DNA from: Gossypium raimondii
Taxonomy: Eukaryota > Streptophyta > Magnoliopsida > Malvales > Malvaceae
Length of the DNA stretch: 64,000 nucleotides
Assembly (NCBI RefSeq): GCF_025698545.1
Contig: NC_068576.1
Coordinates: 49,035,890 to 49,099,889 of the forward strand
Reading direction: 5' to 3'
In this document: piece after piece, positions 1 through 64,000 of the stretch
How the letters are laid out: every line of letters starts with the position of its first letter
Numbering within the stretch: the stretch's first letter is position 1
The notes under the pieces: generated by a model
What the model saw: the letters and a program-made list of their open reading frames with translations, nothing else
Databases searched by the model: none
What the model was told of the DNA's origin: nothing
Made by a program: the position numbers and the translations under genes

Positions 1-2469
1 TTAATTAAAACATAGCCAGCCTATACCTTAGTATTAAACCCTAATGTCAATTACATTATTAACTCTACATTTATACAGCTTTCTAAAAGCAGAAAACACA
101 GTAATATTGTGATTTAGTTATCTTCTAGCGTTTTTGATTTGCTAGACACTTGGCCACAAAGTGTGGAATAATCTAAAACCTTTTTTTTAAAGAAAAAGGG
201 TTAAGTTTCAATCAAACTGCATCAGGTATACAAATAGTACATTAACATCCCTTCAAAATTGGAGATCAAACACTGAGGTAAACTCTCAACTTCCTGGTAA
301 AAAGAAGATTAATGGCGATTTGAGAGATCCAACAAGGGGGTGTGTCTGAGATGTGGGGCCATTTTTAATTTGATAATTATGGAGGCAACCATGTAAGGAA
401 ATCAGAGCAGTAGGGTTAATGCCCATCTTTTTTTTAACCCCTGCAAAGAAAGGGATAAGACAAATATTGTTTTGATCACAATAATAATGAAAGAGGGCAT
501 TGTGTTCTGTTTTTTTTTTAAGGGTTTTATTGGGGTTTTTTTGTAGCCACTTCTTCAATCGATTTCTGCCAAAGAAAAATTCTAAAGGCTTTTTGAAAAG
601 CCTTGAAAGGGGTCATTGACTTTGCCTCTTAATTCGTCACTTGTAATTTAATTTGCTGTATAAATTCTATTTGTAATGTCAATGGAACATTGAATGTTTT
701 CCTGTAAAGCTGCGGATATTGCAGGTTCATAGGGTTCATCAAATTGTTAGGGTTTTTCTTTCTTCTTTTCCTTGTTTCGATACAAATATAGAGATATAAA
801 TGTTCAGCTTTTGAACTGGTGCAACTGTAAGCCATCTCTGATGGCTCATCTATTAGGGCTTTTTACTATAGTTTTGGTGAAGATCCCCATTTTCTAGATT
901 GTTAAGGTAACTCCAAAAAATAATAATAACAATTGTAGTTTCTCTCTCTCTCTGTCTGATCTTTCACCATTACTCCCACAAGCATATATATATATATACA
1001 CATGTAGTCTTCATGGTTAACATTTTGGGTCCTTTTTATTGCGTTTGGATAAATGCTTGAGCAGCCTAAAGTTGATTGCCTCTTGAGAAGCAGGAGCCTC
1101 AACATATATATACAAACATTTTCTAATGAGAAACAAATGATCATGAAATCATTTGCAAACTGGAGTTAAGTTGTGTGAACAAGTATATAATATTGTATTT
1201 AATATAAGCTTATCAAGTCCAACTTGTATTGTGCAAATCTCAGTGCTGCCATAGATGTGAGTGGTCCTTGTTAGATGCTTTAAAGTAGCTATATATACAT
1301 AATTTATATGTTGGTCCCTCCTCTACTAGGTATAGCTAAGTAGCCATAGTTATATTATAATTTACCTAACCAGAACTTTGGAACCCACAACATTCTGATA
1401 AAAACTTTTTCGTTCCATTTGAACCTAACTCTGCTTCAAGGCATAGAAGGGGTGGTAGTTAATTTCCTAATCTCTATTTAGGCGCCAAAGACATTAATGT
1501 AGCATTAGACATTTTTTTTATATCAAACATATATATATAAGTTAGAAAGTGGAAGTTAAGCAAGGTATAGGGAATACATTATATAAAGCTATATTGTAGC
1601 TGCAGTAAAGCATAAGCCTAATTTTGTAGTATATTTTATATATACGTGAAGTTAAATTTTCTACTTTGTGTGCTATTCAAAGTTTGATGAAATAATGTAA
1701 ATACATAGTTGAGCGAGAGATATAGCAATAATAATGTAAATACATAGATAAGCAAGAGATATAGCAATAATTAAATTAGTGATTGTTCAGTTTATGGTGT
1801 CAACTCATCATATTTATGTTATATATTCATGTGGTTTATAAACTCAAAGTAAAAATAATTTTAAAATGAAAAAGTTGGAATAACATAGTTTCAAACTAAT
1901 AGCGATGTGTTGGCATGCGTATGTGCCACATGGACATAGATATGCCATTCCTTTTCCTTTTTTCCATTACCATGCAACATGTTTGCAGTGAAATTCCAAG
2001 CATCTTTTTCTTTCCCAACAGCTGTGTTTTTTTTTTCTGCTTGCTTTCCTTTTGTTAGGTTTATTCTCAGCAGAATTATTGTTTTAATAGCTTTAACCAT
2101 TCCTTCCATTACACAGTTCTATATCAAAGCTAAAATGAGGTTTCAATCTCAATTGCTGTCTCTGCAACTTTCTCGTACTTCAAGTTCCTTAGCCTTCTGA
2201 AGTACTGTCGAGAAAAACCAAATTACACCCATACATATCTGCTGCAAGTTTTTCCAACATTTTCATCTCTTCATTTTATGTAAGTTTTTATCATGCATCC
2301 ATCTCCTTTTTTTTTTTTTTAAGAACAAAAACTTCTTTTGTATGATTCCAAACTCGTCTCATCTTTTGTTGGAACAAAAGTGAACTTAGCTTCATTTGTT
2401 TTGTTTTTAAATTCCTTGTGAAAATTTACCCTACTTCTAATTGGAGCAACACATCTCTATCTAAAACAC
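1..2469. other. AT-rich intergenic DNA, no gene seen
   Basis: No open frame here resembles a known protein. The reading frames are short and broken, and the sequence is dominated by T/A runs, TATATA stretches and simple repeats. The rightmost part is presumably promoter and 5' leader of the TCP gene that starts at 2961. The only internal structure I could support is the 39-bp tandem duplication at 1691-1768. Confidence 0.6.
1691..1768. repeat. 39-bp direct tandem duplication
   Basis: Two adjacent copies (1691-1729 and 1730-1768) both start AATAATGTAAATACATAG and end GAGATATAGCAAT. They differ at only a few bases in the centre. It looks like a recent local duplication in the distal TCP promoter; no function is evident. 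Confidence 0.85.
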
Positions 2470-2484
2470 ACTTTTCTTTTAAAA

Positions 2485-2935
2485 TTTAAACCCAATCCCT
2501 CTGTTCCTTTGTTCCTGTAATTACTTCCATATTATCCATTTTTTATATATATACATACATATCATATGTTGCTGTATAGTCTTTCCGAGTCCGTAAAGAA
2601 AGAAACATGAAGATAGGGCAAGTTTTACTTTGGTTTTTAAACCCAATTCCTCTCTTCCTTTGATCCTTCACTCACTTTCTTATTATCCATTATATATACG
2701 TACATATATATATTACTGTATACTAGTTTGTTTTGAGTTAGTACAGAAATTATATGACAAATTTTACTTTGATCTTTAAACCCAATTCCTTGATTCCTTT
2801 GATCTTTTAATTACTTTCATATTATTCCCTATATAAAAATATATTCGTTTTTTTTCGGAGTTAGTAAAGAAAATTGAACACATAGGTCAAATTTTACTGT
2901 CTAATTTAATGCCTTTTTTCAGTTTGATAAACGTA
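2485..2935. repeat. Three-copy imperfect tandem repeat just upstream of the TCP gene
   Basis: Three units of about 140-150 bp each begin with TTTAAACCCAAT followed by a CT-rich stretch with TTCCTTTG. The anchors are at 2485, 2636 and 2775. Each unit continues through a TATTATCC/TATTATTCC motif and an AT stretch to a GAGT(T/C)(A/C)GTA-like motif and a CAA(G/A)TTTTACT tail. The array ends about 25 bp before the TCP start codon, so it occupies the proximal promoter or 5' leader. Confidence 0.75.
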
Positions 2936-2960
2936 TTTTGTGAATGATGAGAGGAGTAAG

Positions 2961-3944
2961 ATGATCTCGAGTTCAAGGGAAGCAAAGCAAGAGGGTGAAA
3001 CCAATGACGGCAGCGGCGGAGGCAACAAGTTGTCGAAGGGGCCATCATCATCATCAAGTTCAAGGCATTGGTCGTCAGCAGGGTTTAGAAACCCAAGGAT
3101 TGTGAGGGTTTCGCGTTCTTTCGGAGGCAAAGATCGGCATAGCAAAGTTTGCACAGTAAGGGGATTAAGGGACCGGCGTATTAGGCTTTCAGTGCCCACT
3201 GCAATTCAATTATACGATTTGCAAGAGAGGCTAGGCGTTGGTCAGCCTAGCAAGGTGGTTGATTGGTTACTTGAAGCTACTAAAGATGATATTGACAAAC
3301 TCCCTCCACTTCAAATGCCTCTGGGATTTAATAATCAGTTTCATCAGCCTTTTTTAGTTCCTCATGAACCCAATCCGTCTTTTCTCGATCCTAACTCCAT
3401 GTTGATGAAAGATGGAGAAGAAGAAGATCAAAGAATGGCAGGTGACAGAGATAAAGGAAAGTGGATCAAAATGAATGAAGACGAAAATCATGGTGGAAAT
3501 AATAACAATAATAATATTGAAGATCAAAGGCTTTTCCCATTAACCAACCATTCCCCATTTCCTGGATTGTTAAACAATGGCATGCCTTTGAATTCATGTT
3601 ACCATTGGGAACCTTCCGGTCTGTCTTTGTCTCAGTTTGGAAACCATGGATTAATGGCCCCCCAAACTGAGAACTTCTTCAATGGTAACACAACGAGTGT
3701 GCCGTTGCCGTGTTCCACGACCGTTCCATCGGCGACAATGGCTTCATTTTTCCCCACCTATACTCCCTATGGTACGAACCCAGGCAGCAATGATTCAAGA
3801 CAAATGAATTATCTGCAATTGTTGAGCTCAAATTTTCTTTCAAATTCCATGAAGCCTTTTTCGTTGAATGTAAACGCTGGCCTCACTCATACACAAAACG
3901 ATGATGAAAATCATGGAGATGATCAAGATAATACCGATTCCTGA
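2961..3944 (+). CDS. TCP transcription factor, class II CIN type, TCP5/TCP13/TCP17 group
   Basis: Predicted nuclear DNA-binding regulator of 327 residues, intronless. The TCP domain spans about residues 57-115: a basic region around [20 protein letters not shown], a helix-loop-helix with LYDLQERLG, then [13 protein letters not shown]. The short basic region and the sequence after it fit class II CIN-type TCPs. Upstream of the domain is a serine run; downstream is a low-complexity Asn/Gln/Asp-rich tail with an acidic end. I chose the ATG at 2961 because the frame further upstream starts only with GTG at 2940. In Arabidopsis the TCP5/13/17 genes restrain leaf cell proliferation and act in auxin and shade responses. 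They lack the miR319 site of other CIN TCPs, and I noticed none here. The exact orthologue among the three is uncertain. Confidence 0.93.
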
Positions 3945-5345
3945 TAATGGAAATTACTTCCATTGCTTCATCTGGTTTCATCGATGTCAGCACGAGCTTG
4001 GATGAATTTAACTGGTTTCAGATCATCAAATTAGGAAAGAATTACAATAAGGGTCTCTATGTTTACATCTCTAAATCTATCTATATATATATTTATGAAG
4101 CAGGAGAAAAGGAGTAGTAACAGTGGGCTTCAAGTTCTTCAGGTGGATTAGTTAATTCCATATATAATGCAGCAGGTAAGATGCTAGCTTAATACTTGTG
4201 CCTTGTAGAGAGTTTTTAATTCGGTAGCGTTAATGGAAGTTTATTTGTACTTTTAAATGTTTTGCAGTATATATATATGGCATTGATTCTTATGTTTCTA
4301 ATCATATATTCCATGCATGTTCAGTAACTGCTGCATCACCAATCATATGAAGAAATGCTCTTGTATATATAATTGCATGCAAAATCCAATTTCCTTAGGG
4401 TTTTGTTTATATATATAGGTAGAAGTAATGATCTTTTCTACTCATATATATCTAACTACTAAGGATAAAATTAAGGGTCCTAATATTTTAGACTTAATTA
4501 TATATATATATAGTTCAACTTCTTAGATTTCAGGGAGTGAATCTATTAAAATATAGTTAAAACTATTTTTATGAAAATTAAAATTAATTTATTCCACAAT
4601 TTTTTTACTTTTAAAATTAAAATAATTCTGCTTTGGTTTTTTCTATCCTTATTAATTTATTTTTCGGTAACATCAACTGTTTTCGTAAGAAGGAAGGATT
4701 GTATGAAATCTGATCTGTCATTGACATGGATGACGTGGAATCACAATTTCATACAATGCATTTTCTTTTGTAATTATGTTTTTAAATCTTAAACCAATGA
4801 AAGAAATAAAAGAAGTTAAGTAGAATATTATGAATTAGCTGAAGAAAAAAAAAGGAAGGTTAATTTGGTTGGGAAAATTATTACTATTTTATCACAAACT
4901 TAATATAATACTTTGCTACGTTTAGCATTAATGTGCATGATTTAATAGTTGTAGCACATTATATTCATGATTAGTCTAGTAAACCAGTTTCTAATCCAGC
5001 ATTATGAATATTATGTTATAAGTACGAGAGTTTAAATTTAATATCAAGCAATTACATTCTTCACCCTTATAATAAAATATAATTAACAAATTTAGTATGT
5101 TTGTGTCTTGTATTTATATATTTCTATACGTTGTGTTATATTTATATAATTTTTGATAGAATATTATATAGTTTTTAGTATAGAATATCGAACCCAATCT
5201 TTCATATTTACAATATAATACTATTGCCACTAGGTCAAAGAGGTTGTTGGCAAAATATTATTATATAATTAGTAATTAGTATTACATACATTTTAATAAA
5301 TTTATATGTTAATGTCATGTTGATTTTTTATCTATTATCTATATA
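3945..5345. other. TCP 3' flank and AT-rich spacer, no gene seen
   Basis: The first few hundred bases are probably 3' untranslated sequence of the TCP gene. The rest is AT-rich with repeated TATATATA tracts. A 73-codon frame around 4571-4792 is AT-driven and resembles nothing I know. Confidence 0.6.
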
Positions 5346-5431
5346 TATATATATATTATCTAATCGGGATGTCTGACTCTCTCTTGGGAGAAATCTTTGA
5401 AGTGTTGTCCGTTTGAGAGCTGATGGACCCC

Positions 5432-5893
5432 TCAACGGAAGGTATTATCTCTAGCCTCTGCGGAGAACCGTTGTAGGTTCGCGAAAGGGGGTACAATAAT
5501 AACATCTCGTCCCAGAGCTTGTAGGTACCTATCTTCACCAATTGAGGCACCCTCCCTCTCTGAACCTAACGCCGACTCTCCTTGGAGGATGGAGATAATA
5601 CCTTCTATTAAAGGTCCATCAACTTCTAAATAGACGACATTTTGTAAATTTTTCCCAACAAAAGAATCCAAACTCTCCTCAACCCTCCATATATTAGAAT
5701 TCAAGTGCTGCATGACCAATGGATAGGAAATAAGAGAAATTTGCATAAAGTTCCAAATGTGTAAGTAAAAGAAAGAGTAAAAATACGGAAGGTGATCTGA
5801 AATAATAGAATATAAATGACTGCAAATGTGCTGCAATTCTGAGAGACTGAAATGGGAACAGTGATAGTCACAAGATCCAATACATACATTCAA
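5432..5893 (-). CDS. Unrecognised 153-codon ORF in a higher-GC island
   Basis: I do not recognise this protein. It is the only long frame between the TCP and kelch genes. Roughly 5350-5700 has clearly higher GC than its surroundings. The C-terminal half looks protein-like, with WRVEESLDSFVGKNLQNV and an acidic middle, but has no motif I can name. The N-terminal half is Cys/His/Phe-rich and may be chance translation. It may be a fragment of a transposable element or of a captured gene; no intron or promoter could be tied to it. Confidence 0.25.
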   Translation of the reverse strand: MNVCIGSCDYHCSHFSLSELQHICSHLYSIISDHLPYFYSFFYLHIWNFMQISLISYPLVMQHLNSNIWRVEESLDSFVGKNLQNVVYLEVDGPLIEGIISILQGESALGSEREGASIGEDRYLQALGRDVIIVPPFANLQRFSAEARDNTFR

Positions 5894-5899
5894 TAAGGC

Positions 5900-6459
5900 A
5901 TTTCATGGATGGATGGGAAGGTTTCCAATTCCCTTTTTTTTTTTCTTTTTTTTTATTAATATTTGTGGTCCCTTTTTTTTCTTGGAATTCTCGTTCCAAT
6001 TATGCTATAATTTTGGACCTGTTTTAATTTAAAATCGGATTCGTCGACTGTCTGTTAGAACTATTTAAAAATAATAAAAATATTCATATTCATATATTTT
6101 ATAATTAAATTTAAATGAAATAAAAACATTTATTATTTAATTGTAATTCGATTATGATCAATTTTCTTTTAAATTCCGAGTATGACCTAGCTATTAACTC
6201 ATTCAATTATTAAAATCAATTGATCCTTTCCGTTAATAAAAATTAATATTCATCGACATGATTAATGGAATTTTTGTAAGTGATTCTTAAATAAAGAAAC
6301 TTTTCGTGTATGAAAATATTAATCAACAGTATTCACCGTATTCTTGAAGTTGTGGGATCGATTCAAAAAAATGTTTGTGGTAATTTAAAATAATAATAAT
6401 AAAATGTTAAGCACACCTGTCCAAATAATGAAACAAAACCTTTTCTTTTCAAGTTTTAT
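5900..6459. other. AT-rich spacer, nothing recognised
   Basis: Poly-T runs and AT-rich sequence without a plausible frame, terminal repeat or RNA gene. Confidence 0.55.
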
Positions 6460-7020
6460 AATAATGGTCCGATTTCAATTTTAATTTTATAATATACTCA
6501 ACTTTCAAATTTAATTTACAAAGCTTTTTCCTCTTTTTTTTATAGATTTTATGAGAAAAATTCAATTTTAGTTTTAGTGTTCAAATTTTAAATTTTTTTA
6601 CATAATATGGTATTTAACTTTTATATTGTTATAGTTACTCTAAATATTTTATTTTGGTTAAAATGTTGAAATACATGTGTCTAAATATACAACATTTTAC
6701 TTCTTTTTTGCCAAAATTTAATTTCGGTTCTTATATTATGCTCAAATTTGAAATTCAATCTTTATGCTTTAATTTTGACATAATTTGGTACCTCAACTTT
6801 TATATCTCATTGTTAGCCTAAATACTTTATTATAATCAAAATGCTGATGTATACATGTCCAAATACAAGCCTTTTACCCTTTTTTGAGATTATATAATAA
6901 TGGTCAATTTTCAATTTTAATCCCTAAACCTTAAACCTATACCATACTCAAATTTGAAATTTAATCTCTACACTTAAATTTTTGACATAATTTAGTTTGT
7001 ATAATTTTTAAGAATTGCCG
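6460..7020. repeat. Degenerate tandem array, about 2.5 units of roughly 180-240 bp
   Basis: The same series of motifs recurs three times. A TCAAATTTGAAATTYAATCT-like stretch is seen near 6496, 6742 and 6948. An ACATAATWTGGTA-like stretch near 6600 and 6779 is followed by a shared AAATAYTTTATT...CAAATAC run; a partial third copy is near 6984. The copies have diverged and the last is truncated. It may be a repeat-derived spacer; no coding capacity. Confidence 0.6.
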
Positions 7021-7365
7021 ACACTTTAAAATTTTATGTTAAATTCAAGTCTATTACAATGTCATTTTTACAAGGCTACCAATTAAGTAACGATTTTTAG
7101 TTTTGATATGTCACACTAGCGAATTTAATAGAAAAATTTTAATGATGTTAACTACCAAACCAAAATTTTTAAGTCCGAAAAGTTAAGGAATTAAAATTTT
7201 GAAAATAAAATATTGAGATTAAATTTCAAATGTAGAAAGAACATAGAAATTTAGAAGATATTTTTATTTTCAAATTTTACTCTATAATTTAGTTCAAAGA
7301 AATTAAGAGGTTTATTAACAAGAAAATTGGCAGTAGGTTTCAACTATCCAGCCTAGTATAATTTA

Positions 7366-8222
7366 GAGATAATGTAACTTTTAGTCTCTCAACTTGACAA
7401 GTAGGTTCACATTGGTTTCTAAACTTCTTTTTATCCATTTTGACCTCTAAACTTGAAAATCATTATTCGTTTAAGTCTATTCTATTAATGACGTGAAAAA
7501 AAGTGCATAATGTAACTTTTGGCCCCTAAGCTTGGAAACTAGGCCCACATTAGCCCATAAACTTGACAACTAGATTCACTTTGGTACTTGTACTTTTTTT
7601 GGTCCATTTTGAACTTGACAACTAGATCCATTTTGACCCCTGAACTTGAAAAATTGAAAAGTTTGATGATATAACATTTTGAAATTGTGCCACATCATCA
7701 CTTGAAAAAAAAAAGATGATGATGTAGTACAATCTCTAAGTGTCATATTCGATGTTTTAATAGACCAAACTGATAGTTGAACAGGTTAGACCATTGGTTC
7801 AATCCATTTGATTGTCAGACTAATAAATAAACAATTAATTAATTAATTAATTAAAAATTCGTCAAATCTATTTAATTTTATATTTAATATTTAATTTAAT
7901 ATTTAATTATTGTTGGTTCAATGGTCAAACCAATCAAACTGGTGGTCTAACTTGTTCAACCATAGGTTTCTATTATTAAAACGCTGAGTATACACTCTGT
8001 TCTGAGATCATACCACATCATCTAAAAAATTTTATTTTTCAAACTTAGAGTATCACATCATCAAACTTTTATATTTTTCAAGTCCAGTGATCAAAATGGA
8101 CCTAATTGTCAAGTTCAAAATGAACTAAAAAGAAAATACAAATATTTGAACCTATTTGTTAAGATCAGGGGTCAATATAGACTTACTTAACAAAGTTCAA
8201 GGGTCAAAAGTTACATTATCTC
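7366..8222. mobile_element. Fold-back/MITE-like element with long imperfect inverted repeats
   Basis: The left end GAGATAATGTAACTTTT (7366) is the reverse complement of the right end near 8222, apart from small differences. The similarity continues inward through several hundred bases containing repeated AAACTTGACAA-type motifs on the left and their complements on the right. A second inverted pair, about 7755-7810 against 7925-7975, brackets an AT-rich centre with (TTAA) repeats. No convincing target duplication was found, so the ends are approximate. No coding capacity; class uncertain. Confidence 0.6.
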
Positions 8223-9492
8223 CTTTTTTTTTTTCATGGTGATTAACAGAATGAGCTTTAATGAATAACGATCTTCAAGTTCAAGGATTAAAATAGATAA
8301 AAAAATTCAAGAACCAATATAAACCTATTTACAGAGACAAAATTATATTATAAAATTTTACCTAATTCTTTATTTTAAAGAAAAAATAAAATACAAAGCC
8401 AAAATAATAAAAACTCCGAAATTGATGTAAGAGGGTATTAATGAATTTAATAGGTTAACCAAAAGTTTGTGCTAAATTTAATGGAAAAACATTACAAAAG
8501 GAAAACTCATATGAACACATGGAGAATTTGTAGTAATCATAGAAATTAGACATTGTTTTTTTTAAATAAAAATAAAAAAATACATATTGAGAATTCCTTA
8601 ATTTTGTAATTCAAATACGTGTAATTAGATTAACGTACTAACGGGTTATAGAATAAAAATTGAACACAAAAACAAAAGCGTGATTTAAATTCAACTTATT
8701 CGCCAAATTACAACTTCAATCTAGATCACTCTCCCAAATTTCCCACTTAGAAGCTTATCCCACATGAACAATTTAGTTACAACAATTTTGTACTAAAAAC
8801 AAGTTCCTCACTCATACAAATATGTGATTTCTCTATCTTGTATATAAAATAATGACAAACTTGTGAATTTTTAATTCCATTGTAATCAACTCGAAAATAT
8901 CTTAATATGAAATGGAATAATTGGGGATGATATTAATGTAAACTTCCTTGGAAAATAAAAAAAATTTAATCACATCAAAAGACTTCAAAATATCCATCCT
9001 TAACTTGATATTCTTCATGATGTGCTGTTGAAAATTCTCAAAAATGTATTTTAAACAGTCCAACAATTTTGGTCAAAATTTTCCCCAAGGCTTTGCAATG
9101 CATACATCAAAATAGTACCGCCATTCTCTGCTCCGTACATTGCAAACAGAACAGCAAGATTTCTACATAACTAAATCCAAAAACAATCCGCAGGTGGTGT
9201 AATGCAGTCTTCCTCTGCAACCTTACTTTTCCTCGTTGCAAAAACAAGCTCAGTTTTAAGCCAGTAGATCATCCTCCTATTAACACTTCTAAACAAAACT
9301 AGTTTCATGCATGTAAGAATTCGTATAAAACGGGGGTATTCCTTGTTACAAAGCATAACAGAAGGGAATTAATGGGGCACTGATCACCAGTTAGTATGCA
9401 ACCTAAATAGATTGAGCCATATGCACATCTGTGGCCAAGTTGAGGCAATAAATGCATATATGGCTTCCAGAGGGGGGTGTCTAAAGATTAAT
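8223..9492. other. AT-rich spacer and probable 3' flank of the kelch gene
   Basis: No gene seen. The part above about 9100 is less AT-rich and may include 3' untranslated sequence of the minus-strand kelch gene. Frames here are short and unlike known proteins. Confidence 0.5.
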
Positions 9493-9552
9493 TCACTGTT
9501 TGTAATGATATTTTGGGTTTGTTGCACTCCAAGGTGTCTGCTCTCTACTCAT
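9493..9552 (-). other. Possible terminal coding exon of the kelch gene
   Basis: On the minus strand an acceptor-like TTTTGGCAG is followed by a 20-codon open stretch (MSREQTPWSATNPKYHYKQ) ending in TGA. The composition looks coding. Its phase does not fit directly after the last confident exon (donor at 9958-9957), so an intervening small exon, or a different acceptor, would be needed. A 21-nt candidate lies near 9890-9910. Unresolved. Confidence 0.3.
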
Positions 9553-9948
9553 CTGCCAAAATATTAAGAAAAATTTGTCATCAGAAGATTCACTACACCA
9601 AATTAAGCAAAATAATGAATTCTAATAAGTTGCATGCAGTTTATTTATCTCTCTTAAGACAAAAAACGTTTATTTATCATAAACTAACATCTTTAAACTA
9701 TGTTGCTCTGACTATTTTTCTTTTTTGGCTTTAAGTAAGTGTCGAACACATACTACACTCAACAAAGTCAGAGTAAAATAGGCTTTGAATAATCCAATCT
9801 TAAAGGTATGATTTAAAATGCAAAGTTAAAATCCAGCAGCATTGAACTGTAAAGAACGATGGATGTCGAAAAGCAAGAAGAAAGTGATTTTCACCTTTTG
9901 CATGTCCAGAAGATACTAAGATTGGCAGAAAAGAAAATGATTCTTCTA

Positions 9949-12900
9949 TCATTTGTACCTTCTTGGAGATAAGGCAACGGAGAAATCTGTCCTCACAGAT
10001 CCAATGCCTTTCAGAACTTCACTGCCAGAGTTTGGTGCATCGTTGGCCTTATCATCAGTTAAGTTGAGATGAGCTACGGATGATTCTTGCTTTGCAAGGT
10101 CCTGTGAGAAAAACAAACAGCACAAACTTGTTATATGATGACATATACCAATCAACAACCCATTTTGATACCAACAGACTATCGAAACAAATAATGAATG
10201 GCTATTGTAACTAAAAGTGGAGCTTAACATTCTTCAATTATTCCACAAGGGCATATATTGCAATGACTGTTCAAAGGCCTAACCTACATTACTCCGATTC
10301 ATCATTTTCCCTAAACAACTATGTCCAACACATATTTGGAAATGGGTATGGAGGTACTATCCTCCAAATATATAGAAAAACTTAGAAAAAAAAAATCAAA
10401 CATACACAGCTATATCTGATACTCAACACTAAGTCCAACATAGAGCCTTACTGCCTAAGCAATGTCAATCATGAGTGCATCAAAAAAAGAAGAGATAATG
10501 GAACCAAAAAGAGATAAAAAGATAAGTGTTAGCATAGTCCACTGATTCAATAATTCTCAACTTCCAGTAACCAAACTGGGTTGACAAGTAGCAATGTGCT
10601 GGTAGCAAATTGCATAATAATCCAATTTTTGACAAAGAAATTCAGGGATTTTCATGAACCTTGCGGATTGATAGATCATAAGATGCAGGATTCCTTGAAC
10701 TCGGAGCAGGAGCTTCCGCCTCATGCAATGAACAATCCTTCTCATGAACATCACCTTGCTTACAATCTCCATAATCCTGCATCATGCTTCTTGAAGATTT
10801 TGATTTACTATTGCTATTGCAATCACCAAATACAGAATCCCCACTTTCCATGGAAGTCCTTTTTCTGAAATGAGTACACAGTATTAAGACCAACCAAAAG
10901 TATCCGAGAAGTTACTTGCAAAGCGAAGGATGCTGGTAGACAAACCAGAACTATATAAAAAAAATGTTGCTACCATATCCAATGTTGGTTAAAGGAGGGA
11001 GGATGAAGTAAGAATTTCCTACCTACAGAGATTATAATTGGCTACACCGATAGAGTTGGGTTTGTTTGAAAACAGTATTCCTCGAAGATGCGTCCCATCT
11101 ATAATAGTCTCGATGGTATATCCATGTGGGAAGCTCTCTGTAACATTAGCGTGAAATATCTTCTTCCCCTGAAGTAGAACTTCGTTTGATGGAAAACTAT
11201 CTCTTCCTGCAGAATTGGATGGTAATATAAGTACTATATAACAATACTTTTTCCAAAATTTAACTCATACTAATGAGGGAACAGTTCCATTTTGCTCTGG
11301 CTCTTCATTTTTCTTAAAGTACTCATGTCTGACGCATATCCTGGAACACCCCCTAAAAGAACATTTCCGTATCTCTAAATTGAATATATCAGTCTGGTTC
11401 CAACTCACACCCAAATCCGTGTAACATAGAAACATTCTATTTGTCTGTGTACTCGCTTAAAAATAACATTTGTCCATTGAGACTGTAGTTAAGTTAGGCC
11501 GCCAAGAACATTTCACTGTCATACATAGTATAGCACAAAACATTAGAAACAAGCAACCTATACCATTAAAGAATATAAATTGAAGAAGAGTGGCATATAG
11601 TTTTAAGTTCATGAAACCGTCCTTACTTGCTTGGCCACAGCTAAACAAAGATATGGGTTGGTGGTGCACATCATTGTCAGCTTCAATACTAACAAAAGCT
11701 TTATCACGTACAAGATTACTAAGATTTTCTTGTTGGCACTTTAACTTCAACTGCTTTCTCAAGGATAATTTCTCTAACTTCCTTTCATCCTTTACAACAA
11801 GTCCTGAAAGTCAAATTAATTGCTATTGCTATTTTTATGGAATTCTGGGGACCAAACCACATGTGAAAAGCAGCCAAGCCATTGCTATTTTTAATTCAAG
11901 GTAAACAGAATACAAAGATTAAACCTGTGTACAAGTAATACATGTCATCCAGTGCCTCGAGAGTCTTATTGCAGCCACCAATGAATATAAGAACACCGCC
12001 CTTTAGGGGATCCAAACAATCCCCAGAAACAGAAAATCTAGCTGAAGGGCCATCACCCATAGTAATCTCCTTGGTCCACAAGCCAGTTTCTGCATCAATG
12101 ATAGAAAACATAAATTGACCAAACCAAACTTATAAGTAATATTGTCTTATCAGCCATAACCCTTTCAAGCCGCCAAAAAAACCCTGAAGCACACACATTC
12201 TAAGAAAACACATAAGAAGTCTCTTGATTCCCATGTAAAGGAATGGCAAAAGAACACTAAGTACTTGACTCTTTAATGTTTCTTCTTAAGACTCAAAGGT
12301 AAGTAAAGAAACAACTTGCAGAAACTGAATGTTTACCATATTTAGGTAGCCAAGAACATAGTGATAAGTTCTAAATTAGGGATTAGTCAAGAACACCTGG
12401 AAGCGCAATGAGTCTATTAATGGCATTTCTTAGGTTTCCAAAACAGAAACTAATCCATGTAGATATCAAGAAAGAATAAGTTCAATTGAAGATGATGATA
12501 ACATGATAAACAATCATGTAATACATACCAACATCAAGCATGTAGAGATCATCATAAAGATTTTGAGCATAAGAAAATCCCCCAAAAACAAATAAGTTCT
12601 TGCCGAAACCAACAGTGGAGTGACCAGCACGAGGTGGCAATATCTGGCCTAAGGTATTCAACTCTTTCCATGCAAGAGTATCTAATACAAATAAAACAAT
12701 TCCAAAACAACATTAAAAGCAGCACATTAAACTTAGATTCATATATCAGCAAGCTATTAACTGTTTCATACATATAAGTAGTACGGTAAGTCAAATATCC
12801 CGAGTAAACTAAGAAAACTGTAGACATGTAACCATAGAAGAGAACACATAAACACGCAAAACTCTGTTACTTTTTTTTTTTTAATTGATACCTGCATCAA

Positions 12901-14867
12901 AGATATGGACATCAGACAAATAGTAATCATGCGCATCTTCGCCGCCAATTACAATAATTTTATTCTTCCAAGATGAGCAAGTATGGCTATCGCGGGCAGA
13001 TGGGGGGTTTCCTGATATTGCCGCAAGTTTCCAGACAAAGGTCTCTAAAAGTCAAGATATCAAAAACATGTAATATAACCATACACAAAAAAAGATCAAG
13101 ATGTAACAATTATTGTCATGATGTTCACCTGTATTTAAAATATAAAGATTGTTGTAATATACTTCATCATTGTTATCTGAAGATTTCCCACAGCCACCAA
13201 ATATGAAGAGTCGTTTGCCAACAACAGCTGCACCGTGACCCTCACGTTCCTCTGGCCCTTCACCTCTTACACTTGGACAAATCCATGTGTTTGTGCCTGC
13301 AACATAAACATGTAATGAAGTACTGCATTCTCTAGCACTAATTATCAACTGCTGACTTTAGGCAGAAAATTTATTAAATAAACCACAAACCAATAAATTT
13401 GCAATGTTGTTTCCATGCAAAATCTTTAAGGCAAATGATAATGGCTTAGCCTTGAAATAAAAAATAACTTCCTGCAATTGCTCTAATTGCCATCTAGTAT
13501 TTTCCAGTAAATTGCTCCGCAGGGCCCACTTCTCTCCATTCACTTTGTATAACCGAAAGTACAGTTCCCTATAAGTTATCTGTCTTTTACAAATTATATG
13601 AGCACCATTAAACCAAGTTTCAAGACAATCTCCAAAATACATTAGTTCTTATAAAAAAACTTTAAAAGGGGGGAAGTTTATGTTGATTTCTATCATTGAT
13701 TCTAAAGTAGGATTATTAGTTTTCATAGAATTTACTTTAAACAAAAGCAAACGCAGATAAAGGGTAATGAAAGGTGAATCAAAGAAATCCAAAATAACTC
13801 ACAGGTTTCTAATATATGTAGATCCTTGAGAGGTTTCACACCATCAGTACCACCAAAAACAAATAGATTGTCACCAATAGTGGTACAACTATGGCTGTCT
13901 CTTGCAGAAGGCGGTGTGCCCTTCGTTACAGGTTGGCTCCATGTTTGCTTAGCTGAAAAAATATTGCAATTATGGGAATATTTTAAAGTGATTAAGGAAT
14001 TGTGAATGAAGCCCTATATCATAATGCTAAACAACCCAAGTACAAAAAAAAGAGTGATTCAAGCAAACAAGTCTCAAACCCCAAGATTGCAAAAGTTTGC
14101 AATGAAACATAAAAGAGTGATTAAAGAATCTCTACTGACCGTTATTGATCGTAAATGCTAAACAGCCCAATTACAAAAAGAGTGCTACAAGCAATTAACA
14201 AGTATCAAAACTCACTTTTCACTATGGGAATATAAGAGGGGTTAAAAATGTCAAATGAACTCCTAAGGTCATTTATGCTAAACAACCCAAGTATGTAAAG
14301 AGTGATACGTGCAATTAAAAAGTACGGAAAAACAAGAAATGACATCTTATATGGGGAAAATGGTTCCAAAAACATGAACCATAATAAACGTAAATTCCTT
14401 TAACCAAACAAAAAGGAAGAAAAGTTTATACTAGCATTATTTGCTAACCCAAGCACAAATAAAGGAATTAAGAAATGTATTTGATAACACGATTAAACCC
14501 AATAAAACCCATAAAATGTAAACTTCAGCAACATATCCACCAAAAATAATCGATTAAGAAAACATATATAATACATCCATTGTATCTTAAATACCAAATA
14601 AAAACTACAATGTAAACCTCAAATTTTCACGTAAAGAAGAAACAAGAATGGAAAAGAAAACCAGAGTTCAAAAAGGAGCCCACCAGTGTCAAAGACATGA
14701 ACTTGATTGGTTTGGCAGTAATCCTTGCCATAACCACCAAAAACATAGAGAAATCTGCCTCCTTTAATAGAGTTACATGTGTGTCCCCATCTTTTGCCTG
14801 GCCCTGAACATGCTTCTCCGATACCTCCAACTTCTTGTTGATAAAGCGGGACCTTTTCCCATCTCAT
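9949..14867 (-). CDS. Kelch-repeat (galactose-oxidase-like beta-propeller) protein
   Basis: Ten exons on the minus strand: 14867-14684, 13952-13803, 13296-13129, 13044-12892, 12681-12529, 12089-11925, 11803-11627, 11206-11023, 10864-10660 and 10101-9959. The last can read through to a TGA at 9949, giving about 563 residues. Junctions are GT-AG and phases agree. Exons 1-6 each encode a kelch blade with a glycine pair, such as LYVFGGYGKD, LFVFGGTDG, LFIFGGCGK, IIVIGGEDA, LFVFGGFSY and LIFIGGCNK, usually preceded by a SARDSH or GH(S/G) motif. The C-terminal third (exons 7-10) is charged and Ser-rich with no known domain; exon 7 is Lys/Glu/Gln-rich and may be coiled coil. It recalls plant kelch proteins such as At2g36360, from memory. 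Partners are unknown; a scaffold role is inferred. The C-terminus is uncertain. Confidence 0.82.
14020..14460. repeat. Degenerate tandem repeat inside kelch intron 1
   Basis: The phrase ATGCTAAACAACCCAA, followed by AAAGAGTGATNCAAGCAATTAA-like sequence, recurs at about 14024, 14155 and 14275, with a shorter relic near 14440. Spacing is about 120-165 bp. The copies lie in the first and largest intron, between exon 1 (ending 14684) and exon 2 (starting 13952). Confidence 0.7.
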
Positions 14868-15469
14868 TTTTATTTCTTCTATTATTTTCCTGGGTCTTTT
14901 ACAAAATAATACAAATAAAAATAAAAAAAATACTAAAATAATATAAACTTTTTTTTATTTACCAAAATAATACTAAAAGAAAAAACATACCTGAAAGAAG
15001 GGTTTGGGGGATTTGGAGACTTGAGAGTGGATTTGGAGGAGTTCATGCAAACAAATAATAAAACTCTCGAAATAGAGGTTGCGGACACGTGTGCCAATAT
15101 TTGGTTCATACATGCCTTGTAGAGTTGGAAGCCAAAAATAAATAAAGCCACATTTCAGTTTTCAATGTGATTTCTGAAGAGTTCTATTATAAAGATTTAG
15201 GGAAAAGTACCCTACATAGTTGGGATATTTATAATTTGTTTATCGATGAAAAGGAACAAATAGGCGGCTGAAAAGTGATGGAACACTGCAAAAATTGTTC
15301 ATCTATGTCTATCACAATCTGCTTACCAACTTGTGCTTTTATTGATTGTTGCTTTAATTTTCTTTTTTTTTTTTTGCGTACAGTAGTTTTGGAAAAACTA
15401 CATCAATCCCCCTCTAATCTTTGTTTAAAATTTATCAAATATATAAATTTATCTAAAATCGGAATTTTT
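14868..15469. other. 5' flank of the kelch gene
   Basis: This is upstream (minus strand) of the kelch ATG at 14867. The stretch near 14990-15060, read on the minus strand, is CT-rich and runs into CAGGTATGT, which could be a splice donor of a 5' untranslated exon. That is only a suggestion. No separate gene is seen. Confidence 0.4.
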
Positions 15470-16866
15470 ATGAACGTCAAGTATGGCTTTATTTTGATAA
15501 TTGAGGCACTTTGGGTTCGATTGTTACGAGAGAAGTTTTTTACTTGGTTCCCACGAACATTGATAGACCTAGGCACTCCAATGTTTGGCAATCACTTTCT
15601 TGAGTGAGGAAGAAGGTGCACATCAATGTCATTTGGTGGTAATGGTTGCACTTGCCGGTTTTGGTTGGATAGATGGATCGTTAATATTGATCCGCTTTTT
15701 AACTATGTTGAGGGTCAAGTTATTGGGGTGAAAGATATCACGGTTGCGAACATGATGGCAGAAACATAGTTGATCGCACACAAGGTTGTTCGGTTCCATC
15801 TGATGTACTTGGAGGAGATGCAGTTAGTTTGGGTAGTTCCCTATTGGGGCAGTTCTCGTTACCTCACTTGTATCAGGACTTTGCTATTAACAACTAGGAA
15901 AAGGAGAGACTGATTTGGAAGCGGGTTTGGAAATTGGCTATGCCGCAACGAGTGCGTTAGTTTATATGGTTAGTGTTGCGACGGAGAATTCTTACTAATG
16001 AGAAGCGTCATCATCGGTGTTGATGAATATTAGTGAATCCATAAGAGTTGCGAGGGAGAATCCATATTGTAGCCTATGCCAACAGTCTACTAAGTTGGTA
16101 TTGCATGCCGTTCGCCACTGCGAGCCTGTTAGGGCGATTTGGCGCTTGGTTGTTTGACCGATCAACTCGACATGTTCTTTACCAAGCTGCTGGCTGCTTA
16201 GATAAGGGAGAATATTAGTGAAGTGGCTCGCATTGGAATATTATTGGGGCAGATTTGGGAGAGGCTAAACAGGTATATTTTTTAGAATGAAAGCAAGTCG
16301 AAGTCAAAGGTTGCTAGGCACTGTTGGGCGGAGGCCATGTCTCATGGGGTGGTCATGGTACAAGCTAAACCCGATGGTGGAAACGTGACCGGGGCTGGTT
16401 ACTGTATGCCGTTGAGTGGTTGAGTCAAGGTAAACATCGATATTGCTATAGATGTTGCTTCAGGCACGGTTGTTGTAGGGGGTTGATTCGAAACTCTTAC
16501 GGGAATTGGCTATCTGGGTTCAAGCGAAGCATTGGACAGATCTCTGTGCTATGGGCAAAGTTTCAGGAGATGATTGATGGCTTGCGGGTAGCATAGGGTA
16601 AAGGGTACTGTCAGGTGATCTTGGAGAATGATAATTTGGAAGCTACACGGGTAATAACGGATGGGTCTGTTGGTATCACTGCCAACAGCTCGATGCGACA
16701 CATTCAAGGTTTGTTGGCGTTGCAATGGGAGGTGCCGATGCAACATGGTTGTGGACTTTGTGGCCAAGGCGTTTCACAAGAAAGGTGCTGCCCTTCAGCG
16801 GTTCGAGAATCCGATACCAAGGTGTTGGGCGATACTAGCTCGGGATATAGGGCGCAATAGTCCGTA
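15470..16866 (+). pseudogene. Decayed 3' part of a LINE (non-LTR retrotransposon): zinc-binding RVT region and RNase H
   Basis: With frameshifts and stops allowed, translation gives recognisable LINE ORF2 C-terminal pieces in order. They are ALWVRLLREKF-like (about 15510), a zf-RVT region with WKRVWKLAMPQRVR and WLVLRRRILTNEKR (about 15915-16010), then Cys/His remnants with HAVRHCEP (about 16105). An RNase H region follows with VKVNIDIAID, VVGGLIRNSYGNW and ILENDNLEA (about 16425-16650). These are typical of the plant LINE class whose reverse transcriptase is followed by zf-RVT and RVT_3 domains. No intact frame remains and the 5' part of the element is missing, as expected for a truncated insertion. 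Non-functional. Confidence 0.75.
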
Positions 16867-17148
16867 GTGGTGTTGCAACTTTCTTGTTTCAAACCAACTG
16901 TTTTATTTAAAAATTCATATTAACAATATATCAAAATAGATTATATGAGACTGTGATTTCCTATTATCTTTTATCTCTTTCTAATAAAATAATGACAAAT
17001 TAGATTTTTTTTCTCCTGATTTTTAGCTTTTTAGTTAGATTTAAACTTTTTTTTGAAAAAAATTAAAAATCAAGAGAAAAAATATGATTTATTATTGAAA
17101 CAAGATAAAAATAACGCAAAATCATAGTTTCATATAATTCATTCGATA

Positions 17149-17156
17149 GGCAACAT
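17149..17156. repeat. Left 8-bp target-site duplication of the hAT element
   Basis: GGCAACAT, identical to 18393-18400 on the other side of the element. Confidence 0.88.
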
Positions 17157-18392
17157 TAGGGGTGAGCATTCGATCGAATTGAATCGAATTGAAAATTTTT
17201 GAGTTAATCGAGTTTTCGAATCTCATTTTATCATCCTAACTTTATTTGAAGTTTTCTCGAATCGAGTCGAGTGAGATGGAATTCGAATCGAATCGAATCG
17301 AATATATTTGTTCGAGTTAAATTTTAAAAAATAATTTTGGGTCCTTGTAACTATTGTCACCCATCGTAATAAAATCTATCCACCTTAATTAAATTTTTTA
17401 TTAACTTTCATCACCTCATAATTTATTTATTAATTTTTATATCTTGGTTAGCTTCTTTGCTTGCTTAGTTGTTTCAATTATCTTGATTCTTATCACTATA
17501 TATTTTGGAATTAAAAATATATTAAATGTAAAAATATGATTTTTAATAAATTTTATTTTAAAAATAAAATGTGAAATTGATACCAATATAAAATTTTAAC
17601 ACGAATATTTTATGGCATAACTAATAATTCAATTTTAATATAAATATTCAATATGACTAAACAATTCAATAATATAAATAATATAAAATGTGAAATTTAA
17701 TTTAATAATATAAATAGTAGATATAAATAAAATTATTACTATTTATGTTTAGTGATTTTTTTTGGGATAATTTTGATTTTTTATTTCAGAGCAAATGGTG
17801 AGAAGTAAAAGTTTAGGGGAAAAATAAAAAGTTTTGGAGAATAAAAGTTTGAGGGAAAGTAAATAGTGAGAGTAAAATTTTGGAGGGAAAATATTAAAAA
17901 AAAATTGGAGAGGGGAGGGTTTGGGATAGATGGGAGGTGGGATGGGAATGGAATAAAAATTTTAGAGGAAAAGTGAGAGGGAGTAAAAATTTTGGGGGAA
18001 AATAAAAGGTTTTGAGGGTTTTTGAGAGTAAAATTTTGAGAAAAAGTAATTGGGAGAGTAAAATTTTGGTGGAAAATGGATTTTGGGTAGATTGGGGGGT
18101 TGGGAGGGGAGGGGAGTAAACGTTTTGGGAGAAAGTGGGAAGGAGTAAAAGTTTTGAAAGAAAAGTAAAAAGGTTTGGGAGTTTGGGGTAAAAATGTAAA
18201 ATATTATAGTTTGATATTCGAATTATTCGAGTTATTCGAATTCGAAAACTCAACTCGATTCGAACTCGAAATTCGAAAAAAAATTCGAGTTGATTCGAAT
18301 AACTCGATTAACTCGAATAACTCGATTCGTTTAACTCGAAATTCGAATTTTTTTCGATTTTTTCGAGTCAAATCGAGTTTTGCTCACCCCTA
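17157..18392. mobile_element. Non-autonomous hAT-type DNA transposon, 1236 bp
   Basis: Perfect 12-bp terminal inverted repeats, TAGGGGTGAGCA at the left and TGCTCACCCCTA at the right, are flanked by an exact 8-bp direct repeat GGCAACAT (17149-17156 and 18393-18400). An 8-bp duplication with a (T/C)AGGGGTG-type end is the mark of hAT elements. Both subterminal zones are packed with TCGA/TTCGAA motifs. The centre (about 17790-18190) is a purine-rich degenerate repeat built on GTAAAANTTTTGGGGGAAAA. No transposase remains; open frames within it are low-complexity artefacts. Exact ends and duplication suggest a fairly young insertion. Confidence 0.88.
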
Positions 18393-18400
18393 GGCAACAT
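18393..18400. repeat. Right 8-bp target-site duplication of the hAT element
   Basis: GGCAACAT, identical to 17149-17156. Confidence 0.88.
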
Positions 18401-18675
18401 GCATTTGATTGAAATCATTATTTTAAAATTAATTTATTCTGAAAAGACCCCAAAGCCCAAATGAGTCCGAAGTACTAGTCAACAAAGAAGCCCAGCTAAG
18501 TAGAATCTGGCTTTCTTGCAGGGTCCATTTTAACACTGTAGATTAGGGGTTTGGCTTCTCCAGTTCTAGGGTTTTTCACCATTTTTCCTAAATGAAGACT
18601 TAATTTATTTTTCTCATCAGTGACTTCCTTCCACTCTCTTCTCTACAACCCATTTTCATTCTCTTTGAAAAAAAA

Positions 18676-20199
18676 ATGCCACCATTAACGTCTCTGCAAC
18701 TCCGTCGGCTGCTTCACCGTTGCGTCTCTTCGCCTTCTCCCTTTCAACCCCATGCTTTGCTTTCCCCGAAACCTCAATTTACGCCCACCCATTTCCCCAA
18801 ATTGCCATTTGTGATCTCTAAACCCTTCTCCACCCAGAACCCTAGCCCTCAAACCCCAGATCCGGTTGCTTTATCTCTTTCGGCTGAACTCCTCAAGGAC
18901 CCTTCTTTAGACCCTCTCGCTATCACCCCTAGACTCCAGCTTCACTTTTCTCACATCAAACCAACCCCTTTGTTAATCTCCCAGACCCTCAATCTCTCCC
19001 CTGAAGCTGGCCGAACCGTTTTAGGGTTTAACGATTGGGTTTTATCGGACCCCGATTTCAACCACACCGATGAAACGCTTTCGTTTTTCGTCGATTATTT
19101 CGGTCGAAGAAAAGATTTCAAAGCTGCCCACGATCTCCTTGTCAATCACAAGTCTGTTGCCGGGCCTAAAACTCTTAACTCCTCCATTGATAGGCTGGTT
19201 CGTGCTGGCAGGCCAACTCAAGTTCTGGGGTTTTTCGAGAGAATGGAGAAGGATTATGGTTTCAACAGAGATAAAGAATCACTGAAGTTGGTAGTGGAGA
19301 AATTGTGTGAAAATGGCTACGCGAGTTATGCTGAGAAATTGGTGAAAGACTCAGCCAACGAGATATTCCCGGACGAGATGATATGTGACTTATTGATCAA
19401 AGGTTGGTGTGTTGATGGGAAGCTGGAAGAAGCCAGAAGATTAGCTGGGGAAATGTATAGGGGAGGTTTTGAGATCGGTACAATGGCGTATAATGCAATG
19501 CTTGATTGTGTTTGTAAGCTTTGTAGGGAAAAAGATCCATTTCGACTTCATTCGGAAGCTGAGAAAGTTCTGCTTGATATGGATTTTAATGGGGTTCCAA
19601 GAAATGTGGAGACTTTTAATTTGTTGTTGAATAACCTTTGTAAGATTAGGAAAACTGAGGATGCAATGAAGTTGTTTTTTAGGATGGGGGAGTGGGGATG
19701 TTATCCGAATGCAGAGAGTTATTTGATTATGATTCGTAGCTTGTATCAGGCTGCTCGAATAGGAGAAGGAGATGAGATGATCGACGGGATGAAATCTGCT
19801 GGATTTGGTGATCAGCTTGGCAAGAAAGAATATTATGGATTTCTGAAGATTTTGTGTGGGATTGAAAGGGTTGAGCATGCCATGAGTGTTTTTAAGAAAA
19901 TGAAGGCTGATGGGTGTGAACCTGGCATTAAGACTTATGATTTGTTAATGGGGAAATGGTGTGCTCATAATCGGCTAGATCGAGCCAATGCACTCTACAA
20001 TGAAGCTCTGAAAAATGGGGTGCCAGTGGAACCTAAGCCGTATCGTGTTGATCCAAGATATATGAAGAAAACTAAAGCTGTGAAGAAGGAGAAGAAGAGG
20101 GAGACTTTTTCTGAGAAAATGGCTAGGAAGAGGAGACGGCTCAAGCAAATTCGACTGAGTTTTGTAAAGAAGAGTAAAGGAAGAATGCGCAGTGCCTAA
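18676..20199 (+). CDS. PNM1: Pentatricopeptide-repeat protein, PNM1-like
   Basis: Intronless, 507 residues; the ATG at 18676 opens the frame after an A-rich leader. The N-terminus is Arg/Ser/Pro-rich without acidic residues (LQLRRLLHRCVSS), as expected for a mitochondrial presequence. PPR motifs fill about residues 160-450, for example MICDLLIKGWCVDGKLEEA, TFNLLLNNLCKIRKTEDAM and TYDLLMGKWCAHNRLDRA. The C-terminus is strongly basic (KKTKAVKKEKKRE, MARKRRRLKQIR), a likely nuclear localisation signal. This recalls Arabidopsis PNM1 (At5g60960), a P-type PPR protein found in mitochondria and nucleus and reported to bind NAP1 and TCP8. PPR proteins bind RNA sequence-specifically; the RNA target cannot be read here. 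The neighbouring TCP5-type gene supports orthology, since TCP5 is At5g60970. Confidence 0.88.
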   Translation: MPPLTSLQLRRLLHRCVSSPSPFQPHALLSPKPQFTPTHFPKLPFVISKPFSTQNPSPQTPDPVALSLSAELLKDPSLDPLAITPRLQLHFSHIKPTPLLISQTLNLSPEAGRTVLGFNDWVLSDPDFNHTDETLSFFVDYFGRRKDFKAAHDLLVNHKSVAGPKTLNSSIDRLVRAGRPTQVLGFFERMEKDYGFNRDKESLKLVVEKLCENGYASYAEKLVKDSANEIFPDEMICDLLIKGWCVDGKLEEARRLAGEMYRGGFEIGTMAYNAMLDCVCKLCREKDPFRLHSEAEKVLLDMDFNGVPRNVETFNLLLNNLCKIRKTEDAMKLFFRMGEWGCYPNAESYLIMIRSLYQAARIGEGDEMIDGMKSAGFGDQLGKKEYYGFLKILCGIERVEHAMSVFKKMKADGCEPGIKTYDLLMGKWCAHNRLDRANALYNEALKNGVPVEPKPYRVDPRYMKKTKAVKKEKKRETFSEKMARKRRRLKQIRLSFVKKSKGRMRSA

Positions 20200-23100
20200 A
20201 CTTAATTTTTTCCTTACTGAAAATTTAAGTGAAATGACAATGTCAATTGGAATTTGAGGTTCTTTTCTGATCTTTGTTCATTCGTCTTTTTATGATTTAT
20301 GTTGTAAAATTTCAGTTCTTGTTTTTACTCTAATATTGGCAACATTAGAAATAAAAATTGTTCCGAGTAATTCATTTTACTCAATCTAAGACCTTACAAC
20401 AGGAGGATTGATAGTTTAGGTCTTGAGTTGTGACATGCATTTTTAGTTTTCAAGAATCTTTCAAATAGAATAGTTGGACAAACATTGCAGATGCAAAATA
20501 TATATGACTTTGATCTTAGGACATTGCTATTTTCTAAATTTACTGCAAGGTGACCGTGCAACCCTGTCCCTCATCAGTGTACCAGGCAATGAAAATTAAA
20601 CCAAAAAATTGCCTTCCTATTGGCTGTGTCACCCATTGGTTATGATGTATTGCCAGCGAAATCATAATGGTCAATTGCGAGTGTCGATCCCTAGGATCTA
20701 TTTTATTTGTCTTCTTCTGGTTTATATTTGAAATAGGTTTGAGTTTGGCCTTTCTTACAGGTTCCATGTTAGTGTTATGGTTATTCTGAGTGCTTAGATT
20801 GCAGAATTTATAAGCAAAATCTGTGCCTGCTTTTGCTATTCTGTTGATAAACTGATACAATGTTGGAAATGTTGATTTATCATATAGTAAAGATAGCATA
20901 TTCTAGTTCCGTGTTTGCATTAAAAATGTAGGAATTTGCCTATGTTTGGAGATAAAGAGTTATGTAAATATTAAGTGAAAGGCACGAAATGGGCAATATC
21001 ATAATGCAGATGGTTAAGCTTCCGTACCGTTTTAGGTCTTTCAGCCTCCTATTTGTTGCCAAGGCAGTAGCTTACCAGCTTCTCAGTAAACTACTGACTT
21101 TATACCCCTTTTTGAGGGTCTTTTGGTGGCTGAGCCTGTAAAAGGTAGAAAACTAGCTACTAGCGGGGAACCGGAGTTGATATTCTGAGGTGCACCAATG
21201 ATGCTTAAGTTAATAAATGTTGGAGGGGCAAGATAGGGAAATTTAGACATATAGTTTTTAAAATATGACTCAGAACGCAGTATCTTTCATTTATATTTGG
21301 TATGGTCCATTTAGCTAACGGGTATAATGGTTGGTCTGTTTCCTCGAGGCCTGAAAGCTCATCTTAAGCGAAGGCCGGTTGAATTTGGTCTCTGAACTCG
21401 TTTAGGTTTCAAGTACTGTGATATCTACAGAGGACCCTAGTTTACGCTAACCATGAGATTTCAGTGCTGTAATTTGATGGAAATGTTTGAATTCAAGAAA
21501 TGAAAACTCCCTACGGCACTAAAAGTTGCAGTGGCATCCATGTTTCAGGGTGTATGAAGTTATGTGGCTTGAACATTTTGAAGCAGATAGATGGCAAACC
21601 AGAGACGTCAGCACCTTTGGGAGTATAGTGTGTTTTTGTTCTGATATTGGTATGTATACATGCTAGTATGAACTGATTCCATAGGTAGGCTTTGCCAAGT
21701 CAGATGAATTAAGTTGTACAGATCATCCCATGTGCTCAGGATTTCCCTTCCAGAATCGAACAGAGCTGTCAATCACACTGAATCAGAATGCAGGCTGAGT
21801 GAAATGGGGGGAGAGGTCTTGTTGGTCGGAGTTCCTTTGGAGGAAAAGAAGGTTAAGAGGGTGTTTGGAGTTTGCACTTTGACCCTAAGTGGTAAGGGTG
21901 GGAAGAGAGATGGGAGGTCTAATCCAACCGCTTTGCCATTCTTTCTATTGTTTATTGTTAATAAACAAATCCAGATAAAAGACTTTGAGATTCCATAATT
22001 AAAGGACAAATAACAATTGGATCGCTTTTGTTTAGTGTGTATTTTTATACAGATAAAAATCACATGCAAAGGTGCTAACATGTGGTAGCTTTCAAGCATG
22101 TGATGGGAGGGCTTTTCTTAATTTTACCTTTTGATTCATTGAATGAATGTTACTCCAGTTTGGGAGTATCAAAATTTAGATTTTCTTGTATTATTTTGGA
22201 GGCTCCCCACGGTTTTAATATTTTTGTTTCGAATAGACGCAGTACGTGAATTTTAGACCCAATACTTCGTCAAAACCATACAAAAAGTGAAAGGCTTGTG
22301 GTTAACAAAAGAGAGAAAAAGATGCTTGGCGTAATCTTGAATTAATATTTTTAAGGGTAAAATATTTGTTTTAATTATTTTTATTTTATTTAATCAGTTA
22401 AATATTTTAATCACGGTAATAAAAAAGATGATATTATTTGCCTAATAATAAATTAAATTTTCCAATAATTACACATTCCATCTTAATCTTAAATATAATA
22501 AACTCAATAAGTTCTATCAATTGTACTCTTTCTCACTCTAGCAACACACCCCTCAACCCTTTTGTCACCCACCATATGGGTCTCATTACCATTTGGATCT
22601 CATTGGTTTTTGTCAATTTGCGGCGTGGAAGCTCTATCTAGTTTTAGTTGGGTAAACTTAAATATGAAAAGTTATCACTCTTTCAACATTACGTTTTTGG
22701 TTGCTCAACTGCGATGATATGATCTTGGCATAATACTAAAATCAACTTTTAATGTTTACATGTTATGTCATTTAATCTTAATTTTAATATATTTAACTTT
22801 CAAGTTTAAAAACTCAGCCAATTTGATATTGATACTAAAGAATTAAAAAATATATAAAATTTTTAAAAAAACTATAATAAATCCAAAATATAAAAGGTTT
22901 TATGCAATAAGTGTTATTTGATTTATCACCGCAATCTACTTCTATTAATTATTTGTGGCAAACCTGGATATGATTTTGCATGTGTTTTAATGTTGAAATG
23001 AGTGTTGTAAGTTTTATTGTATTCTATTATGCAAATTTATTCCACGGTTAATAAAATTAAATAAACTTGTTTGAATTTAACTAATTTCGATTACAATATT

Positions 23101-23379
23101 GTTATTTTGTCCTAAAATATAGATCCAATACAAAACCATCAAAACTCTAAGCTTAAAAAATTTAGTAATATATTTTCATGTATTGAGCTATTTTAAAGGC
23201 TGCTATATAACCAATTATCTAAATTGAGCTTTTTTCTACATCAAAAAACCAAGCAAACCACACAGAGTAACCCACAAACCCGAAGACACGATTCAAGAGA
23301 AACGACCAGCTCCCAATAACCGAGCTTCTCATAAAGCCTGAATGTTTTCTTTGAAAATTTAGCTATATAATCAACAACC
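20200..23379. other. Intergenic region between the PPR gene and a LINE relic
   Basis: The first few hundred bases are probable 3' untranslated sequence of the PPR gene. About 21000-22000 is less AT-rich and has short frames (for example 21714-21998, 94 codons) resembling nothing I know. It may hold a non-coding transcript, but that cannot be shown. After 22300 the sequence is AT-rich. Confidence 0.5.
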
Positions 23380-23690
23380 TAATTATGCTCCATTGGTGTG
23401 TGCCTGCCTTCTCATAGTAGCACGTAATGTATGCTCCTAATTAAGATACCCCATAATTGCTTGCACACTATCACTGTCTAAAGTCATCTTCCTAAATCCA
23501 TTTGCCAAGTAACTTCCAATCCACAAGTATTGCCTGAAGCTTTGCTTGGGGCATTGAGATATTTCACCCAAAGCCAACTACCCAGTTTTCTCGACTGTTC
23601 TGTATGACTCCACCTGCTATTGTAGCGTTCAATTTATTATCACAGGCATCATCATTATATATTTTGGTCTATCCCCTCAGTGCAATGCAC
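23380..23690 (-). pseudogene. LINE RNase H (RVT_3-like) relic
   Basis: Minus-strand translation, with stops allowed, gives pieces typical of the RNase H region of plant LINEs: KLNATIAGGVIQNSRENW with VVGFG, then SYLANGFRKMTLDSDSVQAI. The order and spacing match the RNase H part of the LINE at 15470-16866, but the two copies have diverged and lie on opposite strands. Too degenerate to function; the ends are approximate. Confidence 0.55.
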
Positions 23691-26600
23691 CATCTATTTC
23701 CCTAACATTGCCCTTTGCCACCTCTTACATGTCTCACCCAATCACTAAGAGAGGTTCTAGTTGTTTATTTATAAAATTTGTTTAATTTTTAGATTTATGA
23801 TCAAATTTATAAAATACATAAATATTGGAGGGTTAGATTTATTATTACGCTAATGAAATAAAGTTCATGTAAACTTTTCGCCATTCATCTAACGGCAACT
23901 AATGAAAAAATAACTAAAATATTTAATTTTTCAAAATTAAACAATTATATCTAAAAATTAATAATTAAATGATCAAAATAAAGTCAAATATATAATTAAG
24001 CTACTATTCTTATAGCTTACTCATATTTTAGAGAAATGGTAAGGAAAGCTTGCTACAGTGAGCTTCCCATAAGCTCCTTTAATAATAAATAGAGTATTGA
24101 GTAATTTGGTAAAAAATAAAAGAAAAGGTTTTTTTTTTTTTTTATAATTTTTGGTACTCTCTTATAATTATTAGTAATTTTTCATAACTTTTGGTATACC
24201 TTGATAGTTTTTGGTATGTTTTTAAAATTAAGTTTTGGCCTAATAAAATTTTTTTTAAGGTATCCATTTGAGCGAGTCGAGTGATTAATCCTCCGCATTT
24301 GTAGGCTTATTAAAAAGGTAGATGCTGAACTATGAGTTTTAAAACTACTCTATATGCTGGCCATGAGTTTCAAAATTAAGTATTTTTTTGTTTGTTTGTT
24401 TGATACACCTTATAATTTTTTATATGCTTTCAAAATTAAATTTTGATATGAAAAATCAATTTTTGGTATAAAAATACCATTTTTACATACTAAAAAATTT
24501 AATTATATATATAAGGATAAATAAATAAATATTGAAAATTACATAAATAAAACAAACCACTATTTCATACTCCCTCAAATTAAAGGAAAATCCTAATATA
24601 ATAATCCTAAAATAACAAAAAAACATAATATAATATAATAAATACCCTTCAAGGAAAATTCTAAGCGATTAAATTCAATATATATAAATTTATCCTTACA
24701 TATAAAAAGTTATCGTAGCATGCAACAATAATATTATTAAAATATCAAATATTGGTTTGTCCTCCTAACAAAATTTCATAGTATGTCAAAACATAAATTT
24801 GAAAGTATATCAAAAATCAAGAAGTAGAAAATATTACTGGCTAATTCTAAAAGATTTGTTTTATTTATTTATTTTTAATATTTTAAGTTTTATTAATATA
24901 TAACAAATTTTATTAGTACTAAAAATAATAGTGACATTAAAATTATGAATAATATAATTATATTCCATTATCCAAAATGGCATCTAAATTATATTACGGT
25001 ATCCAAATTATCTATTAATTAAAAAATCTTTTAACAAATTATTTTGTCATACATGACATATTTAAATTAAAATTAATTTTAAAAATAGAATTAAATTAAA
25101 TTATATAAAACCAATTTTATAATTTTCATATTTTTATTCTCTCTCCTAGTGATTCTTTCTTTTTTTTTTAATGCATTTTTAACCATTTGACAAATTTTCT
25201 TTGCAACCATTTTTTCTTCTCAACTTCTTCCAAATATTTGAATTTAATGTTTTATTTGAGTTTCTTATTACAAAAGTTCATCCAACATTAACTATCCTAT
25301 ACTATACAAAGTATATAAAAAGAACAAAGAAAGTTACTTTAAGAAAAGAAAATTCTTAAGTTTTAAATTGGGATGAGAAATAAATCTAAATTGAGACTTA
25401 AAACGGAAAAAAGGTTGTTGGAATTTAGGTTTTGTCGCTAAAACAGGGTTTGAATAAATTTTTCAAAGAGTTTTAAATTTTTCGTCACCAAAGTTCTTGG
25501 GCGTGAACAAAAGAGTTGAATATGTTTTTACTTTTTTCTATAAGGAAATAATATTTAACTTTTTTTTAAAATTTTTTAAGTAAAAAATTATCACATGCCA
25601 CAAAATGATTAGCTAATTTTTTTTTTTAATGACCGGAGTAATTTGGCTAAGAGACACCATTTGTGACAAAAAAAAGTTTATGTGCCAACTTGGAAAAATA
25701 TATAAATTAGGTACTACTTTGGGTAATGAGTATAATTTGGGTGGCAAAAAAAAAAAAAGATACCAACTTAAAAAGTTTAATTTAGACATATTTTGTGATT
25801 AAGCTAAAAGAAGGAAATTGTTAGAGATTGTGTGACCCGAATCCTATCACTTGTTGAAAAAATAAATACAGTGACAAAATAAGGAGAATTATGGGGCTGT
25901 AGCCCACCACAAATCGCCACAGATCCCCATTAAGCACAAAATTGCGCCTCCGCAGTATGAACCATAAAGCACAAGTTGAATCCGTATAGAATCATTATTA
26001 TTTTTATTTGACTTTGGTTAAAATAAAGTAAGTAGATGTAGTCGAAACTTCTCTTATATGATTTGTTTTTTAACATTAGTAAATTTTTCTTCCTCAGTCT
26101 GTGTTTATTTTTTTAAAGAGTTTTCACTTAAAATCTTTATTTTATGATAGTTATACTACCTACATTACAACAAAAACATTAATAGTTATCAATGGCAAAT
26201 GATTTAAAGTATAATTTTATATGAGAAAAAAACCCTAAAAGTAATAGTTATTGGTGAGTCCAGATTCTAATAGAAAATTAAAAACTAGTGTCGGTAAAGC
26301 CAAAATATCTTGTATTAAAATGAGACACATTGTCCATGACATAATTTCTACCTAATTGCAAAATTATATACCATAGTGGTCCACATTTTGGTGTAAAATG
26401 ATTAGAAATAATTGGCACAAAAATTAATATTAAATAAATAATAAGAAAATTAGGAATAAATAGCTAAGGTTTGGTGGTTGGGTGCTGGGGCCATTCAACA
26501 ATACAAATTCTAATTGGAGAAAAACGAAACAAAGAACACCCAGAAACGTCTCCTTTAGTCCTTTTGGCTTTTACTACTTAGCAAGTCATTTGAATTCTGT

Positions 26601-26960
26601 GCACCGACAGTACCTGCATTTACCATTAACCCCAACCCCATGATAATATATAATAATTATTTTAAATGCAATTAATAATCTAATTTTTCGTTTTCTTTTA
26701 TGAGTTTATGTCCCACTTGCTTTTATTCCCATTTCCATATTTAAATGTTCAGCCGTTCCATTCCAATGTTGCCCCCCCTATTTTGTATCGTGACAATTAC
26801 ACAATGGAGGTTAAGAGAGTAAATTACATTATTTAATAATTGAAGTAAAGATAGGGGCAGGATGGTGATTTGAGTGTGTGCATGTGGTTAACGAACGAGT
26901 AATAACCGACAGCTTGCACCCATATGGATGGAGCATGTACCTCTCTGTCTCAGACTCTGT
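23691..26960. other. AT-rich intergenic DNA upstream of COBRA, no gene seen
   Basis: Long AT-rich stretches with poly-T and poly-A runs and no protein-like frame. Faint inverted similarity between about 24955-25020 and 25680-25790 hints at an old MITE, but ends could not be defined. The last kilobase is less AT-rich and presumably holds the COBRA promoter. Confidence 0.5.
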
Positions 26961-26973
26961 ACTAAATTGCTTT

Positions 26974-26980
26974 TATAAGC
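26974..26980 (+). promoter_or_regulatory. Candidate TATA box of the COBRA gene
   Basis: TATAAGC lies about 130 bp before the ATG at 27108, followed by a CT-rich leader with CTCTCTC near 27003. Position and context fit a core promoter; not proven. Confidence 0.4.
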
Positions 26981-27107
26981 TTCACTTGCAACTCAACAGC
27001 TGACCTCTCTCTTCTCCATTTGATGTGAGAAGGATCTTTCTTTCTTTATTCTGCACATCTTAACCTTAACCACATCATAAGATAGAGATCTCTTAAACGA
27101 TCGAGTT

Positions 27108-30100
27108 ATGGAGACTGTCTTTTCAGCAGCAAGTAGATCCATTTCCAAGCTCATTAGCTTCACCGCTTTGCTTCTTTTCTTGTTTTCCTGCTCTACTTTC
27201 ACTTCTACTGGTAAGTTTCCACTTCTACTTCAATCTGGTTCTTTATTTACTTCAAGATAGTTGGAGCTTGAATGTTTTTTCATTGTTTTAGTTTTGGAAT
27301 CTGACTTTTGTTGATATAAAAAGGCAAATTGGGTTGCTGAGATTAGTTTCAAAACTTGATTTTCTTGTTTCTTTATACAATGTGTTTATTGGATTTGGAA
27401 ACCTTAATTCAATTATATCTCATTTTGGCTTTTGTTCTAAATTTAAAACCTTCTTCCTCAGTGAATGGATAAGCTACTTTTTTTTCTTTCCTTTTAATCA
27501 GTTTGGTATTTGTTTAATTTCCCAAAGAGGAAAATCTAGGCATACTGACTGAAAGATCGTTTTTTTTAAACATTTACCGTCCTCATTCTTGCTAAAATAG
27601 CTTGCTCAATTTGGGTTTTTTTTTTTTTTAGTAACGAAGAGAGGAAAGAAAGGACTAAAACAGATGTGAACACAAGATTTATGTGGTTTTACCAACTGAA
27701 TAAGAGAAAAAAGTCTACTTAGGATTGGAGATCTGTGAGGTGTGATAAAATTTTACGCTGTTTTTTTTTTCTGAACATAGAGATGACCAAAGTTGACCCA
27801 ACAAAGATTTTGAGATTTAGTATCATAATGCAAGATATAATTATTGAAGCTTAAAATTGAAGTCTCCATCATTAAAATCATAACTCTAATACACACACAC
27901 AAAAAAGAAGGATGCCATCTATTTCTTTTATGGTGTACCAATGGAACCATGGAACTGCTTAACATCTATGCCATTAGCCTATCTTAGCATTTCAGAATCT
28001 AACTTCTCATTTGGATCCTATATGTGTCCAGAAATTGCGACAAGTACTAAGTACTAAGTAGTGCTAGACAGGCTGAAAGGGCAAACTGCTATTGATTTGC
28101 AAACTTCATCTTTCTCGTGTTCATTTTGGATTTGTGATCCAGTTCCAGACCTAAATTATCAATGGTTTTTTGTTTGAAATTCAATGCCTTAAGTGTCTTG
28201 TAAATTAAAGTTTTGAGATCTTTTCTTGGTTGTTTCTGCAGAAGCTTATGATGCGCTTGATCCAACTGGCAATATCACTATCAAATGGGACGTAATAAGT
28301 TGGACCCCAGATGGCTATGTTGTAAGTTTTACCGAGGGTCCATTTTCTTTTACATACAAAAGACTAATGACTTCAACATTGAAAGGAGCATCTACTTTCT
28401 ACCAGAAGTTTAAAGATCAAAGCATTCTTTTTACTTTTTCTCTGTTTGCTCTAATTTAAAGTTCTTCAAAAGACATCACTTATACATACATATTTACTTG
28501 CGTCTTGTATACAACTGCCTTTTAAAGTATGGAACAATTGATGCCATGTCGCTGTTTCTTGTTTTCCCTTTTCTTTTGGAAGCACACTAAAAGTATATAC
28601 TCTTATTCAACACTTATAGAACTTATAACACTTAGGCTGAAATTTTACCAATTCAGCATTGCAGTTCCATTATTTTTCATTTTGAAGTTAAAAAGGTGTT
28701 ATTTTGCTTCATATGATTTATAATATTATTTATCCTCCTTGTGAATTTGGCAGGCTGTTGTTACAATGTACAATTTCCAACAGTATCGCCATATTCAGGC
28801 ACCTGGTTGGACATTGGGGTGGACATGGGCCAAAAAGGAAGTAATCTGGAGCATGATGGGAAGCCAAACCACGGAACAAGGGGATTGTTCAAAATACAAA
28901 GGAAACGTCCCTCATTGCTGTAAAAAGGATCCCACAGTTGTGGATTTATTGCCTGGAACTCCTTATAACCAGCAGATTGCAAATTGCTGCAAAGGCGGGG
29001 TATTAAATTCATGGGTTCAAGACCCGGCCAATGCAGCAAGCTCATTTCAGGTTAGTGTGGGCGCTGCAGGAACAACGAACAAAACTGTGAGAGTGCCTAG
29101 AAACTTTACCCTGAAAGCACCAGGTCCAGGATATACTTGTGGGCCTGCCAAGATTGTGAAACCCACTAAATTCATAACGGCTGATAAAAGGAGAATAACT
29201 CAAGCTATGAGTAAGTTACTTGCTAAGCTCATGTTCTGCTCTTGTAGTAATCAAGTCAGATATGTCCCCTTTTTGGCATGTTTTATAGATTTTTCATTGA
29301 GCAACACGTTACTAACTCTCATTTCAGTAATATCTACAAGCTTACATACGTGCTTCACTTGTATATCTGCTGTGAGACAATTTTAAAACTTATATGATGT
29401 TATGTTCTCAATATGAATGTACATAAAAAAGTATCGAACTAAAGTACTAAAGCTTGATAATTAAGTGAGATAAGATATTTTTTGTTAGTAATAAGTCAGC
29501 ATGAAGGAATGAGAATTTAAGTCTCATCTTATCTGCGAATAATTGCAGTGACATGGAATGTTACATGCACATATTCCCAATTTCTGGCTCAAAAGACTCC
29601 TACATGTTGCGTCTCGCTCTCTTCCTTCTATAATAACACTATCGTGAATTGCCCGACATGTGCTTGTGGCTGTCAGAATAACTCAACTGAATCTGGGAGT
29701 TGTGTAAGGTAAGTTTCTCAATTTTCTGTCCTTCCCTCTAGTTGTCCTTTTACATTTAGCAGTCGTATTTATTTTCTTGTTGATGACACTTTCCAGCGAA
29801 AGGTCTTCACATTTAGCTTCAGCTGTTCCGGGCAAATCTACCAATGCACCACCTCTGCTTCAGTGTACGAGCCATATGTGTCCAGTTCGAATTCACTGGC
29901 ATGTTAAGCTCAACTACAAGGAATACTGGCGTGTGAAGATCACAATCACCAATTTCAATTACGCATTGAACTACAGTCAGTGGAATCTAGTTGTGCAACA
30001 CCCCAACTTTGACAATCTTACACAACTTTTCAGCTTCAATTACAAACCATTAACTCCTTATGCTGGCTTAAGTAAGTCTATGTTTGCCATTAATTATTTC

Positions 30101-30502
30101 TTTGCAGTAGCTGCATTTTGTTTTCCAGAATCTGTGCATTGTTTCAGTTATATGCTAATATATGCTTTTCGACCATGAACTGAAACTATAATAAACTTTT
30201 CTTTTGCAGATGATACTGCCATGTTATGGGGACTTAAGTTTTATAATGATTTCCTCAACGAAGCCGGTCCTCTTGGGAATGTGCAGTCAGAACTATTATT
30301 CAGAAAAGATGCATCAACTTTTACTTTTGAAAAGGGATGGGCTTTTCCACGGAGAATATATTTCAATGGTGATAACTGTGTCATGCCACCTCCCGATGCC
30401 TACCCTTGGTTGCCGAATACTGGTTTGAAGCCAGTTATCTCTCTGTTTCAGCCAGTCATGACGATCTTGGCATCATGTGTTTTCTTATGGGCTAATATGT
30501 GA
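27108..30502 (+). CDS. COBRA-family GPI-anchored protein, COB/COBL1 type
   Basis: Six exons: 27108-27210, 28242-28321, 28754-29210, 29549-29708, 29797-30071 and 30210-30502. All junctions are GT-AG and in phase, giving 455 residues, the usual COBRA length. An N-terminal signal peptide (LISFTALLLFLFSC) is followed by the conserved start of the mature protein, YDALDPTGNITIKWDV. Next come the cellulose-binding-like region with GWTLGWTWAKKEVIW, the cysteine-rich segment with the family motif CCVS and CPTCACGC, then LQCTSHMCP and YWRVKITITNFN. The hydrophobic C-terminus (VISLFQPVMTILASCVFL) after PWLPNTG is a GPI-anchor signal. COBRA acts at the outer plasma-membrane face in orienting cellulose microfibrils during anisotropic expansion. 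Assignment to COB or COBL1 rather than COBL2 is by resemblance only. Confidence 0.94.
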
Positions 30503-31083
30503 TGAATGCTGTCTGCGGAAACCGCTAAAACTATTTGTTCGACATCCTGCAATTTGCATCTGATTTCATATTATCACACTGAAGCTTTTGGTGATCGATT
30601 CAATGGTGTTGGAATAGTTTGGTGCGGCAATGTAACACGCTAAAGAGTGGATCAAGGTGCACAATCTCTGGTCCCTATAGCATGTGGTGTATTATTTATA
30701 TGTTGGGGTTTGTAATTTACACCATTTCTTTTTGGAGTTAACTGCTTTGTTGTATGTTTCATTCACATCATACACATGATCGATTTATTTGTAGAATATC
30801 CTTGAACAAGTTTATAGCATTGTATTCAGGAACATCTCTGAGAAATTATAGTGATATATTGTTTGTTTTGTTCCAATTGAGACATGCACCATGATGCATT
30901 GATGCAGCTCAAAAGCAATTGTATTTAGTTCACATTTTTTTTCCAACTACTATAACAAATTGTCCATCCGGACTTGATCTGTAAGCTTCTAGAAATCATC
31001 CCAACAAAGCTCTATGGTAAACAAACCACTCTTCTTTATGTGTTGTAATAGTTTCTTAGAATCTTCTTCTCTGCATGCGATCT
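30503..31083. other. Shared 3' flank between two convergent COBRA genes
   Basis: Only 581 bases separate the stop codons of the two convergent genes. The 3' untranslated regions of both must lie here and may overlap. No other gene is seen. Confidence 0.6.
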
Positions 31084-32964
31084 CTAAAGGGTCAAAATAA
31101 ACATAAGGAGTGATAACATCATTGCCGATACTGCAATCGAATTTATTTTGGCAGAGTTTGGTAGAAAAGGGTAGGTATCTGGAGGTGGCAGCAAGCATTC
31201 ATCGCCGTTAAAGTAGACTTTCCGAGGAAATGCCCACCCCTGCTTGAAGGTAAATGTATCCTTGTTTTTCCCAAGGAGCACCTCTGACTGAACATTTCCT
31301 TGAGGCATGCTTGCATTAATAGGTCATTGTAGAATTTCATGCCATAAAACATGCCTGTATCGTCTGCATCAATCAAGGTGTTAATGAGTGAGTCTGGGTT
31401 TCGATAATGCTTTGCCAGGTTAGTTCTGCAAGAGTTTCATTAAAGAGAAATGAGTTTCAGGCACTCACTTATGGATTCATAGGGCACCAGAGGCTTGTAA
31501 TCGAAACTGAAGACTTGGGTGACGGAATTGAGATTTGGATGCTGTGCAACAAGTGTCCACTGTGTGTAGTTCATGCGGTAATTAAAATTCATGATGGCGA
31601 TCTTCACACGCCAGTAGTCCTTGTAGTTTAATTTAACATGCCAATGCACCCTAATAGGGCACATATGATGTGTGCATTGCAGCAATGGTGCATTGTCTTT
31701 CCTTGGAGTGTTTATCCCTTTCCTATGTGCCTGCTTTGAATCACTCCTGCAAAATCGAGCTATAATGAGCTTTGAGCACCAGGAATGAAATTATCGTCCA
31801 GATTTATAATGTAAACACTTGAATATAGAGATCCAGCGAGAGGCTTACATAACACAGTTGTTTTTGTTCTGGCATCCGCAAGCACAAGTAGGGCAAGGTG
31901 TGATAGTCTCGTTATAAAAAGACGAGAACGAAACACAACAACTCGGGTTCCTTGAGGCGAGATATTGTGAATAAGTGCATGTCACATTCCATGTCACTGC
32001 ATTACAATGGAAAACATTTAGACGACTGTGGAGAATTCGGTAGAGAGTTGCATTTGCAGGTGAAAAAATGCTTACTCAATGCCTGAGTTTTTCTCCTACG
32101 ATCGGGTGTGAGGTAGACTGTGGAAGGCACGACTTTAGCAGGTCCGCAAGTGTAGCCTAGTCCTTGACCGAGCAAATTGAAATTTTTGGGAAGTTTAACC
32201 GTCTTATTCGAAGTTCCTGCAAGTCCGACACTCACTTGAAAGGCTGAGACGGAACCTGTAGGATCTTGTCCCCAAGCAGACATGACGCCGGCCTTACAAC
32301 AATTGGAGAACTGCTGGTTGTAAGGAACTCCAGGGAGCAAATCAACCACTATAGGATTTTTCTTACAACAGTGAGGTACATTTCCTTTGAACTTGGAACA
32401 GTCTCCTTGCTCAGTAGTTTGAGCCCCTACCATGGACCATATCACTTCTTTCTTAGCCCATTGCCACCCTAGGGTCCATCCAGGGTTCATGATGCTACGA
32501 TACATTTGGAAGTTGCTCATCGTCACCGCAGCCTGTTAGAACACAAAGATCAATATAGACCATGATCAAGGCCTCTCCCTTCAGCCTAGTAGCATAAACA
32601 CAAAGATCGATACTCCTATTTGAAACTAGCAGCATAATCACTCAAAACCAAGTTACATAGGCGAGAAGCAAGTCTTCTTCCACAATTTGTTACTAAAAAT
32701 CAATATAAAGAAAATCACAAGCTGACATGTTAAAGAAACCCACCACATAGCCATCTGCTGTCCAAGAGACAATATCCCATTTTATTGTTATATTTCCAGT
32801 TGGATCCAATGGATCAAATGCATCTAAAAACATCAAATAAAAATTAGAAATCAGTGGTAACAAAAATAGATCAAACATGAAGTTTTGTTTTTTGTAGCAG
32901 GAACTTTACCAGCATTAGGAAGCATTAGAAGAAACACAACGACCAGAATACATATGGACTTCAT
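31084..32964 (-). CDS. COBL4: COBRA-like protein, COBL4/IRX6 type, frameshifted in the last exon
   Basis: Six minus-strand exons: 32964-32910, 32823-32744, 32532-32076, 31996-31849, 31746-31469 and 31363-31084. Exons 2 and 3 have the same lengths (80 and 457 nt) as in the + copy, confirming common origin. I chose the ATG at 32964 because MKSICILVVVFLLML is a clean signal peptide; in-frame ATGs at 33030 and 33051 would add a charged extension. Conserved segments include GWTLGWQWAKKEVIW, CCVS, CPTCACGC and LQCTHHMCP. In the last exon the frame shifts by one base near 31305-31318. The exons total 1298 nt where 1299 would be in frame. As it stands, translation ends at 31143 and loses the GPI signal, which is encoded in the other frame (SAMMLSLLMFILTL). 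COBL4/IRX6 serves secondary-wall cellulose deposition. Either an allele defect or an assembly error. Confidence 0.87.
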
Positions 32965-33662
32965 TCCTGGAAATAAGCAGCATTTCCGACACCCATAATA
33001 ACGTGTTTGGGTAGATTGATTGAATCTCATTTCTTCGATTGAAGTCTCCAAAACTTCAGAGCAAAGAACTCAAAGGAGAGAGTGGTTTGTAAGTTGTGTT
33101 TGTATTACTGCATTGTGTTAAATAAAGGTAAGGGAAAAAGTCTAATAATATTGGCAATGAATGAAGCTTGGAAAATGTCTTACCAACTGGTTGTTAACAT
33201 TTCATGGGATATTTAAGTTTTAATTTGAAACACGAACACACACAAAAGGTATAGTTGTCTGTATTTTGAAGCAAAACTTTAAGCAAGGAATGATGGCAAA
33301 GCTGACTGGAAATTTTGAGAGTTAAGGAGCAGCAGAAGTGTTCAAAGATTATTCAAGCTTTCAGTGCATTGCTGCTATGCCAAGAATCTGGATATTTCCC
33401 TGTTGTACCCTATTCCTTTTAAAGATCCATCTTCATTCCCTTTTCTTACTATCCTCGGCTTAAAATCAAATTTCCATTAAAAAGTCATAACGAAAAAACC
33501 AGTAGTAATACAAATATGACAGTAAGATAACACGTCAAAAATTTTATAAAAATTTATGTAACATTTTAAAAATGATTTATGACAAAAAAAAAAAAAAGGT
33601 AACAGGAAACTGTAGGGTTTGAAAGGATTGGATTTGGCGTCAAGAGGCTGGGGGAGCAAGGC
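32965..33662. other. 5' flank of the COBL4-like gene
   Basis: Upstream region (minus strand) of the COBL4-type gene. The minus-strand leader near 33060-33120 is followed by a TTTATTTAAC stretch that could be a weak TATA-type element. No other gene seen. Confidence 0.4.
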
Positions 33663-33796
33663 AAATTAAAGATACAAGGTAGTGAATCTGATATCTCAGC
33701 TCATTTTCAGAGAAAACAAAATTAAAGATATAAGTTAGTGAATCTGATATCTCAGCTCATTTTTACAGAAAACAAAATTAAAGATATAAGGTAGCT
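33663..33796. repeat. Direct tandem repeat, about 2.3 copies of a 55-58 bp unit
   Basis: The stretch beginning AAATTAAAGATA(C/T)AAGGTAG, with GAATCTGATATCTCAGCTC, occurs twice in full (from about 33663 and 33719) and once in part (from about 33775). Copies are nearly identical. It lies about 0.7 kb upstream of the COBL4-type start codon. Confidence 0.85.
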
Positions 33797-34179
33797 CTCT
33801 TGTACGTTATATCCATTATTATTTCTTCCGAATAACCTTTTCACTATATCTATGTAGGGAACCATAATCTGAATGCTCTTACATTATGGGTTGGATTGAG
33901 TTGAGGCTTCCTAAAATTAGACACCTTCATGCTCTTTGCAACAAGTCATGGCAAGTTATAGTTTCACATATAAGTCGTGATCGGAATAGTTGCGCGGACT
34001 GTATGGCACGTATCCAGCGGAATTGACCATATTTTAGGCCCCTCCAGTGGCTGTTCCCGGGTGTCTACTACAAGACTATGCTGGTGCTGTAGATGAGTTA
34101 TAAATAAATTTATGTTAGCAACTGCTGGGAGAAATTATTGTTCCACTTTCTAACTTTGCTCAATCAACTTAAATCCAAC
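33797..34179. other. Spacer before the retrotransposon, no gene seen
   Basis: Single-copy-looking sequence without a plausible frame. Part of it may be the diverged upstream continuation of the duplicated segment described at 34180-34370. Confidence 0.4.
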
Positions 34180-34370
34180 CAGACTTGTTTAACAGGGATC
34201 GGGTTACTTTTCGGTCGGATATAGCCCAAGTGTCTGGGCCCTTATAAGGAGGCAAAACCCTTCAACTTGAAGGGTTGCATGGTTCCTCTAACTACACTGC
34301 TGGACATTTCCTTGAAATAACCAGCTTCTTCGAATAGTCGCTTATTGGCCTTGGCCACCCACAAATAGCA
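34180..34370. repeat. Left copy of a diverged duplicated segment flanking the retrotransposon
   Basis: AGACTTGTTTAACAGGGATC, TTTTCGGTCGGA, GGGTTGCATGG, ACATTTCCTTGAAATAAC and AGTCGCTTATTGGCCTTGG follow in the same order as similar words at 44548-44723. The copies are direct, lie on opposite sides of the gypsy element, and differ at many positions, so the duplication is older than the element. Confidence 0.65.
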
Positions 34371-34729
34371 GGAAATAATAATAAAACCCTTGTATAATGT
34401 ATATATATTGATAATGTGAGTTCGCTTCAAATATATTCTGGTTCAAATACTATCATGCGTGAGTTCTCTAACCTAATTGTTCATTGTTATGGTTTTTTCT
34501 TTTTGTACAAAAAGGAACAAATTAGGTAGATAACCGTAAGCATCAGTTTTCAAAAGAGGGGAAAGACTTTCTTTACATTAAACATGCACTTAAGTGACAT
34601 TCTTTTCCAACCTTGATGGGAGAGCCTTACAATCAGAAATAAAAGTTGAAAGTAAAAAATTAGCAAAGGAAGGCTTGCGTATCATCAATTTTAAGATGAC
34701 ACAAATGCTAACTCTGCCACTAGTATATG

Positions 34730-34734
34730 GTATA
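34730..34734. repeat. Left 5-bp target-site duplication of the gypsy element
   Basis: GTATA, matching 44243-44247 exactly. Confidence 0.85.
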
Positions 34735-35523
34735 TGATACGAGCCAAGGAGGTGACACTCAAGGGGTTGTTTTTCCTAGTGGTCCAATCACTCGAAGCAA
34801 GGCACGACAATTAAAATCAAAGATGAATGCTTTTGTCCAAGACTTTGTTGCTACAAATTTAATTCATCATGTTCGTGACATTGACAAATACGGGAATGCA
34901 ATTCACTGGACCAATCTTGGAATAGTGAAAGCCCATAAATTGGTGGATTAATCTTTTATGTATCTTATTATTATTATTATTTACTTAATTCTCATTGGTT
35001 GGGACACATCATTTATGAGTTAAGTAATTTTATTGGTTAGGTTATTATTTATTTATTTTCTTAGATAATTTTAAAGAATTTTATTAGGATTCAATTACTC
35101 TTTAAAGAGTTTTTATTCAATTACTCTTGTAATTTGCCTATAAATAGGCTTGTTTTCTACACATTGAAGGATATAAAAAAAGAGAGTATTTGTTTTCTTC
35201 CAAATTTGTGTGAGGCAAATTTTTGAGAGTAGAGTGATTCTTCTCTTACTATTTAGTTTGAAGTTTGTTACTTTCGAGGGTATTTCGGAGTTACAAATAT
35301 TCAAATTTCTTTCCCGTTCATCGGTGTTTCTAGAGGTTCTTCTTCTAGGGGTTTCGTAGGGAGCCGCTCAATTATTGGCGTTTTTGGTTGCAAGTTAACC
35401 AAGGGTTTCATAGGGCAAATCTATCCTTTTATTATTACTATTATTATTTAACTAATTTTATTTATTCTCGTTTTTATTTCTAATTTGTGTTTCTCTTGTG
35501 TCTAGATTCGGGGTTTCGCATCA
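34735..35523 (+). repeat. 5' LTR of the gypsy element (789 bp)
   Basis: Begins TGATACGAGCCAAGG and ends GGTTTCGCATCA. It matches 43467-44242 along its whole length apart from scattered substitutions, a one-base indel near 34889, and differences in ATT repeat number. A TATAAATAGG box lies at about 35139-35148. Confidence 0.92.
35138..35149 (+). promoter_or_regulatory. Candidate TATA box in the 5' LTR
   Basis: CCTATAAATAGG is a strong plant TATA motif within the LTR, and the same motif is present in the 3' LTR near 43865. It suits initiation of the genomic RNA. Confidence 0.6.
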
Positions 35524-35525
35524 GT

Positions 35526-35537
35526 TGGTATCAGTTT
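35526..35537 (+). other. Primer-binding site, initiator Met tRNA type
   Basis: TGGTATCAG starts two bases after the 5' LTR end. It matches the usual complement of the 3' end of initiator methionine tRNA used by most plant gypsy elements. Only the first nine bases match well; the rest (TTT) departs from the usual AGC. Confidence 0.75.
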
Positions 35538-36317
35538 TAGGCCATTTGGTGTTATTTTTGAAGCTAAAATCAAATCTGAAACGAGTCAAAATACCAAAAA
35601 CACTTTTCATCGGTTTTGTCGATTCTATTTTTTTTGAAGTTTGTGTTTATTCTCCTCTTATTCTTTAAAAAAAACAGCAAAAAGAAAAAGAAAAAAAGAA
35701 GAAGAAGCAAAAAAGCGCAAAAAAAAAACCGCAAAAAAAAAAGTTGCCTACCTTTCATACGTAGGTTTCTTCTTTTCCTATTATTGTTATTATTTTTTAT
35801 TTTTCCCAAAATTGAATTTCTTTTCCTTCATCTTTTCTTGACTCAAGTATAATTAAAGCTTCAATTTTTTTTTGAAAATCTTAAGACACCAAACGTTTCT
35901 GATTTTTGTTTTTTTTTAAATTAGGTAGAGTTTTCTTAAGTTTTCTTCTTATTAAAGCTTTTCTTTGACTCTAAAGTTAGGGATCGTTGCAGGTCTACGT
36001 TTTTTGTTTCTCTTACGCTTTCTAACACTTTGTTTCTTCTTGTGTTAGCAGATATTAAAGGCACGCACAATTCCTTCATCCGTGTAGCCTCCATTACAAA
36101 TTGCCTCATCAAGTTTATTGGCCTCTTAAAGCAATTAGGATCTTCATTGTTTCTTTGAAGTTTGCACCTCCGTTATTTGATCTTGATTAGTAACCCTCTC
36201 CTAACATATTTACAAGTTTTGAATCATTCAGAGAGTTATTCTTTTGAGAGCTAACGAGTGAGGTTATTATTATTTTTTCTTTCTTGTTCCTGTTTGTGTG
36301 ATTTTTTCACAGATACC
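35538..36317 (+). other. Untranslated leader of the gypsy element
   Basis: About 780 bases between the primer-binding site and the gag ATG. It has A-rich and T-rich tracts (about 35665-35740) that create low-complexity frames on both strands, none of them plausible genes. Confidence 0.6.
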
Positions 36318-37617
36318 ATGCCCATCACTAGATCCCAAACTAGTAAAAATGAAGAGGATGAGCAAAAAAGAGAGAACGATCCTTTAGTCGAGTTGTTACA
36401 AAAAGAGATGAAAAAGTTGCAAACTCAATTCGAACATAGCATGACCCAGATGTTACAAGAGCAAATGGAGTATCTTGATACAAAACTTACAACTCAAGAG
36501 AGATACATTGCCGATAATTACAAGAAGTTGAACGAAGCCTTTATAAGCCGATCAAATTCGTGAGATCAAACTTTTAAATGAAGGGAGAACCATGTTTTTG
36601 ATGATGACTTTGAGTCTGAGCATGTACCTAGAGAAAGATTGGAGCGAAACAATGACACCCCCAAACCAAAATTTCCTTCTTTTTCAGGGAAGAATGATCC
36701 TGATGCTTACCTTGATTGGGAGGAAAAGATGGAAGCAGTCTTTGCTTGTTACAATTACTCTGATGAGAAAAAAGGTAACATACGCTGTCGCTGAGTTCAT
36801 TAATTATGCACTAACATGGTGGAATCAATTATGTAAAAGCAGGATTCTTTATAGAGAGCAACATGTTACTACTTGGGTTGAAATGAAGCGCATCTTGCGA
36901 AAACAGTTTGTTCCACCATACTATTATCGAGAACTCCATCAAAGACTCCAACATCTTGTTCAAGGAGATAGATTTGTGGATGACTACTACAAAGAGATGG
37001 AGACTATTCAGATTAGAGCTAATCCTGTTGAAGAGGCTGAGGTGACTATGGCTAGATTCCTTGCCGGCCTAAAGCCTGAGATTGCAAATTGAGTTGAGTT
37101 ACAACACTACATGGATGTTGAAGAGATGCTTCAAACCGCACTCACCATTGAAAAGCAATTACGAAAGAAAGGGACACCGAGGGGTGCTAGTTCGTTTCTA
37201 ATCACGCTTGGAGAAAATTGGCAAAAACAAGATGATAGATTGTGGAATGGGAGAGATGCACGGTTCAAGCCAAATGAGCCTAGAACTTACTCCAAAGATA
37301 GAGGTATGCCTAATCCATTTAAAGGTTCTACTTCTACTAATCGAGCTCCATCTTCTTCTTCTACATCTCCTAGTGCCATTAAGCAGCCAAAAGATATTAC
37401 CTGCTTCAAATGCCAAGGAAGGGGTCACTATGCTCGAGAATGCCCTAATAAAAAGTCATTGGTGATTCGAGAAGATGGCGAGGTTGATTTTGAGTCCGAT
37501 AACGAAGATGAGATGCCTCCTTTGGAAGATGCTAATGATGTGCATACTCATGATGAGTATGAAAAATACTTGGAGTATGGTGAGAAAGCACTTGTTGCTC
37601 GAAGGGCTTTAAATGTT
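36318..37617 (+). pseudogene. gag region of the gypsy element, broken
   Basis: Starts MPITRSQTSKNEEDEQ, typical of plant chromovirus gag. It continues through a coiled region (LVELLQKEMKKLQTQFEHSM), a capsid-like part (YAVAEFINYALTWWNQL) and a zinc knuckle (CFKCQGRGHYARECPNKK, about 37402-37455). The start and the capsid part are in different frames: the reading switches between about 36560 and 36790. An in-frame TGA lies at 37090-37092 and a TAG at 37618-37620 just before the protease. Non-functional as it stands. Confidence 0.85.
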
Positions 37618-37620
37618 TAG

Positions 37621-40600
37621 TTTAAAGAGGAAAGGCGCGAACAAAGAGATAACATTTTCCACACGAGATGTTTGATTGGTGGACAACCTAGTTCATTGAT
37701 CATCGATAGTGGAAGTTGCACCAATGTGGTAAGTTCTTCCCTTGTTGAGAAACTTGGCCTACCTTGTGTGAAGCATCCAAGGCCATACCGCTTGCAATGG
37801 CTGAATGATAGTGGGGAGGTAAAAGTATCTAAACAATGCTTAGTTTCATTTTCCATTGGTAGATACTCTGATAAAGTTTTGTGTGATGTTGTTCCAATGC
37901 AAGCTGGACACATATTACTTGGACGGCCATGGCAGTTTGATCGACGAGTAAATCATGATGGTTTTCTTAACCAATATACCTTTGTGTTCCTTGGAAAGAA
38001 GTTTACTTTGGCTCCACTTCCTCCTCAAGAAGTCTACAATGATCAACTCAAACTTGCTAGTGAGATGGGTAAGGGAAGTGAGGTCAAATCATTGCAAAAG
38101 GCTGAGAGTAAAGAGACCCTTAGTGTTAAAAGCCAACTTAAAGGCCCAACATTGGTGAGTGATTGCACACACAAGTCGCGAGATGAGAGAGTGAGTTTAT
38201 TCGCTAGGTTTCGAGATATCAAATTTGCTATTTGTACAAAACAAACATTTGTAATTATTAGGTTTAGGGAAAACTTTGTTTTGACTAACCCTAATACACA
38301 TTTGCCTAGTTGTTTTGTTGATCTTTTGCAGGATTTTGAGGATGTATTTCCTTCTGAAATGCCTAAGGGATTACCTCATTTACGAGGGATTGAACATCAA
38401 ATTGACTTTGTGCCTGGGTCGAGTATTCCGAATAGACCAGTCTATCGAAGCAATCCTGAAGAAACTAAAGAGTTGCAAAGGCAAGTTGAAGATCTCTTAG
38501 AGAAATGGTTGATTCGTGAGAGTCTAAATCCTTGTGCGGTTCCTGTACTTCTCGTCCCAAAAAAAGATGATTCTTGGAGAATGTGTGTTGATTGTCGTGC
38601 TGTCAACAAGATTACGGTAAAGTATCGATATCCAATTCCTCGATTGGATGATATGTTGGATGAGCTTAATGGTGCATGCATTTTTTCTAAAATTGACTTA
38701 AAAAGTGGTTACCATCAAATAAGAATGAAACAAAGTGATGAATGGAAAACTGCTTTTAAGACTAAGTATGGCCTGTATGAGTGGTTAGTCATGCCATTTG
38801 GCTTAACTAATGCTCCTAGCACATTCATGAGATTAATGAACCACGTACTTAGACCTTTTTTAGGGAAATTTGTCGTTGTGTATTTTGATGACATACTGAT
38901 TTATAGCAAAACTTTGAATGATCATGTTGGGCATGTTAAATTAGTACTGGATGTGTTAAGGCATGAGCGACTCTTTGCTAATCTTGAAAAATGCACCTTT
39001 TGTATGGATAAGCTTGTTTTTTTGGGTTTTGTGATAAGTTTTACAGGAATCCATGTGGATGAGGAGAAGGTAAAGGCAATTAAAGAATGGCCTATCCCTA
39101 AAACTATTTCTGAGGTAAGGTCTTTCCTTGGGTTAGCCGGTTTCTACCGCAGGTTTGTTCGTAACTTTTCCACAATTGCTTCGCCTTTGACTGCACTTAT
39201 TAAAAAGGATGTATCTTTTCATTGGACAGATAAGTAAGAATTAGCATTTAATGCACTTAAAGATAAATTGTGTACTACTCCTATTCTTGTTTTACCTAAT
39301 TTTGAAAAGACCTTTGAGATTGAATGTGATGCTTCTGGTGTAGGTATAGGTGTCGTCCTTATGCAAGATAATAAACCACTAGCCTACTTTAGTGAGAAAC
39401 TTGGTGGAGCACATTTGAACTATTTGACCTATGATAAAAAGTTGTATGCATTGGTAAGGGCATTAGAAGTTTGGCAACATTACCTTTTACCAATGGAGTT
39501 TGTGATTCACACAGACCATGAATCACTTAAGCACTTAAAGGGACAAGGTAAGTTGAATAAGCGACATGCGAGGTGGGTTGAATTCATTGAATCTTTTCCT
39601 TATGTTATAAGGTATAAGAAAGGTAAAGATAATATTGTGGCTGATGCTCTATCAATGAGGTACACTTTACTTAGTACTTTGCATACTAAGTTATTAGGTT
39701 TTGAGTATCTCAAAGATTTATATGCCACTGATTCTGATTTTGCAAGCATTTATGACGCATGTGAACATGGTGCATTTCACAAATTTTATAAGCATGATGG
39801 CTATCTTTTTCGAAATAATAGACTATGCTTACCAAAGTGTTCAATGCGAGAATTGTTGGTTCGAGAGGCTTATAGTGGTGTTCTTATGGGTCATTTTGGA
39901 GTCACTAAGACTTATGATGTTTTACATGAGCATTTTTATTGGCCTAACATGCGAAAACTTGTTGAGAAAATTTGCTCTACTTGCATTACTTGTAAACAAG
40001 CTAAATCCACTGTGATGCCTCATGGTCTATATACTCCTCTTCCTGTTCCTAGTTCACCTTGGACTGACATTTCAATGGATTTTGTAATAGGTTTACCAAG
40101 GATAAAGCGTGGACGAGATAGCATCTTTTTGGTTGTGGATCTATTTTTTAAAATGGCTCATTTCATTCCATGCCATAAGACTGATGATGCAACCCATGTT
40201 GCCGATCTATTTTTCCGTGAAGTTGTGAGATTACATGGAATCCCAAGGACTATCATTTCCGATAGAGATGCAAAATTTCTTAGTCACTTTTGGAAGGTGT
40301 TATGGGGTAAGTTAGGTACTAAACTACTTTACTCTACTACATGCCACCCTCAAACTGATGGTCAAACCAAGGTGGTAAATCGAGTTTTGGGATCTTTGCT
40401 TAGAGCCATAATATGTAAGAATGTTAAATCTTCGGAAGAATGGATACCCTATGTTGAGTTTGCTTATAATCGTTCTGTTCATTCTTCCACAGGTTTTACT
40501 CCTTTTGAGATTGTATATGGCTTTAATTCACTTACTATTTTAGATTTGCTTCCTTTACCTTTGAATGACATTGCTAATTTAGATGGTGAAAGGAAAACTG

Positions 40601-40659
40601 ATTTAGTGAAAGAGATCCATGAGAAGGCTCGTAAAGCCATTGAGAAAAAGAATGAGTCC
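37621..40659 (+). pseudogene. pol region: protease, reverse transcriptase, RNase H, integrase, broken
   Basis: One frame carries the domains in order. Protease has IIDSGSC near 37695. Reverse transcriptase runs from about 38420, with DSWRMCVDCRAVNK and the catalytic YFDDILIYSK near 38881-38910. RNase H has [10 protein letters not shown] near 39320 and a TDHESLK motif. Integrase has an H-H-C-C zinc region ending [11 protein letters not shown] near 39975-40007, the first catalytic Asp in SMDFVIGLP (about 40074), and ISDRDAKF with HPQTDGQT (about 40255-40365). A TAA at 39235-39237 interrupts the frame between reverse transcriptase and RNase H. The end is cut at 40659 by the insertion that follows, and the integrase tail resumes after 43179. 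Confidence 0.9.
40655..40659. repeat. Left 5-bp target-site duplication of the element nested in pol
   Basis: AGTCC, matching 43175-43179. Confidence 0.85.
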
Positions 40660-43174
40660 TGTAACACCCCCAAACCCCCAAACCGTCGCCGGAACAGGTT
40701 TATGAGGCATTGCCGGACATATCACACAATTTACACATAATTTAAAAATAAACAACCAACATATTAAAGTAAATCATAATTCATATAAATTTTACTAATT
40801 GATTTCATTCATTCATTTTTTTTATTTTATAAAAAATTCGGCAGCATTTCGGCTTATTTTTACATTAAACCCCCTGCAAAATTTCAAATATAACCAACTC
40901 AATTCCAGTATTTCAACCAAGGCATTTATATATTCAAATATACCAAAATACCATTTATCAAAGTGCACCCAAAATGAACATAACACATAATGTTTCCATT
41001 CTAAACTAAACATTTCCAACTCAAGCCATATCACATAGCTTGATCAAACCCCAAAATTCATACCAAAAAATTAACTATACATGCCATATTTACATTAATT
41101 ACAAAAGGTCCAAAAGTACCAAAAATTGCTTGGATAGTGTGATAGCAAATCTCCGACCTAGTCCAAAATCGAGCTAGCTTCCGAAGTCTATAGAACATAA
41201 GAAAATAAATGAAGTAAGCATTAAGCTTAGTAAGCCGTATAATATAGAATTAAACTTGCCAATTTAACATTTAAGCATTTTAAACAATTAAATTCAACTC
41301 ATTTGTCCACATAGTCTATTAACACCACCATCCACGAGTTAGTCATATAGCTAAATATATCATGTCGTCCATATAATTCATATATTCATAAAACAAATAA
41401 TTCATGTAAATCATATAGCATTTATATCAATTCCATCCTAATCGTGTAACCTGTAATTCATCCAAATAATTATATAACTTTTTCATATGATCAGTAACAG
41501 TAATTATGCCCGTTGAACCTATTAGAACATCGAGGGATACACGGGTGATACACTATAATTGTATTTATCAGAAATTCGTCAATTCATTGTCATTTTCGCT
41601 CTTTCGAGCCATGATTGGTAAGCTCATTCCGAGCTGATAAACGGTAAGCTCTATCGAGCTGAAACGGTAAGCTCCGTAGAGCTGAAACGGTAAGCTCCGT
41701 AGAGCTGAAACGGTAAGCTCATACAAGCTGTGGTGAGTCCGCAACAAATGTAGGAGCTCGACCAAACGGTAACCCTAGTGACAAGTCACTCGATCCCAGC
41801 GATTTTCTAAAGTTCAAACGGGCTCAAGATTATCCAATTTCATCAATTAAGAAATGAAAAATCAATAGCTCAATTCCTCAATTCATATGCGTATTTATAT
41901 ATTTAATATAATTAAATACATACATTTAAATACTCAAAATTTAATATTCAATGCCTATTATTGTACCAAATCTATATAATGTATATAGTATTTGTAACAT
42001 TTCATTTGCATTCATGTAAACAGTAATATAATAGCATATCGGTAATTTAAAATTCAAGTGGATCATTCATTCAACTTACATACATTCATTTTTTTTTGAC
42101 AATTACAAATATTTAATAATTCAATTCTAGCTACACGAACTTACCTCGTATTTGCTCGAATACTTTCGTCTACCCGTCTAACTTTTGTTTCCCCCGATCA
42201 AGTTCCGGTATTTGTTTATCTTGATCTATATAAATTCAAATTTAACTCATTTATTCACCAAATCAATCAATTCAATCCATATAAATATATTTTGACATTT
42301 CTACAAATAGCCTTCATATTTTCGCATTTTGACACTTTAGTTCCTAATTCACAAATATACAAAATATACGAAATTTCTTTATACGAATTCTTAACCGAAT
42401 AATATATATCTTCTAGTCAGCCCATATTTTCATTTATTTCACATTTCTAACATAATATTTCTATTTTTTTTTATTAAATCCCTAAAGCTCATTTTTGTCA
42501 AAATTTATTTTATAAAACTTGTATATGTTTCAACACCCATCAATAATCTAGCATAATACTTCAAAATATACCAGTATTCAACAATGACACATTTCAAAAT
42601 CATCAAAATTTTCAGAAATTAAAGTACGGGCTAGCTAGAATACAAAACAACGATCTCAAAAACGTAAAAATCATCAAAAACCGAGCAAAGAACATACCTT
42701 AATCAACAACCAAAAGTGCCGAACCCTACTTTGCTCATAAGCTTTCTTTCCTTTGTTAATTCGGCAGTATAGAAGAATGGATCATTGATTTTTCATGTTT
42801 TGTTTTATTATAAAAAAAAACTTATTAACATAATGACCATATTAACCTTAATAGTTAAAAATTACAAAACACCTAATGGCTGTCTATTTTTGACCATGCA
42901 ATATTCTAATGATTAAATTACCACATAAGGACTCTATATAATAAAAGTCATAACAAATAGGTACCTTTACATATAACATTCAAATTTTGCATTTGACGCG
43001 ATTAAATCCTTTTAATTAAATTAAGTATTTAAACGGTAAAATTTTTTAATGAAATTTTTATACTATAATTCCATCATGCTGTAAAACTTATTAAAATAAT
43101 ATAATAAATATTTTTACTCGGTTAAGTGGTCCCGAAACCACTGTTCCGATTAGACTCAAAAACGAGTTATTACA
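40660..43174 (+). mobile_element. Solo-LTR-like element 1 (2515 bp), nested in the gypsy integrase region
   Basis: Starts TGTAACACCCCCAAACCC and ends GAGTTATTACA, flanked by AGTCC on both sides. Start (with a CCGTCGCCGGAACAGG motif) and end (GGTCCCGAAACCACTGTTCCGA) match the elements at 46719-53671 and 47349-50706. Inner landmarks shared with those are GCTTAGTAAG near 41225 and a CGATCTCAAAAACGTAAAAAT stretch near 42650. TG...CA ends and a 5-bp duplication mark it as LTR-derived. With no genes and no internal direct repeats, I read it as a solo LTR left by recombination; a non-autonomous retroelement is the alternative. Removing it with one AGTCC brings the pol frame back into register, so the gypsy element was there first. 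Confidence 0.82.
41617..41731. repeat. Hairpin array 1: five units with stem AGCTC/GAGCT
   Basis: Five units of about 22-26 bp share GGTAAGCTC N4-5 GAGCTGAAAC. Each can form a 5-bp stem with a 4-5 base loop (loops ATTCC, TATC, CGTA, CGTA); the fifth keeps AGCT...AGCT. It starts 957 bp from the TGTAAC end of element 1. Confidence 0.85.
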
Positions 43175-43179
43175 AGTCC
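43175..43179. repeat. Right 5-bp target-site duplication of the element nested in pol
   Basis: AGTCC, matching 40655-40659. Confidence 0.85.
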
Positions 43180-43656
43180 AATGCACATCGAGCTAATAAA
43201 GGGCAAAAGCAAGTCTTATTTGAACCTGGAGATTGGGTATGAGTGCATATGAGGAAAGAACGATTTCCTTCTAAGAAAAAGAATAAACTTGATGCACGAG
43301 GAGATGGACCATTCCAAGTACTCGAGAAAATAAATGACAATGCTTATCGCATTGATCTTCCTGGTGAGTATAGTGTTAGTGCTACTTTCAATGTTTCTGA
43401 TCTTTCTCCTTTTGAATTTGATTTAGGTTCAGATTCGAGGACGAATCTTCTTGAAGAGGGGGAGAATGATACGAGCCAAGGAGGTGACACTCAAGGGGTT
43501 GTTTTTCCTAGTGGTCCAATCACTCGAAACAAAGCACGACAATTAAAATCAAAGATGAATGCTTTTGTCCAAGACTTTGTTGCTACAAATTTAATTCATC
43601 ATGTTCGTGACATTGACAATACGGGAATACAATTCACTGGACCAATCTTGGAATAG
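43180..43656 (+). pseudogene. Integrase C-terminal part of the gypsy element, continuing into the 3' LTR
   Basis: Translation resumes in the same frame as the upstream integrase. It has an in-frame TGA around 43239, then MRKERFPSKKKNKL, GPFQVLEKINDNAYRIDLPG and SATFNVSDLSPF. These are the usual end of the gypsy integrase; no chromodomain follows. The frame runs across the polypurine tract into the 3' LTR (SGPITRNKARQLKSKMNAF) and ends at 43656. In the 5' LTR the same frame continues about 10 codons further, because the 3' copy lost one base near 43619. Confidence 0.82.
43453..43466 (+). other. Polypurine tract
   Basis: GAAGAGGGGGAGAA lies directly before the 3' LTR start TGATACG, the correct position for plus-strand priming. 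Confidence 0.85.
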
Positions 43657-44242
43657 TGAAAGCCCATAAATTGGTGGATTAATCTTTTATGTATCTTATT
43701 ATTATTATTTACTTAATTCTCATTGGTTGGGACACATCATTTATGAATTACATAATTTTATTGGTTAGGTTATTATTTATTTATTTTCTTAGATAATTTT
43801 AAAGAGTTTTATTAGGATTCAATTACTCTTTAAAGAGTTTTTATTCAATTACTCTTGTAATTTGCCTATAAATAGGCTTGTTTTCTACACATTGAAGGAT
43901 ATAAAAAAAGAGAGTATTTGTTTTCTTCCAAATTTGTGTGAGGCAAATTTTTGAGAGTAGAGTGATTCTTCTCTTGCTATATAGTTTGGAGTTTGTTACT
44001 TTCGAGGGTATTTCAGAGTTACAAATATTCAAATTTCTTTCCCGTTCATCGGTGTTTCTAGAGGTTCTTCTTCTAGGGGTTTCGTAGGGAGCCGCTCAAT
44101 TATTGGCGTTTTTGGTTGCAAGTTAACCAAGGGTTCCATAGGGCAAATCTATCCTTTTATTATTATTTAACTAATTTTATTTATTCTCGTTTTTATTTCT
44201 AATTTGTGTTTTTCTTGTGTTTAGATCCGGGATTCCGCATCA
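43467..44242 (+). repeat. 3' LTR of the gypsy element (776 bp)
   Basis: Begins TGATACGAGCCAAGG and ends GATTCCGCATCA. It is slightly shorter than the 5' LTR because of ATT repeat number and one missing base near 43619. Most differences from the 5' LTR are transitions. Confidence 0.92.
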
Positions 44243-44247
44243 GTATA
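44243..44247. repeat. Right 5-bp target-site duplication of the gypsy element
   Basis: GTATA, matching 34730-34734 exactly. Confidence 0.85.
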
Positions 44248-44547
44248 CCTCGATAGTTAGGAATTTATAATCCATCTTTCATTCTCATCATGAATGATCA
44301 CCCCAACATCTCTGTCTTGCGGAGCCATTAGAATTAAGTTTTGCCCACCCTCTTTTAGTGGCCTCTCTATGATCAGTGTGGGGATAGCAAATCTTGTAGT
44401 GTTGGCAGTGAGTGCATGAACAGATCCTGCTTGATGCAGCCCACGTTAGGGAGTGTGATCAAGCAATGCAATTTACCTTACCAAATGGGACATATTATTG
44501 TTGCCCCATTAATGTTAAAGTGGGTAGTGGAGTGTGATCATGCAACT

Positions 44548-44723
44548 AGACTAGTTAAATATGGGTTGACTTAATTTTCGGTCTGACATAATTCCCTCAA
44601 TTACAGCAATTAGCAATTATTGGGTTGTATGGGTTCTTCTAATTACAGTGTTGGACCTTTCCTTCAAATAACAATCTTCCTTTTTATCAGTCGCTATTGG
44701 GCTTGGTCAACCCCCACTTATGG
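44548..44723. repeat. Right copy of a diverged duplicated segment flanking the retrotransposon
   Basis: AGACTAGTTAAATATGGG, TTTTCGGTCTGA, GGGTTGTATGGG, ACCTTTCCTTCAAATAAC and AGTCGCTATTGGGCTTGG follow in the same order as the copy at 34180-34370. An open frame here (44620-44946) resembles no protein I know. Confidence 0.65.
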
Positions 44724-46718
44724 AATGAGTTTCAACTCTTACAAGCATAATCATAATCATAAACCGTCAAAATCTCTCAAAACCCCACACAGTGATTTAA
44801 AAATGGGTAAAACCCAACTTAAATCTGAGTTTTTTTACCAGAAAAGGCTTAATAAATCCTTGCTAACGAAAACTGGAATGATTAATAGCAGTGAAGAAAA
44901 GAGAGAGAATGAAACCCTAAAAATAAAACTTAGTTTTTCCATTTAAAATTGTTTTCTATTTCATGTTATACATTTCTTTAGAGTATATTGCATTGAAGGT
45001 TGAATATTAAAGTTTTTAAAATTATATATTTTAGTATTATTTTAATAAATATAATAATGATTAAGCAGAAAAATTCTGAAACAACCGACAGCCAATGATG
45101 ACCCAGTCAACCAATTTTCCAGTTTCCATATACAGTGTTAAAAGATAGAGTTACAGGACAGTCATCCGGACAAGGAAAAAAAGGTGACCTCCCTCTGCCA
45201 ATCCGCCACGTTTCCTTGGCTGGAACACTCAGGCACGTCACTGTACCGACCACGCTCGTCTCACACGTGCCAACTTTATTATTATAATTATCGATGATCA
45301 GTTTTTTACATGGGAGGAAAAGTAAAAAGGAGTTCGGAGAAAGTGAGAGGAAATAAAAGATAATATTTTTTATTTTTAAAATATCATTTTTATCCTTGAT
45401 TTATTTTAATGATTTTTTTATTATATCTTAGTTTTTTTAATCAAATTAATAAACTATCAAAATTATATTTTATATTTTTGAATTATTAGGACTCTTTACT
45501 TTTTAAGTTTGTAAAAATTAATTTATATTTTTTAACACTTGTAATTATTATTTTATGAAGAACATTAATTTTGTAATTTATAATTTAATTTAATTATTAT
45601 ATATTATTTAAATAAGTTTTAATTGAAAATTTTATTTAAACAAATTATTTACTTTACTTTTCACATCTTAACCAAATAAAATGTTAAAATTACTTTCCTT
45701 TCCTTTCTTTTATTAAATTTAGCTATTTAAACAATAAATAAATAATTGTGATAAAAAACAAAAATATTTCTTTATTTTTAATTATCTAAACATAGGACTA
45801 GTTTCCATTATAATAAAAAATTAAAATTTTAATAAAATGTTAGTAAATGAAATAATAAAAAGATTAAACTTTGAAAAATTAATAAACAAGTATTTACAAT
45901 TTTAAGTACAATTAAATTGACAATTAAAATATATCTAAATTAAAATAAATTTAGAGAAAACCCAAATATAATTTACACAAGGGAAGATTAAAACCTAAAA
46001 CTCTGAGATCCCAACACCTCAATTTTACTATTAAAGCAAAGATTGAAAATAAATTAATAAAATCAAACTTTGCATTTAATAGTTAAATCATTATGTTGAA
46101 TTTAAGTTTTTTATTCTCTTAAATAAATAAGTTTTTAAGCTAATAAAATTTAAATATTATTTTTAATCTAAAAATTTGGTATTTAAATTTAAATTTTAAT
46201 TTTAAACCTCAACCCTTCCTAATATTAATTTTATTAATGATATAAATTTCCAAAATCAACACAGTTCTATTGTTTTTCTTTTATGAACAATCCTAAGTTT
46301 TTAAATGGGATAACAATAAAGTTGTCATAATTTTAAAACTCGTCACGGGATTAAATTTAATCATTAAAATTTGGATTATACTTCTAATTACATTGTCATT
46401 TCAAATAATAAAAGATTTTTCTATTTAGATTTTGAGACGAAAGAACATCCTTATTTATATTAAGATCACAATTAAATATGTCAAAACTTTCGTGGGTTAT
46501 CAAAACTATAGATAGTCTAGAGTCCATAAATAATTGAAAAATTTTATGAAAAATTATGCTAATAAAAAGCGGTAACAAAAAGACAAAAAGTTATCATTAC
46601 ATTATAAGAAAGAAATCCATTTGCTTAGTTCTTTAGTTCTTAAGGAGCACAAAAAAAAAAGAATAAATGAGGAGGGGGCCGGTTGAGAAAATAAGAGTAA
46701 AGAAAATTTATAAGATAT
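44724..46718. other. AT-rich spacer, no gene seen
   Basis: Up to about 45300 the sequence is mixed; it includes a higher-GC patch with CACGTC/CACGTG-like motifs near 45200-45270. The rest is extremely AT-rich. No protein-like frame or RNA gene was recognised. Confidence 0.55.
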
Positions 46719-47343
46719 TGTAATACCCCTAACTCAAATCTGTTGCCGGAACAGGGTTACGGAGCATTACCGGAATTTACAAATTAAATACGGTAATTTC
46801 TCAACTTTTCAAATTTTTTTTAGAAGTAGGGGACACATGCCCGTGTCTCTGCTCGTGTAAATGGAAATAGGTCATTATTAAACAAAATACCTATACATGC
46901 CACTATATCCAAAATCCAATCATTCGAACATACCGATATAACCAATGGATAGTGTGATATATCTCTGACAAGTTTTCAACTCAATCAAGCTTCCGATAAT
47001 CTGTAAGATAAATAAAAACAAATACGTAAGCAATGAATGCTTAGTAGGATTTTAAATAATTCTAATACTCCATAATTTCTTTTGTCAAAAACAATATAAT
47101 CAATAAACACACTTCCTTCAAATCGATATCAATAATAATCGATAATTCTTTCAATTCAAACACATAAGTCTCTTACCATTTCTTACTGAATCAAAGAATG
47201 GCTTACAGATATGAGTATATCGTTCTTTTTGTGCCATAGTCCGACTATGGTCTTATCGACAATTTATCCTCACAAAATGATTGTACTCAATCCCGCGTTC
47301 AATCTAAACTGAGTATTAAATTCAATAATATATTTCCAATAAC

Positions 47344-47348
47344 AATTC
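47344..47348. repeat. Left 5-bp target-site duplication of element 2
   Basis: AATTC, matching 50707-50711. Confidence 0.85.
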
Positions 47349-48954
47349 TGTAACACCCCTAACCCGTATCCGTCGCCGAATTAGGGTTACGAGGCATTAC
47401 TGTACAAAACACAACTCAAAGCAGTCATAAAAAAAAACATTTGTATGCAATTCGTTTGGATATAGGTTTATATAAACTATTTCCAAATCAAAATATATGC
47501 ATTGTATATAAATAAATATATAAATTTAAATATATATACATAAAAGTAAGCATAATTAAAAATTCTACTTAACCATTTAAAACAAAACATAATATTTCAA
47601 TTCAACTAATCTATAAGAAAATAAGCCATATTCGTATGACTGTTAATTATATTTACAATACTTCAAAGTACAACTTTCAAAACATAATCTAGCCTATACA
47701 TGCCATAAGTTTAAGTTTAAACATTTCAATACCGAGACAGTAGATAGAGTGATGAACTTGCTGACGATCCCCGAGCTTGAAGCTTGATCTTTAAGTCTAT
47801 AAAACAGAAAGACATAAACAAACAAAGTAAGCTTTTATAGCTTAGTAAGTCTATAGCATATCAAAAATATAAAATTTATTATGAAATTTTTGGTACTCTT
47901 AACGAGATCGCAAATACCATATACGTTAACATTTACACGTAGTCAAATGCACACATAATTATTAAGACTTAAAACCGAATACATATACTCTATAAACATG
48001 AATCACCGAATGCATATATACATATGCTTAACAAATATTATAATCAAATATATACATGTATTTATCACATACATATATCCAAAGTCATATAGGTACTTAC
48101 GGTACATATAATCGAATATATACAAATTTATCAATCACATTTCATATTCCATTATACAAGTATGTATATCAATTATAAACTTTTAACCTAACTCATATTT
48201 ATGCATATAATAGAATGCATTCTTGTTCAACTTTTACTTATAAACAAATATATATATATTCATAATTGCGCATAAGAATACTCATCAATTTCTTATACCA
48301 AATGCACAGATATAAATATATATATACTTTTCAACTACACTTAACAGATATATAGATACATATACATATATATATCAACCACCAATGTCAGATATATGAA
48401 CAACTTCTTCAAACACATAAATCTGAACAATTCACACAATTTAAACAAATTCACCGGCACTTAGCCTGCTAGGCTTAAAACCTGTTTCAATACACCGGCA
48501 ATTAGCCTGCTAGACTTAAAGTCCGAAACATTTCACCGGCATCAAGCCTGCTAGACATAAAGTCTGAAATATTTTACTGGCATCAAACCTGCTAGACATA
48601 AAGTCTGAATTATTTCATTGGCAATAGATCTGATTGGTACTGAACTTTAACAAAAAAAATCTCAATTCCCAAAAATTGTATCTCATATTTGTATATAGAA
48701 TCCACATAAAATTCAGCTCAATAATTTATAAACTATATCTTTAAATAACATAGATGTATAAAGTTCAAACATCAATTCCAGCTCAATAATTTAATTATAC
48801 ATCCAAACACACATATATATATATATATATATATGCATTAACCTACTACTAATATCATATATTCAATCATCTTTTAATAATCCAACTAATAATTTCATAC
48901 TTTCAATGCTATTCAAAAACTTTACATGAATATACATACATAATTGAACCTCCC

Positions 48955-48987
<33 letters not shown>

Positions 48988-50706
48988 CATACATAATTCA
49001 TTACAAGAATATATACCGTATATTAGCATAACCGAACCTCATGTAACCTTGTATATTTGTCATACCTAAATTCACTATAAAATCATATACATGTATGTAT
49101 ACCGATCATTCGAATATAACATATATATATAATTACCAACTCACATATACAAATATAAGTTACATATCTTAATCAAATCTAAGAGTTTATACATATATAT
49201 ATTTATATACATATATTAGGACCTAATATACATATATATGTATATATCATATATTAAAACCAAGAATTTATACATATACAACATTCATACTTCCACTAAA
49301 TTCAAAAACTATATATATACACATAAGTATATATATTCGATCATTATGTATATAATTATAAATATATATACATATTCATACAGTTTATTCATGCTATTAC
49401 ATATATTTTGAATCTATCATATACATGTATAATTTCTTACCTAATTTCATTACAAGAGATTTTCATATATATACATGCCTATCCGAATCTCACCTTTACT
49501 TATATAAAATTTAAACCTATAATTTAACTCATGAACTTATACAAGATTATACTTGTATATTTGAAACTATCAAATACTTATATAAAATTTATACTTATAC
49601 TTCAAATTATAAACATTTAATTACAGCTCATAAAGTATACAATAGATATACAAGTATAAATATTGGTTTAATAACTTACCTCAGACAGTGAAAAATTGAA
49701 ATCGGACAATTAGTCAACGACTTTGGCTTTTCCCCGATTTAGCTCCGATTTCTTTGGTTCTTGATCTAAACATATTCAAAATGAGCTAGTTTAAATATTA
49801 TTATATTCAAATTAATCCAAAAACATGTAAATAGGTAAATTACCATTTTGCCCCTACCATTTACACTTTTTGCAATTTAGTCCATATTGCATAAAACACA
49901 AAATACACAAAATTTGTCTACAATATACAAGGGCCGAATATCCCTAGTGTTCATACAAGTCCACATAATTCATTTATTTCACATTTTGGTCCCTCAAAAA
50001 TTTAATTTCACAAATTAGCCCTAATTACTCAATTTCACCAAAAATTCAAAGACAAAACATGTTAATCTTTCACTTAACTTTCATATTTCATCATCAACTA
50101 TCACAAAGCTCAAGAATTCATCGATGGCATATCACAAAATTAACACCAATTCCAAAAATTAAAACATGGGTCTTGTAATACACAAAGCAACGATCTCAAA
50201 AACGTAAAAATTATCAAAAACCGAACAAAGAACTAACCTTAATTTGAGCTCATCAATGGCCGAATATAGCTAGGTTTTACTCTTTTTCTCCTTTTTCAAA
50301 TTCGGCAAGAAGATGCTGATGAATTTATTTTTCTTTTGTTTTAATTAACCTATATTAACATGTATTTTAATTTATTATTTTAACCTTATTTGAATAAATT
50401 ATAAAACACATAATACAAGGGCAATGGTCCGCTATCTAATTTATGGGCTAATTGCTTCTTAACTCCTCCCATTTAAAAAGACAACAACAATTGGGTGCTT
50501 TTAAATTTAACCCCTAAATTTTATTTTATGCGATTAGCCCTTTTTATCAAATTGAACCCTCGAAAAATTAAAATTTTATACAAAATTTTCACAAATAGTA
50601 ATTCACTCATTATAAATGCCAAAAACAATTTTAAAGTATTTTTCTAACTCGGATTTGTGGTCCCGAAACTACTTTGTCCGATTAGAGTCAAAATCAGGCT
50701 GTTACA
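47349..50706 (+). mobile_element. Solo-LTR-like element 2 (3358 bp), nested inside element 3
   Basis: Starts TGTAACACCCCTAACCCG with CCGTCGCCGAATTAGGGTTACG and ends ATCAGGCTGTTACA, flanked by exact AATTC repeats. It holds GCTTAGTAAG near 47840, (TA)n runs near 48812-48835 and 48957-48982, and the family stretch CGATCTCAAAAACGTAAAAAT near 50190. It inserted 630 bp into element 3 and is therefore younger. No coding capacity. Confidence 0.85.
48452..48622. repeat. Hairpin array 2: five units of 41 bp
   Basis: Units start CACCGGCA or diverged forms at 48452, 48493, 48534, 48575 and 48616, an exact 41-bp period. Each full unit has a short inverted repeat. Unit 1 has AGCCTGCTAGGCT and AGGCTTAAAACCT; unit 2 has GACTTAAAGTC; units 3 and 4 have AGACATAAAGTCT. 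Arms change together between units. It starts about 1.1 kb from the TGTAAC end of element 2. Confidence 0.85.
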
Positions 50707-50711
50707 AATTC
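50707..50711. repeat. Right 5-bp target-site duplication of element 2
   Basis: AATTC, matching 47344-47348. Confidence 0.85.
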
Positions 50712-51028
50712 AATTTAGCTTTCATTAGTTAATATCATATACTATCACATTGAGCCATTATTTATCTCATGAATATTTAGTTCATGTTTTCATTTCACAT
50801 TTTCATATTCAATTCACATTTTCAAATTATATTCCACAATCACGTTTCTTTCAATAGCTCAACTGTTTCATTTCATTCGATTTAACTTTTCATTTAATTA
50901 CCCTATTAACAGACTCGGGCTTTGGCGGATACGTGGATTCCAACCAAACACACCAGTATGGCACATTGTACCTTAACGGTACATAGTACCTAAACGATGT
51001 CGATGTGGTAGCGATATGATATGATAAT

Positions 51029-51218
51029 AGTATTCAACACACAAAGTGCCGAATCTGTAATAGTACGGTAACAGTATTCGACACACAAAGTGCCGAATTG
51101 GTAACAGTAACGGTAACCGTATTCGAAACACAAAGTGCCGAATCGATAACAGTAACAGTATTCGACACACAAAGTGCCGAATTAGTAACAGTAACAGTGG
51201 TCGGCATATAAATGCCTC
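51029..51218. repeat. Hairpin array 3: about five units with stem TTCGRCAC/GTGCCGAA
   Basis: The core TATTCGACACACAAAGTGCC, followed by GAAT, recurs with period about 40-45 bp, separated by GGTAACAGTAAC-like spacers. The last unit is a variant (GGTCGGCATATAAATGCCTC). Each core can fold as an 8-bp stem with one mismatch and an ACAAA loop. Corrected for the inner insertion, it starts about 0.95 kb from the TGTAAT end of element 3. Confidence 0.82.
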
Positions 51219-53671
51219 ATCAGTAAGCCGGCAAAAACCTGTACTCTTCCATGTCCTATGGTATACCAACTATATCTGACTAGCCCGACTAGTTAATAGG
51301 ATACTTAATTCACTTTTCAGTACAATTTCCATCTTAGTTCAGTATCAATTATAATTCCTTATTTCAATCAGTTTCACAGTATTGCAGTAATTCATTACTT
51401 CAATAATTTCACAGTTCAATGTAGTATACATAACAATATTCAATAACTTCACAATTCAACTCAGTACTCAAAACAATATTCAATATTCCATAATTCAGTT
51501 AAGTATCAGTCTCAATTTCAATACCCAATCACAAATTTATCATTTTAATAAACACTTACCTTAAAATACTTACCACACATAATTAGTAAATTAAACACAT
51601 AATAATGATAATGTTTGAATTTCAGTGATACAAACACATATTTCTTATTCAATTCAGTTCAATACTAACACATATACATATATATTATTCATCACCAAAT
51701 AACATTCACTTTAATCAAAATTGTGTAGAATATAGTTCATACGAACTTACCAGGTTAATTTGCAGAAATACCAAGATACAGGGGCATTTTAGAAATTTTC
51801 TATTTCCCTCGATTTTCTGCCCGATCTTGATCTAAATTAATATTTCATTTAATTTATTAACTTAAATATTAAAACAATTCATTTCATGCAATTTGGTCAT
51901 TTTTGACATTTTTACAAAATTACCCTAAAAATTTACTTTTATTCAATTTAGTCCCTGAACCTATAACATGTAAATTAGCTATTTCAAAAAAAAAAACTCA
52001 TATTAGTTGAATATTCACATATAATTTTCCTCCTCCTCCTCTCCATTCCACATCTTTAATGTGCATAACACATTTAAACAACATTATCCATATTATCACT
52101 ATTTTTCTGTATGTAAATTTAAGCTATCTGTCTGAGTCTGAGTCACTAATTTATTTATATATCGAGCTAAAGAGCTCCAAATTAAGATCTGTTAATTTTC
52201 CCTGAAACTAGACTCTCATATCTTCTTACCATAAAATTTTCAGAATTTTTGGTTCAGAAAATAAGTACAATTTATTCTTTAAAGTTTCCCTTGTTTCACT
52301 GTTCGACAGTTCCGACCTCTCTTCAGTAAAAAATAATTATTTCATTGTACAGAATTCGAATGATGTCCTCATTTATTTCTCTTGAAAATAGACTCATTAA
52401 GGATTTTAAACATATAAATTATAACCCACAATTATTTTTTTACAATTTTTAATGATTTTTCCAAGTCAAAACAGGGAATTCCAAAATCATTCTGACCCTG
52501 TCTCACCCAAATTCAAATATCTCATAATATAAAATTCTTTTGTATACACCGTTTCTTTTATGTGAAAAGATTCATTCAACTTTAATTTCATATATTATTT
52601 AGCTTCTAATTCAATTTCCACCATTTTTGGTGATTTTTCAAAGTCACACAACTATTGTTGTCTAAACTGTTTTGTTGCTGAATGTACTATTTCATAATTT
52701 TTCACTTTTTCTCACTTTTCTTTTTATCGATCAAGGTCAATTTCTCGTCTTTCTTGATTTATAACAACACTAACTTTTTTAACACTCATATTATTCAATT
52801 TAGTTCAAAAATCACTCTTTGAAAAAAATACATTTTTGCCCCTAAACTTTTCATTAATTCCTATTTCGTCTCTAGGCTTAAAAAATGAAATTCATGCAAT
52901 TCAATCCACTTTTCAAGCCTAAAAGAAATTCATATATATCTATAACAGTCCATAGATTTCACAAAAATCAAAATTTTCCTTTGAATTTCACAAGTTTACC
53001 ATTTAGTCCCTAAATCTCAATTTCATCCAAAATCACTTTGTAAAAGTTGTTTATTTACTAACAACCTTTCATTTTCTACCATAAATTTTCAATTTTCAGC
53101 ATGTTCATCCATGGCACAATTTCCATACCTTGATAACTTTTCAAATAAATTCTAAAAATAGAGAGAACATGTTATCTCGATCTCAAAAATATAAAAATTA
53201 TTAAAAACGAGGCATGATTACTTACCAATTTATGCCAAGAAAGTCTCTTTTCTCTCTCCTAGGGTTTCCATGTAAATTTTGGGGAAGAAGATGATAAAGA
53301 AAGATGATATGTTCATGTAATTAATTATCATATTTTAATTTCCCCAAATTCCATTTTAGTCCTTTTCTTTTCTTAAATTCCATGATGATTCATCCATAAA
53401 ATCTACCATATTTTGATTGATAGTCTATTTATCATATAAGGACCTCTAATTTTGAATTTCATAGCTATTTAATCCTTCTAGCTTCTAGAATTCAATTTCT
53501 ACATTTTATACTTAATTAATCACTAAATCGATAAAATTTTCATATCAGTATTTTCATGCAACCTTCCTATCATAATGCAACCCATGTCAAAATTTTAAAA
53601 TAAAATTTTCCTCGTCGGATTTGTGGTCCCGAAACCACTGTTCCAACTAAACTCAAAATCGGGCTGTTACA

Positions 53672-55084
53672 GGTATGATCTATTTGTATCTAACGTACCA
53701 ACTCCAAATATTTAAAAAAAAAAGCGTAAGCCTTTATTTCAAAATACTTTGATATATGAGATGAATTTATTATTTTGATTTCTTACTTGTTTTGTTATTG
53801 AATTAAGTTGAGCAGTTTTACATTTACAAACACACAAAAAACAATTTTTGTGGAAAAAACAATTTTTTTTATGTTATGACTCTTCCATATATGCCCGCTT
53901 TGGTTTGAATGGACATTTTGAAGAAATTTCAATTTAGTTCTGCAATAAAAAAAAAAAGGGGGGGGGGAATACTTGGATTGAGTTTTTTTCTTCCCAACGA
54001 GAAAGCTTATCACACATTGAAAATATAGGGGTTTAATAGAAATGGTTAAATAAGAATTGAATTAGATTTGATGGCTAAGTGTTCAAGGGTCCTCTCTAGA
54101 TATTCAAGTTTGAACTCCCTTCCTCTCATTTTATTTTCGACAACCTAGGGTAAAGTCACACTCAAAATATATATAGTCAATAGTTAAGACTAAACAAAAA
54201 ATGAGTCTTAAGCTTAATAGTTAAGTGTAAGTTTCCTTTCTTACAGGCCCTAGGTTTGAGCCACTTCTTTCCCTTTCATTTTCTTTTGAATTTTGACGGG
54301 TTTGGGTAAATTTAAAAGTGTCACCCCTAGGTTTTCAAACCCTAACTATTTAATCATTTTTTCCTCATTTTGATTAGGGTTGCCTCCTTTCAAATTCTAG
54401 TAAAATTTCACTTTATCTTCTATTTCTTTTCTTTTTTTTTTCATTTTCTTTACATCATATTTTCATCCTATTGCTGTTGATTATTTTGTTTTCCCGAATC
54501 AATCGTCCCATGTTCAATCGTTTCTATACCGATTTTGTAATTTCCATCAATAGCATCCGTATCATTGTCAAAAAAACAATAGACACACCTCGTTTCGATG
54601 ATTAGATCTTGTATTTCTATAATATTACTATCCGATGTTAATCTTTCGTTTGATTAATCAATATTTTACTGTTCTTGACAAATCCTTGATAATCTTGTTG
54701 AAATCTTGACACCAATTATTAATTTGAAATTATTCAAAATATTATTTTTATTAAATTTGTTCTTAAAATTATTCAAAATTAAAACTAAATAGTAAAATTC
54801 AATAAAAAGAGAGTAAAAAGTGAAGTAATAATATTGAAATAAGACTTTAACTACACGATGAAAAGAAAAGAAAAGAAAAGAAAAGAAAAGATTATATATT
54901 GTGGATTTCATTTTAACAAAATAAAATAGATATCAAATCTAAAGCTTAAATTTATTTATTTTAATCTGATGGTTAAAATCATTTTGATTTTTATATTTTA
55001 AATATAAAAAATTTTCACAATAAATAAAATCGAAATGGTAGGCTGCGTTTTCCTACTAAAGAAAAGTTACCTTAATTTTGTTCG
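53672..55084. other. Spacer and distal promoter of the RGP gene
   Basis: No gene seen. A homopolymer pair lies near 53947-53967 (A run then G run) and a pentanucleotide repeat at 54861-54890. The last 100 bases lead into the RGP promoter. Confidence 0.5.
54861..54890. repeat. Microsatellite (AAAAG)6
   Basis: Six perfect copies of AAAAG in a row. Confidence 0.95.
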
Positions 55085-55090
55085 CACGTG
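55085..55090 (+). promoter_or_regulatory. G-box upstream of the RGP gene
   Basis: CACGTG palindrome about 30 bp before the TATA box and 130 bp before the start codon, a typical site for plant bZIP and bHLH factors. Confidence 0.5.
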
Positions 55091-55113
55091 CCACCCGTTG
55101 TAAATCCTTCTCT

Positions 55114-55120
55114 TATAAAA
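55114..55120 (+). promoter_or_regulatory. TATA box of the RGP gene
   Basis: TATAAAA, 96 bp upstream of the ATG at 55216, with a CT-rich leader following. Good fit to a plant core promoter. Confidence 0.6.
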
Positions 55121-55215
55121 ACACGGTTCCCCTCTTTCATTCCCCTATCTCAAGCAGTCAAACTCACCCCTCCCTTCCTCTCTGCTTTTACTTTGCTAAG
55201 TCCAAGCTTTCGACA

Positions 55216-57184
55216 ATGGCCGAACCCTCTACCATTTCACCAGCTCCCCTCTTGAAAGATGAGCTCGACATAGTCATTCCAACCATTCGGAACTTGGACT
55301 TTTTGGAGATGTGGAGGCCCTTTTTCCAGCCTTACCATCTCATCATTGTTCAAGATGGCGATCCTTCCAAAACCATCAAGGTTCCGGAGGGCTTCGACTA
55401 TGAGCTTTACAATAGGAACGATATCAACAGGATTTTGGGTCCTAAGTCTTCTTGTATCTCTTTCAAGGATTCTGCTTGTCGCTGCTTTGGTTACATGGTT
55501 TCCAAGAAGAAGTACATTTATACCATTGATGATGACTGCTTTGTGAGCTAAAATACTTATCTCTTTCCTCCTTTTCAATTTTGGGTTTCGGGTTATAGAA
55601 TTAAAAAAAATAAAACACAAGTATCTGGTACTTTTGGAGATCTGGGTTTCAGTCAATTCTTGGAATTGGAATTTGGGTTCTTTTGTTTTTACTGTTTTGC
55701 ATGTGGGTTTTATGTTTTGGCTCTTGATGTGATCTTTTAGTCTTCTGGGCATGCAAGTTTAGATCTTGATGTGATTTGGGAATTTTGAATTTTGTTTAGT
55801 ATTAAAGTTCAAAAGTTCTTTTTTAATACAATTTAGTGGTATTTCCCCATCTTGATTTGCTATTTGGATCTGCAATTTTTTCTCTGCTTCCCGGCTTTAG
55901 ATGTAACATGTGTTTATCTGTGTTTCCTGGTATATTTTCTATAGTTATCTGCTTTTACTTGTTAGGCTTTCGAGATAGTCATCCTACATTTACTCATTAA
56001 CTAATGTTGAGCCGTTGTTCATTCAATGGTGATGTAAATCTTAGTAGCCTTTCTTAACAATTTCTTAGTCTTTTGCTGTTTTGTCATGTTTGTCTGTAAA
56101 TTTTGAAATGTAGGTCGATTTTCAATGAGATCTGACCATGAAGTGTTGTGCTTTTCTGGTATTCTATACTCCATCTTGCGATGTATGTAAATCTGAAGTT
56201 CGAGGCTGCTTGTGTTACAGGTTGCGAAAGATCCATCCGGCAAAGACATTAACGCACTGGAGCAGCACATAAAGAACCTTCTTTGTCCATCTACTCCGTT
56301 TTTCTTCAACACTCTCTATGACCCGTACCGAGCTGGTGCAGATTTCGTTCGTGGGTACCCATTCAGTCTCCGCGAAGGTGTTCCCACTGCCGTTTCTCAT
56401 GGCCTCTGGCTCAACATCCCGGATTATGATGCACCAACTCAGCTTGTCAAGCCTCTTGAGAGAAACACCAGGTGTGTGTATATATATAAACTTCACATTT
56501 TGTCTGACGTGTGTACTCGTACAAATGAAGACTAAATCCAATGTCTAATTTCTACCAGGTACGTTGATGCTATTATGACAATACCGAAGGGAACCCTCTT
56601 TCCCATGTGTGGTATGAATCTGGCATTCAACCGTGAATTGATCGGCCCTGCTATGTACTTTGGACTCATGGGTGATGGTCAGCCTATTGGTCGATACGAT
56701 GATATGTGGGCTGGCTGGTGTACCAAGGTATCTCATCATTCTTGCCATCACCTACTGATTTGTTGCTGTTACACTTGTCTGTAGCTTCATGTAAGTTTCC
56801 TCTTACACTGCAACTGCTAATAGCCTGTCGGTTCACATTCAGGTCATATGTGATCACCTCGGACTGGGAGTGAAGACAGGATTGCCTTACATTTGGCACA
56901 GCAAAGCGAGCAACCCGTTTGTGAATCTTAGGAAAGAATACAAAGGAATTTACTGGCAAGAAGAGTTGATCCCGTTCTTCCAGTCTGTTACCCTTCCTAA
57001 GGACTGCACCTCGGTTCAGAAATGCTACATCGAAATCTCCAAGCAGGTCAAGGCAAAACTAGGCAAGGTAGATGACTACTTCAACAAGCTGGCTGATGCT
57101 ATGGTGACCTGGATCGAAGCATGGGATGAGCTGAATCCATCTGGTGCAAAATCCGCCGAGCTGTCCAATGGTGCTTCGAAGTAG
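55216..57184 (+). CDS. UDP-arabinopyranose mutase / reversibly glycosylated polypeptide (RGP)
   Basis: Four exons, 55216-55542, 56221-56471, 56559-56727 and 56843-57184, with GT-AG junctions and consistent phases. They give 362 residues, the normal length. The start MAEPS is the first in-frame ATG. The [11 protein letters not shown] opening, the DDD nucleotide-sugar motif in YTIDDDC (residues about 105-107) and the [34 protein letters not shown] and YDDMWAGWC segments are hallmarks of GT75 family proteins. The enzyme converts UDP-arabinopyranose to UDP-arabinofuranose at the cytosolic face of the Golgi, feeding arabinan, arabinoxylan and glycoprotein synthesis, and it is reversibly self-glycosylated on an arginine. 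It is closest in style to RGP1/2/3, not the divergent RGP4/5. Nearby COBRA genes match the Arabidopsis COBL1-RGP1 and COBL4-RGP2 arrangement. Confidence 0.95.
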
Positions 57185-58194
57185 GCTTGTTCAGTAAGCA
57201 GCTAACATATTGTTTAGCAGCCCCAGGCTTGTTTGGGGATCACCGACACTTGCCAAAGCTCCATTGCTTGGAGTGCTTATTTTGCAGGTTGGAGGAGGAT
57301 GGGCACATTGTTATTTTATCATATTATTACCGAGTTTAGAACAATAAAAAATGGATGGCTTTATGGCTTCTTATGTATTTGGCACTAGAAATTGATGGCT
57401 TATATCTTAAATTATTTTTATTTATACAATGATTGGGATTGTTTCTTTTTGAAAAGTTGTTGTTATTGATTTCGATTTCTAATTTGTGGAATATCAACGA
57501 TTCGGATTTTAAGATATTTATTGTATGATTTCTAAAACATGATATACGCATAGTTACCAAAGTACGTGGATGTTTCCGCCAAATACTCATACAAACGGTC
57601 TTTGTGCCGGCAGATAGATCTTGGATCTGTGACAAAGCTGTAATTTTATTGTCGGTATTGGGCAGTGGAGTCCCATGTGATGTGATCCCAAATCCAATAA
57701 TCCGACCTTGTTTCCTTGTATTAGAGCAATGCATGGACATTGACATTCCAGCGAAGCATCATTAGGTTTCCACGAAAAGGAAAATAACATCAGACAAAAC
57801 TGTCATCTTCTTGTTCTTGGGAACATCCAGCTCATTTTGGGATTTTGGTTTGGTCCCACCCTCTCCCTCCTAACTTCATTATTTATCTCTTATTTAATTT
57901 TTCATTTTTTTGGTATATCGTATTTGGATGATCTGTTTATATTATAGGCTTCGTATATAATCATTGAGAATCCAAAGTTTAGCTGCCTCAATGTGTTCTA
58001 AAAGAGAATCAAAAACTGATTTTTTCCTTTTTTTTTTATTATGTTAAGAATATTAATTTAATAATAAAATGTTAGTCATGGTTAAACCAAAAGCCCGTAA
58101 ATGCGGTTAATGATTACATAAAAAAGACCTCCAAAATTCAATTTCACCGACAAAATCTCTACTGGAATGGGGCCACGCCCATAAGGATTTCGGT
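57185..58194. other. RGP 3' flank, no gene seen
   Basis: The first 200 or so bases are probable 3' untranslated sequence, with AATAAA-like signals near 57340. Minus-strand frames at 57336-57790 resemble nothing known. Confidence 0.5.
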
Positions 58195-58199
58195 AAAAA
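58195..58199 (-). terminator. RNA polymerase III terminator of the tRNA gene
   Basis: Five A on the + strand, hence TTTTT on the coding strand, nine bases beyond the tRNA 3' end. Confidence 0.75.
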
Positions 58200-58207
58200 G
58201 ACTATAA

Positions 58208-58279
58208 CGCCGTTGCCGGGGATCGAACCCGGGTCACCCGCGTGACAGGCGGGAATACTCACCACTATACTACAACGAC
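58208..58279 (-). tRNA. tRNA-Asp (anticodon GUC)
   Basis: A 72-nt cloverleaf reads on the minus strand. The acceptor stem GTCGTTG pairs with CAACGGC (one T-G pair), with discriminator G. A D-arm follows with AGTGGT. The anticodon stem CCCGC/GCGGG holds GTC at 58244-58246. The T-arm CCGGG TTCGATC CCCGG carries the box B motif. No intron, and CCA is not encoded, as expected for a nuclear gene. The sequence matches the common plant nuclear tRNA-Asp. Confidence 0.96.
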
Positions 58280-58631
58280 CTTGTACATTATGTCGGTTGT
58301 TTTACATTTTCTACGATCTGTTGTTTGTTGCACTTTCCTTCTCATAGATTGTTGACCACTTCTGTACGTATTGCTATCATCTTTTATTTTTGGGTAAGTT
58401 AACACTTCATTCACTTGACCTCATTTATAGCTATATTCTAATAATTTCCTTACCATGGAAAAATATATTGAACCAAAATCCTTTTTTCTTTATTCAATTT
58501 TATAGCTTAATTTTCTTTGAAATGATTTAAATCCAAAACCTTAATGGAAAAGTTCTCTGATCTCCATTCACCATCATTGGATGGTTGCTTGACTCCGATA
58601 TGTTCATATTCTTAGCAAGACTTTTTCCTTG
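58280..58631. other. Short spacer between the tRNA gene and element 4
   Basis: AT-rich, no frame or repeat recognised; it includes the upstream flank of the tRNA gene. Confidence 0.5.
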
Positions 58632-58636
58632 ACCTT
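58632..58636. repeat. Left 5-bp target-site duplication of element 4
   Basis: ACCTT, matching 61015-61019. Confidence 0.85.
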
Positions 58637-61014
58637 TGTAATATCCGCGTTTTAACTCGGGGTTAGGTACAGTGATGGATTGGATTAAAAATTAGTATAA
58701 AATTTTTGAAATATAATAAATAAGATTTTTGAGTATTAAATTAGGAAGTATATAGATCCAATAAGAAATTAGAAAAAAAAAAGAGACTCTTTAGATAGGA
58801 AATTTTAAAATAGACACCATTGATTTAGTTGGAAGAATAAAAAATTGTTGTGACCAAAGTAGGAAAAATATTAAGTTAGGAGATATATAATTGTAGAGGA
58901 AAGGAATGAATGATTAAAAGAAATTTAACCAAAGTGTTGTATGAGTCATACTAGGAAATATGAAAGATGAGGAACGACAAAGTGGTAATTAACCAAGTAG
59001 ATATTTATTAGGTGTAATGATATGGGTAAAAGGAAAAAGATGGATGGCTTAAGGACTTAGTAGCAATTTGACCATTTTAATTAAAAAGGTAAGATATTTT
59101 AGTGGAATGGTGTAGAAAGTGGGAGAAAAGATGAAAATACATATAATCTTTTCACAAGCCAAACGTCACCTCTTTCCCCCAAGTTTTATCCAACTTTTCT
59201 TTTAATTCCCTTCATGTCCTTCCACCATTATTCAACCATCCAAGTTTCAAACTTTCATTTTTCTTTGAAATTTCCTTAGTTAAAGTAAGAAATGATGAAA
59301 TTATCATACCATACATGTTTATTTTTATTAAATAGTATAGGAAAGTCACTTGATTGTGGTTTTTTAACATATAAATGTTATATGTTTTATATGAAATTGA
59401 AGAGAAAGAAAAGAAAGGAGATGACCTAATTGAAGAAAAGGGAAAGAGAAGGTTAAGGAGTGAAGGAAGAAGAAAATACATTATCTCAACCTTTTGTTGT
59501 AAGTACTACAAGATTTTTAAATTATTTTTATTTAAATGCTTATATTGTAGTATGAAATTACTTAGAATAGAAATGTAAAATATATATTTGAATTTGTAAA
59601 TAGATAAAAAAGATTAGATTATGAAATTATGAAATTTGTAAAGAAAATTATTGGTGGAGAATATGAAATGGTATATTGTTTGAACACTAAGTAATGATGT
59701 TGTGGTAAAAAGGATATGTATGAAAAATGTGTGATATTTGTGAGATGTGAAATGGGGACTAAATTGTAGATGATGGAGAAATGAGAAATCTTTTTTGAAA
59801 TATTTATGTAAAGTATTTAAATGTATGAAATTCAGCTTTAATGCCCAAGTAGACGGAATTTAAAACTACTAAGATATTAGTGGCATGCCATTAAGGGACC
59901 TTAGCGCGGTCTCCGATTATTAGCACATTAGTGCTCTCTGTTTAGCACATTTGTGCTCTATGTATAGCACTTTAGTGCTCTCTATTCAATAGTGCATAAT
60001 AATGCACCTCTGTATTTGTTCCGTATATCCGGTGTGTTCTATAAAGTCTACTTTGGGCTAAGAATATGAGTTGTGAACAAAAGTGAATCACCAATGTGTT
60101 GAGGTAAGTTTGATAACTTACAAAAGGTATAAGTTAAATTTTATTAAAGTAAGGTATAGTTGAAGAAACTTGTATGTGTGTAAATATGTATTAATTGAGT
60201 AAGTTTAAAATATTTTGTTATGATTCATTTACCTATTTATTCTTGTAGTGCTTACTAAGCCTTCACTGGCTTAACGCGTTTATTTTTAACGCGTAAGAAC
60301 AGTTAGACTGGAAGAGGTAGAGTTGGGTTAGGAGATCTCTCATCTCATCACATCCTCAAGAGCTTCAAGAGTAGGTATCATATTTTGAATTAAAATGGCA
60401 TGTACGTAGGTAGACCAAATGTGGTCTCATGTGTTAGGGACTAAAATACAAACTCTTGAAACTCTATCTATTTTGGTTTTACTTGAAGTATTTTAATTCT
60501 ATATGAAATGAATTATTGAAACTATAAGTATGTTTGCAAATGTGGTTTGCTAATATGATGATTATGATTGATTTGGAGTAGTTTTAAGTAATTTTAATAT
60601 ATTTTGAATTGGTCTTAAGTGTTGAGAAGAATATATTTATATATATTGTAGGGGTTTTAGTGAACTTTTAAACTGATTTTTACCAAATTTTACCCAAGGG
60701 TATAGGTATCGATACCTAGGTTACGAAATACAAAATTTCCAAAATAGAATGTGATTTTGGTATTGTTTTTGTCATTGGTATCGATATTTTTTTCCCCTGT
60801 TTTGAGTAGAAACAATGTTAAAATCATTTCCAAACATAATCTAGCATCCAATAATGACCCCACACGTTTATATTAATAATTTTTGAGTTAAATAAGTTAC
60901 AATACTATGTATAAATGCTTAAATTAAATAGTGTCTAGCCAAAACTATTTTGGCACCAAATATAATAGTCTTATACCGGGTTTGTACGTTCGGACCGGGT
61001 ATAAGGGTGTTACA
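58637..61014 (-). mobile_element. Solo-LTR-like element 4 (2378 bp), reverse orientation
   Basis: Read on the minus strand it starts TGTAACACCCTTATACCCGG at 61014 and ends at 58637 (...CCCGAGTTAAAACGCGGATATTACA). Exact ACCTT repeats flank it. The landmark GCTTACTAAG near 60248 is the reverse complement of GCTTAGTAAG in elements 1 and 2. Ends, size class and 5-bp duplication match the other three, but the body has diverged, so it is a related subfamily. No genes inside. Confidence 0.8.
59920..60011. repeat. Hairpin array 4: four units with stem AGCAC/GTGCT
   Basis: Three units of about 21-22 bp have AGCAC N4 GTGCT (loops ATTA, ATTT, TTTA) followed by CTCT(G/A) or CTATG. A fourth variant is GTGCATAATAATGCAC. 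The array lies about 1.0 kb from the TGTAACACCC end of element 4 (at 61014). Confidence 0.85.
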
Positions 61015-61019
61015 ACCTT
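61015..61019. repeat. Right 5-bp target-site duplication of element 4
   Basis: ACCTT, matching 58632-58636. Confidence 0.85.
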
Positions 61020-64000
61020 GGATTAAGCCTGGATCTTCTAGAAGTCTCCAATAATTCCTACATGAATTTAGTATGTTTGTATTCTTTTTTGTTGTACTTA
61101 GGTTCTCTTTGCTTTTGTAGGTCATGTTTGGGGCTTAAAACAATAGACTTTCTTATTATTATTATTTTTTCTTTTTTGGCATTTTTGTTTGGTTTTATTG
61201 TGGTAGTGGTGATATTTAGTTGTTGGTTTTGGGTAACGGTGTGTGAATATCTTGATTGCAAATTTTTTTGGGTTACGATTTTAGCCGAAGGGAAACAGTG
61301 AGTGGATGAAGTATGAAGGGTTGCTGAGTTGGTTAGTTAGAGGCGAGGCATGAGATTGATAATGACTTTGCTAGGGTTTGGGGCTTGAGCTATTGTTGAT
61401 ATTGTTTAGATTATGAGGCTAGGGAGTAATGGTGTAAATATTGAGTAACAAAAATGTAAACTTACTAATAATTTAGTAATCAACTTGTAACTTTCTGAAA
61501 TTGAGTAACTAAAAAAATATTAAATTTAGCAAGCTTAGGAAAATGTTTCCTCCGATTGAAGGGTTAGAGAATAATTATGAATAAAAATATTTATTAACAA
61601 AACATGACATTGCAATTATTTGAAGAGGAAACACAATATTGCTAAACTAACATTATAACATGATTGAATTAAGGAAAAGATTAATTAAAGACATGATTAG
61701 AAAGGCACCACATTGGGGAAATTAGAGTAATACATCATAATTAACGGACCACATACTACCCAATTTAGTTGTTAACTTGTTGGCGGTACTTGGAGCGCAT
61801 CACGCATTCAATTAAACAAAATATTTATACAAAACTATATAATTTTAGCATGTGGGGTTTGATTTCAATTATTAAATATTAAATTATGGTACATGAGTTA
61901 AAATAATCTTGTAACAAATAGATATGTGATTAACATAATATTTATTTTGTATTATTAAGTTAATACTTTGTTTAAAAATTAATTATTTTGTCCTAATCTT
62001 ATCACATATTTGATATAATCAATTGAATTTGTTTCTTAAAAATATTCCCATATTGAATATTTTTCAAATTTGTAAAATATTTTAATATTTTTATTTAATT
62101 ATTGATAATCCATAAAACAAAACTCTACCATCATTTAATTATTCCTAAAATTTCAAAATTTGAAACGAATTTAATTTTAATGTTGTTGGAATCAAATTAG
62201 ATTAATCGATTTAATCTATTTATAAAATATTGAATTTTGAGAATCACTGTTCAGCTGATAAAAATCAGCGAAATGATTAACATGAAAATTAAATAAAATA
62301 TAACATAAATAAATCTAGGGAAAAAACTTAAAATTGTGGAACAAACTTTGATAATATATTTTAATTAGTTAACTTTGGATTTTGATGTTTAATTAGTTTT
62401 GGATTTTGTTAATGTATTTATTATTTGAAATGATTTTAATTAATTGAACAATATTGGATTTTGTATGAATCTTGACTCAGTTTAAAGATTAGTTATCTTG
62501 TTTACTTGAATTTATATTGTTAATGTTTATTTTAGTAAACCATTCATTGAACGTAATACTCATTCAATGGAATGACTATTACTTACTCTCTCGTAATAGC
62601 TATTTTTTTGTGATACCAAAGAATAGCTATTCCATGCAACTTTGAATAACAAAACAAAATTAATTTCTAGATTAATCCTTTAAAATTGGACTCAGAAAAT
62701 ATAAAAATAATTATATTAAGAGTGTTATTAAATTATATTTAATAATAATCCTATTATATTTAATCACAACAAAAATAATCATCTACTTAAAATAATTACG
62801 AGTATCATGGGTGTGATTTTTGAAATTATTTAATTAAAAAGTAAAATTTAATTAATTATATTTTTGAAATTATTTTTGTCAAGTAATACTGTTTTGTTGG
62901 CACAATAATAATTTTAGTATTCAATTTTATGTTTTCTGTTAATTTATCACCGATTATATATAAAATGAAAATGGAACTCTTTTAAAAATTTAAAATTTCT
63001 AAATCAAAAATAGATATAATGAGAGAAAATAAGGAAAAATATTTTAAACCCTCTAAATTTTTATGTATTATTTGTATAGAAATACCCGACACTTTATTCT
63101 TTAAAAAACATAGAGAAAATAAAAAATTAAGTAAAATTATTGCTTCCCTGTTTTTACCTTTTCTATTTTTGACGTTTTGTTATAAGAAAAAAATTCAGAA
63201 TATAATTTGTTTTTGAAGAATAATTTAAATGAATTAAAATTTTGAATTGCGTTTGGAAAAAAATTTTGTGGTATATTTTGTATTTTGTAGTTAAAAAAGG
63301 GCATCAAAGTTAATTTTATAAGCCATTGTAATATTAGTTCTAAATGGCATGAAACTCGACTTGAAGATATGACTAATTTGATTTGAGAAATATTGAGGAA
63401 GCATGTAATGATCAAATTTTTTGTTAAGATTTCAATTTGTCATTAGATTCTATTGAATGATAATTTCTTTATTTTTCATACATATTAGTTCTTCAACTAC
63501 AACATATTCGAGATTTTATTTTTCTAGAATTTTTATATAGAATTTTCTATTTTAAAAATAATTTTGAGTTTTCTTAATTTTTTATATAGAATCAGAATTA
63601 AATTGACAAAAAATATAAAAGAGGAATGATCAAATTATTATTCTACCAATTAAAAATGCCACCTAGGTGATTAAAAAAGAACAATTTTGAAAATACTAGT
63701 GCTCAAATTATATATTTTTAATTAAGTGACCAAAACAAAAATTTAAGCATAGTTTAATGACTACTAGTGTAATTTATCCATATTTATAATTGTAAAATTT
63801 TTCAAAAACACTACTATATGAGACGTTTGAGTTATATAATTCAGTTTGAATCGGAGGCTATTTTTAAAATTAAAAAATTATAAATAAAATAATTATGAAA
63901 AATCTATATAACAATTAGAGAGAATCTCTAGACAAGTTTGTTGCTAATTATGGTTTGATATATTTGTTTTCTTCACTTGAATGGTAATAAGATTCTGTGT
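61020..64000. other. AT-rich DNA, no gene seen
   Basis: The left few hundred bases are T/G-rich and give a hydrophobic 79-codon frame that looks like chance. The rest is strongly AT-rich with no protein-like frame, RNA gene or definable repeat boundary. Confidence 0.55.

Follow-up and report, generated by a model that had tools for sequence, protein, structure and literature searches.

How a plant LTR retrotransposon separates the RNA that is translated from the RNA that is replicated is an open question. BARE makes spliced and unspliced RNAs, of which the unspliced one serves replication (PMC3735527), and plant LTR elements are described as generally lacking introns, with Ogre and EVADE as exceptions (PMC12786077). 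According to summary accounts, BARE1, Ogre, CRR, and EVADE, with which Bagy2 has been grouped, resemble the family described below (the E1 family) in having both kinds of RNA, but their intron lies in or between coding regions, whereas the E1 family has two introns inside the LTR. Each element therefore has two sets of these introns, and copying of spliced RNA removes them from both LTRs.

In foamy viruses, a splice donor in the LTR joins acceptors outside the LTR, whereas in the E1 family the LTR contains both donor and acceptor, and a tandem array separates the two. Psi and the CTE are structured retroviral domains that act on unspliced RNA, and the U3 tandem repeats of Tnt1 change between subfamilies. 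What is shared with foamy viruses is that the LTR contains a donor and that RNA structure lies close to it; the major donor there is upstream of the poly(A) signal (PMC3694450). The RTE of IAP and the MTE of MusD are described as structured RNA transport elements acting on unspliced RNA (PMC12786077); their likeness, and that of psi and the CTE, to the domain considered here would be that of a structured domain on unspliced RNA, but here the array sequence differs among subfamilies and the function is a candidate one. The tandem repeats of Tnt1 and of retroviruses are reported from the U3 of the LTR (PMC3601003), whereas the array of the E1 family follows exons 1 and 2 and sits within an intron that is transcribed. 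The titles and abstract openings of open-licence papers that we searched contain no description of LTR-internal introns or of such arrays in plants. We propose, with a probability of about 0.42, that each array forms the variable core of a structured domain, and that this domain belongs to intron 2 of a pair of spliceosomal introns contained entirely in a Ty3/gypsy LTR.

Four LTR-type elements of a Ty3/gypsy family

The window is a 64,000-nt stretch of Gossypium raimondii NC_068576.1, and all positions refer to it. It contains four LTR-type elements, E1 to E4, with TGTAA..TTACA ends. E1 (40660..43174, minus strand, 2515 bp), E2 (47349..50706, minus strand, 3358 bp), and the divergent E4 (58637..61014, plus strand) have exact 5-bp target duplications (agtcc, aattc, and acctt, respectively); that of E3 (46719..53671, minus strand), which is interrupted by E2, is imperfect (gatat/ggtat, 4 of 5 positions alike). 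These ends and duplications bear out the original description of four solo-LTR-like elements. An Rfam search of 40660-61014 at the gathering score returned a single match, a tRNA at 58208-58279, and none for the arrays.

Stop-free pieces of a full copy (L012) matched RVP_2, RVT_1, Integrase_H2C2, and SH3_Tf2-1 in this order, with two of the six pieces lacking a match. The copy thus has the protease, reverse transcriptase, and integrase of Ty3/gypsy elements, with reverse transcriptase preceding integrase, and the elements belong to an abundant Ty3/gypsy LTR retrotransposon family. A candidate placement is the Tekay/Del chromovirus lineage; the six pieces scanned gave no match to a chromodomain, and SH3_Tf2-1 was found. 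In L012, the polypurine tract AAAGAGGGGAGAGT precedes TGTAACAGCC of the 3' LTR, and the LTR end is followed by a degenerate primer site, TGGTTTTAGAGC, with 2 mismatches to what we take to be the primer motif (there was no match at 1 mismatch). A polypurine tract is present in L046 too. The full copy identifies the TGTAACACCC end as the 3' end of the LTR, which fixes the sense strand; for E1 this is the minus strand.

Two introns inside the LTR of the E1 family

Two introns per LTR, which the original description had missed, were predicted first, and genome copies were searched afterwards. Intron 1 of E1 occupies 42226..42697 (minus strand; sense 478-949) and is followed by a purine-rich exon 2 of 81 nt (42145..42225, minus strand) and by the array-bearing intron 2 (41188..42144, minus strand; sense 1031-1987), recognized by its motifs and laid out as CGAG/GTAAGTT ... 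CTTACTAAGC ... CTATAG/A (slashes mark the splice sites). In the C7 element, each LTR (L045 and L047) lacks both introns, with the junctions precisely where predicted, exon 2 is retained between the two missing introns, and a polypurine tract and U3 lie ahead of the 3' LTR. In L048, from the C11 element, intron 1 alone is missing at its predicted ends, and donor 2 and the array are retained; L048 is one of two C11 junction matches, 6.8 kb apart, and for each of them an E1-type array lies 0.45 kb away. As these copies made from spliced RNA show, the introns of the E1 family are genuine, with GT..AG ends and precise removal; in other families, introns are recognized by motif. Because the C7 and C11 copies lack introns at the predicted sites, the intron that houses the E1-type array is genuine and can be removed from the transcribed leader, and because exons 1 and 2 are found joined in copies, both are transcribed. 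For C7, at least one copying event used RNA free of the array. Spliced and half-spliced retrocopies are a readable, countable record in the genome; those of the E1 family are individual cases and not a proportion of unspliced E1-family donors.

Splice signals were also found in a sample of 12 further LTRs picked by 5' end alone, which are related and therefore not independent counts. AGGTAAGT occurs at 990-1100 in 7 of the 12 (mean of 0.04 over 100 shuffles) and the acceptor block in 5 (shuffle mean, 0.03), while 5'ss1 and 3'ss1 occur in 8 each (shuffle means, 1.20 and 0.80, respectively). An unselected sample of 20 stretches of 10 kb had the acceptor block with CACACTATC in 7 of them. Donor and acceptor motifs predict an intron 2 at 47797..49679 (minus strand) in E2 and at 47001..51750 (minus strand) in E3, from donor CCTG/GTAAGTT at 51750 to acceptor CTTACAG ending at 47001; the predicted E3 intron holds both its array and the nested E2. 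We infer that families other than E1 are probably spliced in the same way; a search for joined sites of one other family with at most 3 mismatches found 0, versus 522 donors and 233 acceptors. A column profile of splice sites was discarded as evidence, being partly circular, because the sites had been chosen by motif, and having a false E1 acceptor.

Arrays, hairpins, and enclosing stems

A tandem-repeat scan recovered the described array in each of the four elements, at 41617-41730, 48450-48626, 51025-51198, and 59920-59983: five hairpins of AGCTC/GAGCT units in E1 (41617..41731, minus strand), the E2 array (48452..48622, minus strand), TTCGGCAC..GTGTCGAA on the sense strand of E3 (51029..51218, minus strand), and AGCAC/GTGCT units in E4 (59920..60011, plus strand). 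Units like those of E4 were recognized by eye in L021. TRF arrays with a score of at least 90 are present in 10 of the 12 LTRs picked by 5' end, and none of the 12 has a second such array or one in its first 1000 nt, the region of intron 1. The expectation of an array in most copies therefore held, but that of a fixed distance of ~1 kb from the TGTAACACCC end did not: 0.95-1.10 kb is peculiar to E1-E4, and the distance is 1.22-1.81 kb in the nine other LTRs in which it could be measured. The steadier positional anchor is the splice donor, upstream of the array on the sense strand. With array borders placed by hand, the array follows a conserved donor of the CGAG/GTAAGTT kind by 143-489 nt in the nine LTRs, and a branch-point/acceptor block lies further downstream; the corresponding distance in E2 is 1056 nt, which exceeds all nine values.

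Paired bases in short hairpins were as numerous in 1, 5, 14, and 3 of 200 dinucleotide shuffles for E1, E2, E3, and E4, respectively. Hairpins are less widespread than the four elements suggest: 5 of 20 arrays exceed shuffles at the 5% level and 15 do not. The 120-nt sense window of lowest folding energy in each element lies in its array (for E3, within the larger piece). Shuffles folded as well as the E1-E4 arrays in 9, 2, 1, and 0 of 100 cases on the sense strand and in 1, 6, 5, and 0 of 100 on the antisense strand, and as well as single repeat units in 20, 99, 71, and 2 of 200, a weak result for E1, E2, and E3. Relative to shuffles, array windows are no more stable than the rest of the LTR on the sense strand (mean z of -0.37 [n = 65] versus -0.22 [n = 409], P = 0.12) or on the antisense strand (P = 0.18).

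The lack of general stability and of hairpin enrichment in most arrays is consistent with an unconstrained intron in which slippage or template switching during reverse transcription makes functionless tandem and inverted duplications. Unit number also varies among E1 copies, and an array-free copy arose at least once. We regard neutral turnover as unlikely, though by no means negligible: it does not predict that arrays avoid the region of intron 1 or keep their spacing from the donor in nine LTRs (E2 being the exception), nor the two pairing results that follow, both obtained without correction for descent.

The stems of module M2 change on both sides yet stay paired: 61 of 75 cells are paired compared to a mean of 50.4, and 0 of 5000 re-dealings were as good, with the qualification that L025 at least, which was retained, probably matches by chance and that the units of the module are related and hence not independent. 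Module M1 was weak in the same procedure (247 of 5000; looser set, 37 of 2000), and module M3 was left unused, being so loosely matched that most of its 66 matches are background. An extra hairpin of the M2 kind, CCATAGT-CGG-ACTATGG, was located by its flanks in E3 (47234..47250, minus strand). The second result concerns stems that enclose the array, for which an array's own flanks pair best (4 of 100,000 flank permutations pair as well).

An enclosing stem was found in 9 of 18 arrays at no more than 12 of 500 shuffles; the other nine, including E2 (173 of 500) and E4, have no significant stem. Local alignment of the flanks was used because duplex energies of 170-nt flanks, for which 11 of 20,000 permutations were as good, are too noisy for single stems. 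The E1 stem pairs a 5' strand (GCCCGTTTGAACTTTAGAA..., 41793..41823, minus strand) with a 3' strand (...TTCTAATAGGTTCAACGGGC, 41508..41538, minus strand) at 1 of 500 shuffles, and the E3 stem pairs 51282..51308 with 50894..50921 (both minus strand) at 0 of 500. A candidate stem of E4, between GCCCAAGTAGAC (59843..59854) and GTCTACTTTGGGC (60046..60058; both plus strand), appears in local alignment and in the minimum-energy fold, and is not significant by itself because 129 of 500 shuffles were as good. Enclosing stems span more than 100 nt, and their sequences are unlike between E1, E3, and L041, although their place in the LTR is similar; this counts against a captured MITE or foldback transposon. 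In six other copies of the E1 family (L003-L008), the stems with their AGCTC/GAGCT arms are mostly kept and the loops have changed. Together with M2 covariation and family-specific stems, this supports the original proposal of a shared design whose sequence changes under selection for foldback. L018 contains a tetraloop-like GTAGC-TTCG-GCTAC.

TGAC/GTCA or TGTC/GACA palindromes precede the array in 11 of 12 rows, which came from a search for such palindromes and carry no statistic; the 12th row, L027, looks like chance. A near-palindrome of E1, GTGACTTGTCAC (41778..41789, minus strand), is kin to them. G.U and A.C oppositions in stems on the sense strand number 31 and 13 (70:30, versus 63:37 in shuffles), which is no clear excess, and module M2 has 5 of each. 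An asymmetry between them was suggested by single units, and we rejected it as proof of RNA-level selection once all stems had been counted and gave it no support.

Strand-neutral stems, palindromes ahead of the array, and conserved E1-family arms with variable loops would suit a module that acts as DNA, in which palindromes and inverted repeats bind dimeric transcription factors and form an enhancer downstream, in the intron; repetition would make it stronger, and the sites would be exchanged when hosts or tissues change. Tandem repeats that act on transcription are known from LTRs (PMC3601003). This reading carries about the same weight as neutral turnover and is likewise improbable: M2 stems vary on both sides while pairing persists, enclosing stems are long and differ in sequence, and no half-site common to E1-E4 could be seen by eye.

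Possible roles of the intronic domain

If the arrays are the core of a structured intronic domain, the sense strand of the LTR would comprise U3 and the promoter, exon 1, intron 1, the short purine-rich exon 2, and the splice donor, followed by the array, which an enclosing stem often accompanies, and then by the branch point, the acceptor, and exon 3, which would run to the LTR end and the primer site. New copies would normally be made from unspliced RNA, and spliced RNA would probably serve as the messenger. The hairpin domain would be confined to RNA with intron 2 still in place and could mark that RNA for the replication route through packaging, dimerization, nuclear export, or protection from splicing. 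Selection would act on the form of the domain, while tandem units would be gained and lost and its sequence would thereby turn over. The hairpins may in this way help the element distinguish genome RNA from messenger RNA. Because the array sits in a spliced intron of the transcript, action at the level of RNA is plausible; the initial case for that level gains from this location and not from the G.U counts.

A more specific and rather doubtful version is that each subfamily has its own packaging or export tag in the LTR intron, read by shape and changing to escape parasites or host silencing. Such a tag would be confined to unspliced genome RNA because splicing cuts it out, and subfamilies could escape parasites or silencing that read an old tag because the tag would be recognized mainly by shape and change fast. 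On this view, the element would carry its own switch between messenger and genome RNA in the introns of its LTRs.

It is also conceivable, at a very low probability, that the LTR donor and adjacent structure silence the poly(A) site of the 5' LTR and leave that of the 3' LTR free, by analogy with the foamy virus arrangement as summarized in PMC3694450; the distance of the array from the donor in the nine LTRs argues against this. A U3 tandem-repeat enhancer of the Tnt1 type is rejected by position for the E1 family, because spliced copies show that exons 1 and 2, upstream of the array, are transcribed.

Because two introns lie inside an LTR, LTRs may serve as ready-made splice modules. In tapeworms, splicing of solo-LTR donors to host genes is reported (PMC4558846). 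Many LTRs here, to judge from the 522 donor sites counted for a single type, offer exons, donors, and acceptors with which genes could become spliced.

The window elements and their orientation

The hairpin arrays of the window are real, and both the four LTR-like elements that carry them (E1, 40660-43174; E2, 47349-50706; E3, 46719-53671; E4, 58637-61014) and the noted positions of the arrays were borne out. The arrays belong to a larger and more telling unit than had been described: an LTR leader with two introns, whose core is turning over and partly structured. Relatives were sought in the G. raimondii genome (750.8 Mb, 281 contigs), in which the window is C12:49035890-49099889. L012, a full-length E1 relative, has a polypurine tract immediately 5′ of TGTAACAGCC and a degenerate primer site after the LTR end ...GGTGTTACA; its Ty3/gypsy pol pieces share the strand of both. 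Therefore, the LTR starts with TGTAACAGCC, its 3′ end appears on the opposite strand as the TGTAACACCC end, and the sense strand of E1 to E3 is minus. The sense strand of E4 is taken to be plus, on the basis of the element ends and of array units that by eye resemble those of the relative L021. E4 is divergent, and no position could be assigned to its exon 2.

E2 sits within predicted intron 2 of E3 (46719-53671). At 43175-43660, by eye, E1 splits the pol-like frame of a different retroelement, and this frame resumes beyond E1. E4 is adjoined by what we take, by eye, to be a host gene for a reversibly glycosylated polypeptide (UDP-arabinopyranose mutase; 55216-57184), and a tRNA gene (58208-58279, minus strand; Rfam RF00005) lies 0.36 kb from E4.

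Predicted introns and array position

The LTR 5′ end pattern had 109 + 106 exact matches genome-wide and 0 in the reversed control. Two samples were used: 12 LTRs from the 100 matches listed, each with a different end variant and chosen with arrays disregarded, and 20 unselected 10-kb stretches at round coordinates. Many LTRs share, in order on the sense strand, a first donor (AAG/GTATGT kind, ∼470), a first acceptor (TATAG/ATCAAGA, ∼945), a purine-rich exon 2 of ∼80 to 90 nt, a second donor (CGAG/GTAAGTT, ∼1030), and a second acceptor block (CTTACTAAGC...TTTTATAG, with CACACTATC ∼60 nt on). The four splice sites were found where expected in 8, 8, 7, and 5 of the 12 LTRs, respectively, versus means of 1.20, 0.80, 0.04, and 0.03 across 100 shuffles. 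Of the 20 unselected stretches, 7 also contained the acceptor block with CACACTATC.

Arrays with a TRF score of ≥90 were present in 10 of the 12 sampled LTRs, between sense positions 1044 and 2713, and absent at that score from L042 and L044. L044 has a long, more complex hairpin-rich domain with larger repeated units (sense 1235-1560) instead of a short-unit array. Distances were measured in the nine LTRs whose donor and end were both mapped, which left out L035, L041, and L042. The array lay 143 to 489 from the splice donor, compared with 414 in E1, 1056 in E2, and 532 in E3. Because the distance to the TGTAACACCC-type end ranged from 1224 to 1812, the fixed spacing of about 1 kb in the original prediction fails.

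Copies of spliced RNA

Any reverse transcription of spliced RNA must have left intronless LTRs in the genome. A search for joined E1-family sites gave one match, with 3 mismatches, at C7:33111716 (L045), in which exons 1, 2, and 3 follow one another directly and both introns are gone at the predicted bases. The stretch upstream (L046) contains an internal region, a polypurine tract, TGTAACAGCC, and U3. These features identify L045 as the 3′ LTR of an element that was copied the LTR way and is not a LINE-made pseudogene. A search for the E1 intron-1 junction gave 33 matches versus 4 in the reversed control. Six were counted as junctions by their exon-1 ending (two each on C7, C8, and C11), and the remaining 27 resemble unspliced acceptors or chance matches. 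The second C7 junction (L047), 5.8 kb upstream of L045 on the same strand, also lacks both introns and is interpreted as the 5′ LTR belonging to that element; 220 of 240 bases are identical between the two, as derived from the alignment score. C7:33105780-33111859 is a retrocopy of fully spliced RNA. This element is old, and neither of its LTRs has introns.

On C11, L048 lacks intron 1 exactly and keeps donor 2, and each of the two C11 junction matches is followed, 0.45 kb downstream, by an E1-type array. The two C8 matches counted as E1-type intron-1 junctions, at C8:44516103 and 44533944, are 17.8 kb apart on one strand. The spliced copies on C7 and C11 demonstrate that both introns of the E1 family are genuine and that the array-bearing intron 2 can persist in a copy lacking intron 1. 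In this family, the array is within a spliceable intron inside the LTR, and at least one copying event used spliced, array-free RNA. BARE1 is spliced within gag, and copying of its spliced RNA is argued against in PMC3735527. Introns are generally missing from plant LTR elements, Ogre and EVADE being the exceptions, according to PMC12786077. The passages compared, including those of PMC12786077 and PMC3735527, make no mention of introns inside LTRs.

The large L034-type family has 522 donor and 233 acceptor sites and 0 joined donor-acceptor sites genome-wide (≤3 mismatches); donor and acceptor were 1125 to 1409 apart in 31 pairs picked by hand among the 100 donor and 100 acceptor matches listed. 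The 233 acceptors versus 0 joined sites suggest that unspliced RNA would be the usual template, and the hairpin domain may have a part in the choice of template RNA. Not far behind is the explanation that the intron is simply poorly spliced and that the array drifts within it.

Structure of the arrays

Units of the short hairpin module M2 were collected by their flanks, not by pairing (23 units, 15 distinct, from 9 loci). Of 75 stem cells, 56 were Watson-Crick, 5 G.U, 5 A.C, and 9 other, and the 61 paired cells were never reached in 5000 re-dealings of the 3′ arms, a comparison that ignores relatedness. The stem variants included ACGTC/GACGT, CTGTC/GACAG, ATGTC/GACAT, ATATC/GATAT, and ATAGT/ACTAT. 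The AGCTC/GAGCT arms were mostly retained in six further copies of the E1 family, with altered loops and variable unit number (L001, being identical with the window element, and L002, which gave no units, were not counted).

With array borders placed by hand, an inverted repeat enclosing the array was found in 9 of 18 arrays (E1, E3, L018, L033, L034, L035, L040, L041, and L044), in which the array's own flanks beat shuffles (≤12/500); none was significant in E2, E4, and seven others. Flank permutations paired as well as the own flanks in 4 of 100000 cases, relatedness again being ignored. The enclosing stems of E1, E3, and L041 are not alike in sequence. Shuffle counts for the window arrays E1 to E4 further support structure. 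Other results, like the lack of a significant enclosing stem in nine arrays, speak against it. An excess of hairpins over shuffled sequence at the 5% level held in 5 of 20 arrays and not in the other 15. Single repeat units differed weakly from shuffles, no general folding excess of the arrays was found, and no strand asymmetry of the stems was clear.

A block that ends in GGATAC and precedes a ATGTCATGACAT- or GTGACATGTCAC-type palindrome is conserved 5′ of the array in eleven LTR loci (L010, L011, L015, L017, L018, L026, L030, L033, L037, L043, and L044); L021, L035, L039, and L040 have a similar block without such a palindrome. TGAC and TGTC are exchanged on both arms of these palindromes.
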